From positions 124,001-188,000 of the forward strand of contig NEEC01000018.1 in assembly GCA_002189035.1 (NCBI GenBank): a stretch of DNA of 64,000 nt. Direction: 5' to 3'. The number at the start of each line of letters is the position of its first letter. Position 1 is the stretch's first letter. Shown here piece after piece: positions 1 to 64,000 of the stretch. The notes below the pieces were generated by a model, which was not told where the DNA came from, searched no databases, and worked only from the letters and a program-made list of their open reading frames with translations. The position numbers were made by a program, and so were the translations under genes. Source of the DNA: Utricularia gibba. Lineage: Eukaryota > Streptophyta > Magnoliopsida > Lamiales > Lentibulariaceae.

Positions 1-181
1 ATTCCTTATTTTTTGTTGGTATAAAATATGTATATATAAGTTTTCGGTTATAGCCCAATACAAATAAAAAACCACATATTTGCTCCAAGTCCAAAGTGAA
101 GTCAAGCATCATCTTTCAAGGATGATATTCTAGATTGTTGAAAGTGACTTACCTTCAATAGCTTAAGGCTGCGATGGACAA

Positions 182-435
182 TTGCAGGATCTTAGAGCAG
201 CTTTAAGACATGTCTTGATATGGGTGTTCTTGCGGAGGATCAAGCAGAAGAAGTCAACGATAATGAAGAGAATGTTGCCCAAGCTGGAAGCTATACTGCC
301 GGTGGAACTAACACTCTTTACTATGCGAGACAGTCCAAGAAAATTGGCAAGAAATGGATATGTTGTTTGTGGGGTGTCGGTTTTGTGATAGTATTCCTAT
401 TATCAGCTTGGTTGCAAGATGCACAAACAGAATGA
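182..435 (+). pseudogene. SNARE-like tail-anchored protein, C-terminal fragment
   Basis: The frame ending at 435 reads an acidic stretch (EDQAEEVNDNEENVAQAG, then a GGTNTLYYA segment), a basic patch (KKIGKK) and a hydrophobic run of about 19 residues (starting WICCLWG) just before the stop. That is the layout of a tail-anchored membrane SNARE of the SEC20/syntaxin kind. Sequence before 181 ends in a possible splice acceptor (TTGCAG at 181-186). The frame breaks at about 200: the matching upstream residues lie one frame over, and an in-frame TAG stands at 193-195. It could be the last exon of a gene starting outside the window, or a decayed copy. It converges on the epimerase gene, whose stop is at 586. 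The family assignment rests on layout and memory of the motif, so it is weak. Confidence 0.35.
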
Positions 436-585
436 TCCTACCTAGTAGCCATTCCTCTTGGGTTAGTGCAATTTCACAGAAGAATAAGTACAAGATTATC
501 TTAAGCAGTAAGTTATTGTTCCTGGACTGCCCTCCTCCCATAGACTGGAGGTGTAACAAAAAGGAGAAAGACTGAGTTTCAATGA

Positions 586-2410
586 TCAAGACACGCTTAG
601 CACTTGGGTAGCAGTCCAAGATTCATTAGGCTCCAGCAGAACATGTCCAATCTGAAACGCAGAGATGATAAGAAACAACATTTTTTCTTAAATCACAAAC
701 GAGGAGCAAAAAGCAGGAGTTCCATAAAAATCTTCACCCCGTGAAAGCTGATGCCGAACACCAGACCACTCAATCAAAAAGAATGTTGTTTCAACTCGTA
801 CCTTGGCGTTTTCAACACAAACGAAATCTTTATAGCATGCTTCCATGGTTAAATATGGGTTCCACAAGACGGTGTCAGACCAACTGTTGAAGAAAATGAA
901 AATGTGAGCATATGATGGAAACAGGAACACTGACGTTCAACCAGAATCTTGAGTACTTTGTATTTTTTATGGTGATCACATCCCCAAGACCGTTCTCCAG
1001 CTCCAGTTCCTTAGGAGCATCAAGATAGATGCAATCAACAAACCCAGGGAAGGTTACGTTTTCTCTGTTTCAACATGTCAAGGGTAGTGGTAAATAGAGA
1101 AAAATAAAACATGAACCGAGATCAAAATCCTGCACGACGTAGAGTGCGTACCTTTCTTCCTTACCCTCGATGGGATTTTTAGGATCAGGATCTTTGTTCA
1201 AAGTTCTGCAGCCTTTTAGACCCTTGACAGATGCTCCCGTAACTGAAGCCTGCAGTTCCTCCAAAAATGAAATAACGGAACAAAAGGGTTTCATCTAATA
1301 TAACGGAAAAGATGATCGATCAAACACGATTATAATACTATAACTCTCAAGAAATTTGAGAAAATGGTAACGGATACCTTGAAATAAGTGTGAAGGGCAG
1401 TTGTAAATGAAAATGGTTTTGCATCAGTGTTTGTTATTTTCAGCTCAGTGGAGAGGACATTTTTGCCAAGAGTAACCTGTCTCAGAGTAACGAGAAGGTG
1501 AAACTGGCAGAAAAAATGAATGAAGAATCTATACGAAGGTGCAGTGAACAGCAATCGAGAGTTAAGGGCTGTAAAATCGGTTACCCTGTAAAGAGCCTGA
1601 AAGCTGTAGTCCCACATGGCACGGCTGTATGGATCATCTTTTAACTCCAACGTGACTGCTGGATTGACTTCATCATTTTCAGAACTAACAACAGACCAGT
1701 TCATGTTTCTAGCAAAACCGTGCTGCATAAAACCAATTCATGACTTCCATCATTTTCAAAACTCAAAGGCCTGTTCCATAGGTCTACAGTTACTGAGTTT
1801 CCGTTCTACGTGAATTCAATATCGAGCTTCAGTAGACTAAAGATTTGATCTCAGTAATGGTGGATTCATTCCCAAGTTACCTGCTGTATCGCCCCAGGTC
1901 CAAACTGTGGAAAACAGTGCGGTATGCCGCCACTGTTGCAAAGTGAGATAACAATCACAAGAAAAAAAAAGTGAATCATGAAACCATAGTCAAAGGACTT
2001 CCAAAAGACGGTAAACAAGTCCTTGCACAAAACGAAAATGAAAAATCATCACTACATATTGTATACTATTAGCAGGGAGTACCTGATCGGCTTTTGCCCA
2101 GTAAAAACAGCATCTGGACGTACAAAAAAGATGTCTCTGTTCGCCACTTTCCATGACGTGAGGCACCCTCCATATAGATACAGTTCAGCATCACTGAGCG
2201 AACCATTGTTTCAATCAAAATCACCCGAGTTACAGAAGACGCAGCTGAAATCACATGGATAAAGGCACGGCAAAAGTATTGCAACACACAAAAAGGAGTC
2301 TCTGAAGCGAAAAAGTTACCTTCCATGTGCAGATTTCAAAACAACCCGTTCCAGATTCCCCAAACCCGAGTAACCTTAACGCTCCCGACATCTGGAGCCG
2401 CGGTAGCCAT
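586..2410 (-). pseudogene. Putative glucose-6-phosphate 1-epimerase (aldose 1-epimerase family), one frameshift
   Basis: Catalyses alpha/beta anomer exchange of hexose 6-phosphates in this family. I can place nine exons on the minus strand: 2320-2410, 2083-2193, 1881-1932, 1585-1722, 1378-1476, 1152-1249, 957-1064, 802-883 and 586-651, all with GT-AG borders. Together they give family landmarks in order: YLYGGCLTSWK, FFVRPDAVFTGQKPISGG, IPHCFPQFGPGAIQQHGFARN (the His-bearing active-site segment), DPYSRAMWDYSFQALYR, LHTYFKASVTGASVKGLKG, FPGFVDCIYLDAP, NTNWSDTVLWNPYLTMEACY and a short tail ending LSVS. The exon sum is 845 nt, one short of a multiple of three. The missing base is in exon 1 near 2366-2371 (a GGG/TTTGGGG stretch): the ATG frame runs into TGA, while the conserved frame has an upstream TAA. 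Everything else is intact, so this is either a very young null allele or a one-base sequence error. The start chosen, at 2410, gives MATAAPDVGSVKVT. Confidence 0.9.
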
Positions 2411-4366
2411 CACGAAACCTGAGAACCTGAAAATCACGCGGCACTTGTTCCAAATTTCAATTTTGATTGCATTGTCGGCCATCGCCAGGGGATATGGGGA
2501 TCCGAACTCACCGATTGGGCGTGCAAGTTCCGGCCGTGAATATAGCAGAAGACGAGGACAGCATCACCGGCGCCATCTGAAGCTTTTGTTTCACGGTTTC
2601 GTGTGGGTAGCGAATATCGGATTCAAAGTGATAATTCGCATATTCCGCGCTTTCCAATTAGCTGCCATACAAACACTGATAAGATGCTCCATCAACCATC
2701 AAGTTTCAACCATTCTTTTTTTTTTTTCCAATTCAAAATATAAATTAATTTGTTATGCAGAATATATTTACAAGATAATATGATAGTGTATTATTTTCAT
2801 TTTTTTTAGAATTATAAAAAAATATGCACCTAAATAACAATTTGAATTCGATTATTTGAATTTTAATTTGTAAAAATATGTACCTACTCTTTCGCATGAG
2901 TTTTAACTAATACAGGGCCGAGTCACGGGCTCAAAATGCTCTAATAAAATAATTTTTTTTATCAATATTTGATGAGACTATTATTAATATGGGTATTTAG
3001 GTTAAACACAAGAAAATAAGAAATTCATGAATTGATTTGATGGAAAATGGGTTTTGAAATTAATAATTTATATTTGTTGGCTGTTTTTATGTGGGAATAT
3101 TGAGTAATAAAATAGTTTGATATCAATTTTTGAATATAACATTGGCGAATGCAAAAGAACTACATGAGTGAGGGAATCCATAGTTGAATACTTTTGCATT
3201 TTGAGATTGCCACATGTCCAAGAGTCCTTCGAGCGTGAGGACATTGACATAGTCACAAAAATTCAAAAGAACGTATTTTGGAAAGTTTTACGGAAGCTTG
3301 AGTGAAGTTACCCTTGAATTTCCAAGGAAATAAATTAAAAAATAAAAAATATAGATCAATCATTTTAATAAATAATGAATAAAATCTCTATAAGTAGACA
3401 TAACTTTTCTTAAAAAATTGAATATTTTCACTCTAACCTCTTTTCACTCCATTTCATTTGATCTGGCATGAAAATAATCGATGTTATTTGAAATTGTTGG
3501 AGTGTCCTCACTTTTCAGCCCTCCCTCGCTGCTTTTTCACTTGGTATTGATCCCTAAGCATCGCTAATTATCAAACATCCCTTTTATACTCTACACTCTT
3601 CCCTCACCAACAATCATTCTCTATACTAACGGCTTGATTTCATGCATGCCTTTTAATATCCTATAATCTTCGTTCACCAACAATTATTGAGGAGTCTTTT
3701 GAACTTCCACTTAGCAAAAGCACTACTTGCATTCCATCATTCACCTTCACTCATTATTTGAGTAAAGACACTCTATGTCATGACCCACATTTAGAGCTCG
3801 AGAAAAATGAGTCATGATCATTTAGTCCTAACTAAAAACTAAAGTTCAAGGTGTCTTTCATAATGTGATTATTAATAAGTCTACTTTTAATCAAAATGAG
3901 TCATGATCACCTACATTGGAAAAACTTGGTTGATTACTAAACCTCCACTAGTTACTTTGCCCCCCTAAAATAAATAAAAGAGTGGTCATACTTTTGAATT
4001 TTAAAATAAGTCATAATCATAAAATATAGAAAGATAGCATAAAGAGTTTATAAAAGAAACTTGAAGCACATTGCGAATCCTCGTAACTATCTTTTCTTAT
4101 TTCTCATAGTTATCCAACCTTGGCATTACTATCAAACCATGATATATGATAGATAAGACATAAGATACCCTTTCCCATGATTCTATGGTTAAGAGAGCCA
4201 CCTCCGACCACAAAATCACAAACTTAAGCCATACATAACATATAATATCATATCTTTCTTGTATAACATTCATATTTTTTTGTCTTCCACTTATACATGA
4301 TGTCTCATATATGTCTGATATGTTAGTCATAATGCCTGTGGTACAACCACATTATTAAATATATGT
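2411..4366. other. AT-rich intergenic region, no gene seen
   Basis: Covers the promoter side of the epimerase gene. About 2411-2700 is of mixed composition and could hold its 5'UTR and promoter; beyond 2700 the DNA is AT-rich with poly-T runs and no ORF showing a protein family. The segment at 3700-4000 looks like old repeat but matches nothing else in the window that I could find. Confidence 0.6.
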
Positions 4367-4371
4367 GTCAA

Positions 4372-5533
4372 TGATAACACATATTTTTGAGTATTTAAGT
4401 ATAGGAAAATAATTAATATTTTACTATAAAACTCAGATTTTATTGTGTATTTCTATGTTTTTCTAATTAGTGGCATTGTTTGCGTCTTTTATTCCTAATT
4501 GAAACTAAATCTAGATTTAGTCACAATCTTAGTTTTAATCATTCTTTTGAGTAATGCAGCACGTTTAACAGCCCAAATTCCAAGGAGCCGAAAAGTGCAC
4601 AGTAGAGATGGTAGAAAAATGGGGAGAAAAGCTGAAAAATGGAAAATACCAAATCCTAAGGTGTCAAAAAAAATGGATTTCGGACATGATGAGGGGTGAG
4701 AAAATGTCTCCTCATTGGAAAACACACCACACACTTCTGAGGAGAGGAATGGAGAATGAAATCGCAATAACCATGAAGAAGAACGAGGGAGATGAAGAAG
4801 AAGAACTCAGCTACAGTTGAAGATTTTCTTTTTAGGAATACTACTCCTAGTTGGGATTAGTTTTAACTTTCTATTTATGTTAATGTTTCTGTTTTTTTCC
4901 TTGTTGATGCACTGCGACATGAACATGTTTTGGTTGCTATGTTATGAACTTGTTTCATTTTACTTCAACATAAGTAGTTAAATACACATAATGTCTTGAG
5001 GTAGAAGGGGTGTGCATGATTATTGCTTATTAAACTACATTAGCTCGATAATCAGATCATTTCCTTATCAAATCAAGGTAGACCATGTAGGGGGAAGTGA
5101 TTATGTTCTTCATAAGCAATCTAACTAGAGGTAGACCAAAAATTAGGAAAAATCAAGAGTTTCAGTAGACTTGAATTCTTGTATTTTTAGATGAATGATT
5201 ATCAAGTTGGGTGGGTAAGTGTAGTAATAATCATATCACTCCTAAAAGCCTCAAAGCATTGCATTACTTTATTCTAGTTAGTAGTTGAATTTGCCTGTTA
5301 TTTCTTTCTGGACAATATCATCGAACTATTTTAATCTTAGCTTAGACCAAATCTCTTAACCATGATAAAAACATCATGCACCAACCCTTACACAACAAGC
5401 ACATAACTCTTTGAGTTCAACTCTAATCCACTATGCTTATATTTGTTCTATGATTGAATGTGAATTAGATTATAAATTTATTTAATAGGAGAAATTTACA
5501 TTTTAACGACATTGTATAATTTTTCATTTATTA
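4372..5533 (+). mobile_element. Solo LTR, family X, copy A (1162 bp)
   Basis: Starts TGATAACACATA and ends TTTATTA. It is flanked by an exact 5-bp target-site duplication, GTCAA, at 4367-4371 and 5534-5538. The same sequence recurs at 14603-15767 (inverted) and 24640-25815 (direct). About 130 bp from the start it carries a perfect 18-nt palindrome (ACTAAATCTAGATTTAGT, 4504-4521). No internal gag or pol is attached, so this is a solo LTR left by recombination between the two LTRs of a full element. Small ORFs inside it (such as 4499-4699) show no protein family and are not genes. Confidence 0.85.
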
Positions 5534-5538
5534 GTCAA

Positions 5539-6451
5539 TATTTACTCCATTCTTTCCAAACTTGTTTATCACATAGTACATTAAGATACATATTGCACAT
5601 ATCATCTTGAAGTTAATAGGGGTGACTATCCTTAGCAAAAAAAAGACATACTTTTGGAACTCAAAAACAATTTTATAAAATAACATGAAATAACTTACTT
5701 TCCTATTAGAATTTTAATATAACGTAAGAAGTATATGAGAGTAGACACAATCACATACAAAGTAATGACAATTAAACACCAACATTACATAGACACATAA
5801 GTTTGCATAAATTAATTTCAAATACAAACAAAGTTTCAAAAGCAATTATCCTACTTGCCTTGACACCTTAGATTTTAAACCAACTTTAAATCTTCCTTTA
5901 CCTTAGGTATTGTAACCTTCTCTTCCAACCTCTCCTCCTTGTCTTTGAAAAATTCAAAAATGATTGAAAGAACTCTAAATTCCATCTTATATGTTCTATT
6001 CTACACCTTATTCTTATTTTGCGTGTAACAATATATGGCACACATGCAATACGAACATGTGGTGCACATGCAAGATTAGCATGTGGTACGCATGCAAGAT
6101 CAACACATGTCACACATGCAAGATAATATGTGGAAACACCTTATGGTTACACTTGGATACATATGATTGCCGAGCTAGTATGAAGTGGAACAAGTTAAAA
6201 ACTAAAGAACTAAGTCCTTAAAACTTGAACCCTCATACTCAACTACCGAGTTAGAACACTAATAACTAGCCCCTTCATGCCCATCCCGAAACATTGGAGA
6301 TCAACCCAGTTAACTTTCAGTTGGACGCTGATTTGGAACACTCAATCCCATCAATGCAAACAAGAGGCTACACACACCATTGAGTGAAAGCATAACACTT
6401 GGTACCACTCAGGAAGATCCAACACTTAGTGTGGACTTTCATTTTTACATT
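5539..6451. other. Intergenic, AT-rich, with one short tandem repeat
   Basis: No gene family is visible. A tandem repeat sits at about 6033-6133 and is listed separately. The stretch 6190-6440 may belong to the LTR retrotransposon that follows or to an older repeat. Confidence 0.5.
6033..6133. repeat. Tandem repeat of about 24-26 bp, four copies
   Basis: Imperfect units built on CACATGCAAGAT alternate with GTGG or GTCA (for example GTGGTGCACATGCAAGATTA, then GTGGTACGCATGCAAGATCA). The minus strand reads as repeated Ala-Cys-Val/Ala-Pro-His in an open frame (5898-6113); this follows from the repeat and does not indicate a gene. Confidence 0.7.
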
Positions 6452-7915
6452 TGTGACACCAAATTACAAATTATTCAAGAATTAAGTTGCATGAACTATT
6501 TCGAACTTAATTTGTAATATGTACTGTAAAAATCTTTCAAAGTATAAAGGAATTAATTTGTTGTCGTAATCAACGTATTGATCATGATCAATTGTTCCTA
6601 TCTATCCATGTATGGCATCTAAAGCCTTGTGTGACCACAAGCATTCAGTTACTTAGAGAAATTGTATTGTAGCAATTAAAGGTAGGTTTTCTTGATTGAA
6701 TGGAATAGACTTTTCAGATCTACAATTCACGTTTATCTTCTATCAATATTTCATATTTTGTCATGGTATAAAGCTTCATTGGTGATGGATGTGGGTGATC
6801 TTGCACTACAAGTTGTAGCAGATGAAACTTCTCGAAAGATATTTCCTACTATCTTTGAGATGATAGTTTAGGAATTTCATGACATGTCTTAAATTCATTC
6901 ACTCTTCTTCCACACAACCATCCTAGAACTCTTATAACCACTATCAAATTATGTGGGGATAACTATGATGAATGGGCTTTAATGCACGTGGTGTTGTGAA
7001 CGAAAAAGAAATTCTAATTTCTGGATGGATCTATCTTTGAACCCCTTGCCACCTTCTCGATAGAAGATTGAGAATAGTTGAATCCCATGATGGTTTAATG
7101 GATTTTCAACATGATTGAGGCATAGTTTCATTAAACATTGACTATCACGGATTTTTTTAAACAATTATAGAATGATTTTAAGAACCATGCACTCACAAAA
7201 CATGATTTGACAAATTGCCAATAGGGTGGAGAAAGCATAGTACAATACGTTGATTACATGAAAAAACTTTGGGATAAATACGTATTTCTCGATAGCCTGT
7301 TGATATGTACTTTTGTGGGCTGCAAAAGTAATATAAACTGAGCTCTTAGTAAAAAAAACAGGGAGTAGGAGAAGATCCATTAATTTCTTATGAGTCTTGA
7401 TGATACAATATTCGAAACTATTTGCTCACAAACGTTAACAAAAGAATAATTGGGATCCTTCAACCTGATATATAATTTTATAATTAGAGAATGGCAACAT
7501 TGTGATGCCATGATAAGCCAAGAGAAGATGCAATAGCCTTGGCAATTCATTACTTCGATAGCCATCACTTGTTCTGTAAAAGGTAACATTTGCAGTTTCC
7601 CTAGACATGAAAAAGAAGGTTACTGTGTTCTTCTCGGATATCTTGATTGGTGGGGTGACCTATCACATTTTGAGCTTAATGAAAAAGGAGTTCTAGTACA
7701 AATAGGAGGTGAGGCTACATCCTCTAACATTGAAAGTAGAGGGTGTCATGATTACAATATGTGCCATAAAACTTATCTTGAAATCGAGAGAGGTGGCAAT
7801 CGCGGGGTCAAGGGGCCCCTAAGCAAGTCTTGCTTTCGGCTCTACCCTTGTTCATGTGAATGCAACTACAAGAAGTTCACATACTTCATCCACTTCTCCT
7901 ATTTCACTGACCACA
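6452..7915 (+). mobile_element. Ty1/copia element, 5' part only (LTR plus gag), degraded
   Basis: An LTR of about 310 bp runs from 6452-6454 (TGACACC) to 6763 (TTTTGTCA) and is followed at once by TGGTATAAAGC, a decayed copy of the usual TGGTATCAGAGC initiator-tRNA primer site. Gag follows: LCGDNYDEWALMHVVL at about 6949-6996, then the segment around 7290 and a zinc-knuckle-linked stretch near 7607-7660 (RHEKEGYCVLLGYLDWWGD-like), which in related elements reads GYPxWW. Many stops and frame changes break it. At about 7915 the homology switches to the opposite-strand copia element, so protease, integrase and RT are missing. Confidence 0.7.
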
Positions 7916-8081
7916 AATGTTTAAGTTTCAAGTAGAGAGTTGTCTTGATGACCCATTGAAGATAGTTGCTACCAGAAAATACTGATAGCATAGGAGCTCC
8001 TATGAGATTCATGACAACTAAAACATCATCAAGATTGAACCTTAAATACAAGGATGAGTTAAGGGTGTGGATGTAATACCA
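7916..8081 (-). mobile_element. Copia gag start, second copy, next to an LTR
   Basis: On the minus strand this repeats, with about 80 percent identity by eye, the primer site and gag start found at 20100-20281 (the segment that reads NYPQWVIKI in better copies). It lies on the wrong side of the LTR at 8082 to belong to the same element as the RT at 8.9-9.8 kb. It therefore marks an LTR shared by two element bodies, the product of unequal recombination or of a second insertion. Confidence 0.6.
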
Positions 8082-8385
8082 TGAAGAAATCCATATATCT
8101 TACTCAAATGTAGGACAACATGTGAAATGAAAGTAGTGAAATCATCTTCATTATTGTGGAAAAAAAAATTACTTGTTGCATGAGGTAAACTCTATTAATA
8201 CCTAAAGGTTCATAAAAAAAAGTGGCACAACTCAAAGGCCCACATATGACTTCATTTTTTCTTCACACACACTCAACGATGCATTCTTAATGTAGACAAT
8301 TGTAGACCTTGCTCTCTTGGCCGGCACCTCAAAGAGACCTTCAACAACCTCTCTGTCAATTGAAAAGGTGAGACTATGATAGTCT
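8082..8385 (-). mobile_element. Left (3') LTR of minus-strand copia element 1
   Basis: On the minus strand it ends in TTCA followed by TGGTAT (the primer-site start). It aligns with 20282-20565 for about 260 bp. A purine-rich tract on the minus strand (TAAAAAAAAGAGGAAGAC) lies at about 8382-8400, the place expected for the polypurine tract. The outer edge is uncertain by some tens of bases. Confidence 0.6.
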
Positions 8386-8899
8386 TCCTCTTTTTTTTAC
8401 TCCAATTTGGTCTCTCATACTTTCGAACTCAATTTTCCCAAGTGGGTTTGTAAGGATATCTGCTATTTTTTTTTGGACTAGGTGTATTGTAGAATAATGC
8501 ATTTTTCTTTTGCTACATATCTAATGATATGGAACTTCACTTACACGTGTTTAGTTTTTCTAAATTGGCATGATTTTTTGGCTATATGAATTTCAGACTA
8601 GTTATCAACATGTAAAGAAATTACTTCTCTATGTGAAAACCAATATCTTCAAGAACTTGACAAATCCATAGGCATTGTTTAGAAGTTAGAGGTGCAGAAA
8701 TATACTCAACTCAACAGTGGATTGAACAATCATAGATTGTTTCTTTGTATACTAGGAAAATGGACTTTAATTAAGGTAAGTAATGAAACTTGATGTACTT
8801 TTCGCATCTTCGCTTCTAGAAAAATCATTGTCAACTTAGCCTCTAACTTGTGGATATATTCTTTCATCTTATGGATGGAAAATACCAAAATCTACTATT

Positions 8900-9810
8900 G
8901 ATTTGATATACCTTAGAACTCTTCAAGCACATTGTAAATGACTTGCTTTTGGATTTTTCATATATCTGGATAAAACATTCACATAATAACATATATCTAA
9001 CCTAGTTTGAGATAGAAAGTTCAAGCTCCCAACTAAGTTGCAATACATACTAAGATCAATTAATTGTTCACTTTCATCCAATTTTACTACTCTTTTTGCA
9101 TCCATTTGCATTTTGCAACTGTGAGCATCAGTCATATCAAATTCCATCACTAAATCAAGTGCACATTTTATAATTTAAAAATATGTCTTTTCTCTTGGTC
9201 TGATGAACCTCCATACCAAGGTAATAATGCATACAACCCTAGTCTATCATTTTGAACTTAGTTTTGAGCTTTTCTTAAAAATCAGAAATCAGTTTGTTAT
9301 TATTGGAAGTGATCATTAGGTCATCAACATTAATACTGATTAATAGTTTGTCGTTTTCATGAATTTTGTAATAAAGAGTTTGTTCACCAAATGCTTGAAT
9401 CAATTCATGCAACTCGAAGAAATTCCAAATCCTTGGGGCTTATTTAAGACCATATAGGACCTTTTTCAATTTCAACACTTTATGTTCTTGTATAGGTATA
9501 TTGTTGGCAGTATATATCTTTAATAATAATTCCATTCAAGAATGTCATTTATATATATATATATGATGACTTTCACAATTTGACTTGCACCAATAGCGAG
9601 GAGAAGTTTGATAGTTTCCAATTGAGTAATCAAAGCAAGTACTTCATGATAATTTACTCCAACTATCTAAGATAAGCCCTAGGCTACCAATATTACTTTC
9701 TTTTTATTTTCTGATCCATCCATATTGAATTTTGTTATGTAGAGCTAGTTGGTACCTATTAATTTTCCAAGCATATCTTTTGGTCGACCAGCTAATTCTC
9801 ATGTATCATT
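8900..9810 (-). pseudogene. Copia reverse transcriptase, decayed
   Basis: RVT_2-type RT. Minus-strand frames give the MDGSENKKKVILVA segment (about 9700-9730), LETIKLLLAIGAS (about 9600-9640), LKLKKVLYGLK-APRIWN (about 9430-9480), then NVDDLMIT at about 9310-9340 where active copia elements read YVDDL, and YLGMEV near 9225. The final part, 8923-9150, has SLNFLSQTRLDICYYVNVLS, the start of the RNase H linker. At least six in-frame stops are present, so it is inactive. Confidence 0.85.
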
Positions 9811-10334
9811 TTCTCAATGGATTCCATCTCATTATCCATAGCAATCACCCAGTTTCTATATTTGCAGGTCTCAACATAACTTGAGAGAATAAAGATAGCA
9901 TAATAGGATAATACGTTGACATTGTAGACTAAGGATTCATCAAATGAGATATGCACAAAGAGGTTGGTTGCTTCCTTTTAACTTCTTTAGGTCGATCATA
10001 ATCAGGTGTGTCTAATGAATTCTAATCTGTTGCAACAATATGAACCTTATTTTATGCAACAAGAATAGGTGACCTCATATCTCTTATATTAACATATGAT
10101 GCGAATACTTCATTATCACCACATTGTACATCATCGTGAGAAATAGAACTTGATACTTCATCTTTTTATATATTGTTAGATATGTTTTTTGGATGCCTAG
10201 ACCTTATGGGATATGGATCACTACAATTTGCATTCAAATGAGTAATATTTTGAATCAAGAAGCCATCATTTGTTATGTGAATGACTGGATCAAGTACATG
10301 AGTTTGCTATTCCCTATAATTACCATGACCTATC

Positions 10335-10342
10335 ATAACAAT
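10335..10342. repeat. hAT target-site duplication, left copy
   Basis: ATAACAAT, repeated exactly at 12978-12985. Eight base pairs is the diagnostic duplication length for hAT elements. Confidence 0.9.
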
Positions 10343-12977
10343 TAGAGTTTGGCCGGTTCATAACCGAACCGTGGTTTGAACCGGAACCATTGGTTTAGTT
10401 CCAGTTCCAAACCGGAACCAATATACCTCATGGGTTCCGGTTTCAACCTGGAACCGAAGAGTGGTTCCGATTTGGTTTGAATAATTAAAGAACCGGAACC
10501 GTCGGTTCAATATTTAATTATTATTTTTAAAAAAATAAAATTTTCAATGTGACATATGAAATACAAGAACAGTTTAATTTAATGTGTATTTACTTAAATC
10601 ATGATTTACCATACTTTGAGATGCACAAGTTGATGATCATATTTATTTATTATTGGAAGTTTTACACAAATTAATAAAAGTAAGGAATGATAATTGGTAG
10701 GCAACGGCTATATAGCCATTGCCTCTTTTTTAAAATAAAAATTAATTAAGTTTTTTTATAATTATATTAGTTTTTTATTCTATAAATACTAACCTTGTTT
10801 TTGTTTATTTTCATCTACTTTTTCTCTCTCATTTTCATCTCAAATCAAAGTATGAGTTCTTTTGGTCATGAATATTTTCAAAGCTCTCAAAATTCTACAA
10901 TTCTTCCTCAATTGGACATAGAAGTTGAAAATAATGTCAACATCCATGAAGACATTATGGAGGCTATAGCAAATGATATGGATCCAATGGAGGAATCAAA
11001 TTTAGCACCATCTTCAAAGAAGCGTAAGAAATCTCCTGCTCTTTTTTGGTCTAATTTTGTCTTAGAGGGTGAAAAATCAATCAAATGCAAGTGGTAAAAT
11101 TTATAAACTTGGTAGTGGAGGCTCGGGTTCTTTTATGAAACATCTTAAAACAAAGCATACTAATGTTCTTAATACTCCTTCTTCTTCTAGACAAACTTAA
11201 CTTTGTTTTGAAAGTGGAAATCATCCTAGTATTTTTAAATTTGAGTTAGAAAAATTCAAAACAATGATTGTTTGTTTAATAATTATGAAAGAGTGGGCTT
11301 TTAGTATTGTTGAATGTGATTATGTTCAAGAAGTGCTTCAACAACTAAAAAAGCAATATATATTGCTTTAAATGAATTTAAGTCTATGAGGTTGAAACTT
11401 ATTTCTTTATTTTTAACTATGGAATGCATGTTTTTCTTGACTTGTGATGGTTAGAAAGGAATAAATGGTGATCATTATATTATTCTTACTTGTTCTTGGA
11501 TAGATAGTAAATGGATTATGCATAAACGAATTTTAGCTTTTAAACCTTGGGAATTACCACATAATGCTTCTGCTATTGCTAAATTTATTGCGGGTGTTTG
11601 CAAAGATTATAATATTTTTGAACGAATTATTTCGATTTCTTTAGATAATGCTAGTGCAAATACTAATGCTATTGAAATTTTAAAAGTTGATATGAATACT
11701 CTTTTAAATGATGTATTTTTTCATACAAGATGTGTTTGTCATATTTTAAATTTATGTGTTCAAAGTAAATTAAAAAGTTGTGAATCAATTTTTATTTTGA
11801 TGAGAAATGTTGTGACTACTTTAAAGTCTAATGGTGTTAAAAAAACAATTTAAGCTTCTTTGTAGTACTTAAGGCATTTCTTACAAAAAATTAAAATTAG
11901 ATTATCCCACTAGATGGAATTCGACTTATACTTTGTTGGAAACTATTATTCCTTTTGAGAAACCTTTAATTGATTTTCTTGAAATGATGCAAATTTCTTC
12001 TCAAGAATTGCTTATAAAAAATTTCATTACTTTGAAATGCCTTACAAAATTCTTAGAAACATTTCATTATTGCACAAATCTGTTAAGTGATACTTATTAT
12101 CCAACTTCACATCTAGTAGTTCAATGTATTAATCAAATTGTATTTGTGTTTTCAAAATTTTCAAGCAATTCTTATTGTAGGGAAATGATTGCGTACAAAA
12201 TTTTTGAAATATTTTCAACAAATTCCATATTTATTTCTTGTGGCAACAATTTTTGATCCTAGAATTAAAGTAAAAGGTCTTGATGTTATGTTAAAATCTA
12301 TTTCTAAGCATATGAATACTCATAATAGTGCATCTAATATTGATTCAAATGCTTTATATTTTTTGATGTGGATCATATGAATTCTTCAACTATTGAAATT
12401 ATTTCTTCTATGTATGCATTATATGAGCAAAAATATGCTCTTATTAATTCAAATATTCCTACTTCTTTTACTTCTACATCTAATTCGAATTCTATGTCTC
12501 TTTCGGCATTTACTTTTTCAATGATGAATGAACAAGAACATGTAGGCCATATTTCTTCTTCCTCCACGTGTAATGATTTTGCTTTTTATACTAAGGCACC
12601 TACGATAATTTCAATAGATGATCATTTTAATGTTTTGAAATGTGGACGATGAGATGGAACAAGGAAATGAAGAATGAATGTTTTTATTATTTTATAATAT
12701 TAGTTTTTTTATTGTAATACATTTATTATTATTTGTAAGTTAAATTTTATCTCAATTAAAAAAGAATCATATTTTATGGTTCTAACCGGAATCGAAACCG
12801 GAAACCATAACCACAATTCTAACGGTTCTGGTTCCGGTTCGGTTCTCAAAATTCTAATGGTTTCGGAACCAGAATTAGAACCAGAAAGAAAAAGAAACGG
12901 AGAACCGGAATCGATCGGTTCTGGTTCAGCAATAGAATCGAACCGGAACAGACAATTCCAGAACCGGCCGAACTCTA
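10343..12977 (+). mobile_element. hAT transposon, 2635 bp, complete ends, broken transposase
   Basis: Terminal inverted repeats TAGAGTTTGGCCGGTTC (left) and TAGAGTTCGGCCGGTTC (right, read inward) differ at one position, and the element is flanked by the exact 8-bp duplication ATAACAAT. Both subterminal zones (10343-10505 and 12776-12977) are packed with AACCGGAACC/GGTTCCGGTT motifs in both orientations, the likely transposase-binding sites. The core is AT-rich and encodes a decayed transposase on the plus strand. The element sits inside copia element 1 between integrase and RT. The ends look able to be mobilised by a related active transposase; this copy's own gene is not functional. Confidence 0.93.
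10852..12650 (+). pseudogene. hAT transposase with BED zinc finger, multiply broken
   Basis: Begins with MSSFGHEYFQSSQN at 10852. A BED-type zinc finger follows: a basic block KKRKKSPALFW, then a CKW Cys pair whose second Cys is lost by a small deletion at about 11096, then GSFMKHLKTKHT. Later frames give the hAT catalytic landmarks: CDGWKG-like (about 11440-11465), SWIDSKWIMHKRILAF (11498-11545), SLDNASANTNAI (11638-11673) with the conserved Asp, HTRCVCHILNLCVQ (11722-11763), then PYLFLVATIFDPRIK (12217-12267). Stops at about 11095, 11190, 11370, 11850 and 12255 plus frame changes end its function. The C-terminal hATC dimerisation region is only hinted at before 12650. Confidence 0.85.
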
Positions 12978-13070
12978 ATAACAATGTGTCCATCATCAGG
13001 GTAAAGTAGCAAATTCATCAAACGTCACATCATTACTGGTGATTAAAGATTGTGTATCATGTGCATAAAC

Positions 13071-13583
13071 TCAATAACTCTTTATGACTAAATTATAACC
13101 AACAAAGATACCTATTTGAACCTTTTTATCCAACTTTTGGTTCACTTCCCTTTGGGCGCATGCATGACAAAGTGATCCAAATACTTTCAGATCTCCAACT
13201 TTTGCAGATTTTCCTATCCAAAGTTCATAAGATGACCTATTATTAATAACTCTAGATGAAAGCATATTCAACAAATACATAGTTGTACATGTGGCTTCTA
13301 TCTAAAAACAAAGAAATAGTTTTTTTTTTTTTTGAATAGGAGACATCGAGTTATTTTTAGAATGGTATGATTTTTTTCCCTCACTCACTCTATTTTGTTT
13401 AGGCATATACAGAGCAGTAAACTCATGTAGAATGCCTTCATTATGTTGCAGTTCTATGAAATCTTTAGAGGTATACTCACCTACATTATTAGATTGAAGC
13501 ACTTTGATTGTATCCAATAGTATTTTTTCCACCATTACTTTAAAGAGTTTAAATTTGATGGGTGTTTTGGACTTGGATTTCAA
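13071..13583 (-). pseudogene. Copia integrase core, fragments
   Basis: Two minus-strand frames. The first (13583-13302) reads VMVEKILLDTIKVLQSNNVGEYTSKDF, which matches the family pattern of a K-x-LRSDNGGEY-like motif, then HNEGILHEFTALYMPKQN (usually TPxxNG). The second (13280-13071) reads the family segment around YELWIGKSAKVGDLKVFGS, followed by VGYN. A poly-A/T run at 13318-13335 lies in the break between them. Part of copia element 1. Confidence 0.8.
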
Positions 13584-13872
13584 AAAAATATTCAGCTGTA
13601 TTTTGAAAAATCATCAATAAAAGTTAATATGTACTTATTGCCATTCAATGAGGGTTCTATGAATGGCTACATAGATCAGTATGAACCAACTCAAGTTTTG
13701 CAATGCTGATAGTATCATTTTTTGGATATGGCTTGTGCACTACTATTCCTTTTTGGCACATATCACAGCAAATTTCAGTAAATTTGATATAATTTAATTC
13801 ACTGATAGTTCCATTTTGTTATAGGATCTTCATATTGTTTAACCTATAGTGTCCTAGATAATTGTACCACAT

Positions 13873-13881
13873 CCAAGAGTC
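13873..13881. repeat. MULE target-site duplication, left copy
   Basis: CCAAGAGTC, repeated exactly at 15810-15818. Nine base pairs is the usual Mutator-like length. Confidence 0.88.
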
Positions 13882-15809
13882 GAGAAAATGAGTAAAATAC
13901 ATATTTTATAAAAAGTTATTGGCAAAATACCCATGTTGTCATAATTTTTGCAAAATACATGTTTTATATATACATGTTTTCAAAATACATATTTTTTACT
14001 GACTTCTACAAACGGCAAATGACTGTTGTACAATTTATGGCAGACTTGATAAGATTGGAAGAAAGCATATTAGAAAATTAGTAAAATCTACATTTTAGAA
14101 AAAATTATTTATAAAATATCTAAGGAAGGAAGTATTTAAAACAAATTTTAAAAAGTCATTAGCATAATCGCTGCTACATAAGTGATTGTATTTAAAATGA
14201 ATTGTAAATTTATGATTAATGTTATAACAAAAATACATTCACATTTAATATAAATAATTGATATACATGTTTTTAATTAGTATAATTTATATTTTCTATA
14301 TAAAATATTAAAATATAATGCATTAAATTTTATTTGTTTTTTTTGTTAAAAAAATATGAAAATACAACACAAAGTTGTATTTTTTTTTGAAATAGAGTAA
14401 TGAAGAAAATTGATTAATAATTACAAAATTGCTATTTTACAAATATTTTTCAAATGTGCGCTATTCAATAATTTTTCCACCAACCGGGCCAAGGGAGAGA
14501 GATTTATAATTTCCTGCTTTTGCTTGTTCAGCTGTAGGAATTAGGCTTGTCAAAAAACATGTATTTTGCTAATATTGTATTTAATTGAGGCATTTTATCA
14601 ATTGATAAACGAAAAATCTATACATGTCGTGAATATACAAATTTTTCTATCAAATAAATTTTTTTATCCTAATAGACATTCAAGCATAATACAATTATGA
14701 GCATAGTGATTAGAATCGAACATGAAGAGCAGATCCTTGTCATGTGATTATCAATGCATGCAATCAGTGTCATATTGATAGAATTAGTCTGAATTAAGAT
14801 TAAGGTAGATTTACGATAAAATACAATAAAGAAAAACAACAAACTTTTGAACTCGATTTTACCTAAGACGAGATGGGTAGTGCCTTGAGACTCCTAAGGT
14901 TAACATGCAAATTGTTACAACTATTCCTCCTTAACAATAGATCATTCACATAACAAGTAAAGGCCTAAGTCTACCCAAACCTTTGTTTTTCCTAATTTTT
15001 TAGCTACCTCTATATAGGGTTATTTTAATGAGCTTCACTACCTCCCCCTCCTAAATCTATATTGGTTTCTAAAGAAATAATGTGACACTTGGTTGATTTA
15101 ATTTAGTGAACAATAAACTTGTTAACCTCCACTTACCCCCAGGCACCACTAGGTGCTTTAGCTACTCAATATATGAGAAAACAAAGCGTTTTCATAACAT
15201 ATACTGATCAACATTTTGTTCTCAAAGTTAAACAAACATAACAGAAACAAAAAGATTAAATTGTTCACATAGTAAAGCTAAAACTTTCTCAACTAGGAAT
15301 AGTGTGCTCCTAGAGCAAAAGAAATCTTCAAAAGTAAGCTGGTTTTTCTCGATCATTGTCCTTGTTCTTCTGGGTGTTCTTGCGATGGGGAGATATTTTT
15401 TCAAAAGTGTGTGTCCCCCGTTCAATGGTCCTCTCCCTCTTTTCTCTTCCATCGTTTCCAAAGTTCCCAATTTTTCCTTTTTTAGGATTTGGTTATAATT
15501 ACTTTAGCTTTTTGTTCATATCCTCTACAACTTTATAGTGCTCTTTTCGATTCCTAGGGAATCAAGTTTGCTAACAATTGTTGCATTGCTCCAAGAAACA
15601 ATTAAAAATGAGATTAGGACTAAATCTATAATTTAGTCCCAACTAGGAATAAAATACACCACAGTAGTATTAGTCACAAAACATAGAAATTCGTACTAGA
15701 ACTTGAGTTTTATGGCAAAATATTAGATATTTTCCTACTAATAAACACTCAAAAATATGTGTTATCACCAATTCATATTTTATATATATGCATTTTGCCA
15801 ACGGAGCCG
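13882..15809. mobile_element. Nonautonomous MULE-like element M4, holding solo LTR copy C
   Basis: Flanked by the exact 9-bp duplication CCAAGAGTC. Without the solo LTR (14603-15767 plus its 5-bp duplication) it is about 758 bp. Its right end, read inward, is CGGCTCCGTTGGCAAAATGC, which matches the terminus of element M1 (GGCTCCGTCGACATTTTACC). Its left end and the right inner arm carry repeated AAAATACATGTTTT and GGCAAAATAC motifs in opposite orientation. No transposase is encoded. It lies within the pre-integrase domain of copia element 1; copia reading resumes exactly across the duplication. Confidence 0.85.
14603..15767 (-). mobile_element. Solo LTR, family X, copy C (1165 bp)
   Basis: Inverted relative to copy A. 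It begins TGATAAACG and ends TGTGTTATCA on the plus strand, with flanking 5-mers TCAAT (14598-14602) and CCAAT (15768-15772), a duplication with one later mutation. Its length is within 3 bp of copy A. The conserved palindrome (GGACTAAAT...ATTTAGTCC) is at about 15618-15638. It lies within MULE M4, so it is the youngest layer that can be ordered here. Confidence 0.82.
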
Positions 15810-16156
15810 CCAAGAGTCTTCTGAGATAGAATAAGTCAGAATAAGTGGATTAGGGGAGCCCAATTTGTATAGATTATTATGTAAGTACATGGCTAGTACA
15901 GATTGAAGTTGTCTCCACTCAAAATTGCAGAATGAATCATTGACATTGAAGTTGGCCCATACTAAGGAGATTTTGCATAATTTCAAGGGCATAGCACACA
16001 TTTTCGATCACAATAAAACATGTTTGAGTAAGCAATTCAATAGTTCCTTTGCCTAGAATCTTAGTAGCATGTTTGGTTGATCCACATAGATTATTGTTAA
16101 CAACTCAAAGAAATATTTCAGATCTATGCACATGGCAAGTGGCTCCACCATCCACA

Positions 16157-17490
16157 TATATTGATAAACGGAAATTTTCCTAATATCGTTGAAAATAAAA
16201 ATAGAAAATCTGTATAAAATAAATTTATAATCCTTAATCTACACAAAATACAAATTTGGAAAACTTGTATAGTGGATATCGGGGTCGATCACGAAGAGGT
16301 TATGTTTGCTAAGTGTTTTAGTAAATGCATAATTCGGGATAAAAGGAAATCTTAGAATAATACAAGGGCACCTTAAGGATCTGTAGATGGTGTTATGCTA
16401 AGGTTCCTAACTCAATTTACCATCTTTCTACACTCACAACTTCAAATAACCTAATTCTACCTAGGTCATTCATCATATTTTTGGCTAAGCTAGTCCCCAA
16501 TATCATGATCAACCTTGCAATTAGGTCTACCCGCATGCAAAGCATATAGAACTAGGTCTGTCTGGTTCTATTTGTTCTACCCTGGACTAATACCGACTGC
16601 TCCCGTCTTGGTTTGTTGGTCTAACTCTAAACCAAGCATCTAAGTTGTGAAACTATTTGTTTCCTTCCTTAGGTCTACCCATGGTTTGTTAGAAACAAGA
16701 GTTAAGGAATACACATAAATTTCATCATCAACCCTAAGCACACACCACACCACTTCACCTTAAGGCATCCTTAAGACTCAAGCCACTCATGCTTGGGAAA
16801 TAAAACACGATTTCATTCATGTAAGTTGGCCAAAATGACAGAAACATTGTAAACAAGTCAAATGCAGAAACTTGAAATGTTCAGAAAACGGAAAGTAGAT
16901 AAAGATTGTTCTTCCGCCCGTTAGCTACTGTGCACCGCTCGGAACAGTAGCGCTGGACTGAGCTCCGGTGGTGCTCTTGACGACAAAGGCCTTCTTTCCC
17001 CTTCTGGTTGGTGTTTTTCGCATTGGGGAAGAAGCCTTCTTGCATGCGTTCTGCACTCCCCGCTTGGCTTGTTCTTCCCGCTCTCCTCTCTTTCGAAATA
17101 ATTTTTTCTTTTCTCCTTCACTCCATCGCACTGTTCTTGACTGCCAATACTGTACCTGACTGCCAGCACTATTCCCCGCCTGAAGTTGCAGACTGCAGAT
17201 GGCGGTAGAACAGTGCTCTTTGTCCTTCTCTGCATTTTGCACCCTTTTTCACTTGTTCCACATGTTTGCAAGTCTGATTTTCTGCTGATTTCCCTACTGA
17301 ACTTACTAAAATATTAGTAACAAAAGTTGTGGACTAAATCAAAGTATTTAATCCACATTTTAACATAATCACATAAGATTAACATAAACACCACTTAAAC
17401 ATGAAAAATCACATTTATCTATCCTAAACCATAATAAAATATAACCATTTTGTTTTATGAAATTCAGGAAAAATGTGTGTCATCATATAT
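16157..17490 (-). mobile_element. Solo LTR, family Y, copy D (16162-17485, 1324 bp)
   Basis: On the plus strand it starts TGATAAACGGAAATTTTCC and ends GGAAAAATGTGTGTCATCA, flanked by the exact 5-bp duplication TATAT (16157-16161 and 17486-17490). It is homologous to the 3' LTR of the Athila-like element at 46753-48174. It splits the protease region of copia element 1: the DGGATCHV-coding bases lie just left of 16157. Its stem-loop (GTGGACTAAATC and partner) is at 17329-17356. The GC-richer part at 16910-17240 holds ORFs on both strands, but these are also present as LTR sequence in the other copies and are not genes. Confidence 0.88.
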
Positions 17491-18349
17491 CTTTTTTTAG
17501 GGAAGTCTTCTCCGGACATAAGTACAAACTCAGCATCATACAATCCAATAAGGATACCTCTTTTTAACCTTTTTGGTACCTCATTCTTATTTGGTGACTT
17601 AGTGAGACATACTTTGTCAACATGACCTTTTTGTCTTCATTTTCGTCATGATGATATCAACATAACTCAAACTTACGGAATGGCTTCTTGTAGTGAATGC
17701 ACAGAGGTGCATTTTTCCTCCAATAGTTTTCAGGTATGATTATATTGTTGAGTTTCTCGTAGACATCACATGTCAGAAAAGCAGCAGAATTTAAAAAATT
17801 TTCGAGAAACCCCCAACTTAGATCTTGGAATACAGTATACATCAGATAAAGGGATGCTGAAAATACCTTTCAGAGGACTCCGTTGTTCGCCAATCGCCAA
17901 TAGTAGACGGCCTCTATGGTATCCACACGTGAAGCACTCCGTGAAAATGAGAGCTTATCCGTATTTGTGATATCCTCATTTCACAAATACTCTACCCAAG
18001 GAGTTTTTTAACTTGAGCATAAGTGCTTGAAGAATCTTACATTATGATCTCATCATAATTTCTATAGCACATAGATCAAGTAGAGGATTTTATCAATGAC
18101 ATAAATTTGATTATAATTCAAAGTAAATATCAAAAGATAAGATTTGTCAATGAGTTGATTGTCTGTAGAACACATACACTAACATATATCTATCACAATA
18201 AGTGAAGTTTCTTGCTATCAATGCTATTGGCTTACTTGTGGATTCTTTTCATGTATTCTCCAATGCATCAATTTCTTTTGTAAACAACATAGATTCAACT
18301 TGAGGATTTGAACCTTTTTTTCAAGAAGTTCAATCCGCTTTTTCAGAGG

Positions 18350-19640
18350 AAATTATACACATTTTCTTAGTATTTTATAATACAAAATTATCATGTTTTG
18401 TTATGATTTAGGTTATGTTTATATAGTCTTTCATATTTTGCGTGTTATTTAGGTTAATTTCATGATTATGTGAAAAAGTGGAGTAAATCCTTTTATTTAA
18501 TCTTGTATTACTGATATTTAAGTGAGTCTAGGAAGAGATTTAGCAACAAATTGGACAAAAAAATATGGATCAAGGGAAGCACAATATATGAAGGGGGACA
18601 AAAAGCACTATCATGCTGCCCATAATCTGTAGATTCAGACCAAGAATATTATGTGGTGTCAGCAATAGAAGAGGAGAGAGGAAGATATTTTCAAGGGAAG
18701 AGAATCGCAAAAAGGAGGTTGAACACACAACGAACAACAACATCAATAACAATGAAAAAAAGGGAAGGAGGGAAGAAGAAGATAATATTTCAAGAAGAAA
18801 CACCTCTACTATGAAGAATAGGCATGAAAGTCTAGTTCAACACTACTGTTCCGAATAATGAATATTAACAAATGGAAAATAGAACTTATTTTAATTTATT
18901 TTTAGTTTGTTAAATATTTCATTTTTATGACTATTTATCTCACAATTTTTATAATATTTTCTTCAATTTATCTTAATGAGATCATGCTTGACCTATCACA
19001 TATGGGTGGTTAAATTTAGAAATGCCTTAAGATGTGTGAAGGTGATGAGGTTTAGGATTTTTTAGATAATCTACACATATGCACATTAGTAGTTTGTTTC
19101 TAACATTGCTTCGTAAAGCTAAGAGGGAGGCAAATAATATTACAACTCAAATGCTGGATTTGGGGGTAGACTAAGAAATCAAGATAAGAATAGTTGATAG
19201 TAATATTAAGTAGAACCAATAAAACCGTATAAACCTAATTCTAAATATTTTATATGTAGGTAGATCTAGGTGTGAAATGGGTAAGGATATTGTGGACTAT
19301 TTTAGTAGAAAATATGAAAACAATGTAAATATACTTAGGTTGTTTAGAATGTGCGTATAGATAAATTATAGATTAAATTAGGAACTTGATTACTACATCA
19401 CCTAAACTACCTTAAAACATCTTAGTGTTATTTTGCATACAAAACTAACATTTGCTATTTTCTGCGTTATGATATGATTTTAATTACTAAACTTGCATAT
19501 CATTTTTAGTTTGATCTTGGACTGAGGCAAAGCTTATTCTGAATTTTACATTTTGAAAAATGCATTACAAGCACATGCTCCTTGTGATCGACTATGAATT
19601 CTATTACGTAATTTGTATTAAATTTGTATTTTATGAAGAT
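18350..19640 (+). mobile_element. LTR copy E, family Y, diverged and 3'-truncated
   Basis: Direct orientation relative to the 46753 LTR. It starts near 18350 (the TG is lost; AATTATACACATTTTC aligns with the TGATAACACACATTTTTCC start) and can be followed to about 19640, where homology stops before the expected TTATCA end. It contains the same order of marks: GTGGAGTAAATCC palindrome half, the short adenine-rich central block, CTTGTGATCGACTATG near the end. No target duplication was found. The ORFs at 18613 and 18570 are LTR sequence. Confidence 0.65.
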
Positions 19641-20281
19641 TAAGAAGGTCATTTCTTCTTTATGCCTATTAATCTTTCTTGTTTTTTTGAGTTTAGGAGC
19701 ACATAGGTTAGCCTCAAAGCATTTAGGTAGGCTCATCATGGCCTCAATGACTTTAGAATCTAGCAGATCTTCTTTGAGAGCTTAAATACCATAGACAAGT
19801 TCGAAGATTCTATCGGAATATTGCTTGAGTCTCATGATCTTCCATTTTGTTCCATTCAAACTCTTTCATTAAGCTTTTTCTATTATATTTTTTTCATTTT
19901 GTCTCCACCTCCATATAACTCTTACAATTTGTCCCATATCTGTTTAGAAGTACTATAAGTAGCTATTTTTTCAAAAACGTCTTCAAACAAGGCAACATGT
20001 AAAATGGTAACAACAACATATTTTGAGTCAAACTGCTCGAACAAACTTGAGTTCGACATCAATAGGCTCATTGGATAGAATAGGTGCAATGGGTTCTTTG
20101 ATAACCATTGATTACATATGTTTAAGTTTCAGGTAGGGGGTTATCTTAATGACCCATTGAGGATAGTTGCTACTAGAAAATATTGATAGCGTAGGAGTTT
20201 CTTGGGATTCATGACAACTAAAATAGCATCAAAATTGAAGTTTGAACATAAGGATGAGTCAAGGATGTGGTTTTGATACCA

Positions 20282-20570
20282 AGAAGAAATTCATACACCT
20301 TACAACCTTACCCAAATGTAGAAGAACATGTGAAATCAAAGTAATGAAAACATTTTTATTACTGCAAAAAAGAAAAAGTCACTTGTTACATGAGATAAAT
20401 CTTATTAATATCTATAGGTTCACAAAACAAAAGTGACCCAACTCAAATATTCACAGATGACTTCATTTTTTTTTCACCACACAATCAGTGACACATTCTT
20501 CACCATAGACAATTGCATACCTTGCTTCCTTGACTGGTACCTCAAAGTGACTTCAATACTAGTGAGGTTT
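20282..20570 (-). mobile_element. Right (5') LTR of copia element 1
   Basis: Aligns with 8082-8345. On the minus strand it is followed by TTGGTATCAAAACC (primer site, 20270-20283) and then the gag start. Its outer border near 20565-20570 is set only by where similarity to the left copy ends. Confidence 0.6.
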
Positions 20571-22083
20571 CACAAGTCAGAACACTCAAAAAATATTACG
20601 GAGTGTAATCAATTGAAATTGAATTGGGGTGGGGGGATGGAAGAGGGCCACAAATACAACAATCTATAAGGTGTTTGGTTCCCAAAACGCACCTTCACTT
20701 TATTTGATTCATGTTCTACTCTTTATTTTTCATGCTCTGACGCTTTCGGAATTCTCTTTTGAGTTTGGAAAGAGTTTAGATGGACACTAGCACTGTGCAT
20801 GAATCCATTGTTGAATATAATGGATTGTGTTGAGTTTGAATTTGTCTCGGAATCGGTTCTTCTCTTAAACATGGTTGGTGTGTTTAATAACATGATTGGC
20901 CAACACATGGAGCCTAAATGCACAGATTATATCAATTGATAATTTAAAAAGAAAAAGAGACACATTGAATGAGAGAGTTGGGAAGGCGCCTGCCCCATCC
21001 AACATCGCTCCTCCCATAATTGTGTAGTCTTGACAAATCTCTTCCTTGATTCTAGCCCTTCACTTATTATAATTTTAATAAAAATATGATATCACGCAAG
21101 CCTTGCTTTTACTTCAATATGAAGAATAAAAATGATATATATTTTATATATCTTTCTAATTTCTACTCAAGTCACTTTAAGTATTTATATATACTTATCT
21201 TAAATTTTTATTTAATTAAAATAAGTTATATTTTTATTTGAGTATACGATACATTATTGCATCAAAATTGTCTTTTGAACATTTTTATCGGACAATTTTA
21301 ATTGAAATTCCGTGTCTCCACAAAATTATCCAACCAGCGAAAAGCCAATACCTGCGATTCTGTGGTTCACCCCTTGAGCAAAGGCGGCAACATAAAGTGA
21401 TAATGCTTTCGGAGCATATCGTGACTGAGGGTGGGCGTGTGCATCCATCAAAAAAGTTCGTCAGATTCAACTCTCATCATCTTCTTCTCCTTGAGAAAAA
21501 AGAAAACTGTTGTACTGGTAGGTGGTCCTAACCAGTGTCTGTTGCTGCCATCAAGATGGAGTATTTATTTAACCACAACCATTCCTCACAAAGTCCCCTT
21601 CATGAATCTTTTTCCTTTTCATTCACCCGTTCCTGCGCCCACAATGTTTAAAGTCCCCAACTGTTGTAACCTTCTAGTTGCTCAAGACAACGGTAAATTT
21701 AATGAGAGGCCGAAAACACGCTTCCATGAGTAGGTGTGCTCTCTCTTCCTCATTGCATGCTTATAAAAACTTGAGAACAATTAAGCACTAAAACATAGGG
21801 GTACATCAGGTTTAAGTTTTTCTCTTCCTCCTCCTCTCTTGTACAAGGAGATGAGAAGTGAGAACAGGATGATTGCTTATTTCATTCATAAGAAGTTAAA
21901 TGGTGTCATGAACCTCACTCTACACTAGAATCACACACATGAATTCCCCTGCCTGCATGCCTTTATGAGGTTGGTTCCGTGTAAGAACAATTCATTCCTC
22001 TGCTGCCAGTACTTGCCTCCTGTCATTGTCCACAAGCTATTATGAACCGTTGTGTATGATCTTGTTCTATTTAATCCGCCGGC
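20571..22083. other. Intergenic, 3' side of the bHLH gene, no gene seen
   Basis: Mixed AT-rich DNA. ORFs at 20723-20923, 21238-21531 and 21431-21733 have no recognisable domain, and none is bounded by convincing splice sites. The last few hundred bases before 22083 probably include the 3'UTR of the bHLH gene. Confidence 0.55.
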
Positions 22084-23157
22084 TTAAATCTGCCAGTCTA
22101 GTTCCCAGCCCAGTATCTGCTGCAGCGTAATCAAGGAAATAAGAAAAGATCTGATCTGATCTATTTAACCACAACCCCAGATGATACGATCTACCTGCAT
22201 GTAAGAAGGATCAAGAAATGTCTCCGGGATTGCTGGTTTTTGAAGTGGGTCATCCGATATAGAGGCCGCAGATCCAAGCTGCTGCATTACGTTGTAATGA
22301 AATGAGCTTGCGTTTGTGGGCTCTGCAGCTGGTGAAGGCAAGCATCCAGCATAAGCAGAAGCCTGCAGACAGGAAGACTGATGGCAATTCAGTTGCTGGT
22401 TTAACAACGGAGAAACTAGATGATCTTCAGCTTCAACCTTAATCATCTCTTTTGCAAGGAAGTTATTGTCAAGCCTCGGACTGAAAGTAGCCAGTTTCAT
22501 AGAAAGGATCTGAAGGAGGCAGAAAAAGATAGAAAGAGTTACCACTAAACAGTGAAATTGAGGACTTGACTTCATTAATAGATCACAAGGCACACGGACC
22601 GACCTCAACTTGTTTTTGTAAGGATTGGACATAGTTAATGATTTCATCAAGCATTCCAGCTTTTCCAGTAACTTTATTACAACCTGGAACCAAGTCTTGC
22701 AAGCATTTCATCTTCTTGCTGATTTTCTCCCTCCTTGCCTGAAATGTGAAGATTTTCGAGTTACCAAAATGGCACATTTCCTCTCATGACAGGATATATA
22801 CTTGTTCTTACCCTTTCTGCAAGACTGTGGCTGTCGGTTGCCTGCCCTCTTCTTGCCCTGACGTGAATATAATCCTTCTTGCAAGAAGAAATATCCTTTT
22901 CAGCTTTCATCGTGATCTCTGATTTCTCCTCCTTGGTTTGCTCTTCGATATCAAAATTCTGCACATTTTTGTATACGAAATAAGTTGAAAAAGAGGGGTG
23001 AAATAACCAGCACCCAATTCCAGTCGAAAAAATAAAGCCCTACCTCTGTTTTCCGCTTTCTGGAGGAGCAATTGGAAGAGATTGAGCGATCAATTTCTGC
23101 GGCGGAATGCAGATACTGGTGATCAGGTGGTAAGGAACGGCAACTCATCTCCTCCAT
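22084..23157 (-). CDS. bHLH transcription factor, subfamily XII (BEE/CIB type), 247 aa
   Basis: DNA-binding regulator, expected in the nucleus on E-box/G-box promoters. Five exons: 23044-23157, 22812-22958, 22604-22738, 22195-22509 and 22084-22116, summing to 744 nt in frame with GT-AG borders. The start at 23157 is the first ATG after an in-frame upstream stop. Residues 68-91 are the basic region [20 protein letters not shown]; His82, Glu86 and Arg90 form the H-E-R contact pattern of G-box binders. The helix-loop-helix continues with [38 protein letters not shown] and then the family phrase LSMKLA. The KRKTE nuclear-localisation-like stretch lies at the end of exon 1. The tiny last exon adds [10 protein letters not shown], resembling the Trp-rich tail (WExDLQ) of relatives; reading through its donor would instead end in VDRIIWGCG. 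The protein is short for the subfamily, close to the BEE size, and I cannot assign an orthologue. Confidence 0.9.
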
Positions 23158-24639
23158 AAGAAACAAGGGTTGTGTGTTCTCCGGCACAGCCGCGGTGGGG
23201 ACTTCGGCTGGGAACGTGAAAGTGAAGTGTGATGGGAAGAATGAATAGAATGGATGTTATAGGAAATGCGAGAAGATGGAATTGATCGTCGGAGACAAAT
23301 GAGATGGGGCGCCGGTGGTGGTGGAGCCCAACGTCCATTGTGCCAGCTGTGCAACCACCATGTGAGATTGTCCGGTGGACGGGAAAGGTCCTTTAGGTCT
23401 TTTCAATAATAATAAAAAAAAAACTAACAAAATATGGGTGTTAAAATTTTGATATAGGATGAGAAGAATGTGACTGGGGTCGAGGTGCAGAAATCATTCA
23501 AAAAATCTATTCGAAAATATTTATAAATGCATATAAGAATTATTTTATTTATTTTCTAATATTTTTGTTAGGATTTTTTTTTAAAATGTACATTCTATTT
23601 TTAAAATAAATAAAATACATATTTTAAAAGGATACGCATTCTATCCGAAACACCTGTGGCTCAAGGTAGAGCCAGTGATAAGATAAGACTTCAAATGATA
23701 AGGCTTCTTGATATGCATCTCAAACATTTTTCTTTTTCTCAATTTATAATCAATTACACTCTTTGAATACTAATAGGGAAAATAAAAAAAATAATGAAAC
23801 ATTTCACAGTATTAATAGTTCTTCTCAAGATTAACTTTCAACGACATGAATTAAATTCTTACTGTGATAGAAAATTTTTTGTTCAATTTTGTCCACAAAG
23901 GATCAATTTGTAGTAAATTATGCGAAATTGATTTGTGCAAAATGTAGAGGAAGCAAGATGCGATGATCTCTACAAAACACGAAAATCAAAAGGGTATTGC
24001 TCCACAAATTATAATACAAAGTGAAGTTTGATGGATCTTTTATTTGCACACTTGACAAGTTGGAGATCAGAAAAACAGAAGGAGCCTCGTTGGCTGGTTG
24101 AGTACATAGGAGGGAGGAGCTTGTTGCTCTAAAGATGGTTGTGAGAGTGAAATTCATTTTTTTGCAGTAGTTAGAACTCTAAGGCATATATCCGTAACAG
24201 CTGAAGATAAGCACAAGAGAACTACGAGTTCACTGTGTGAATCCTCAAAGGTAATTCCAGCTCGGGCATCCCTTTCCCTTCCCCTTGGGTTGAAGTGACA
24301 TATTTGGAGCATATGGCATATAAGATATTGGTGGTGTGGATTATTTTTTGATCGGCTGCTTGACTTTCTTGTAAAAACAAGAAATTATATATTTGATAAT
24401 ATGCAAATGAAACTTGGCGAGATTCATCCTTGAATAAACTATATTATTTGAGTGATGCTCCATTATTGATGGCTGTATTTGCCTCTTGATCCTCTGTGTC
24501 CAAGAAGAAGCCTTTCATTCTTGAGTGAATCTGGCTTAAGGCAGCTAGTTTGTGCTTCTAGGGCAATTATCCTTGAAGTGTGGCCTATTTGCTCTTCCCG
24601 ATGTTAGTCTCTTAATCGCCCAATATTTAGGTATCTGTG
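23158..24639. other. bHLH upstream region and intergenic DNA
   Basis: 23158-23380 is GC-richer and likely contains the bHLH 5'UTR and promoter; the open frames there (23123-23354) lack family features. From 23400 onward the DNA is AT-rich and I see no gene. Confidence 0.5.
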
Positions 24640-25815
24640 TGATAAGATATAATTTTCAGTGTTTTAGGATTAAAAAAATTAATATTATGTTATAAAATTA
24701 TGATTTTCTTAAGCATTTTAGTATTTTCATAATTAGCAATGTTAGTTTTAAATATATTACTCCAAATTTAAACTAAATCTTCGATTTAGTCTCAATCTTC
24801 TTTATTTTAATCATTCCTTGAGCAATGTATCACATTTTTAACAATCTAAATCCCATGAAACCAAAAGTACTCAATGAAGATGGCAAGTTATGAAAACAAA
24901 ATAGATAAAAAAGAAGCACAAAATCAAAGAAGAAGAAAAAGAAAGATTTTGGACAAAAAAAAAAGAATTTGAGAGAGAAAAATATATCCCCTTCACATAA
25001 CACCTAAGAAGAGGATTTGGAAAGAAAAATCATAGAAGAAAGGAGGATGAAGAAAACAAAGAAGGAGAACTAAGTTATACTTGAAGATTTTCTATTTAGA
25101 AATATTATTCCTAGTCAGGAATAAATTGCAAAGGATTTCGAATTTCCCACTAAACTATTTACATTTTTGTTATTGTTTATCTTATTGCTATTAAGCTGCA
25201 ATATGAACATGTTTTTTATGTTATGTTATGAACTCACTTTATTTCTCTTTATTATGAGTGGTTAAACACCAAGTGATGTCTTGAAACGAAAGGATATAAG
25301 CATGTTTGTTGTTTATTAAACTATATTAATCATATAATCATTCTAGTTTTTTAACAAATCAGGATAGACATAGGAGAGAAAACTAGTGGTATGTTCATTA
25401 TAAGACAATCTAATTAAAGTTAAATTAAAGATTTGGAAAAAAACCATGATTTGGGTAGACTTGAACTTTTTTTAGTTACATGAATGATTTTTTGTTGGAT
25501 TGAAATAATGATAGTGATGAGTATGTTGTTCTTGAAAGTTTCAAGGTATCGTTTTTTAGATAGAAATTTAATTTACTTGTTTATTTCTTTACTACATTTT
25601 ATCAAAGATTTGTATTAATTTTAGTTTAAATTCAATCTTTTATCATAAAAAAATAGAATGTATTTAACTTTACATGATAAATACAAAACTTTTCGTGTTC
25701 AATTCTAATTTACTATACTCATATTTGTTCTATGATTAAGTATGAATTATATTTATGAATTTATTTGATATGTTAATTTGCATATTTACAACGTGTATAA
25801 ATTTTTTATTCATCA
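24640..25815 (+). mobile_element. LTR copy B, family X (about 1176 bp)
   Basis: Begins TGATAAGATATAATTTTC and ends near TTTATTCATCA. It is homologous along its length to copy A: the ACTAAATC...GATTTAGT palindrome at 24772-24790, the central GAAGATTTTCTATTTAGAAA block, the GACATAGGAGAGAAAAC region and the CATATTTGTTCTATGATTAA stretch near the end. I found no clear 5-bp duplication (CTGTG on the left, TTTTC on the right), so one end may be eroded or the copy truncated. Confidence 0.7.
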
Positions 25816-28800
25816 TTTTCCTTCTAGTTGATTTTGATCAATATCCATGTGTTCACATTTCAATTCAAAATAATTTATTTACAGTCCAAATAATCAATTT
25901 GCAAAAGGATCTCAAATAGCAGTCTGTGACTAGAGAATCAGGAAGGCTCCAGCATTCAACCTGTAATGAGCATCAAGAAAATGATCGTTCGGTACAAAGC
26001 ATGAGGGAACCTTGGCCAATATTAGAGTGTGAAGAGAATGGTTGATTGGTAATTGGTATTGGGCATTGGCCTTTATGAACTCTTTAAGTTATTTACAATC
26101 GGATCAAGGTGCCATATATGATAATGGATGCTCAAAAGACATGGTTGGTGTTGAATTTGGGACTTCGTTTTTACGGGGCAAGGAGCAAAAGGATGCCCCA
26201 GTCGGGTACCCAGGCCCAGCATTGGTCGCTTTAATGTTTATGGTAGGTTTTTCAGAGCAACAATCGGTTAGGAAGATGGGAAGGAGAACATCAATTATAA
26301 GATTTTGGCGTAGGAACTCATCAAAATACCTTTTTGGATCTTTTTTTTATCATTTTTTACTTCATTGGTTTTCACCATATTTCTTCATCTTCTATACTCG
26401 GCCCTTCTTTGTTCCAATGTGCCTATTCAAACACCTCTTATTCAGTTCTTTCAAATAATATTTCTTAACAATTCCTTGTTCAACAAGAGAGGAGATTTTT
26501 TTCCAATCTTTCTGTTATGACTCATACTACTTTTACATGATATTATCTACTTCAGATAACAAACTCTCATGATTTCATGTTTGGATTATTAGATTCTTAG
26601 ATAATTACCCATCCTGAAATTATTGCAGAACAATCATGTTTTATTTTGAAGTTCCCATCAAAAAAGCTCTATCATGTTTAGAAATAGTTTTATACCAAGT
26701 TTATGTGATCATTGTACAAAATTTATTCTTCTTTTTCATTTGTAAATAATATGGGATTTTATTATACTAAATAATAATAACATCTTTTATTGGATAGCAT
26801 TTTATACTTTTTCAAAAATACCTCTGGGCATTTTTTAATGTAGGAACACTTTTAATGCCTGTTTGTTCTTTTCAGAAAATAAATCTGTCATACACTAGCG
26901 TAAAATGTTAGTTCTTCTCTGACTAATGTCCAGTTGCCAGATATTTCGATTATACTTAAGCAATTTCTACTGGTGTGAAATGAAATTGTATGCACACACG
27001 TTTCCTTACTATTACTATATTCAAGTACCGTTTTTTAAGTGTATCTCAATTACTATCCCTTAGTTATATCCAACCATATCTGCATTGTGTGAACTGTAGT
27101 ATACTTGTTTTTTTGTATGGGAATTCTTCTGTCTTGCAATTGCCCTTGTGTACTAGCTCTTTAATACCCCAAGACGTGTGCATTAGAAAAGTGAACATCC
27201 TTGATTAAATGTGTGACGAAGTGGCAACTCTTAATAAAATTTTTTTTTATCAAGTATGTGTGAGAGAGATAAGGAGAATACACATATTTCGAAATGTCTC
27301 TTTAGGACTCATTTGGCATCTCAGTTTGCATATAGTCTAGGTTTGGTTTATTTGGTATTTAAATAAGAGTTGTAGGTTTAAACTGCAAAACGTCTTTGAG
27401 ATTAAAATTATTTCGGTTCATTTTTATCTTCAGTTTGGTATAAGGGTTTTCAAAGAAAGGATTCGATCTTTTTATATATTAAAGTACAACTTACCTTCAA
27501 ATCCCCCAACTTTTTTTATATATATATTTTTGCATTTCTTCTAAATGGCAATGGGTTTGCCGACAAATCTCAATTTGTCAAATACAGGATTTCTTGTTCC
27601 AACTAAATCCTATAACAATAATTAAGATTGTCCACACATGCCATTCAGCACCCCCATCATGTCCCCAATGCTAATATCACGAGTGCAAAGTACCTAATGC
27701 TATTTATCTTACAAAACATCAAATCTAAAAGTCATAGTGAAAATTTAAAAAGATTAAAACATAAAAATCATAAAGAAGTTCGGGTAGATTTATATCATCT
27801 CGAATTAATACCACTTTAGAGCTTTAAGGCCAAAGGTTAAATAGACATATTCACTTGAAACTTTTGAAATATCCATGCTCTAACTTTGGTGAATTTAGAG
27901 TTGATGTTACTTCTACCATGCTATATTGTTACTCTTAATTTCATATCTTGCTGTTGAGTTGATGTTACTTTTACCTAAGAATTGTTATCAAAATTGGTAT
28001 TTTGAAATATATAAACTTATGATACAATAAATACCAACTTATTGAGTTTGATTCTGAAATCACTATACAATAATTTTTTTGTTGTAATTTATCAAACATC
28101 ATAATTTCTTGTCATACAAAATCATGTAAAAATAATTTGAAACAGCCACACTATATCACATCAGCATTACAATCACATTAGTGGTGCCAGTAAAGTCTTT
28201 ACATCATAAAAAAAAAACTAGAAATTCAACGAAGAAGCACAACATTGGCGCTCATGGCACTCACATGTCCATTTTTTGTTTTAAAAAAAATAGAAGAAAA
28301 AAAATAGAAGGATGATAAGGTTTAGTGCAATCCACATAATTCCAATATTTTTCTTATTTTTTTCGTGGTGTCGATTAATCATAATTTGCAAAAAAAATTA
28401 AACGATTTCTTATCTCAACGAAATCATCTAGAAATAATTTAAAACAGCCCCTAATTAAAAAGATAGGTATACTAAGAAAATTAAGAAAATTAATTGCTCA
28501 TATATCTTTAAAAAAAGGCTGAAGAAAAAGTAAGGATCGCCAGATTAGAATTGATTGTGACTCTCTAACCTTTACATTATTTAAGTATTACAAAAATATA
28601 ATTTGCACTTCTTAAAAATTTTAAAATCTAATTTTTAACATATTCCTATACACGAAATAATTATTACAAAATATATAATAAAAAAGATAACATTTTGTTA
28701 AAACAAGCATCCTAAATTTGCTAATAAATTTTCCAAAAAACCTAAAGGTATAATTTTAATAAAATTAAAGAATCAACATTTAAATATTGAGATTATATTT

Positions 28801-29265
28801 GAGAAAGTACTTCTCTCACAAGAAAATCGATCCTTGATTTAAGAATCGCTTCTACTTTTCAAATATATGCGTAAGTATATCTTATCGCTGATAATTTTTT
28901 AGAATCATTCCAATTTTTTCAAAAGCTTTGGAGGATATGTTAGGTTATAATTGATTTTTGAGAATTAATTTTTATATACAAATTTACAATTATATTCATA
29001 TTTTTGATAAATAAATTTATAGATTTATAAAATATGAATAAATGTATCAATTATTTATAAAAACCAATTTTCATTTTACATGAATCCATTATTCACTGTT
29101 CATTTTGAAAAATATTTCTAATTACATATTGATTCTCATTGTATCTACATATTCAATTATATTAGAACTCAATTCTAAATACTCAACATAATATGGGTGC
29201 TATGCCAAAGCTCCATGACGTCACATATTTAGCTATAGATGACCACAGTTATGGCGTAGCATAAG
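25816..29265. other. AT-rich intergenic region, no assigned gene
   Basis: About 3.4 kb. The longest ORF (26042-26458, plus strand, 138 aa) starts MIGNWYWALAFMNSLSYLQS and ends in an aromatic-rich run; I do not recognise it, and no splice context supports it. The rest is AT-rich with poly-A/T tracts. Confidence 0.5.
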
Positions 29266-30113
29266 AGTAAATGAGGCAAATACCTCACCTTTTTTAATTC
29301 ATTTGTGATTTACCCTACTTTTGTCAGTATTTTGTAAATTACCACAAAAATTAGTTATTCTTTGCATTTTACTTTAACTTTACGATTTTCGTATTATTAT
29401 ATTCTTAATAAAATCGTTGACTGCACGCTTATTCCCATTTCAGATTTTTTTACTAGACTTTGAACAAATGGTTCTCATTTATTTTTAAGATGTCCACAAT
29501 CAAAAGATAAATTAAATATTTTATTTATTTTATTTTTATTTATATAACAAGTAGTTTTGATTTTATATTGAACATAAAATAAAACTAAAATTCAATTATG
29601 CATGCTTTTTGATTCAATGTTTACTTAAGTACATTTTATTAAATTGATTTTTTAATTTTTTTTTAAATTTAAAATATATTTAATTTTAATGTAAATAAAA
29701 GATATCTTTGAAATAAAATATTCATTTATCTTATATAATAATTTTTATTGATATACAACATATATTAACAATAAAATTTGTGATATAGTCTATTTTTGAT
29801 ATTCCATCTTATAGTATGTTTCATATTTTTCATGAAATCTATTTTATTTTTTATCATTAATATAATATGAAAAAAATTGACAAAATAATGTATCAGATTT
29901 TATTATTTTGATGATTATATTTTGAATTTTCAAAAAGGAAAATAAATACACTATTTGATAAAATCATAAAGTTATTTTCTTTATTTTTGAAAAAAGGTAA
30001 AGTGCAAATAAATCTGATTAGTAAGGTAAAATGCAAAGAAACTCTGTTAGTAGGGTAAAATACAAATTACAGACGTCTGACAGCGGTAAAATGTCGACGG
30101 AGCCTAGCATAAT
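29257..30113. mobile_element. Nonautonomous MULE-like element M1 (29266-30104, 839 bp)
   Basis: Flanked by TAGCATAAG (29257-29265) and TAGCATAAT (30105-30113), a 9-bp duplication with one difference. The right end read inward is GGCTCCGTCGACATTTTACC. Both arms carry short repeated motifs in opposite orientation: TTTACCCTAC, TTTGCATTTTAC on the left and GTAAAATGCAAAG, GTAGGGTAAAATACAAA on the right. No protein is encoded. The extremely AT-rich core is about 600 bp. Confidence 0.8.
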
Positions 30114-30457
30114 CTAATACATGAAATTCAGTGCTAAACTTATTTAACCTATGGATTAACTAGTTAAGGCATAGCTAAACAAACAAAAAAGTTACAATGA
30201 AGGGTTCTGAATTATTCACATTAATAAATTGATGGATTTAGCAGGAGCATGTAAAAATTAAATACATAATAAACATAAATTATATTATAAAATAATAGAT
30301 TTAATCGATTATTATTAATTTATAATTTTTATATGTTATAATTATTTTAATTTCAAATTTCAATGTGATATTGGTTGTTGTAATAGGAATGAGAAAATGT
30401 TAGTAATATGTTAGTGTGTGATTTGAGTGATATAAACCATAAAATCCGGGAATGAAT

Positions 30458-31171
30458 TGTGTAGAGAGGCCTCCCTCGACGTTTTACCTTTGTCAGATTC
30501 ATTATATTTGCATTTTACCCTACTTTCAACTTTTCTTTGAAAATTATCTTATGTTCGTGAACCATTTGTAAAATACCTTAGATTAAGATTTAATTTATAA
30601 ATTAAATCATAAAAAATATAAATACACAAAACTTAATCTTTATTCAACTCATAATACTAAATCTGAAATTTAAAAATTTCATAATCTAAACCCAAAAATT
30701 TAAACTTAAAATCTAAAACTTAAATTTGAAATCTTAAACCCTTAAATCTTAAATCACAAAACTAAATATCAAGTTCTAAAATTTAAAACTTCAACTCTAA
30801 AATTTAAATCTGAAACCAAAAAAATTAAATCTCAATTAAAATCTTAAACCTTAAATCAGTAATCTTAAAAAATTGTGAAATCTTAAACCCTAAACTCTAA
30901 ATCAATAATCATAAAAATTAATGATAAAATTATGAAAACTTAATATATAATATTCCTAAGTTATAAATACTAAATATTAAACTTTAAAATTGAACCCCTA
31001 AATTATAAATCCAAAAAAACATCCAAAAACGAAAAAAAGCATAAAGTAGGGTAAAACGCAAAGAACAACTTATTTTTTTGGTAATTTACAAATCTTTGCT
31101 ATAACTAAGGTAAATGGCAAATAAAATAAAAAAATTCAGGGTTTAGGGTTTAGGGTTGGTATGTGTAGAGA
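30458..31171. mobile_element. Nonautonomous MULE-like element M2 (30468-31161, 694 bp)
   Basis: Flanked by an exact 10-bp repeat TGTGTAGAGA (30458-30467 and 31162-31171). The left end is GGCCTCCCTCGACGTTTTACC-like, matching the M1 terminus; the right arm has GTAGGGTAAAACGCAAAG and GGTAATTTACAAA in inverse orientation. The core (30590-31000) is a degenerate array of TTAAATCT/AAATTTAAA words with some AAACCCTAAA. Its last 25 bp before the duplication contain two and a half TTTAGGG units. It ends about 620 bp before the MTOPVIB start codon. Confidence 0.82.
31137..31158 (+). repeat. Telomere-type repeat TTTAGGG, short
   Basis: AGGGTTTAGGGTTTAGGG, the plant telomere unit in two and a half copies, lying at the right end of element M2 and upstream of MTOPVIB. 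Plant promoters often use such telo-box words, but here it is inside the transposon boundary. Confidence 0.8.
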
Positions 31172-31340
31172 AGAGGAAGGGAAGCAGCAGAAGATGTCCG
31201 GGACAGCGCATTTATGATGAGAAAAGGAAAGAATAGCAGGAGCATTAATTAATAAACAATGTTTTCAGGGACTAAATCAATAAATGGTGGAGTCGAGAAT
31301 AAACAAGGAGGGTGGGAGGGCATCACACTTCACACACTTC

Positions 31341-31434
31341 AGAGAGAGAGAGAGAGAGAGGAAGAGAGAGAGAGAGAGAGGGAGAGGTCCCATCCCAATC
31401 CCAATCCCAATCCCAATCCCAATCCCGATCCCAT
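31341..31434 (+). repeat. (GA)n microsatellite followed by (CCCAAT)n hexamer repeat
   Basis: About 47 bp of GA repeat with two interruptions, then five tandem CCCAAT units ending in CCCGATCCC. A further GCTGCTG-type repeat lies at 31497-31524. They generate an open frame at 31259-31651 rich in Arg-Glu and Asn-Pro, which is not taken as a gene. Confidence 0.9.
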
Positions 31435-31794
31435 GATGGGGAAGCAATGCGCGACAATGTCAGTTCAGTGTGACAAGGGAAGATGCTTCCCTTCCCGCTG
31501 CTGGCTGCTGGCTGCTGGCTGCTGCGCCTCTACAAATGTGAATGAAATGCGAGACAAATGGAATGGGGAGGGGGTGTTGAAGTTGAATTTGGGCCCACGG
31601 AATGACCCGACCCATCAATTCCATTCCAGAATTCACTTATGGCCTGGCTAATCCCACTGGCCTTCTCCTGAGCTTAACACGGCCCGCCCCGCCCCGGCCC
31701 ATTCCCTCGATACGAAACTCCCGCTCCAGCATCCATTCACCGCTCCCGCTTCGGCATGCTTTTCCAAATGGGAGGCCGGCTGTGCAGACTGCAG

Positions 31795-34373
31795 ATGGAA
31801 GTGAATTCCGTGGATAAGCTCTGTGAATTTGTGAGTAATCGGAATTTTTTTTTAATTCTCCATCCGGTAAGAGTTTCATTGTCTTGGGTTTCCTTTTTCT
31901 CCAACAGTTGATTTCTTGTGCCTTTCGGAGATGTGTCGTGCTGGGCCAACTCTGCCGCTTGTCAGTTTCTCTGGCGCCTATTTCGGCTTCCATTATCAAA
32001 ATATCAGGTGTGGAGCTTATTCTTGTGAGTACCACCAACTTCTTGTTGAACTTGATCAGTTGTAGCGTTTATCGATGCGGGTAATGCGGAGGAAACGTAG
32101 CGATCATCGAATGTTATGCATCTATGAAGCTATTGAACATGGAGTATTTTTAAAAGCCGTAGTTTCAATTTTGTTTTTCAGTTTCTGATACTGGAGACGG
32201 GACGAATCTAGAGGAGTTTCAGGATATGATATTCCAAAAGGATCTGGTGCTGGGTGGTCAATGGGGTTAGCAAAAGCGTTGTTACCTTGATGGTGTTTCA
32301 TGCTAAAGAGAAGTCACTTTTTTTCACTTCTGATTGCAGATGGTGTTCTTCACATCACCACTACGAGTAAGTTCTGTACAAAATAGTTCTTCAATACAAG
32401 AACACTTACAGTATCTTCTTGTTCAGTGATTTTGGCTTGAAGATAATGTTTTTGGTTTTTTGTTTTTTATGAAAAGTGCTCAGATTAAGTTTGATCGAGC
32501 ACTACAACTATGTGACCTTGATTTCCCTTGCAAAAAGTCATTTGGATTCGCTGTTATTGTAGGATTTTCTGATAAAGATATACATCGCCTGAAGTATGAC
32601 TTCAGGCAACCTATTTCATCAAGGACATCGAGGATATCCTCAGTAGCAAAGAATGGTTCAAACTTCAGGCAAAGACTCTGTTGCTCCTTGTGTGGAATCA
32701 TGGAGCATAATCCTGAATTAACCATGTTACTTCTTTTTCAGCGGAACTGAACAAGTTTTCTCTGCATATGGAAGCATTGTTCACCAGGAAAATGCCATAT
32801 CAACCTATTTGCGAAAGGTTGCATTTTTCAGTTCTCCATGAAAATTTTTCAGTAATATTCCATGCTGTTACACTCAGCACTTGTGTATGTTTCTCATTTT
32901 CTCCAGATTCTCGTTTTGAATGCCCCTGTAAGTCCCCGAGTCCATTTGGATGTCCTACTTCGTCATGATATATCCGACCTTGGCGTGGTTGCCATATGTT
33001 TCATCCTAACCTACTGACTGATCTTGTGAACTACTCCAGAAAATTGCTGTGGATCTGAAAGTTGGAAATGCTCCTTGCTGTATCCTGCAAAACGCATCCA
33101 TGAGGTCTCCACCAAATACAATAAATATTCAACATCTGAAGTTGGGACTCGAAAGCTATGTCTCCAGGCATGGGAATACAAGGGCTGAAGCTTGCAGATC
33201 TTGCTTCCCAACTGGGTCTACAGAATCTTCATTTCACAATCCATTTTCTCCACCTTATTAGTGACATATCTTGTTAGCTTGATTCTAAGTCTTACCAATT
33301 GTCTAGGGAGAATTTCAAAGTTGGCACTGGTACGGTCTGTAGGAAAGGAAAACTAGGGCAAGGCGATAATGTCATGGAAGTAGTTATCATTCTCAGTGAA
33401 ATTTCAAACGCAAGCCACTCAACCTGCTCGTGGACTTATGACGGAAGATCAGAGGTGTGTTTTTGGTGGTCAAGTTACTTAAATCTTTGCAAGATTTGCA
33501 GGAATCCTTCTCTCACATTGAAACTTTGTAACTGTATGTTTGCCGCGTGGGGCATAGGTCTTGTACTTCAGCGATTTCTCCCCATGCTCTTTACCACAAG
33601 CTTGTCTGTATGCATTCTCAAATATCCAGTGGAAGAATTATGGTCTAGTGCTGAAGGGTATTTCAGAAAATGATGGGACAGCACTTTTAGAATGGGAAAA
33701 CCTACCATGTGGTGCTCGGATGGACATAGCACTCCATGAATATCATGAACAGTATCCTAAGATTTTCTAGGAGACATCTCTATGGTATGGTTCTCTAGAT
33801 GCGATGAATCCTCCGTAGATCTGGAGTTTTTGCGTGCATTCCCTTAAAGTTACCCCAAGGTTGAAGACACTGCCTCCTCCAAGACACAATGCCTATAGAT
33901 CTCTTACTGCAAAAGCTATCAAATTAGGACTGAAAGAGCTCAAGGCGAACAATGGAGTTCTACTCAGTCAACGCGCACTCAAGGTAGCTTCAAAACCCAA
34001 TAACTAAATTCCAGAGTACATTATATGTGTGTTGCTGATACTCATATTACTTTTGAATCCAAAACGTGTGGTGCAGGTTCAGAGCTACGCACCAGATCTT
34101 GCTGCGACGATATCAAGCCTGATATTTTCATCAAACAATGTGAATTTCCAAGAAGAATGCTGCTCTCTTCTGGGACTAGACTGGGGAGAAAAGAACAAAA
34201 CCAGCACCGAAAAGTGTATCAAGGATCGCATACTTTCCGTCATTGCTGCAAACGACATCAGCCCAAAGGCGAATCATGCAGCGCCATCCCTATTCGAGGA
34301 CGGCTCATGCAGCATTCGACCCTCCGCCTCCCAGGATGAACGACCTGAAGAATCATTTGGCAATGACTGGTGA
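31795..34373 (+). CDS. MTOPVIB: MTOPVIB, meiotic DNA topoisomerase VI B-like protein, 462 aa
   Basis: In plants this nuclear protein is the B-like partner of SPO11-1/SPO11-2 and is needed for meiotic double-strand breaks. Twelve exons: 31795-31830, 31908-32007, 32182-32265, 32340-32366, 32563-32668, 32742-32817, 32907-32927, 33040-33215, 33307-33454, 33558-33751, 33860-33983, 34077-34373; they sum to 1389 nt in one frame. The N-terminus MEVNSVDKLCEF precedes a degenerate GHKL (Bergerat) ATPase fold: SDTGDG at residues 47-52 is the DxGxG nucleotide-site box, and NFSGTEQVF sits where the third box is expected. Later landmarks are LKLGLESYVSRHGNT, FKVGTGTVCRK, EVVIILSEISNAS, DFSPCSLPQ, GTALLEWENLPCGARMDIAL and YAPDLAATISSLIFSS. 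The length is near that of the Arabidopsis protein. Intron 5 is a GC-AG intron (GCAAAG at 32669) and exon 7 is a 21-nt microexon. A MULE-like element ends 620 bp upstream. No break was found, so it looks functional. Confidence 0.93.
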
Positions 34374-35746
34374 GTATGACATGAAAATCTTTTTTTTCCA
34401 GAGTAGTGTTACAGGGTAGCTTCTAAATGCCAAGGCAGAAACATGGGAAAGGAACAAGGAAAGGGCTGCTTTTTCCAGTCATATTTACCGTGATTTCAAC
34501 ATTTCTTTTTTGCGATATTTGCAATTTTTTTAGTTTTTATTATAGGATGATTATTGTAATCGAGTCTATAACAAAGTTTGGATAATAAAATGTATTCAAT
34601 GTTTCATTATTTTATCCAACTATTTTGATTATAAATGAAACATACAAAAAGTGTGATCATTTACACAAGGACTTGTTATGAAAAACACAATGTGAGAGTT
34701 ATTATTATACGATGTGAATGATATTCGTAATTAGCTATAGTGTATTTTTTGAAGATGGGGTTAAGAATTTGATTCCTTTTTATTCCAAAACATTAAAATT
34801 AATTTCAAAAAAACTACTAAAGAATTAAAAAAATAATTCTTTTATTCATCAAATTAGCATATGATAATATTGATAATTTAGATGCATTATACTTTCGATC
34901 TAATTTTACTCAAATTGAATATGATATATGAATTTTTAATTTTTTGAATTTGTGAATTGGTTTTGGGTTCGACATATGACAATGTGTTTGTTGATCCAGT
35001 TCAATGAATGTATTCATAAGATTACTAAACTAGGAATTATTACATAAACGTAATATTCCATGATTATCATATTACTAAAATGTCCACATACCGCTGAATC
35101 ACTACCTATGTTTTAGTGATTAGCAGCAAACAATTGTGTAGCTTTAGAATAATGTTGGATAAATGATCATGCGGAGTGACTTCTTCAACCCAATAAGAAT
35201 CTAGACAAGCCACCCAAGTGCAGGTGCAGGAAGAATCATGTCATCTTAACAAATGTGGCATGTGTGTTATTATTTTTGAAACAAATATACCTCACCATTT
35301 GCCCTGGAAACGCAGCACATACACACACACACACAGATATAAGGTCATGCAATGCCGAAATCGCAAGTGTACATGTGTATTAGGTTTTGTTCTGGGTAAT
35401 GAAGCAAAATCACATCACCAAGATATTATCAGATTCCAACACCCGTAACAATATTGTAGCATAAACGATTATTGTATTTGGATGATGACGACCCTATTTG
35501 TATGCAAAGTCATTTTATCCACGAGCTTCTCATATGTATGAACTGAAGGACATGAGATGGGAAATGCTACCGCTACTCCAAAGCTGCAGCTTTCCACAAA
35601 TAAGCAATGACTCAGCTTGTTCCAACCTGAATTCCAGGCAGCACCTTGGAGGTTGTAGATGAAAAGAAAAGAAAAGAAGATCATGGTATCGTTGGTGCAT
35701 GCCAAGTGAGAAGCCGCATTTATACACCAACGCTACTATGGGACCA
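34374..35746. other. Intergenic between convergent MTOPVIB and TCP, no gene seen
   Basis: Holds the two 3'UTRs and AT-rich spacer. A (CA)n repeat is at about 35323-35336. ORFs here have no domain. Confidence 0.6.
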
Positions 35747-36529
35747 TCACTTGAATTCATTGCAGCCTCCATGTACGAAACACTGTCCTTTGTTCTGCAC
35801 AGCATTCTCATTGATTTGTGTCATGTCCAATAAGTGGATTGCTCTTGCTGCTTCGGATTCGGAGTCGAATCTCTGAAGAGGAAGATAAGGTTGCGTCACT
35901 GTGACCATCCCGTTGTGGTACATCAGTGGCGGCTGCTGCAGGAGTTCACTTGGATGATTCCAATCTCCTTCAATGGAAGCTGATATTTGCTCTCCAATGC
36001 TGCTTCTAGGAGGATGTGAAAGACACAAATCTGAAGAATCCCACTTCAGGAAAGAATTGTGAGAAGCATTCATTTGATTGCTGTTGCTGTTGTGAGATGA
36101 AGGGACGTTTTGTCTAAGACCAAAACGACTCTCAGAAACACAAGGCCAACAGCCATCATTTGATTCACTGACTTTCAACCCTTGTTTATCAGATTGAGCA
36201 CTTAGCATGGCAATCAAGCTCTGACTCATGAAACTTCCTGGGGGAATCTGCAACGGCGGCAACTCATCAATATCTTTCTTTGCAGCGTTCATTAACCAAT
36301 CCACCACTTTGCTAGGCTGGCTAAGCCCTAGCCGGTCTTGAAGATCGTATATCTGAATCGCAGTCGGAACTGACAATCTAACCCTCCGATCCCTCAAACC
36401 CTTAACCGTACATACCTTGCTGTGCCTATCTTTCCTCCCAAAAGCTCTGGAGGCACCAACAATTCGAGGATCTTTCATCTTTGAGGAAGACCAGGATGAT
36501 GTTTTGGGGTTTTCACTTTGACTTTTCAT
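35747..36529 (-). CDS. TCP transcription factor, CIN type (TCP5/13/17-like), 260 aa
   Basis: Plant-specific nuclear transcription factor; this clade restrains cell division in leaf and petal margins. The coding region is a single exon. The TCP domain runs from about residue 31 to 92: basic region [19 protein letters not shown], then [20 protein letters not shown], then [14 protein letters not shown] with the loop and second helix, and [11 protein letters not shown] after it. The Leu-Ser-Val-Pro start of helix I and the [11 protein letters not shown] helix II are the marks of the TCP5/13/17 subgroup and differ from the TCP4 group; I saw no R domain and no miR319-type site, as expected for this subgroup. 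The remainder is Ser/Asn-rich. A likely 5'UTR exon ends at a GTTAGT donor near 36638, so transcription probably starts near or beyond 36.8 kb. Confidence 0.92.
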
Positions 36530-38921
36530 ATCTTGTCTTTCAGATCATATTGCTACTTGCTAGCATTCAAATTCTATGGTGATGATAAAAAGAAAGAAAG
36601 CAAAGGACTTGAGAGGAGGAAAAAGGTGTTGCACTAACCGATGCAAAAGTTGTAGTTACTCCCTCTGAACCATGAGGCTTTCTTGAACCAGGCCTTCGTT
36701 GAGAAGCAGATTCATTTGACAGTGGAAGCAGACAGAAGGGATTCACCTCAACAAGGGAAACACATAATAAAAGCAATGCGAAAAAGAAAAAATAATATTA
36801 AAATGCAGACACAAATAATAACTTCAGCACGATTTAGCCCTTGTCTAAGCTGCATTCCTTCTTCATGAGAAAATAGGGATTCGAGTTGGAATCCCAATAA
36901 TTGTGGAATGATTTCAGGCTTAAGTATGCTAGAACAAACATTTACCCATGCGATTTGTGAACATAAAGAAGAAAATCGAATCTGCAAAAATATTTAATGG
37001 GACATTGCTTCCCTAGAAATGGCCAATGAGTCTCAAAATTATCATATTTTGGTAACTATTTTACGATGTGAACTGTGTGTACTGCAAACACTTTCTTCTG
37101 GTGTAACAGCAAGAAGTAAATGATAAATTCGTAAATTCTGTGATGCAGTGAGTAGGCGCCTGCCTGCGTTAACGAGAGTATCATCGTCATCTATCAGCTT
37201 CTTGGTAGGATAAAAGTAAGATGTGAATGCCACTGGTTCGTTTGTGCCCTTTAGGATAAAAGAAAAAAGAAGAGAGAGCTGATAATGCTTCAACATTCAC
37301 AAGAAGATAAACTGAAGATATTCATTTTTTTCATCCCATGGAGCCCTAGCGACTCCCTATTAGAGTACAAGATTTGTACGCTCGCATCATATCATCATAT
37401 GATCCGGAGATTTGGTTTAGTGCAGCATTTGGGCTCTAGATGGATATTATTTCAGGGGCGTGAAAGAACGCCAACGATTCCGTATTGTTGTTGGTTTTTC
37501 ACTCTAATCATTTCAATATGACTTTAAATAATTACAGTAGGGAAATCAAAAGGGAGTTGGATGGATAGACAGACATAGAATTAACCGGGACAAAGCCAGT
37601 AATGTTGCAATAATCATTTTTTGTCTGAAGGTGAGGGACCAATTTTTTTAGTTGAATTCCAGCTTTCAAATCCCAGTGGGGGGGGGGGGGGACTCAGGAC
37701 CACGCGATTTTGCAGACCTTTAACGACGTGTGGTGGTGATCGATTGATTGGTTTACTTTTCCTGCCCAACATAAAATAAAATAAGCTTATTCATCCTGTT
37801 TCGATTTCATTATTATTATTATTTTTACAACACAGCACCCAGGATGATCCTGATCCCTTTTCAACTCAAATTCAAAGCCTAGTTTATTTATTTACAATCA
37901 TGAGAGCCCTTAGGAAGCACCCAATAATAGGTGATAATAAAATTAGTGGATTTTCGGTTAAGTGTGTGTTATGGTGAACCTGAAGATCAAGAAAGAGAAG
38001 AGAAGCAGCAGATGCAGGCCACCGGAGTTGGAGTCGGTGCATTGATGATGAGATAATCGTTGGCGCATACCAAAACCAATAGAAGAGGTGGCTTTTGAGC
38101 AGCGATACATCGCTATCCGCAGCCGACTTTTTGCAAGCCGCCGGCCCACCGCCGCATTCCGTGAACGCATATGGATATTTATCACAGTGCCAGTGCCACT
38201 CCCAAAAGCAAAAGCCTGCCTTAACCATAAACACACCCACAGATGGATGCCGCATGCCCCCGACTAATGCCACGCTTCCTTCACCTTGAAATTAAAACTT
38301 CATTTTCACTTTCATCTTCAACACGGGAATTTGGTTTTCTTCATCACATACAATAATTTATCCGGAAATTTCAATAAAAAAATGGTTTTGAGGTCCTCTC
38401 ATTCTCTATTATCTCAACATTTGCGGTTAGCATCATGGAGCCCCCTGAAATTAGTAATGTGATGCTGCAGATTTTAGGTTGACGCGCATTTTGATTCCTT
38501 AGCAGGAGAAGATGAAGCACTTCTGGAAGAGTTTTCAATCCCAATGAATTTGCTCTCAGAGGATTGATTATTTTCCCACTCCTTATATGACCGAAGAAAC
38601 CCTAATCTCTTTCGGAATTTCCAGAGAGGAAACCACCTCTATATCCGGTAGCCGTAAGAAACCTCCCAGCCATCATAGCATTAGAAGATGATTGATGGTT
38701 GCACCATCGGCTCCATTTCCACATCAACGAAGATTTGACCATTCTAGTCAAGATTGTTGGTGTGGATGAGGAACTTATGAACAAAATTTTGATCATTTTA
38801 GGCAAGACGAATATGTGGTGGAATGAGTCCTCCCCACCCATCCAAAATATTGAAATTACAATGATTGTCAACTTCTTAACCTTTCTAAAATGAAGGGAAA
38901 TTTAGGAAAACAAAATAACAC
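36530..38921. other. TCP upstream region, no further gene assigned
   Basis: Includes the TCP 5'UTR exon and intron (about 36540-36780) and presumably the promoter. A 14-base G run is at 37678-37691. A GC-richer block at 38000-38290 is open on both strands (for example 37884-38273 minus) but shows no family and no matching splice sites. The region 38480-38890 looks like a decayed coding repeat that I cannot place. Confidence 0.5.
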
Positions 38922-40285
38922 GGATAAACAAAAATTTCTTAAAATCATTACGAGAAATAAAATCTTCGTATCAAATAAATTTATAATACTTAATTCTCAT
39001 AAAATACAAGTTAAACACAAAATGTAAAGTGGAATTCGGGATCGATCACAAAAAGCTATTGTTTGCAAAGTGTTTTAGCAGATGCAGAATTCAAAATAAA
39101 CGTTGTTGTTAGTCTAGCTCAAACTAATAATGGTAGGCAAATTCAATAAATAAGATCAAGTCTCAATGCAGAAAATAACGAATACTAGTTCTAGTACAAA
39201 GTAATACTAAGATGCTTTAGGGATATGCAGGTGATGTGGTACTAATGTCTCTAATTTCATATATAAAGTTTCTATAATTGCAATTCCAAACAACCTAAGC
39301 CTACCCAAGTCATTCATCATGTTTTTGGTTAATATAGTCTTCATTATCATCACTAACGTCACAATTAAATCTACCTACATGCAAAGTATATAGAATTAGG
39401 TCTACCCGATTCTACTGGTTCTATCCTGAACTAATATCTACTGTCCTCATCTTGATTTATAGGTCTACCTCTAAATCAAACATCTAAGTTGTGAAGCTAT
39501 TCATTTCCCTCTTTAGATCTACCTATGGAATGATAGAAATAAAAGCTAAGAAATAATGATGAATTGTGTTATGAACCCTAGCCTCACATCACCATGTTTT
39601 ACCTTAATACATCCCTAAGATCTAACCACTTATACTTGAAAGATAAAACATAATATCATTAAGATTAAATAGCCAAAGTAGCATAAACATTGTGAGGAAG
39701 TCAATCACACAAACTAAAAACATTCAGCAAATGAAAATAAAGTAAAAGATTGTTCTGATTCCCATCTACTACTGTCCATGACTCAAAACTGTAGCGTTGA
39801 ACTGGGTCTTGGTGGTATTCTTAAGGATGAAATCTTTCTTGCAAGGATCTCCTTCTGGTTTTGGTATTCGTGTTCTTGAAGGAGCCCTCTTGTGTCGCTG
39901 CTAAAGCTTGAAAAACCCTCCTCCAAAATATCTCCCCTCCTTTACTCCGATGCACTGTTTCTGACACCATCATGTTCTCGGCCTAAACTTGCAGATTGCG
40001 GGTGTCAGAACAGTACTCTTTGTCTCTCTTCAAATATTGTGCCCTTTTCTACGTATTCCATACATCTTTGAGTTTGATTTGATGCTAATCCTTCTACTGA
40101 ATTTAATTAAACATCAATAAAAAAAGGTGGACTAAATCAAAGGATTTAGCCCACTTTTCAGTATAAACACAAAATTAATACAAACAATGCATAAAACTTG
40201 AAAACACACAAACCTAACCTAAACTACAGTAAAACATAATGATTTTGTATTATAAAATGCAAAGAAAACATGTGTCATCAAACAC
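38917..40285 (-). mobile_element. Solo LTR, family Y, copy F (38922-40280, 1359 bp)
   Basis: On the plus strand it starts GGATAAACAAAAATTTC (first T of TGATAA mutated) and ends ATGTGTCATCA. An exact 5-bp duplication AACAC flanks it (38917-38921 and 40281-40285). It is homologous throughout to the 46753 LTR, including the stem-loop at 40129-40156. No internal region is attached. Confidence 0.88.
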
Positions 40286-41181
40286 AATTATATAGTTTTC
40301 AACAACAATAGTATATTAGAGATCCATTGCCTCAGTCTTCTATTAGGCTAATCACACCATGCCTAATTATATAGGTTCCATACATTACATCCCTCTCCCT
40401 TACACCCTACATTGGAAACATCCCTTTATGATTTGGAAAAATTTAAAACAAGATGACTGATTGTGCTATTTTAATTTCTTTTTTAAAAAAACAAGAACAT
40501 GTACAGAGAAAATCAAAATGCATTTGAAAAGAAAGTTAAAAAACTAAAAACTAAAATGCTTCACCAAAACCATTCCGAACTTTCTAAAACATCCTAGATA
40601 TGACTTCTTATAATCCTCTTGCCGTTAGAAATATGGTGATACGACCCTCCAAACAACAAGTGTTTGGAAAACTAAATTTTGGATGTCAAATGAAGCAATC
40701 CTTTAAGAAAAGAAGTTGAATCTTAAGGAACGAAATTCCTTGCAACTCAAATTATGAAAATGGTACCACACTCATAGAAAAAAGAATTAAATAGGAGTGA
40801 TAAACTACACTAGATACCATAAGCAAAATTTGATAAGTCTAAAGTTCTACAAGAACTCAAGGAAGGAGCAATGCTCTCAAAATGCATAACAATCAAAGTT
40901 GTACCTAAACAAGAATGAGGCCCTTGTTATATTGGTAGAGAAATGAGACTACTAAAATAAAAGTACTACTTGTGAACTATGGAGTTATAGTCCATCAAAT
41001 TGATCCAACTTGAGTAGGTTGAACTTCATGGCATAAGTTTCATGAATTTTTTGATTAACCTATAATCCCTTGAGGAGATCTTGGTGCTTTTGTGCTTTAG
41101 ATCTTGTGAGTGGTTCAAGTGAAATGAAAGAAGTATTTGTGTTCTTTCTCTCATCTTCCTTCATTTTATCTAGGGAATCCA
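40286..41181. other. Spacer left of copia element 2, nothing recognised
   Basis: AT-rich. The part at 40820-41180 has short open stretches on both strands but no family features. Confidence 0.5.
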
Positions 41182-41740
41182 TGATCTCATCATATGGAAA
41201 TGAAGAAAGACCCCAAATTTGATTAAATGCTCAGCATATGCCCAAAGTGGTTGACTTGATGCCCCCAAAGAATTGTTAGTAAATTAAAGGAAAAACAAAA
41301 GCAAGATTTATCAACTAAAACCCAAAAATTGGGAAACCTCTTGGGTTTAGAAATTGAAGCAATGAAATTCACTATGAGTTTGCAATAAAAGTACAACATT
41401 CTAAGTGTTAAATAGATCAATTATCTACAACACAAAACTACCAATAGAGCTTCTTTGTAGCAGCAGATCATCTCGTTTGTGTCTTCAAACAGAATTTCAC
41501 CAGCCCTTCTCCATACTCACACCACACATCGTGAAGGGTATTGGAGATGGCGTTTTATAGGCACACATCCCTTGCATCTTGTCAACCGTACTCATTAATG
41601 TAGAGTTACCCTACTGATGCATAACTTTCAGCACTTCATGCAAGCATTCCCATCAATGTCGTGCTACCCTTATTGAATAGAAACGGCCCTTCATGTGCAT
41701 AACTTCCAGCTTGTTAAACACATCAATAATGTCTTCAACA
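41182..41740 (-). mobile_element. 3' LTR of copia element 2
   Basis: Read on the minus strand it starts TGTTGAAGACATTATTGATG next to the polypurine tract and aligns end to end with 50635-51180. Confidence 0.85.
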
Positions 41741-41779
41741 ATCACCCCCTTAGGTTGGAAGTGTAGCTGACCTTTAGAG

Positions 41780-42418
41780 TTTCATCATGAATCCTGCCTT
41801 CTTTAAGAGCATCAAATGCCTATAAGAGGTGAGTACCTTTGCAACATATCTACAATGTTGTTTTTTGTGCTTAATTTGTCTAGGTTAAGCAGTCCTTGTC
41901 GTAAGATGTCTTTGTTCCAGTGATAACAAATGCTTACATGCTAGATTCTTGAGTGATAGATTGGATATTTGTTCAATGTGATTGCACTTTGATTATCACA
42001 AAGTATGTTCACCTTGTGCTCTGTAAAACTCAACTTTTCTAGAAATCTCTGAAGCAACAATGCTTCTTTACTTACTTCAAATAAGCCATATATTCAGTTT
42101 CTATAGATGAGAGAGCTACATGTTTTTGTAGGGATGATATCCACACCACTCCAGCACCCCCTAGCATGTTAACGAGACGTGTTGTGGACCTCCTTGTATC
42201 CACATAGACACGGTACACAAGATTGCATCCCATAGCATAATTGAAACTCCGAAGTCCCTTTCAAATACTGTAATAACCACTTAGTATCCTCCCAATGATG
42301 TTGTTCGGGATTTGATATAGAGCGACTAATACAACTAATAGTATATGCAATATCAGGCCTTGTATCCATCATGATGTACATGATTGATCCAACCAGATAC
42401 GTGAACCGTGGTTTGCTG
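41780..42418 (-). pseudogene. Copia RT C-terminus and RNase H
   Basis: Minus-strand frames give TYLVGSIMYIMMDTRPDIAY (42400-42340), WLLQYLKGTSEFQLCYG, then GGAGVVWISSLQKHVALSSI and TEYMA (about 42150-42060) and the RNase H segment with LCDNQSAITL (about 41985). The ADWAG-like motif is lost and stops interrupt it. Confidence 0.82.
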
Positions 42419-42444
42419 ATCTTGCAAACTTTGTTTCCACAGGG

Positions 42445-43707
42445 GTGATGCCACCTGGAATGGACTATCATGCGAGGAACAAGCTTAAGAGTGATGCCAA
42501 ATGCTACATATGGGATGACCCATATTTATGGAAGAGATGCAATGATGGTGTCATTCGAAGGTGTGTTCATGAAAATGAAATTCCAAAAATAATTGATTCT
42601 TGTCATGCAGTACCTTTTGGTAGACATCATGGACGAAATAGAACAGCAAGAAAAATTCTAGATTGCGGATTTTATTGGCCACATATTTTCAGAGATTGTT
42701 ATGCCCATTGCAAAGGTTGTGAACCATGCCAAAGGGTAGGAAATTTATCAAACCGAAACGAAATGCCCCAGCAAGGAATTCTGGTATGTGAATTATTTGA
42801 TGTATGGGATATAGATTTTGTTGGACCATTTCCTACTTCAGCAGGTTACAATTATATTTTGGTTGCTGTTGATTATGTGTCCAAATGGATTGAGGCAATC
42901 CCTACGAGGACTGATGATGCAAAAACTGTGATTAATTTTTTGCGCAACAACATCTTCACAAGATATGGGACTCCTAAGGCGCTGATCAGTGATAGGGGAA
43001 CACATTTTTATAATCAGGCCTTAAGGAGTGTTTTGAAGCATTTTAATGTTTGGTACAAGCCTTCTACAGCATATCATCCACAAACCAATGGACAAACTGA
43101 AGTCTCCAACAGAGAAATCAAACAAATTCTGGAGAAAGTTGTGAACCCAAGCAGAATAGACTGGAGCATGAGGTTGAAAGATGCACTTTGAGCTATACGG
43201 ACAGCATACAAGACTCCCATTGGAACCTCTCCATTTTGGTTGGTCTACGGGAAGCCTTGTAGATTACCATCAGCTCTTGAGCACAAGGCTTGGTGGGCTG
43301 TGAAGAAGTTAAATTTGGATAGAGACCTTAGTGCAAGCCACAGGAAACTCTAGCTTTCGGAACTGGAAGAGTTGAGAAATGATGCGTACGAGAGCTCAAA
43401 ACTATTCAAGGCTCGGACTAAGAGATATCATGACGTGCACATTTCCAAGAGAAATTTCGAGATTGGCCAGAAAGTCTTATTATTTCAATCCAGGTTGAAA
43501 TTGCATCCTAGGAAGTTGAAATCAAGATGGATAGGACCTTTTATTATGAAGGAAATTTTTCCAAATGGTGCTGTAGAAATATTTGACGGAGACTCAAACA
43601 AGGGATTTTTGGTAAATGGCCATAGATTAAAAATTTTCTATGAAAATGCTAACATGATCACAGGAAATCTGGAGGTGATCAAACTAATGGATTCACCAAA
43701 AACGTAG
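42445..43707 (+). pseudogene. Gypsy integrase, nearly intact, two stops
   Basis: The first open part (42445-43191) contains the zinc-binding HHCC domain: His in FGRHHGRNRTARK, then CEPCQR. The catalytic core follows with the first Asp in WDIDFVGPFPTS, the second in LISDRGTHFYNQ and the Glu in YHPQTNGQTEVSNREIKQ, so all three catalytic residues remain. TGA at 43189-43191 replaces the Trp of the usual LWAxRTA motif; a TAG near 43351 interrupts the next segment. The C-terminal open part (43372-43707) has YHDVHISKRNFEIGQKVLLF and LKSRWIGPF, the usual GPY/F-like module. It is a well-preserved but non-coding copy. Confidence 0.9.
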
Positions 43708-44053
43708 TCACACAAGAAGTCAGGTCCAAGACTTTAAACAAGGGCGCTTGTGGGAGGCAACCCATGGCTAACTCTTTTAATCTATGCATTTTATTTCTGT
43801 TTTAATGTTTTTTTTTTTAGGATTTTTGCCATATTTTGTGCTGCTGGGCAAGGATGGATGTTTAACTCAAGGGAAATTGAGCATGAGGAGTTACGCAAAA
43901 ATTCGACCGTTGAGAGAAGTGGGAAGTCGCAACCAAGGAAATGACAGAAAAGTCCCCGCAGCTTGAAATGAATTGGAGGAGCAGTTTCTTTGTTCCTCAC
44001 TTCAACCGTTTCTTTTGTGAATTTTTCTGAGAAATTACAGCGGTAGAAACAGC

Positions 44054-45843
44054 ATGCCTGCAACAAGAAGTGGAAGAAAAGCCGCAAAGGAGAGACCCAG
44101 CCGGAATAAAATACAAATGGATCAACGAAAGGGAAGTGCTGGAACCGTAGAAGCAGAAATCACTGCTGCTCCAACCCTAGAAGAAGGAAATTTGCCTATT
44201 GTTGCCGCTGCAGAAAATTTCCAGGGAGTGGACGTGATCCTTCAGGCCGCTGAGATGGGAGAACCATCTGACAACACCAACATGGACAATGTCAGCCTCC
44301 AACAAAGATTGAGAGACATGCAGAAGAGCTACAAAAGAAAAACACTAGTGGAGGAACTGTCGACAGAGCCACAAGTCTTGACGAAGAAGAAGAAAGGGAA
44401 GGGCAGGAAGAAAAAGCAGAGAGTACCACTGGACGAACCTGTCCCTAAAGAAGAGGATGTCACACCCCAAGAACCAGCAGCACCTGCTCCAGAGAAAAAC
44501 ACTGAAAAATCAGGAGATGAAATGGAGAGACCAGAGGAAGAACAAGCTGCTGAGGAAGAAAATCTAATGGACAGAAATGAGGGCGAAAATCAAGAACATC
44601 AGAATGAGGAGATTGAGGAAGCAGAGGAGCAACCATTCAGAAGCACAACAGGAAAGTAAAATGAAGGTGCAATTAAGAAAAATAAATTTTTACCTAGATT
44701 GGTGCCTCTGTATTTGAAAGCAGGGAAGTTTGCGCATAAAAAGGAGAAATTTCAGAGGCAAATGACTCGCAAGGGGATACCATACTTCAAGCATCACGCA
44801 GACATGTTGAAGACCCGATACCTGACTTTCACAGAAGAAATGTAAGCTGAACGGTACGGTGAGGTCAAGGGTGCAAAGGTAATACCATGTCGTCATATTG
44901 ATCATGATATTTTGGAAGAATTAGGAATTGCTGATAGAATTTCTTCCCTGTTTGAAGGAACAGCATTCATGAATTTATTTGAAATGAAATTCCCTGCATA
45001 TATTGAACTTTTTTATGAATTTGCTTCCACTTTTGTGTATGAAATTCCTGAAACTGTGCTAGACCTTGCTGCTATTTCTTTTAGGTTAATGAGGATTGAA
45101 TTTTCTTTTTCATTAGCTGAGTGGAACGTAGCTCTAGGATTTTGTTCAGAAAATGATGTGGATTCTCATGAGTTTGCTGCATCCCTTTTTGATTATCCTG
45201 ATGAATTTGATGCTGAGGAAATTTATGCGATTCTGACCGACCAGCATGCTATAGAGTTTAAGGCAAAAGGGACTAAGGCAGATTTGTTTGTTGATCCGGT
45301 TATGCGTTATGTTCATATCCTTGTTATCACCACCCTCTTTGGACGAACAGTAGGATTTAATTCCCTTTATAAGCGTGATTATTTGTTATGTGGTGTATCA
45401 TGAACAAACGATCCCTGAACTTAGGTGCCATGATTGCTGAGCAAATGACTAGAGACTATAGGCGTACAAAAATTCAACATTTGAGTTTTGGAAACATTAT
45501 TACGCATATGGCTCATACTTTATGCCCTGAGAAACTGTCTGAATTGGAATATTTTCATGTTGAGTCTAAGACAGTGCCTTTAGATGCATATTTCTTGAAA
45601 GTGGCAGGACTAATTAAAGCCCAAGGAAGTAGGTTTGTTTTTAGATCTTTGGCAGGTCTTTGCGGACAATCTATCCCTGAAGAAGGCAACACAAATGCCC
45701 CTGCTCTTGCAACCTCCAAGTACAACAGCACAGGATGCTGCTTCCCTGAAATGAGCAAAGAATTGAATGAGAAAATGTCTGATTTAATTCGTGAAGTGCA
45801 AGAATTGAAACAGGGAGTGAAAGACTCCTCCCTGAGCAAGTAA
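44054..45843 (+). pseudogene. ATHILA ORF-1-like region in the env-like position after pol
   Basis: Athila elements carry an additional ORF downstream of integrase; its role is not known. The first open part (44054-44659) starts MPATRSGRKAAKERPSRNK and is highly charged and low-complexity (Lys-rich, then Glu-rich), with no membrane segment. Stops follow at 44660 and about 44844. The second part (44912-45403) holds the family's globular segment: FRLMRIEFSFSLAEWNVALG, then PVMRYVHILVITTLFGR. The third (45388-45843) overlaps it in another frame, so a frameshift lies near 45390, and contains LGAMIAEQMTRDYRRTK. I see no convincing signal peptide or transmembrane helix, so calling it an envelope protein would be unsupported. 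Confidence 0.7.
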
Positions 45844-46752
45844 CCTGCTGTTGAACTTATTTTGCGTAGTTTTATTTTATTTTTATTTTTATTTTTATTT
45901 CTTAGTTTTACTTTTACTTAGGATGCTGTTCAGGTATGTGTCTGTTAGTCTATGCTAGGAATAGTCGAGAACTTGCTTATCTGTTTTGTTTCCCGTTAGT
46001 GAATTACTTTGAATGGCCACATGATTGTACATTACAACTATGAGGTTATTTGGATGTGAGAGCTTTCTATGCCTTTTATATACCTGGGAGCATGTTTTTA
46101 CCTTCTATTTTATGAGAGCATGTGCATGAATAGAGGAACCTAGGGAGTGTAATCTAGATTAGCTTAAATTGAGTTGATGGACTTGATAATCGTCTTGGGA
46201 CAGGTTGCCAGCTTAGAAAAAAAAAAGAAGAAATGAAAAGCAGTACCGAAAAAAAATGTTGAGATCAAAGTCCTGAAAAGCAGCACATAATAGAAAAGCA
46301 TGTGCGGACTCAATAAGTGGTGAATGGGTAAGAAGGGATGGATTGATCCAGAGGAGTAGAAGGAGGCCTGGAGTTATAAGGTTTGGGTGCTTGGCAAACA
46401 CTCTTTCACAAGAAAGGCCATGACATTATACCCAGATCAATCCAGAACAAGCTGCCCTTCACTATCAAAAAAAAAAAAGAAGAAAAAAGAGAGAAAAAAA
46501 AAGGGTTGGCAACCTTAGTTCCAAGCGATTTTGAGCGAATCAACTTGAGGAAGCAATCTTCGAAAACACCTCTCAAGAAGAATTTATTCATGCACATTGA
46601 GTGATACATGACATGCACACCAGCACTCCTATAGCTCACACATCCGAATTTTGTCAAAGTTGTTTCTGTTTATCATTGGCGCTGACAAAGTTAGTTTCTC
46701 GTTAGTCTTAGCTAGGACTTGGGGACAAGTCTCGTGTCGTTGTAGCATAGTG

Positions 46753-48174
46753 TGATAACACACATTTTTCCTAAAATTCATAACACAAAATAGTTATATT
46801 TTATCATGATTTAGGTTAGATAAATGTGGTTTTTCATGCTTTAGTGGTGTTTATGTTAATCCTATGTCATTATGTTGAAAAGTGGACTAAATCCTTTGAT
46901 TTAGTCCACAACTCTTATTACTAACGTTTCAGTAAGTTCAGCAGGGAGATGAGCCGAAAATCAGACTTGCAAACGTGTAAAACAAGCAAAAAAGGGGCGC
47001 AAAATCCGGAGAAGGACAAAGAGCACTGTTCTGCCGCCACCGCAGTCTTCAAGTTCAAGTTGGGAACAGTGTTGGCGGTCGGGAACAGTGCTGACGGTCG
47101 GGAACAATACTAGCGGACAGAAACAGTGCAATGGAGTGAAGGAAAGGGGAAATTTATTTTCGAAAAGGAAGAGAGCGCGAAAAACATAGAGAGAGGGGGG
47201 GGGGGACGCAAGGGGTCTTCTTCCCCAACACGAAAAACCAACCAGAAGGGGGAAGAAACGCCTCCATCATCAAGAATAGTACCGGAGCCCAGTCCAGCGC
47301 TACTGTTCCGGGCTGTGAATAGTAGCTAACGGGCGGAAGAACAATCTTTATTTACTTTCTAGTTTTCTGAACATTTCGACTTTTTGCATTTTACTTGTTT
47401 ACAATGTTTCTGCCATTTTGGCCAACTTATATGAATGAAATCGTGTTTTATTTCCAAAGCATGAGTGGCTAGAGTCTTAGGGATGCCTTAAGGAGAAGTG
47501 GGTGGTATGTGTTTAGGTTGATGATGAAATTTAGTTGTCTTCCTTAACTCTTGTTCCTAACAAACCATGGGTAGACCTAAGGAGAGGAGCAAGTAGTTTC
47601 ACAACTTAGATGCTTGGTTTAGAGGTAGACCAACAAACCAAGACAAGATCAGTCGGTGTTAGTCCAGGGTAGAACCAGTAGAACCGGGTAGACCTAATTC
47701 TATATGCCTTGCATGCGGGTAGACCTAATTGCAATGTTGGTTATGATATTGGGGACTAGCTTAAGCCAAAAATATGATGAATGACCTGGGTAGACTTAGG
47801 ATATTTGAAGTTGTGAGTGTAGGAAGATAATAAATTAAGTTAGGAAGCTTAGCATAACACCACCCGCAAACCCTTAAGGCGTCCTCGTATTAGTCTGAGT
47901 CAAAACCAGTACCTGTTACCTTAGCATAGAAACCTGATATTGCTTACCTACCTTGTTTACCACTGTTAGTCCGAGCTTAGACTAAAACCTACTATTATCC
48001 GAAATCTTACATCTACTAAAATACTTAGCAAGCACAAGCTCTTCGTGATCGACCCCGACATCCACTATACAAGTTTTCCAAATTTGTATTTTGTGTAGAT
48101 TAGGGATTATAAATTTATTTGATACGGATTTTCTATTTTTATTTTCAATGATATTAGGAAATTTCCGTTTATCA
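46753..48174 (+). mobile_element. 3' LTR of the Athila-like element (family Y, copy G, 1422 bp)
   Basis: Starts TGATAACACACATTTTTCC and ends CCGTTTATCA, so the termini are the inverted pair TGATAA/TTATCA. Copies D, E and F are relatives. A perfect 12-bp-arm stem-loop (GTGGACTAAATC, 4-base loop, GATTTAGTCCAC) lies at 46882-46909. An 11-base G run is at 47195-47205. ORFs in it (for example 47126-47329) are LTR sequence. Confidence 0.85.
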
Positions 48175-48381
48175 AAGCCACTTGTCCTTCTCTGAGGATT
48201 GTAACACCTAAGCTAACGAAATTGGTTCTCCATCCTTTGTAATTAAGATGAACTCATCAGGGGGATATCGAGTATTTGGTTTAGGTCCTCTCATCGACCT
48301 TCTAAGAGGTTCAACATTAGGCATGTACACCTTTGTTTCATTAGAGTTAGGTGGAGTTTCTAGTTGTAAAGCTTCTTCTAC

Positions 48382-49323
48382 TTACAACAGTTCAGGTTCA
48401 TGGACAAGAGAGCTCGAGTTACCTTCAAGTTCTAGTGAGTCCAAATTCAAACTCACATGTTTAGTAGATTTCACATCACTCTGGTTAAAGCACTTTTGAT
48501 CTTCTAAGAATTTTACATCTTTAGATATGATGATTTTGTTTCCTTTGAAATCCCACAATTTGTATCCCAATCCTGGATCTTCATAATCCAAAAACACACA
48601 GGGTTTGGAATGGTCATCCAACTTCTTCCTATGATAATACAATATCAACACCATCATTTTGCACCCAAATATTTGTACATGCTTGAAGTTGAGTAATCTA
48701 CCTTTCCATTTTTCTTCTAGCATATTATGGTCCAAAGCTTTCTTAGGACTTCAATTGGATAAGTAATATATAGTATTTAATGCCTCACCCCAGAACTTTC
48801 AAAGTAAGACTGCTCCCTTCAACATACATCTTACCTTATCAAACAATGTTAGGTTTAGCCTCTCAGCAATTGGATTATACTGAGGTGTCCCAGATTCTGT
48901 GGCAACTTTCTTAATACCAAGTTTTTAGCAATATTTCTTAGACTCTTCATTGCAATAATCTCCTCCATTATCCGTCTAGAAGCATTTTAGCTTCAAATCA
49001 GTCTCTCTTTTCACCATCGCATGAAACACTTTGAATCATTCAAAATCTTCTAATTTCCTCTTCACCAGATAAACCCAAGTCTTTTATGTCACATCATTTA
49101 CAAAGGTCAAATATTGTCTCATAGCTGTGGGAATGTTTATAGGACCTCCAACATTTGAGAATACAATGTCCAACTTCTTTTTACTTCTATGTATATACAA
49201 CTTGAATGCAACCTTGTGCTGCTTTCCATATATACAATGCTCACATGTAGATGGTGTACCAGATAAATCTATCAAGCCATCTTTGGACAGTTGCCTAACT
49301 CTAGCTTCTGATTGATGACCCAA
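48382..49323 (-). pseudogene. Copia element 2 integrase, decayed
   Basis: The pre-integrase and zinc part reads MGHQSEARVRQLSKDGLID and CEHCIYGKQHKVAF (49323-49200), then the core start LDIVFSNVGGPINIPT where relatives read LDLVHSDVxGP (the catalytic Asp is replaced by Asn). The distal part (48735-48382) reads MLEEKWKGR, VQIFGCKMMVLI and CVFLDYEDPGLGYKLWD, the usual FxGYxxxxKGYRLWD-like end. Intervening frames are broken. Confidence 0.82.
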
Positions 49324-49462
49324 TTGCTTATGCTAAAGAGTGTAAGACTAACCCTATACTAGTGATGGTATATATCTCTATAGAGCCTTGTTTCAACTTA
49401 GTTATGTACAATCTTCCTGTCATTGTTCCTTTTGCAACAATTATAGAGCCCCTTATAAGCTT

Positions 49463-50666
49463 CTATACTTGTGATCTCAAATTGTGATGATACTCTACTA
49501 CATCTAATTCTCCTGTAGAGGGTAAGTTGACCCACAAAGCAAGGATATGGTGCACCCCATGCAACTTTAGCTGGATTCCCATATTTGTAGTGACTATAAG
49601 ATCACCAATATCATTAATTTCTGAAACTGATTGGTTTCCCATCTTTACAATGCTAGCATGATAAACTTCATAGTTCAAGATTCCGGTCTTGTGAGGAGTT
49701 TCACGAAAGGATGTCATAGAATCCACAAATCAGGAATTGAAGAGACGTGTCTAACCTACTTCTGCAGCTAGCAATACAAGAAGATTATTATCAATATCAT
49801 TCAAATATGCAAAGATTTTATTCTTTGCTAGCTCTTTGGTCTTCCATTTTTTATCTTTCTCCTATTGAGCCTGTTGATAACCATAACAATCTTTGCGTAG
49901 GTGACCCTTCTTCCCACAATAGAAACATGAGTGTGATTCATACTTTTTTCATACATCCCTTGTGATTTGCCCCTTTGTTTGGACTTGTCCCTACCTCTGT
50001 TGTTGCTCTTCTCCTTAGATCTTCCTGTATTGTGTCCTTCAATGTATACTAATGTGGCTTTGAAGTTAGCATACTTCTCATCTCTTGCATTTTGCCTTAT
50101 GCGTTTCTCTTGTAGTAAAGAAGTGGCTATAGTATCATATTTGAGGTTTCTATTTGCAGGGCTGTTCTATGTGATCACAAGTGTTTCCTAAGAATCAATT
50201 AATGTATCCATGAGTTATATGGCCTGAACTTCTTCATCGAAACTCATATTCATAGAGATCATTTGATCCGCTATGTCTTTGAACTTGCTCAAATTCTCAT
50301 CATTGTACTTCAATATGAACATGCTATATTGTATTTGATAAGCTTGTTCAATGCATTATCAGGCTTAAACATCTCTTCCAATGCTTTCCATAGTTGTTGT
50401 ACATCATCATTCTCACTAATCCTATATGATAAGTTGCTATCAATGAAGAGATACATGGCAACAATTGCCTTTAGATGTAGATGCTTCCATGCAACTTCTT
50501 CAATATTGAAAGGCCTATTTGTACCAGCAATCATGAGATGCCATAGATCCTTACACACTACTATGGATTTAGAGTAGTTGGTGGTATTCAACTTTGGAAC
50601 ACCATGAACTTCATCCATACCTCTAATACCATATGCTGGAAATATGGAAATGAAGAAAGATCCCAA
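49463..50666 (-). pseudogene. Copia element 2 gag and protease region, decayed
   Basis: Gag begins in 50666-50310 with VPKLNTTNYSKSIVVCKDLW and LWKALEEMFKPDNALNKL; the zinc knuckle CFYCGKKGHLRKDC lies at about 49890-49945. The protease segment (about 49720-49690) goes from LWIL straight to MTSFRETP: the DSGAxxH active site has been deleted. MGNQSVSEINDIGDLIVTTN (about 49640-49580) follows as expected. Confidence 0.8.
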
Positions 50667-51180
50667 GTTTGATTAAATGTCCAGCATATGTCAAAGTTGT
50701 TGACATGATGCCCCAAAGGCATGTTAGTAAATTAAAAGAAAAACAATAGCAAGATTTACCAGGCAAAATCCAGAAACTGGGAAATCTCTTGGACATGGAA
50801 ACGCCAAGCAGTGAAATTCACTATGAGTTTGAGCTAAAGTACAACACTCGAAGTGTTAAATAGATCAATGATCTACAACACAAAGATACTAGTAGAGCTT
50901 TTTTGTAGCAACATATCATCGCCTTCATGCCCTCAAATAGAATTTCACCAACGCTTATCCATGGTGTGTGGTATGAAGGGTACTAGAGATGGTCTTTTAT
51001 AAGCACACGTCTCTTGCATCTTGTCAATCATAGTCATTAATGTAGAGCTATCCTGCTAACCTACAACTTTCAGCACTTCACACAAGCATGTCCATCAATC
51101 TTGTGCTGCCCTTGTTGACTAGCAACAGCCCTTCATGTGCGTAACTTCCATCCTGCTAGACATCATCAGTGTCTTCAACA
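50635..51180 (-). mobile_element. 5' LTR of copia element 2 (546 bp)
   Basis: On the minus strand it starts TGTTGAAGACACTGATGATG and ends CCAGCA, two bases before the TGGTATTAGAG primer site. Aligns with 41182-41740. Confidence 0.85.
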
Positions 51181-52049
51181 CTTGCTTCATTGTTCTTCGA
51201 TTCTCTTTCTTCAATAGAGGCTGCTATAGTCCTCTAGCAAGCAACACATGAAGTTACGTGGTGTTATAAACAAGAGGTTTCATATATAGTTGCATTGCGA
51301 TGCTACTCATAGTGAATTTTCATTATTACTTTAGAGGAATCAAGCCAAGGATGCTTCTCAGATTTTTGAGTTTTACTTGATAATCTTTTGTGTTGTGTTT
51401 GCCTCATTTACTTATGCTCCCTGGGAGCTACTTACACAATACACATTCATGTACTATAGTGCCACCATACTAGTATGCTTATTGAAGCACTAGAGTGTCA
51501 TCCCATCAAAAGAGATTTTGAGCCATTGATGTGCCATCACATATAAAGAGCTTGTAGGGCACAATAGTGCCACTTCACGAGAAGCCTTCACAACAACCCG
51601 TAGCTATTTGAGCATAGTAATCCTGGCATTATGTCATCCAACCTTGGCACTCCATGCAATAGTGGGGAACGCAGACTTTATGAGGCTTGTAGGCTTACCA
51701 ACATATCCCGCCACTTCACCCATAGAGCTTCGAATATTGATGTAGCTACTTAGAGGTGTTTACATTTGAAGGTAGTTACTATCATGAATCTCTATATTGA
51801 TAACAATTTATTATACACGATTAGTGAGTATGATGATATGCAACAATTGTAGAAGGTGAATTGCTCTAAATATTAATGAGTCAAATACCTATGATTGCTT
51901 ACCTAGAACCAACTTAAACAAGAGACATTCATTAGGCCTCTGATACGACATGTAAAGCCAGGAAAAGATAGAAGAGACAACTAAGGCTTCTTTTTCTTCT
52001 CCATCCTCCCCTCCCACATGATTAGAATAGATTTTTCAAATAGAATAAT
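51181..52049. other. Intergenic, nothing recognised
   Basis: AT-rich, no convincing ORF. It may be decayed repeat. Confidence 0.5.
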
Positions 52050-52600
52050 ACCTTTGAACAACCTCATATTGTACAAGATTATGTCCAGATTGAATTATAA
52101 AAATTGTGATTCTATGTCATAACATCTAAATAGGTTCAAGGACATAGTACACTAGATGGTTTCAGTAAATGAGCTTCGACAAGGAAATTCAGGCCATACA
52201 ATTCCTAAGTACATCACTTGAATCCTGGAAACACTTCTGACTACATTGAGTAACTCAAGAACCGAAGGTTTGAAATATGATATTGTAACTACTTCATTAT
52301 TTTGAGAGAAACTCGGAAGGAGAAACACGGAATTTGAGAAGTATGTTGACTCTAAAGCCTCACTACCATCTAATGAAGAGAGTTACAAAGGAATATCTAC
52401 AGAAAGGATGAGTACTAAATGAAGAGATTTGTCCAAGCAAAGGGATAGATCTCAAAATAAGTCAGGAAAGCAGAGAAGAAGTATCAATCTAGTTCGTGTT
52501 TTCATTGTGGGAAAAAAGATTCATCTATGTAAATATTAATCTGCTTATTGAGTTCAATCCATTATAATTGAATTAATCATTTTTTTCTTATTATACTGGA
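52050..52600 (+). pseudogene. Copia gag remnant (TNT1-like)
   Basis: Broken plus-strand frames contain a Ser/Arg/Lys-rich tract (52425-52490) followed by CFHCGKK (about 52494-52515), the first half of a gag zinc knuckle; His and final Cys are in another frame (HLCKY). No LTR was found beside it. Confidence 0.55.
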
Positions 52601-54325
52601 GAGATTCAGAAGGGAATAAAATGACAAATTTATTTTAAGAAATTTAACTAAAGTTAAATAAAAAATTATGGAAAAAGAGATGTTCAAATACACTTGAATC
52701 TCCTCTAGTTGAAGGGCTTGGTGTAGATATTATAACTCCAACCTTGAGACGGTTCTTGAATCAAAGAATGTGTTCGTTGAAGCGTTTCTTGAAAGTTTGA
52801 TTGAATATGCAAATCAATAGATGCTAGATGCCTTGAAAGACATTAAATGCTACACTTGTTTGATATTGTAATAGAAAAAAGTATGACTTTACAACAATAA
52901 TTATTGGAAATTGCTAATATCCAGAATGTGTCATGGGGTATTCCCTAACCCTATGAAATTCCATCCTTGTCACATATCAACATCATGCCCAAGGCGAATA
53001 ATTTATATAAATTAAATTTACGATAAAATCTAGCAATATAATATAGAGGTTTATCATAATTATGATATCAATTATCACAATTAATGATATTTCCTCAATA
53101 AAAAACCTTCACTGTAAGAAATTGAGTATACATATATGAGAAAGAGCAAATAATGAAAATAAAATATTACACAAAAAATTGAGAAATATATAAGGATATT
53201 TTTAGGGGAAATATAGTTCTTTATTTAGGTTTAAAACAAAATAATATTCTTATTATACTTATTAACTAAAACTAATTCTTTTATTTATTTTCTGAAGAAA
53301 ATTATAGTTTTTAACTTATCAAAAAAAAGAGACACTTTATTCATATTCATTATCTTTTTTATTAAAAGATTTTTAAAAGTATATTGACTATTTATAATGA
53401 AATAAATAATTATTTGGGATCTAACTTTTAAGTGTTCATACAAAAACAATGTTTTTTTTATAAAGTTACAAAATTATGTGATTTTCGTAATTTTTGTTTC
53501 AAAATTTAATCTCATACATTTATTTTGAATAATAGAGATACGAATATTATTTAAAAAAGAAATATGGAAATAAATGAGGAAGAGAGAAAAATGAGATAAA
53601 AAAGATGAAATAGAAGAAAATTGGATATAGAGGTGGGTATGAGTATTAGTCAACCCATTGGACCCGAGTCGACTCATGACTCGTACTCGTATGGAAATGA
53701 ATACGAGTTAAATCCACATTCACGAGTATGACTTATTCGCCAATTCAATTTAATTTTTTTAAACCAAAAAAATATTTTGGATTAATGTAATTCTATGGTC
53801 TTTCTTTGTTATCAAACTTAATTATTAGATCCAAACTCAAACCAATAAAAGATAGTATCTCATATTTAGAGTTCGAAAAGTTTTCATTCTATCATTTTCT
53901 ACGCATTTTCAGTGTAATTTTCAAATCAATTTATTATGTTATTTTGTTGCACTTCACAATTTGTGACCTTTTATCTCGATTTTTTGTTTATGTTTGTATA
54001 TAATCTTTGCATATGGTTGTATTGTCAAACCCTTCTATCTTGCGGCTGCACGATAAAAGCATTGCTATCGATGCCATGGAAATGGAGGATGAATGTGTTG
54101 AAAATGCTTGAAGAGCCTCTTCGACCTCGAACAAGTATACACAAATATTCTTCTATCTTCTTTTGCATTATACTATTAATATGATTATGTAAGTATACAT
54201 TTTTTATTTATGTTTGCTATGATTATGATATCTTGATTTTCGTGATTCAAGATAATGAAAAATTCTTCATTGTATGCTTATGAAAGTAGGACTTGTGGCC
54301 ACCTCCAAGTGGATCGATTTGTATG

Positions 54326-55799
54326 GTAATCGAGGGGGGTGTTGGCATTTGTGACCTAAAATTTTGAAATTTTAGCATTTTTGACCCATAACAAAATGAT
54401 CGGTTCGACATATTTGACCTGAACCGGTACCGGTTCAGTATATGTGACCCAAAATATTTACAAAATGATATATTTGACCTGTCAAAAATTTATTGCATGA
54501 CATATTTGACCCATAAAAAATTCAGTTTTGATACTTTTGACCCATAAAATATTATAACGGGGCATATTTGACCCAACGAAAAGTTATAAAAGTTTACGAC
54601 GGAGTCCGTTTGATCCAATAAGTTTACTGATGGTCCATGTTTAGTGTTCAGTTGGCATATTCAACTCAATAATTTGGCATATTTGACCCTTACAGTTTAA
54701 TAATCTGGCATTGTTGACCCTTAAGGTTCATTAAATTTGCATATTTAACCCAAAAAGTGTGACAAATTAACATAATTAACCCAATAAGTTTATTGAATTG
54801 GCATAAATAACCTATAAAGTTTTTCAAAATTTTAAACAAATTAAATACTTTTTGAAATAAATATTGATCAATAAGTGCCCTATAGACATGGGCACATCAA
54901 TCAATCCGAATATTCATCGTGTCAACCCACTACGATTCGAACCTGTGATGTCGTTGCAAAGTGAACTTAAGATTATTATCAGCATTTTTATACATCAGAT
55001 TTATTTCTAAACATACGATAACATGACAAATGCAAGAATTACAAAAATAATATTTTTATAAACATATGATATATGTTTCTTAAAATATAAATAATGTAAA
55101 TATGTTATTTATTAAACCATATAAAAAATATTTTTTATAAACATATGACATATGATATAGATTTATCAGCGCTCGATCCTTACACGCGACTCGGATCGAG
55201 CGCTGATGAAAAGGCCACACGGGCGTGGCTTATGCGTAAACGACGCCCGTGTGGCTTACAAGTTTATAAGCGCTCGATCCGAGTCGCGCAGAAGGATCGA
55301 GCACGGATAAAAAGGCCACACGGGCGTGGCTTGTGCGTAAACCACACCCGTGTGGCTTATAGGTTTATCAGCGCTCGATCCTTACGCGCGACTCGGATCG
55401 AGCGCTGATAAAAAGGCCACACGGGCGTGGCTTATGCGTAAACCACGCCCGTGTGGCTTACAGGTTTATAGTGCTCGATCCAAATCACGCATAAGGATCG
55501 AGCGCTGATAAAACCGGGTTCAATTATGTAGGTCAAATATGCTAAACCGGTAAACTATTTGGGTCAAATATGCCAAAATTGAAATTTTATCAGATTAAAC
55601 TTATCATTATTAAATGGGTGTGTTCTACATTAACAAAAATTCGTAGGTCAAATATGTCAATTCGTCAAACTTATGGGTCAAATATGCCCATTCACGAAAC
55701 TTTATGGGCCCGTTATGCCCCGTTATGAAAATTTCTAGGTTCTTTATATTTTAAACCCATAATTTTTAGGTCATATATGTAATTATCTCGTAATCGAGG
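54326..55799. mobile_element. TIR element with central palindrome array (54336-55789, 1454 bp)
   Basis: Flanked by an exact 10-bp repeat GTAATCGAGG (54326-54335 and 55790-55799). Termini read inward are GGGGTGTTGGCATTTGTGACC and GAGATAATTACATATATGACC, imperfect inverted repeats that become near identical at TGACCTAAAA. The left arm holds about fifteen copies of a CATATTTGACCCATAA word; the right arm holds the inverse (GGGTCAAATATGCC). The middle is the GC-rich palindrome array at 55163-55510. The 9-10 bp duplication points to Mutator-like transposition; no protein is encoded. Confidence 0.78.
55163..55510. repeat. Array of seven alternating palindromes (A-B-A-B-A-B-A)
   Basis: Two hairpin types alternate. 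Type A has 15-bp arms ATCAGCGCTCGATCC / GGATCGAGCGCTGAT around a 13-14 base loop: 55163-55208, 55264-55310, 55365-55410, 55467-55510. Type B has arms GCCACACGGGCGTGG / ACGCCCGTGTGGC around CTTATGCGTAAA: 55213-55255, 55314-55356, 55415-55456. The period is about 101 bp. The loops of A alternate in direction (TTACACGCGACTC, then its near reverse complement, and so on), while B loops all point the same way. It is GC-rich in AT-rich surroundings. A small ORF across it is a consequence of the repeats. Confidence 0.93.
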
Positions 55800-56232
55800 A
55801 AGTGAATAAATTTATAAATAATATCATTTGAATTAGGTATATTTCTAAATAAATTGTACAATCCCAGATCATGAATATCAAAAAAAGCACAGGACTCGAA
55901 TACCCCTACGGTTGATGCCAAGGAAGCCGTAATTGTAGAGTCCGATGAGTCAGGATGTTCGACAATAGAGCAATGTTACTCTTGATGCTCGGTGTCAGAC
56001 GGCATGGTAAGCTTTATGCCATGATTGAGTTTGTGTGCCACCACACCTCCATGAACAATGACAGGAATCCTAAGAAGAGGGAGATGTTGATTACTCTCAA
56101 CTTCTTATAACTCACATTAAAAGACTAACTCGCTGACAATGATTCGAAAACATAAAGCAACAGTTGGTGAGAGCTCCTTGTACCCATTTTTCCCTCAGTA
56201 CAATCATCTTGGGAATTTTTCAGACACCCAGC

Positions 56233-56400
56233 ATGGACTTAGTTACTAGGACTGCTCTTCCAAATAAACCACAATATCGTATGATTCCTAGTAAGAATCC
56301 TGAGCTGAAGAGACGAGCTGAGGATCTCTTGAAGAAAGGAGATGTTGAGTAAAGTCTCAATCATATCACCTGTCATGGTCCCTCCAAAATGAGCATTGCT
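56233..56400 (+). pseudogene. Ty3/gypsy RT fragment
   Basis: MDLVTRTALPNKPQYRMIPS, then ELKRRAEDLLKKGDVE: the well-known start of gypsy RT (IDLxxxxxLPNxPxYRMxPxExxELxxQxxELLxKGxI). It stops at 56350 and does not continue in recognisable form. Confidence 0.75.
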
Positions 56401-57560
56401 CTGTCATCGAGCATCCTGACTCATGCTTCCCAGGCACCACCCGTAGGACTATTTGAGTACTGCGCTTGTTTTGGTATTCATCATCTACCATGCTACAAGT
56501 TATATAGAAATATACCTACTTCAACTTATATTATTTTACTTCCTCAATTACCATACACATCTATCCACTTTCTTCTCTCTTTCATCTAATCTATTTCATC
56601 TCTTTTTTTTTTTTTCTCTCATATTTCTCGCTCTCAAATTTATTTCCCATATTTAATCTAAAATTATTTTTTTAATTAATATTCATATGTTTATCATATT
56701 TATAATATACACATTTTATTCAAAATAAATGTATGAGATTAAACAATGCATCTTTTTTCTTTCTAAATAAGTATATCAAAAAAATATTTACTTTTTATCT
56801 AAGTTATGAATTTTATTTTACATATTTATCCACTTACGTTTTGAAAACATTAATTTATAAAAATAATTACGAAAATCATATTATTTTATAAATTTATCAA
56901 AAAACTAATATTTTACTTATCAAAACCTAAAATTTAAATAATAAATAATCATTGAATTTGTTATAATCCATTAATATAAATTTAAAATTCTTTAAAAAAT
57001 AAAAGATAATGAATTAAAAATTGATAAATATTTATTTTATATACACTTAAATCCTAAGGATATTAATTTATAAAATACTTATGAAAAAACATTGTTTTTG
57101 TATCAACAATTAAAAAGTAAATCCTAAATAATTATTAATTTAATCATAATCAATCAATATAATTTTAAAAATCTTTTCATATAAAAGATAATGAATGTAA
57201 AACTTAATAGAATGAACAAAGTATCTCTTTTTTTGTTTATAAGTTAAAAATATATTTTGTTGATTAAATATATTAGAGAATTAGTTTTACTTAATAAATA
57301 AGTATAATACGAATATTATTTCGTTTTTAACATAAATTAATAGCTATTTTCACCTATAAATATCCTAACATAATTCTCAATCTCTTGTGTCATATCTTTT
57401 TTTTTTCATTATTTGCTCTTTCTCACATATAGATACTGAATTAGTTACGGTGAAAGTTTTTTTAGAGAAAATATCATTACTTGCGATAATTGTTATCCTA
57501 ATTATGATAAACCTCCATATTGTGTTACTAGATTTCATTGTGTTTCTTCATTTGCAGATG

Positions 57561-59179
57561 TTGAGCGAGAGTTGATTGCAATTGATTTGAATAAAATAGA
57601 TTTCAAATTGTGTTTAACGGTACAATACTACAATTATTGAATGATCGCCAAATATATGGAAATTACTAACTATTGTTATCTTCTATTTTCATTTCATCCT
57701 AACTATGCATAGATGCCCATTGAAGCACCAACTTCAAGTGTCGGATTTGATTTAAATTTTTTGACAACTAGAATTTGGTGATTATTATGATTTCCGATAT
57801 AGTGCATATTATTAACACTCACATTTTAATTTCTCAAGGCAACCTACTGGTTTTGATGCATTTCAAAGTAATATGGTGATGATTTTTTGAGTGCAAATAA
57901 ACTATTGAAATAATAAAATAAGATCATTTTTGTAGAGAATTGTTATTGAGATTTTATTTAAACAATAATTCAAAAATGACTTAAAACAAAATAAATGATT
58001 GGATCTATAATCTACTTTGCTAAAACTTGTCGATGTATGTGAATAAACTTTAAGAAATGACCTGCTTGTGCAAGTTCTAAAGTTTTGCTGATAATTGGTA
58101 TAGCATTATCTTCTTGTTTAGTAAAATTATAGAATCAAGTACATCAAAAAAATCATTATAACCTCTACACCTTACATCTCGTAGACATATTAGATCAAAT
58201 GTGCCTTATCAACTATGTTCGATTGTCTACTTAGGTGGTTGAGGCCAATTCAAGATTTTCTCACACTCTTTTAGAGTTATATAGTATCAAAGATTACGTT
58301 GATGAAAAAATGTTGTAAAAAACAGAATCAAATTTCAAATTAAACATTAAAGAACATGATAAAATAATCACACGTGCAGGACTTGTACAAGTAAGACTTC
58401 ATTGCAAATTCTTAGTCATAAGTACCTACATGTCCATGTTCAATTTTAAGTTACAAAGATTGATGGAAAACGATATGAAATAAACCCAAAGGTACAAGCA
58501 TTGATTCTAGACTCCTAGACTGATTTAAAGACTCTGATCTCTCCTCTCACTTTCAATAACTTGGTACAAATATTTATAAAAGGATGGAGATTTGTTGAGC
58601 TTTTTTAATGTACTTATATTAAATCTTTTATTTGAATCTTGTAAGATAATATATAAATCTCTAAGAATAAGATTCAAATCTTTTAAAATAAGATATAAAA
58701 TTTATCTTATCTAATAACTTTTGACTAGGTCTTCATTCGGATATGCTAAATTTTTGCTTACCTCAAAGCTAACTTGAATTTCTTATAAATAGGCCAAAAT
58801 CATCATAAAATTTCACAAAACACACTTTTACTCTAACAAAATCAATTATCATAATACGATACAAATTAGAAGAAATAGGTAATTTTAATTTGCATAATAT
58901 TATTTATTGTTGAAATTTGCATTTACTAAACTCTGTCTAAATTTGATTTTCGTTATTTTAATTTTAAATTTGAGCTTTGATAAACTAGGTCCCAATCCAC
59001 CTCCCCCCCCCCCCCCCCGTCAAAAGTTCCTCCACCTCCGCCATTGCACTTGTAGAGTATGTTGACAATCAGCATGTATCAGCGGGAGCCTTATCTTGGG
59101 TTTACATTTGAAGCGTCAATTACACTTTTGCCCTTCTATTGTCAAAGTTCGGGTTCGGGTCGTTTGATTGAAATATAAA
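57561..59179. other. AT-rich intergenic region upstream of the F-box gene
   Basis: No gene seen. A 16-base C run lies at 59003-59018. The proximal 150 bp before 59180 presumably hold the F-box promoter. Confidence 0.5.
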
Positions 59180-59219
59180 AAAGGGGCCCGTTCAGATTCC
59201 AAAGAAACACCAACCCCGT

Positions 59220-59694
59220 AATCCTTAATTTCCTGGTTTCTTCGATCCAGAGATCACCACCACGCGGCGACTTATGTTCATAGGCGGTAAATTCCTTAAT
59301 TTTTTTGTTCGAATTCCATGATGATTATTATAGCATGATGTATTTTGACCTTTTCTCCCCATTTTGGTGCTTTCGTTTTGTTGTTGTTGTTGTTGAAGGC
59401 TTTGCTTCACTTTTTGTCATGCTGCAGTTTATGGAAAAGTATGCGGGCTGCTCTTTTTTCTGTAATCTGGGAATTGTTTGAATTTGGCTGGGCTTATTGA
59501 ATCGCCAGTGCTTTTTTCGTGCATTTGAGATCTGTGGCCTATTCTGAACACTAATCTTGATCACTAGCAACATAATTTTGTATTGTATTTAACAAAAGCT
59601 GTACATGTTTTCACTTGGATTCAACATAAATTTGAGTTTGGTATTATTCTTTCTGGCATTTGGTTGATGTTGAAAGTAGGGTTTATTGGTTTCA
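59220..59694 (+). other. 5'UTR exon and 5'UTR intron of the F-box gene
   Basis: A donor GGCGGTAAATTCC at about 59285 and an acceptor TTGGTTTCAG ending at 59694 bracket a T-rich intron of about 410 bp. The acceptor lies 13 bases before ATG 59708, which makes the upstream in-frame ATG at 59660 intronic. Confidence 0.65.
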
Positions 59695-59707
59695 GGACTC
59701 ATTGGAG

Positions 59708-60457
59708 ATGTTGTCTGAGGAAATATTGAAGGTTGTTTTACCTTTGTTGGAAGCTAGAGACCTTGCAAAGTGTATGCTTGTTTCTAAACTTTGGAGGGAG
59801 GCTGCAGAGGATGATTATCTCTGGAAGTGTTTATGTGCCAGGAGATGGCCATCAATCTGCAGGAAGTCTGAACTCCTGAACATGCCATATTTCCGGCTAT
59901 ACAGAATGTTGTGTAAACATAATAAGAGCAGGAAGTTTCTTCCTCCGAGGCTGTCCTTCACTTACTTGGACTTTTGCATTGACATCTGGTGTGAAGAGAA
60001 GCTTGTCTACTCTGAAATTGTTCCTGGAAATGTTCTACAGAATAGTGCGTTGGCTTTTCCAGGTGGAATACCTGATGTGGTTAAGTTTTATTTGTCCAGT
60101 TCAGATTACAAGATGACAATTCCTATGCAACCAAGGTTTAGTATCCCTTTGGGCCAGACAGTAAGTGTCTCTGTCCTTGTGGTTAGAAGGGACTCCCAGA
60201 AAGTTGCTTGCATCATAAACAGATCCCAGTTTGAATATATCGATAGGTCCACCTTCCGTGCCATGGCGTTCGACTACTTGGACTTCTCACCTGCACACCC
60301 CTTTGTGTCAGGTGTGAGGGCTTGGATCTCATTGCTCTTCATGGACCATAGTGATGATGGGGCTGCTGATGTCTTTGGAATCGAACTTGATTTCTGTGAT
60401 GCTGCAAACACAGAACACCAAGTATTGTGGCTTCTAGACATGCTTGATTGGCAGTGA
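59708..60457 (+). CDS. F-box protein (At5g39250-like), 249 aa
   Basis: Substrate-recognition subunit of an SCF ubiquitin ligase by family. The F-box is at the very N-terminus: MLSEEILKVVLPLLEARDLAKCMLVSKLWREAAEDDYLWKCL runs over about residues 1-42, with the Leu/Val/Trp spacing (VSKLWREAAEDDYLWK) that binds SKP1. The rest, about 200 residues, has no kelch or LRR repeats and resembles the small plant F-box group around At5g39250, ending VLWLLDMLDWQ. The coding region is a single uninterrupted exon. I start at 59708 because the longer frame from 59660 would translate a splice acceptor. Its substrate cannot be read from sequence. Confidence 0.85.
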   Translation: MLSEEILKVVLPLLEARDLAKCMLVSKLWREAAEDDYLWKCLCARRWPSICRKSELLNMPYFRLYRMLCKHNKSRKFLPPRLSFTYLDFCIDIWCEEKLVYSEIVPGNVLQNSALAFPGGIPDVVKFYLSSSDYKMTIPMQPRFSIPLGQTVSVSVLVVRRDSQKVACIINRSQFEYIDRSTFRAMAFDYLDFSPAHPFVSGVRAWISLLFMDHSDDGAADVFGIELDFCDAANTEHQVLWLLDMLDWQ

Positions 60458-61554
60458 AATCGCCAGTAGACAATGGAACTAGTAGCACCTGGAGCAATGC
60501 TGCTTTCGTGATATTGTTCGGTCTCTGGTTAATTCTTTGAGCAGCTACTTAAAAGCTGTGTATCCATCCTTGCTGTCTGAAGGCAGTGTATCATGTGCCT
60601 CATTCTCAAAATAAACCTGTTTTGATAACACTTTCATCCTGAAAACATCACAGGAAAGGTGGATCCATCTCCTGAAAGCTGGAATCAAAGGCTCAACTCG
60701 TGTGGTTGCTTTTATAATATTAAAATTTAATTCAGATCTTAATATTTTTAAGCCTCGACTATAACCATCTTTCTCTTGTATCTAGTATGATCTTCTATTT
60801 TTCCCAAATCAAGTTTGCTTTCTATTAAAGATGGCACTTTGTTTGCTTTATTTCTAGAGGCGATTTGCTTATCTCTGTCATCCATTCAACTTAGGATGCC
60901 ATTGGAGTTTATGGCATTTAAATTTTGAAGGGGTTGGAATCATGAATGAACAAGAGATAGATTAAATATATGTTTAGAAAAATTATTTCACAAATAGAAT
61001 TAAAAATTCTAATAAAATATAAATTAATGTATATTCTAAAATTTTTTTAAAAAATCATTAATGTAAAATTGATTCATATTTAAGATGCGAAAAAATTAAA
61101 AGAATTTTTATGGGTTTATAATATATTTATTTATCTTTATTAATAACCAGTTTTAATAATTTTATATATTATAAAATTATATTTTATGCACTATTTGTAT
61201 TATAAAAATATAATATAATATATAAATTATATTTTATGTTATTATTATATTATAATTAGATTTTTATTTTACTTATATTTTAAAATATGATTACATTATG
61301 ATTATTCATTAAAAATTGGAAAAATGATAAATTCATTTTTTTAAAATAAATTTTGATAGAAACTAATTCTTCATGATTCTAATAAAAATAAAGTGATTTT
61401 CAAAAGTACATTTTCATACAAAATAATTAAATACATATTTAAAACATAGAAATAATTTTAGGAAAATAACATTAATTTTAGAAGGCTTCCAAAGCAATGA
61501 TTTTGTTGGAGATGGATCGTTTTCATCGGAGCAGTAAGGGAACACACCAAAGTG
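60458..61554. other. F-box 3'UTR and AT-rich spacer
   Basis: 60458-60720 probably holds the 3'UTR; beyond that is AT-rich DNA with no ORF of note. Confidence 0.55.
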
Positions 61555-63415
61555 GGCTTCGTCTACCTTTTACCCTTGTTAGATACCTTACATTTGTATT
61601 TTACCCTATTAAAAAATTTTTTATATAATTTACCCTAGACAAAATTTATTTGTATTTTATCTTACTGAAAAAATTTATTTACAGTTTACTTTTAGCAGAA
61701 GTTAATGAATTGACTTTATATTTTTATCAAATAGCGTATTAATAAATGAAATATATTTAAATAAAAATTGAATTAAAAATTATGAATAATTTAATTTTAT
61801 CTTTAACGTATATTCAATATAAAATAAAAAATACTTGTGATATAAATAATAATAATAATAATAATTTATGTTATATAAATAAAATATTTAATTTATGAAA
61901 AACTAAAAATAGATTTTAAAACTTTTTTATAATATTATTAAATGATTAAAACAGATAAATTATTTATCAAAATAACAATTAAAACAATTTAAAAATTTAA
62001 TATATTTAATATACAATGTTGATTCTATATGAATAAATTATATTTTTGAAAGTTTTCAGTAAAATAAAATGTATAATTAAAAATAAAATATAATATAAAA
62101 CAATTCATTTTGCTTTTTTACATTTAGACTAAAATTTTTGTCAAATTAATTTTGTCATTCAAATTACGTATATTTTATCTTATTAACAAAAATCATTTAT
62201 ATTTTACTCTATCAATAAAATTGATCTGCGTTTTACCTTATCATAAATTCAATTTAATTTTTAATTCTTTTATATGATGTAAAATCGAAAAATATAAATT
62301 ATAATAAAATAAATATACAACATAAGTATTATATAATGTAGATTTTCTATGAATGAATTATATTTTAAAGATTTTAATATAAGAATATATAATTAAAATC
62401 AAAACATTATATTTAAAAGATAACATTTCATCTGTTTTGTGGTCTCAATAGATTTCATTTATTTGACTAATAAAGTATTTTCTTGATGGTTATCTCTCAC
62501 CTTTGATTGAAATTTCATTGTCATGCATGATGATGGGAGCATTGCTGAATTTGTATTTGGCAATGAGCCTCGCGCAACAGAGTAATCATTTGCCTCATGA
62601 TCCCAATGATTTCCCTCATATGATGAATATCTAAATGTCGAGTCATTTGAAATATAAAAATTCCTTGGTAATAGAATAATATTTCGTCGTGACAGAAGAA
62701 TGAATGAAACATTGAAGATTCTTATTCATGAATGATGGATTTATAGAATTCAAATCAATGAGATTTGATTCATATGCCTCATTTTAATGACGTCTATTTC
62801 TTTGTTGATGATTTACAGGTCTCTTATGTTTTGCTGTATTATCACCACCAAGTTTAATTTCTACGTTCAAATAGATTAATTGAAAGTCGAAAAGGAACCC
62901 ACTCTTGTTTATTTCATACTAGATGAATATGAAATTTGCAAATATTTATCAAGAAATATATTTGATAATAACCATTTACTTTATCTCGTGCATTTATTTA
63001 AAACTTATGACAAATTTTCATATAAAATAATATATTAGTTCAGAATTTAAATCAATATGACTAATTAATTTACCTTTTGTGCATAACTGCATGGATATTG
63101 ATTTATTTGCTAAATTTTGCAATCACATTCCTTTTTGAAATTTAACTATACAAGTTTCTAATGAATTTATAGCTTCTAATGAATTTCAATCCTAAATATC
63201 AAATCCTATTCAAATTTAAATATTAAATTTTAAATTCAAAAAATATTAATGTATTACAAAAAGACATTTTACAATTTTGTTAAGAATATAAATATGAAAA
63301 TCATAAAGCTAAGGTAAAATTGAAAGATCCAATTTTTTGGTAATTAACAAAGCGCTTAAGAAGTTTGAGTAAATTGCAAAGTAAATAAAAACGTTAGGAT
63401 ATTTGCCCCATTTCC
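61555..63415. mobile_element. MULE-like element M3, same family as M1, M2 and M4
   Basis: The left arm begins near GGGCTTCGTCTACCTTTTACC (61554-61574) and repeats TTTACCCTA-type words (61564-61690, again 62150-62240). The right arm (63310-63415) has the inverse words (AAGGTAAAATTG, GTAATTAACAAAG) and ends GGATATTTGCCCCATTTCC, which read inward (GGGGCAAATATCC) matches the left end of M1 (GAGGCAAATACC). No clear target duplication was found, so the ends are approximate; it may be two overlapping elements. It encodes no protein that I can see. Confidence 0.6.
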
Positions 63416-63508
63416 CTGGAATTGGCCACATGGATGTCTCCATACCAGAATTCAATATGCGCCCCCATGTTGAACCCCAGTATAGTCGACTCATCTAAAT
63501 TTTTGATT

Positions 63509-63530
63509 TTATAATAAATAAATAAATAAA

Positions 63531-63559
<29 letters not shown>
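63509..63559. repeat. (TAAA)n then (TA)n microsatellite
   Basis: Five TAAA units lead into about 13 TA units. Confidence 0.95.
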
Positions 63560-63561
<2 letters not shown>

Positions 63562-64000
63562 TAGAAATATAAAATTTATTTTAATAGATAGATCGAAATC
63601 AATTTTAAAATATGAATATGGAATTAGATAAGCTTGGGCAAACCCATTCATTCCTTCGTTTGTGTTCTAAATCGCTGCGCTGGTTCAGCATCGGATGGTG
63701 AGCTTCGAACCCCAACTGCTTACCACTTCAACATTATTGAATTACTCAAATTACGCAAATAACTCTTACTGTTGAGTAAAACAAAAGAGATAAGCGTTAT
63801 CTTTTATAATTCTATTGGCCTCCTAATCTTTGTTAATCTGTTCGACTTGTGGGGACCAAACCGCAACTCCCCTCAACCCCAAGTATAATTATAGTCACTG
63901 GTTGCCAAGAGACAGTCAATATGAACATCGGATTATGATGATGGTACAGTCAAGTCCCATTGACAACCTGTCACTAGATCCAGGGGGCCCTCCTACTCCT
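63560..64000. other. Window end, nothing assigned
   Basis: No ORF of interest. The minus strand at about 63691-63720 has GGGGTTCGAAGC, similar to a pol III B box, but no matching A box at the right distance. Confidence 0.4.

Follow-up and report, generated by a model that had tools for sequence, protein, structure and literature searches.

A hairpin array of alternating loop direction at the centre of a foldback-armed, probably Mutator-like transposon of Utricularia gibba

A G-rich 5' end is a trait of Mutator-like elements (MULEs) that the element described here shares, and plant foldback transposons include FARE of Arabidopsis, a likeness in kind only. The Mutator/Foldback family Tm1 of root-knot nematodes has composite arms of tandem motifs, 8-10-bp duplications, and a MULE transposase, and occurs in copies with and without the gene (PMC3169594, which names FARE in its reference list). 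In Drosophila, the long arms of Galileo grow and shrink via internal tandem repeats, deletion derivatives exist, and the repeats are cited as possible extra transposase sites (PMC3573991). Internal tandem repeats of foldback arms seeded longer satellite arrays in the case of Tetris of Drosophila virilis (PMC4079207). Foldback-armed MULEs and transposon arms growing by tandem repeats are known already. In the literature covered, mostly at title or abstract level and with few subscription journals, no recognisable account of the present family or of an inverted-dimer hairpin array appeared, which is a weak negative.

The window analyzed here is a stretch of 64,000 nucleotides of the bladderwort U. 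gibba, whose genome is very small. It holds a 1.45-kb transposon at 54336-55789, bordered on both sides by the 10-bp target-site duplication GTAATCGAGG, with an array of four A and three B hairpins at its centre (order A-B-A-B-A-B-A; Table 1). The seven alternating hairpins reported by the initial annotation at a period of about 101 bp are real: successive A hairpins are spaced 101, 101, and 100 bp apart, and the span given for them, 55163-55510, needed only a correction of its limits to 55162-55513. The A core pattern occurs four times in the window against a mean of 0.00 in 100 shuffles, and the B arm six times against a mean of 0.08 expected; the alternating array is not a chance product. 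The A loops read + - + -, and the three B loops share a single direction. Hairpin A4 belongs to a different A type, with a left arm one base shorter and 13/18 pairs if read ungapped. Folding, suggested earlier as a check, was run on 55156-55520 and was far better than that of shuffles (z of -21.8 for RNA and -20.1 for DNA), although in the best predicted structure the array folds as a whole into a single long hairpin and not into seven. An assembly artefact is not favoured, as the alternation is also found on a separate multi-megabase contig in an insertion with its own target duplication. Elsewhere in the window, an open frame at 35747-36529 (-) corresponds to a TCP transcription factor of the TCP5/13/17 kind, with its nearest named relatives in Lamiales (Paulownia, Sesamum) and Genlisea aurea further down at 51% identity, and an open frame at 42448-43191 (+), read by eye, resembles the integrase part of an LTR retrotransposon.

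Table 1. Features of the window transposon and of related insertions (positions are those of the window unless a contig is named)
Feature	Position	Strand	Description
Left target-site duplication	54326..54335		GTAATCGAGG; flank comparison
Left arm	54336..55161	+	starts GGGGTGTTGGCATTTGTGACC; ~31-bp repeats with motif GCATATTTGACCC on + strand
Hairpin A1	55162..55210	+	loop + (TTACACGCGACTC)
Hairpin B1	55214..55255	+	loop CTTATGCGTAAA; A at unit position 71, as after A+
Hairpin A2	55263..55311	-	loop - (GAGTCGCGCAGAA); in the right arm, the mark G at unit position 43
Hairpin B2	55315..55356	+	loop CTTGTGCGTAAA; G at unit position 71, as after the dimer's A-
Hairpin A3	55364..55412	+	loop + (TTACGCGCGACTC); probable left-array/right-array deletion joint in or just after the A3 unit
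Hairpin B3	55416..55457	+	may derive from right array
Hairpin A4	55465..55512	-	loop - (AAATCACGCATAA); counterpart of C1 right-terminal A; without the marks of the dimer's A-
Right arm	55514..55789	+	motif GCATATTTGACCC on - strand; terminus AATTATCTC
Right target-site duplication	55790..55799		GTAATCGAGG; flank comparison
PF10551 (MULE transposase)	C1:3326274-3326543	-	within C1 element, ends as in window copy; decayed
Exact duplications			window GTAATCGAGG; C1 CTGAAAATTC; C415 CCCATGAAG; C4:2124612 GTTGCTTAT; C142 GTTTTGAAA

The ~31-bp repeat of the left arm was also called by TRF (period 31). All eight left-arm hits of its motif, from 54375 to 54751, lie on the + strand and all four right-arm hits, from 55530 to 55687, on the - strand, with 13 hits in the whole window against 1.6 expected. 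Compared with the reversed right arm, the left arm shows scattered short blocks only, the five best with 74-85% identity over 34-64 bp. The arms are of the foldback type, being long, inverted, and built of short tandem repeats, with an imperfect inverted match.

Copies were sought in the window's own genome (100,091,633 bases in 516 contigs) with each arm as query. The left arm gave at least 40 genomic matches (40 of 476 candidates scored) and the right arm 34 (29/29 candidates scored), and the left arm is ~95% identical to that of the copy at C4:2124612. The copies have sharp, slightly variable ends in common (GGGGTGTTGGCATTTG on the left, AATTATCTC on the right), and short direct duplications, differing in sequence between copies, border several of them. 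Among nine insertions with both ends located at up to five mismatches, five carry an exact 9-10-bp duplication (that of C142 placed one base further out from the left end) and one, on C413, matches at 9 of 10 bases. The remaining insertions are C2:2156, without a clear duplication, and two on C4 whose flanks match each other and not themselves; the C414 copy was left uncounted as its flanks are the same as those of C415. The two on C4 (1959124-1962344, L028, and 1967031-1970073, L029) match crosswise (GTTCTAAAAG; TTAAT..TATAG), as they would after recombination between two copies. The insertion of C414 is also present on contig C415 (50 kb), together with two more copies whose left flanks are identical (L010/L011, L038/L039), so that C415 may represent an alternative haplotype containing an internal duplication.

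A relative of the window element is the 6.85-kb copy at C1:3322133-3328982, which has the same ends and its own duplication. It carries a hairpin array on either side of a decayed Mutator-type transposase gene, with A loops reading - + - + - + in the left array and the right array ordered B A- B A-. Between the arrays, separate minus-strand open frames match the Pfam MULE domain (2.6e-10) and a zinc knuckle (4.5e-4), while the MuDR domain, at 0.003, stays under its cut-off. A MuDR DNA-binding domain was found in the C213 copy (6.7e-6), and further MULE hits lie within two copies (C213, C317) and close to a third (C2:3298). These transposase pieces are decayed, and no intact transposase appeared in an element with these ends. 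The MULE, zinc knuckle, and MuDR hits in relatives place the family among Mutator-like elements, and the window copy most likely derives by deletion from such an element with foldback-type arms. The element is of a known kind, and its array is unusual.

Over its last 117 array bases (55397-55513), the window has 99% identity with the C1 right array (L009 9491-9607), and the A3-B3 unit matches a left-array unit of C1 at 99/101 bases. An inter-array deletion is therefore most likely. In C1, C2:3298, C4:2369, and two C415 copies, the left array is succeeded by the gene-side stretch GTGGACTTGRGACTGAGAAATGC, which the window, C415:8951, and C4:2124612 copies lack. The gene of the window copy would thus most likely have been lost when a deletion brought the left and right arrays together in or next to A3; the homology is observed, the event itself reconstructed from it.

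In the initial annotation, the A loops were said to reverse at each step by repeated inversion of A units through their own arms. The reversal stands as a pattern and is unsupported as a process, since marks along the unit track loop direction. Three window A-B units that resemble the left array of C1 were compared with the five complete C1 left-array units, leaving out window A4 and the last left and last right units of C1, none of which is followed by a B. Without flipping, units of the same direction agree at 92-99 of 101 bases and units of opposite direction at 80-85, a difference that persists when the 13-base loop is excluded. Unit position 43, in the right arm of A, is T in + and G in - units, and position 71, in the loop of B, is A in + and G in - units, each in 8/8 units. 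Exact label permutation with the loop excluded gave 2/70, the observed labelling and its mirror, which is the minimum possible for a test of only eight units; it gave 5/126 with the complete right-array unit of C1 added and 1/35 without unit w3+, whose B may come from the right array. With marks and direction coupled throughout the eight units, what repeats is most likely an inverted dimer of 202 bp (A+ B A- B), which most likely predates the separation of the window and C1 insertions. Two unit types whose differences are common to every second unit, here 8/8 left-array-type units, are a trait of higher-order satellites. The earlier expectation that tandem duplication would keep all loops in one direction does not apply if the duplicated piece is the 202-bp dimer, as alternation is then kept.

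The marks characterise the A- B half of the dimer rather than - loops at large, because the only complete right-array unit of C1 combines a - loop with A at 71 and T at 43. One unit in each of three further copies (L010_3488, L013_3364, L043_1252) likewise has G at 43. In C1, the loop of unit c4+ is the exact reverse complement of the A- loop, and its marks are of the + type, a combination that calls for another flip, gene conversion, or a recurrent change. Exact loop inverses of this kind, in c4+ and in a pair of the C4:2369 copy, fit separate inversion of each A unit by cruciform resolution or template switching at every amplification step, as do A arms complementary at up to 18/18 bases and the very short foldback-templated inversions documented in yeast at breaks (PMC11724301). 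We nevertheless consider this process very unlikely, as the marks outside the loop co-segregate with direction in all eight left-array-type units and no flip is seen in two insertions with at least seven central A units.

What survives of the earlier proposal, besides the recurrence of the alternation in C1, is a likely local inversion of A on at least one occasion. In none of the eight units is a spacer flanking A or B reversed, which limits the inverted piece to A. GAGTC or its reverse complement is present in all eight dimer loops and in 0/88 other A-like loops (96 collected), and the + and - loops of the dimer, one of them flipped, agree at 10-13 of 13 bases. The one-directional spacers beside A and the GAGTC common to the eight loops make at least one local inversion likely. 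The GAGTC state favours a unit inverted inside the array over one brought in from the opposite arm, though gene conversion could mimic it. A variant of the dimer reading dispenses with inversion in the array and has a left-arm (>) A joined to a right-arm (<) A at the element centre and then amplified, which gives the same dimer a different origin. Left-arm AT-rich A-like units with 62-bp spacing all read > in six copies (C415:8951, C4:2124612, C413, C4:1959, C4:1967, C375), right arrays read <, and the left arrays followed by gene-side sequence (C1, C2:3298, C4:2369, two C415 copies) end in a > unit, all as this variant would have it. We hold it to be possible but rather unlikely, since GAGTC in both + and - units would need later gene conversion, and the near identity of the dimer loops after flipping also speaks against it. 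Inverted duplication of A around B was rejected as the origin of the dimer in the window and C1, where the spacers flanking B are not inverted copies. It may apply in the C4:2369 copy, where L012 2581-2672 forms a palindrome of 92 bases (44-base arms, one mismatch) centred on B and terminating in A arms.

Alternation was found in 2/4 insertions with at least four GC-rich A units. It recurs in the C1 left array, while in the C4:2124612 copy 7/7 central A loops point in one direction, including two left undecided by the first loop parsing and settled by full-loop scores of 11 to 1 and 9 to 2. The C415/C414 copy has 7/8 A loops in one direction, six scored by full loop and one 12-base loop read directly, with the eighth nearly symmetric and unassignable. 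The search for alternation in other genomic copies, as the initial annotation had proposed, thus returned both outcomes, and the one-directional A loops that it had named as a refutation were seen in part of the copies. Shorter left arrays in C4:2369, C2:3298, and C415 (33927, 22381) have mixed directions without the dimer: in C4:2369, one A loop is the exact inverse of another, and C2:3298 and the C415 copies likewise have left-array A units of both directions together. A mixed pair may therefore predate the window/C1 lineage. The single direction of B loops, correct for the window (3/3), does not extend to the family, as the C415 copy has two loops of TTTACGCATAAA and four of CTTATGCGTAAA or CTTATGCGTAAT. 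An isolated A hairpin at C2:3141836 has neither the arm motif nor an element end within the surrounding 5 kb. A tentative reading, which we think somewhat improbable, is that A (and B) hairpins are sites of recurrent inversion in place, with the dimer founder, c4+, C4:2369, and some C415 B loops flipped independently. If so, the element would be a natural record of inversion at hairpin arms, multiplied by tandem amplification.

The array is conserved no better than the rest of the element. Between the window and C1, identity is ~93.5-94% for the left arm, 94.5% for the right arm, and 91-98% for same-direction array units, so the earlier contrast of nearly perfect hairpin arms with a diverged remainder fails between copies. 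Window units w1+ and w3+ agree at 97/101 bases and w3+ and C1 unit c2+ at 99/101. With w3+ closer to c2+ than to w1+, no homogenisation is visible after the copies split, and the gene-conversion-like upkeep once suggested also conflicts with an excess of broken over compensated pairs. The A set of 26 units (22 distinct, of 96 collected, with at least 13/18 pairs; without L026, L027, L032, and two L043 units) has 60 broken and 7 compensatory cells of 396, and the B set 122 and 6 of 660. Outside the three outermost pairs, 42/70 broken B cells are transitions at the four CpG pairs, which suggests methylated, decaying copies. That selection or conversion maintains a conserved, functional RNA or DNA structure for which the alternation matters is extremely unlikely in our view. 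The strong folding and the strict alternation in both left arrays that have any are in its favour, and the pairing of the A set is reached by only 61/2000 shuffles, a figure biased upwards in paired share because the units were chosen for pairing. Substitutions in both sets mostly break pairs, the CpG transitions are those expected of decaying methylated DNA, and Rfam gave no match at gathering scores in L020 or L044, the C1 copy included.

The history that we consider probable is that of a central (subterminal) array of a non-autonomous foldback-armed MULE, shaped by a founder inversion, amplification of the resulting dimer in tandem, and an inter-array deletion. The inversion of one A hairpin relative to its neighbour would have taken place in an ancestor common to the window and C1 copies and yielded the 202-bp dimer, with template switching or strand exchange between the 18-bp arms as the likeliest route. 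The dimer would then have been amplified in tandem like a satellite, which would make strict alternation automatic and a single founder inversion sufficient. The element presumably moved as cut-and-paste MULEs do, leaving its 9-10-bp target duplications. By analogy with proposals for other transposon-arm repeats, the array might perhaps provide extra transposase binding sites.

Tandem arrays with a ~2.33-kb monomer on C196, C150, and C183 (L020, L021, L022), and also on C209 and C210, contain a B hairpin and A-like units. They share blocks of ~80-88% identity with the arms of the family, as compared with the collected loci only, which suggests a satellite from a relative of the transposon family. 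Genome-wide, the exact B pattern is matched 218 times in the forward direction, and among the matches listed most lie in contigs with these arrays. With related hairpins in 2.3-kb tandem arrays of the same genome, the family is a possible satellite source.

An odd-looking array thereby acquires a readable history, that of a MULE whose gene lay between two hairpin arrays and was probably removed by a deletion through them, with a higher-order repeat arising inside a transposon. The family resembles plant MuDR-type MULEs in its 9-10-bp duplications and in the MULE transposase domain and zinc knuckle of the C1 relative. It differs from them in putative terminal inverted repeats that are loose arrays of a ~31-bp motif rather than one clean repeat, and in hairpin arrays that adjoin the gene. 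Tm1 has a motif of ~14 bp and another host, and no alternating palindrome array is described in the part of its report available (PMC3169594). Galileo belongs to the P-element superfamily and not to the MULEs (PMC3573991). Tetris has repeats of ~220 bp and is apparently non-autonomous, its transposase not being named in the abstract; its likeness to the present family lies in the 2.3-kb arrays, which may show the same seeding of a satellite from within foldback arms (PMC4079207).
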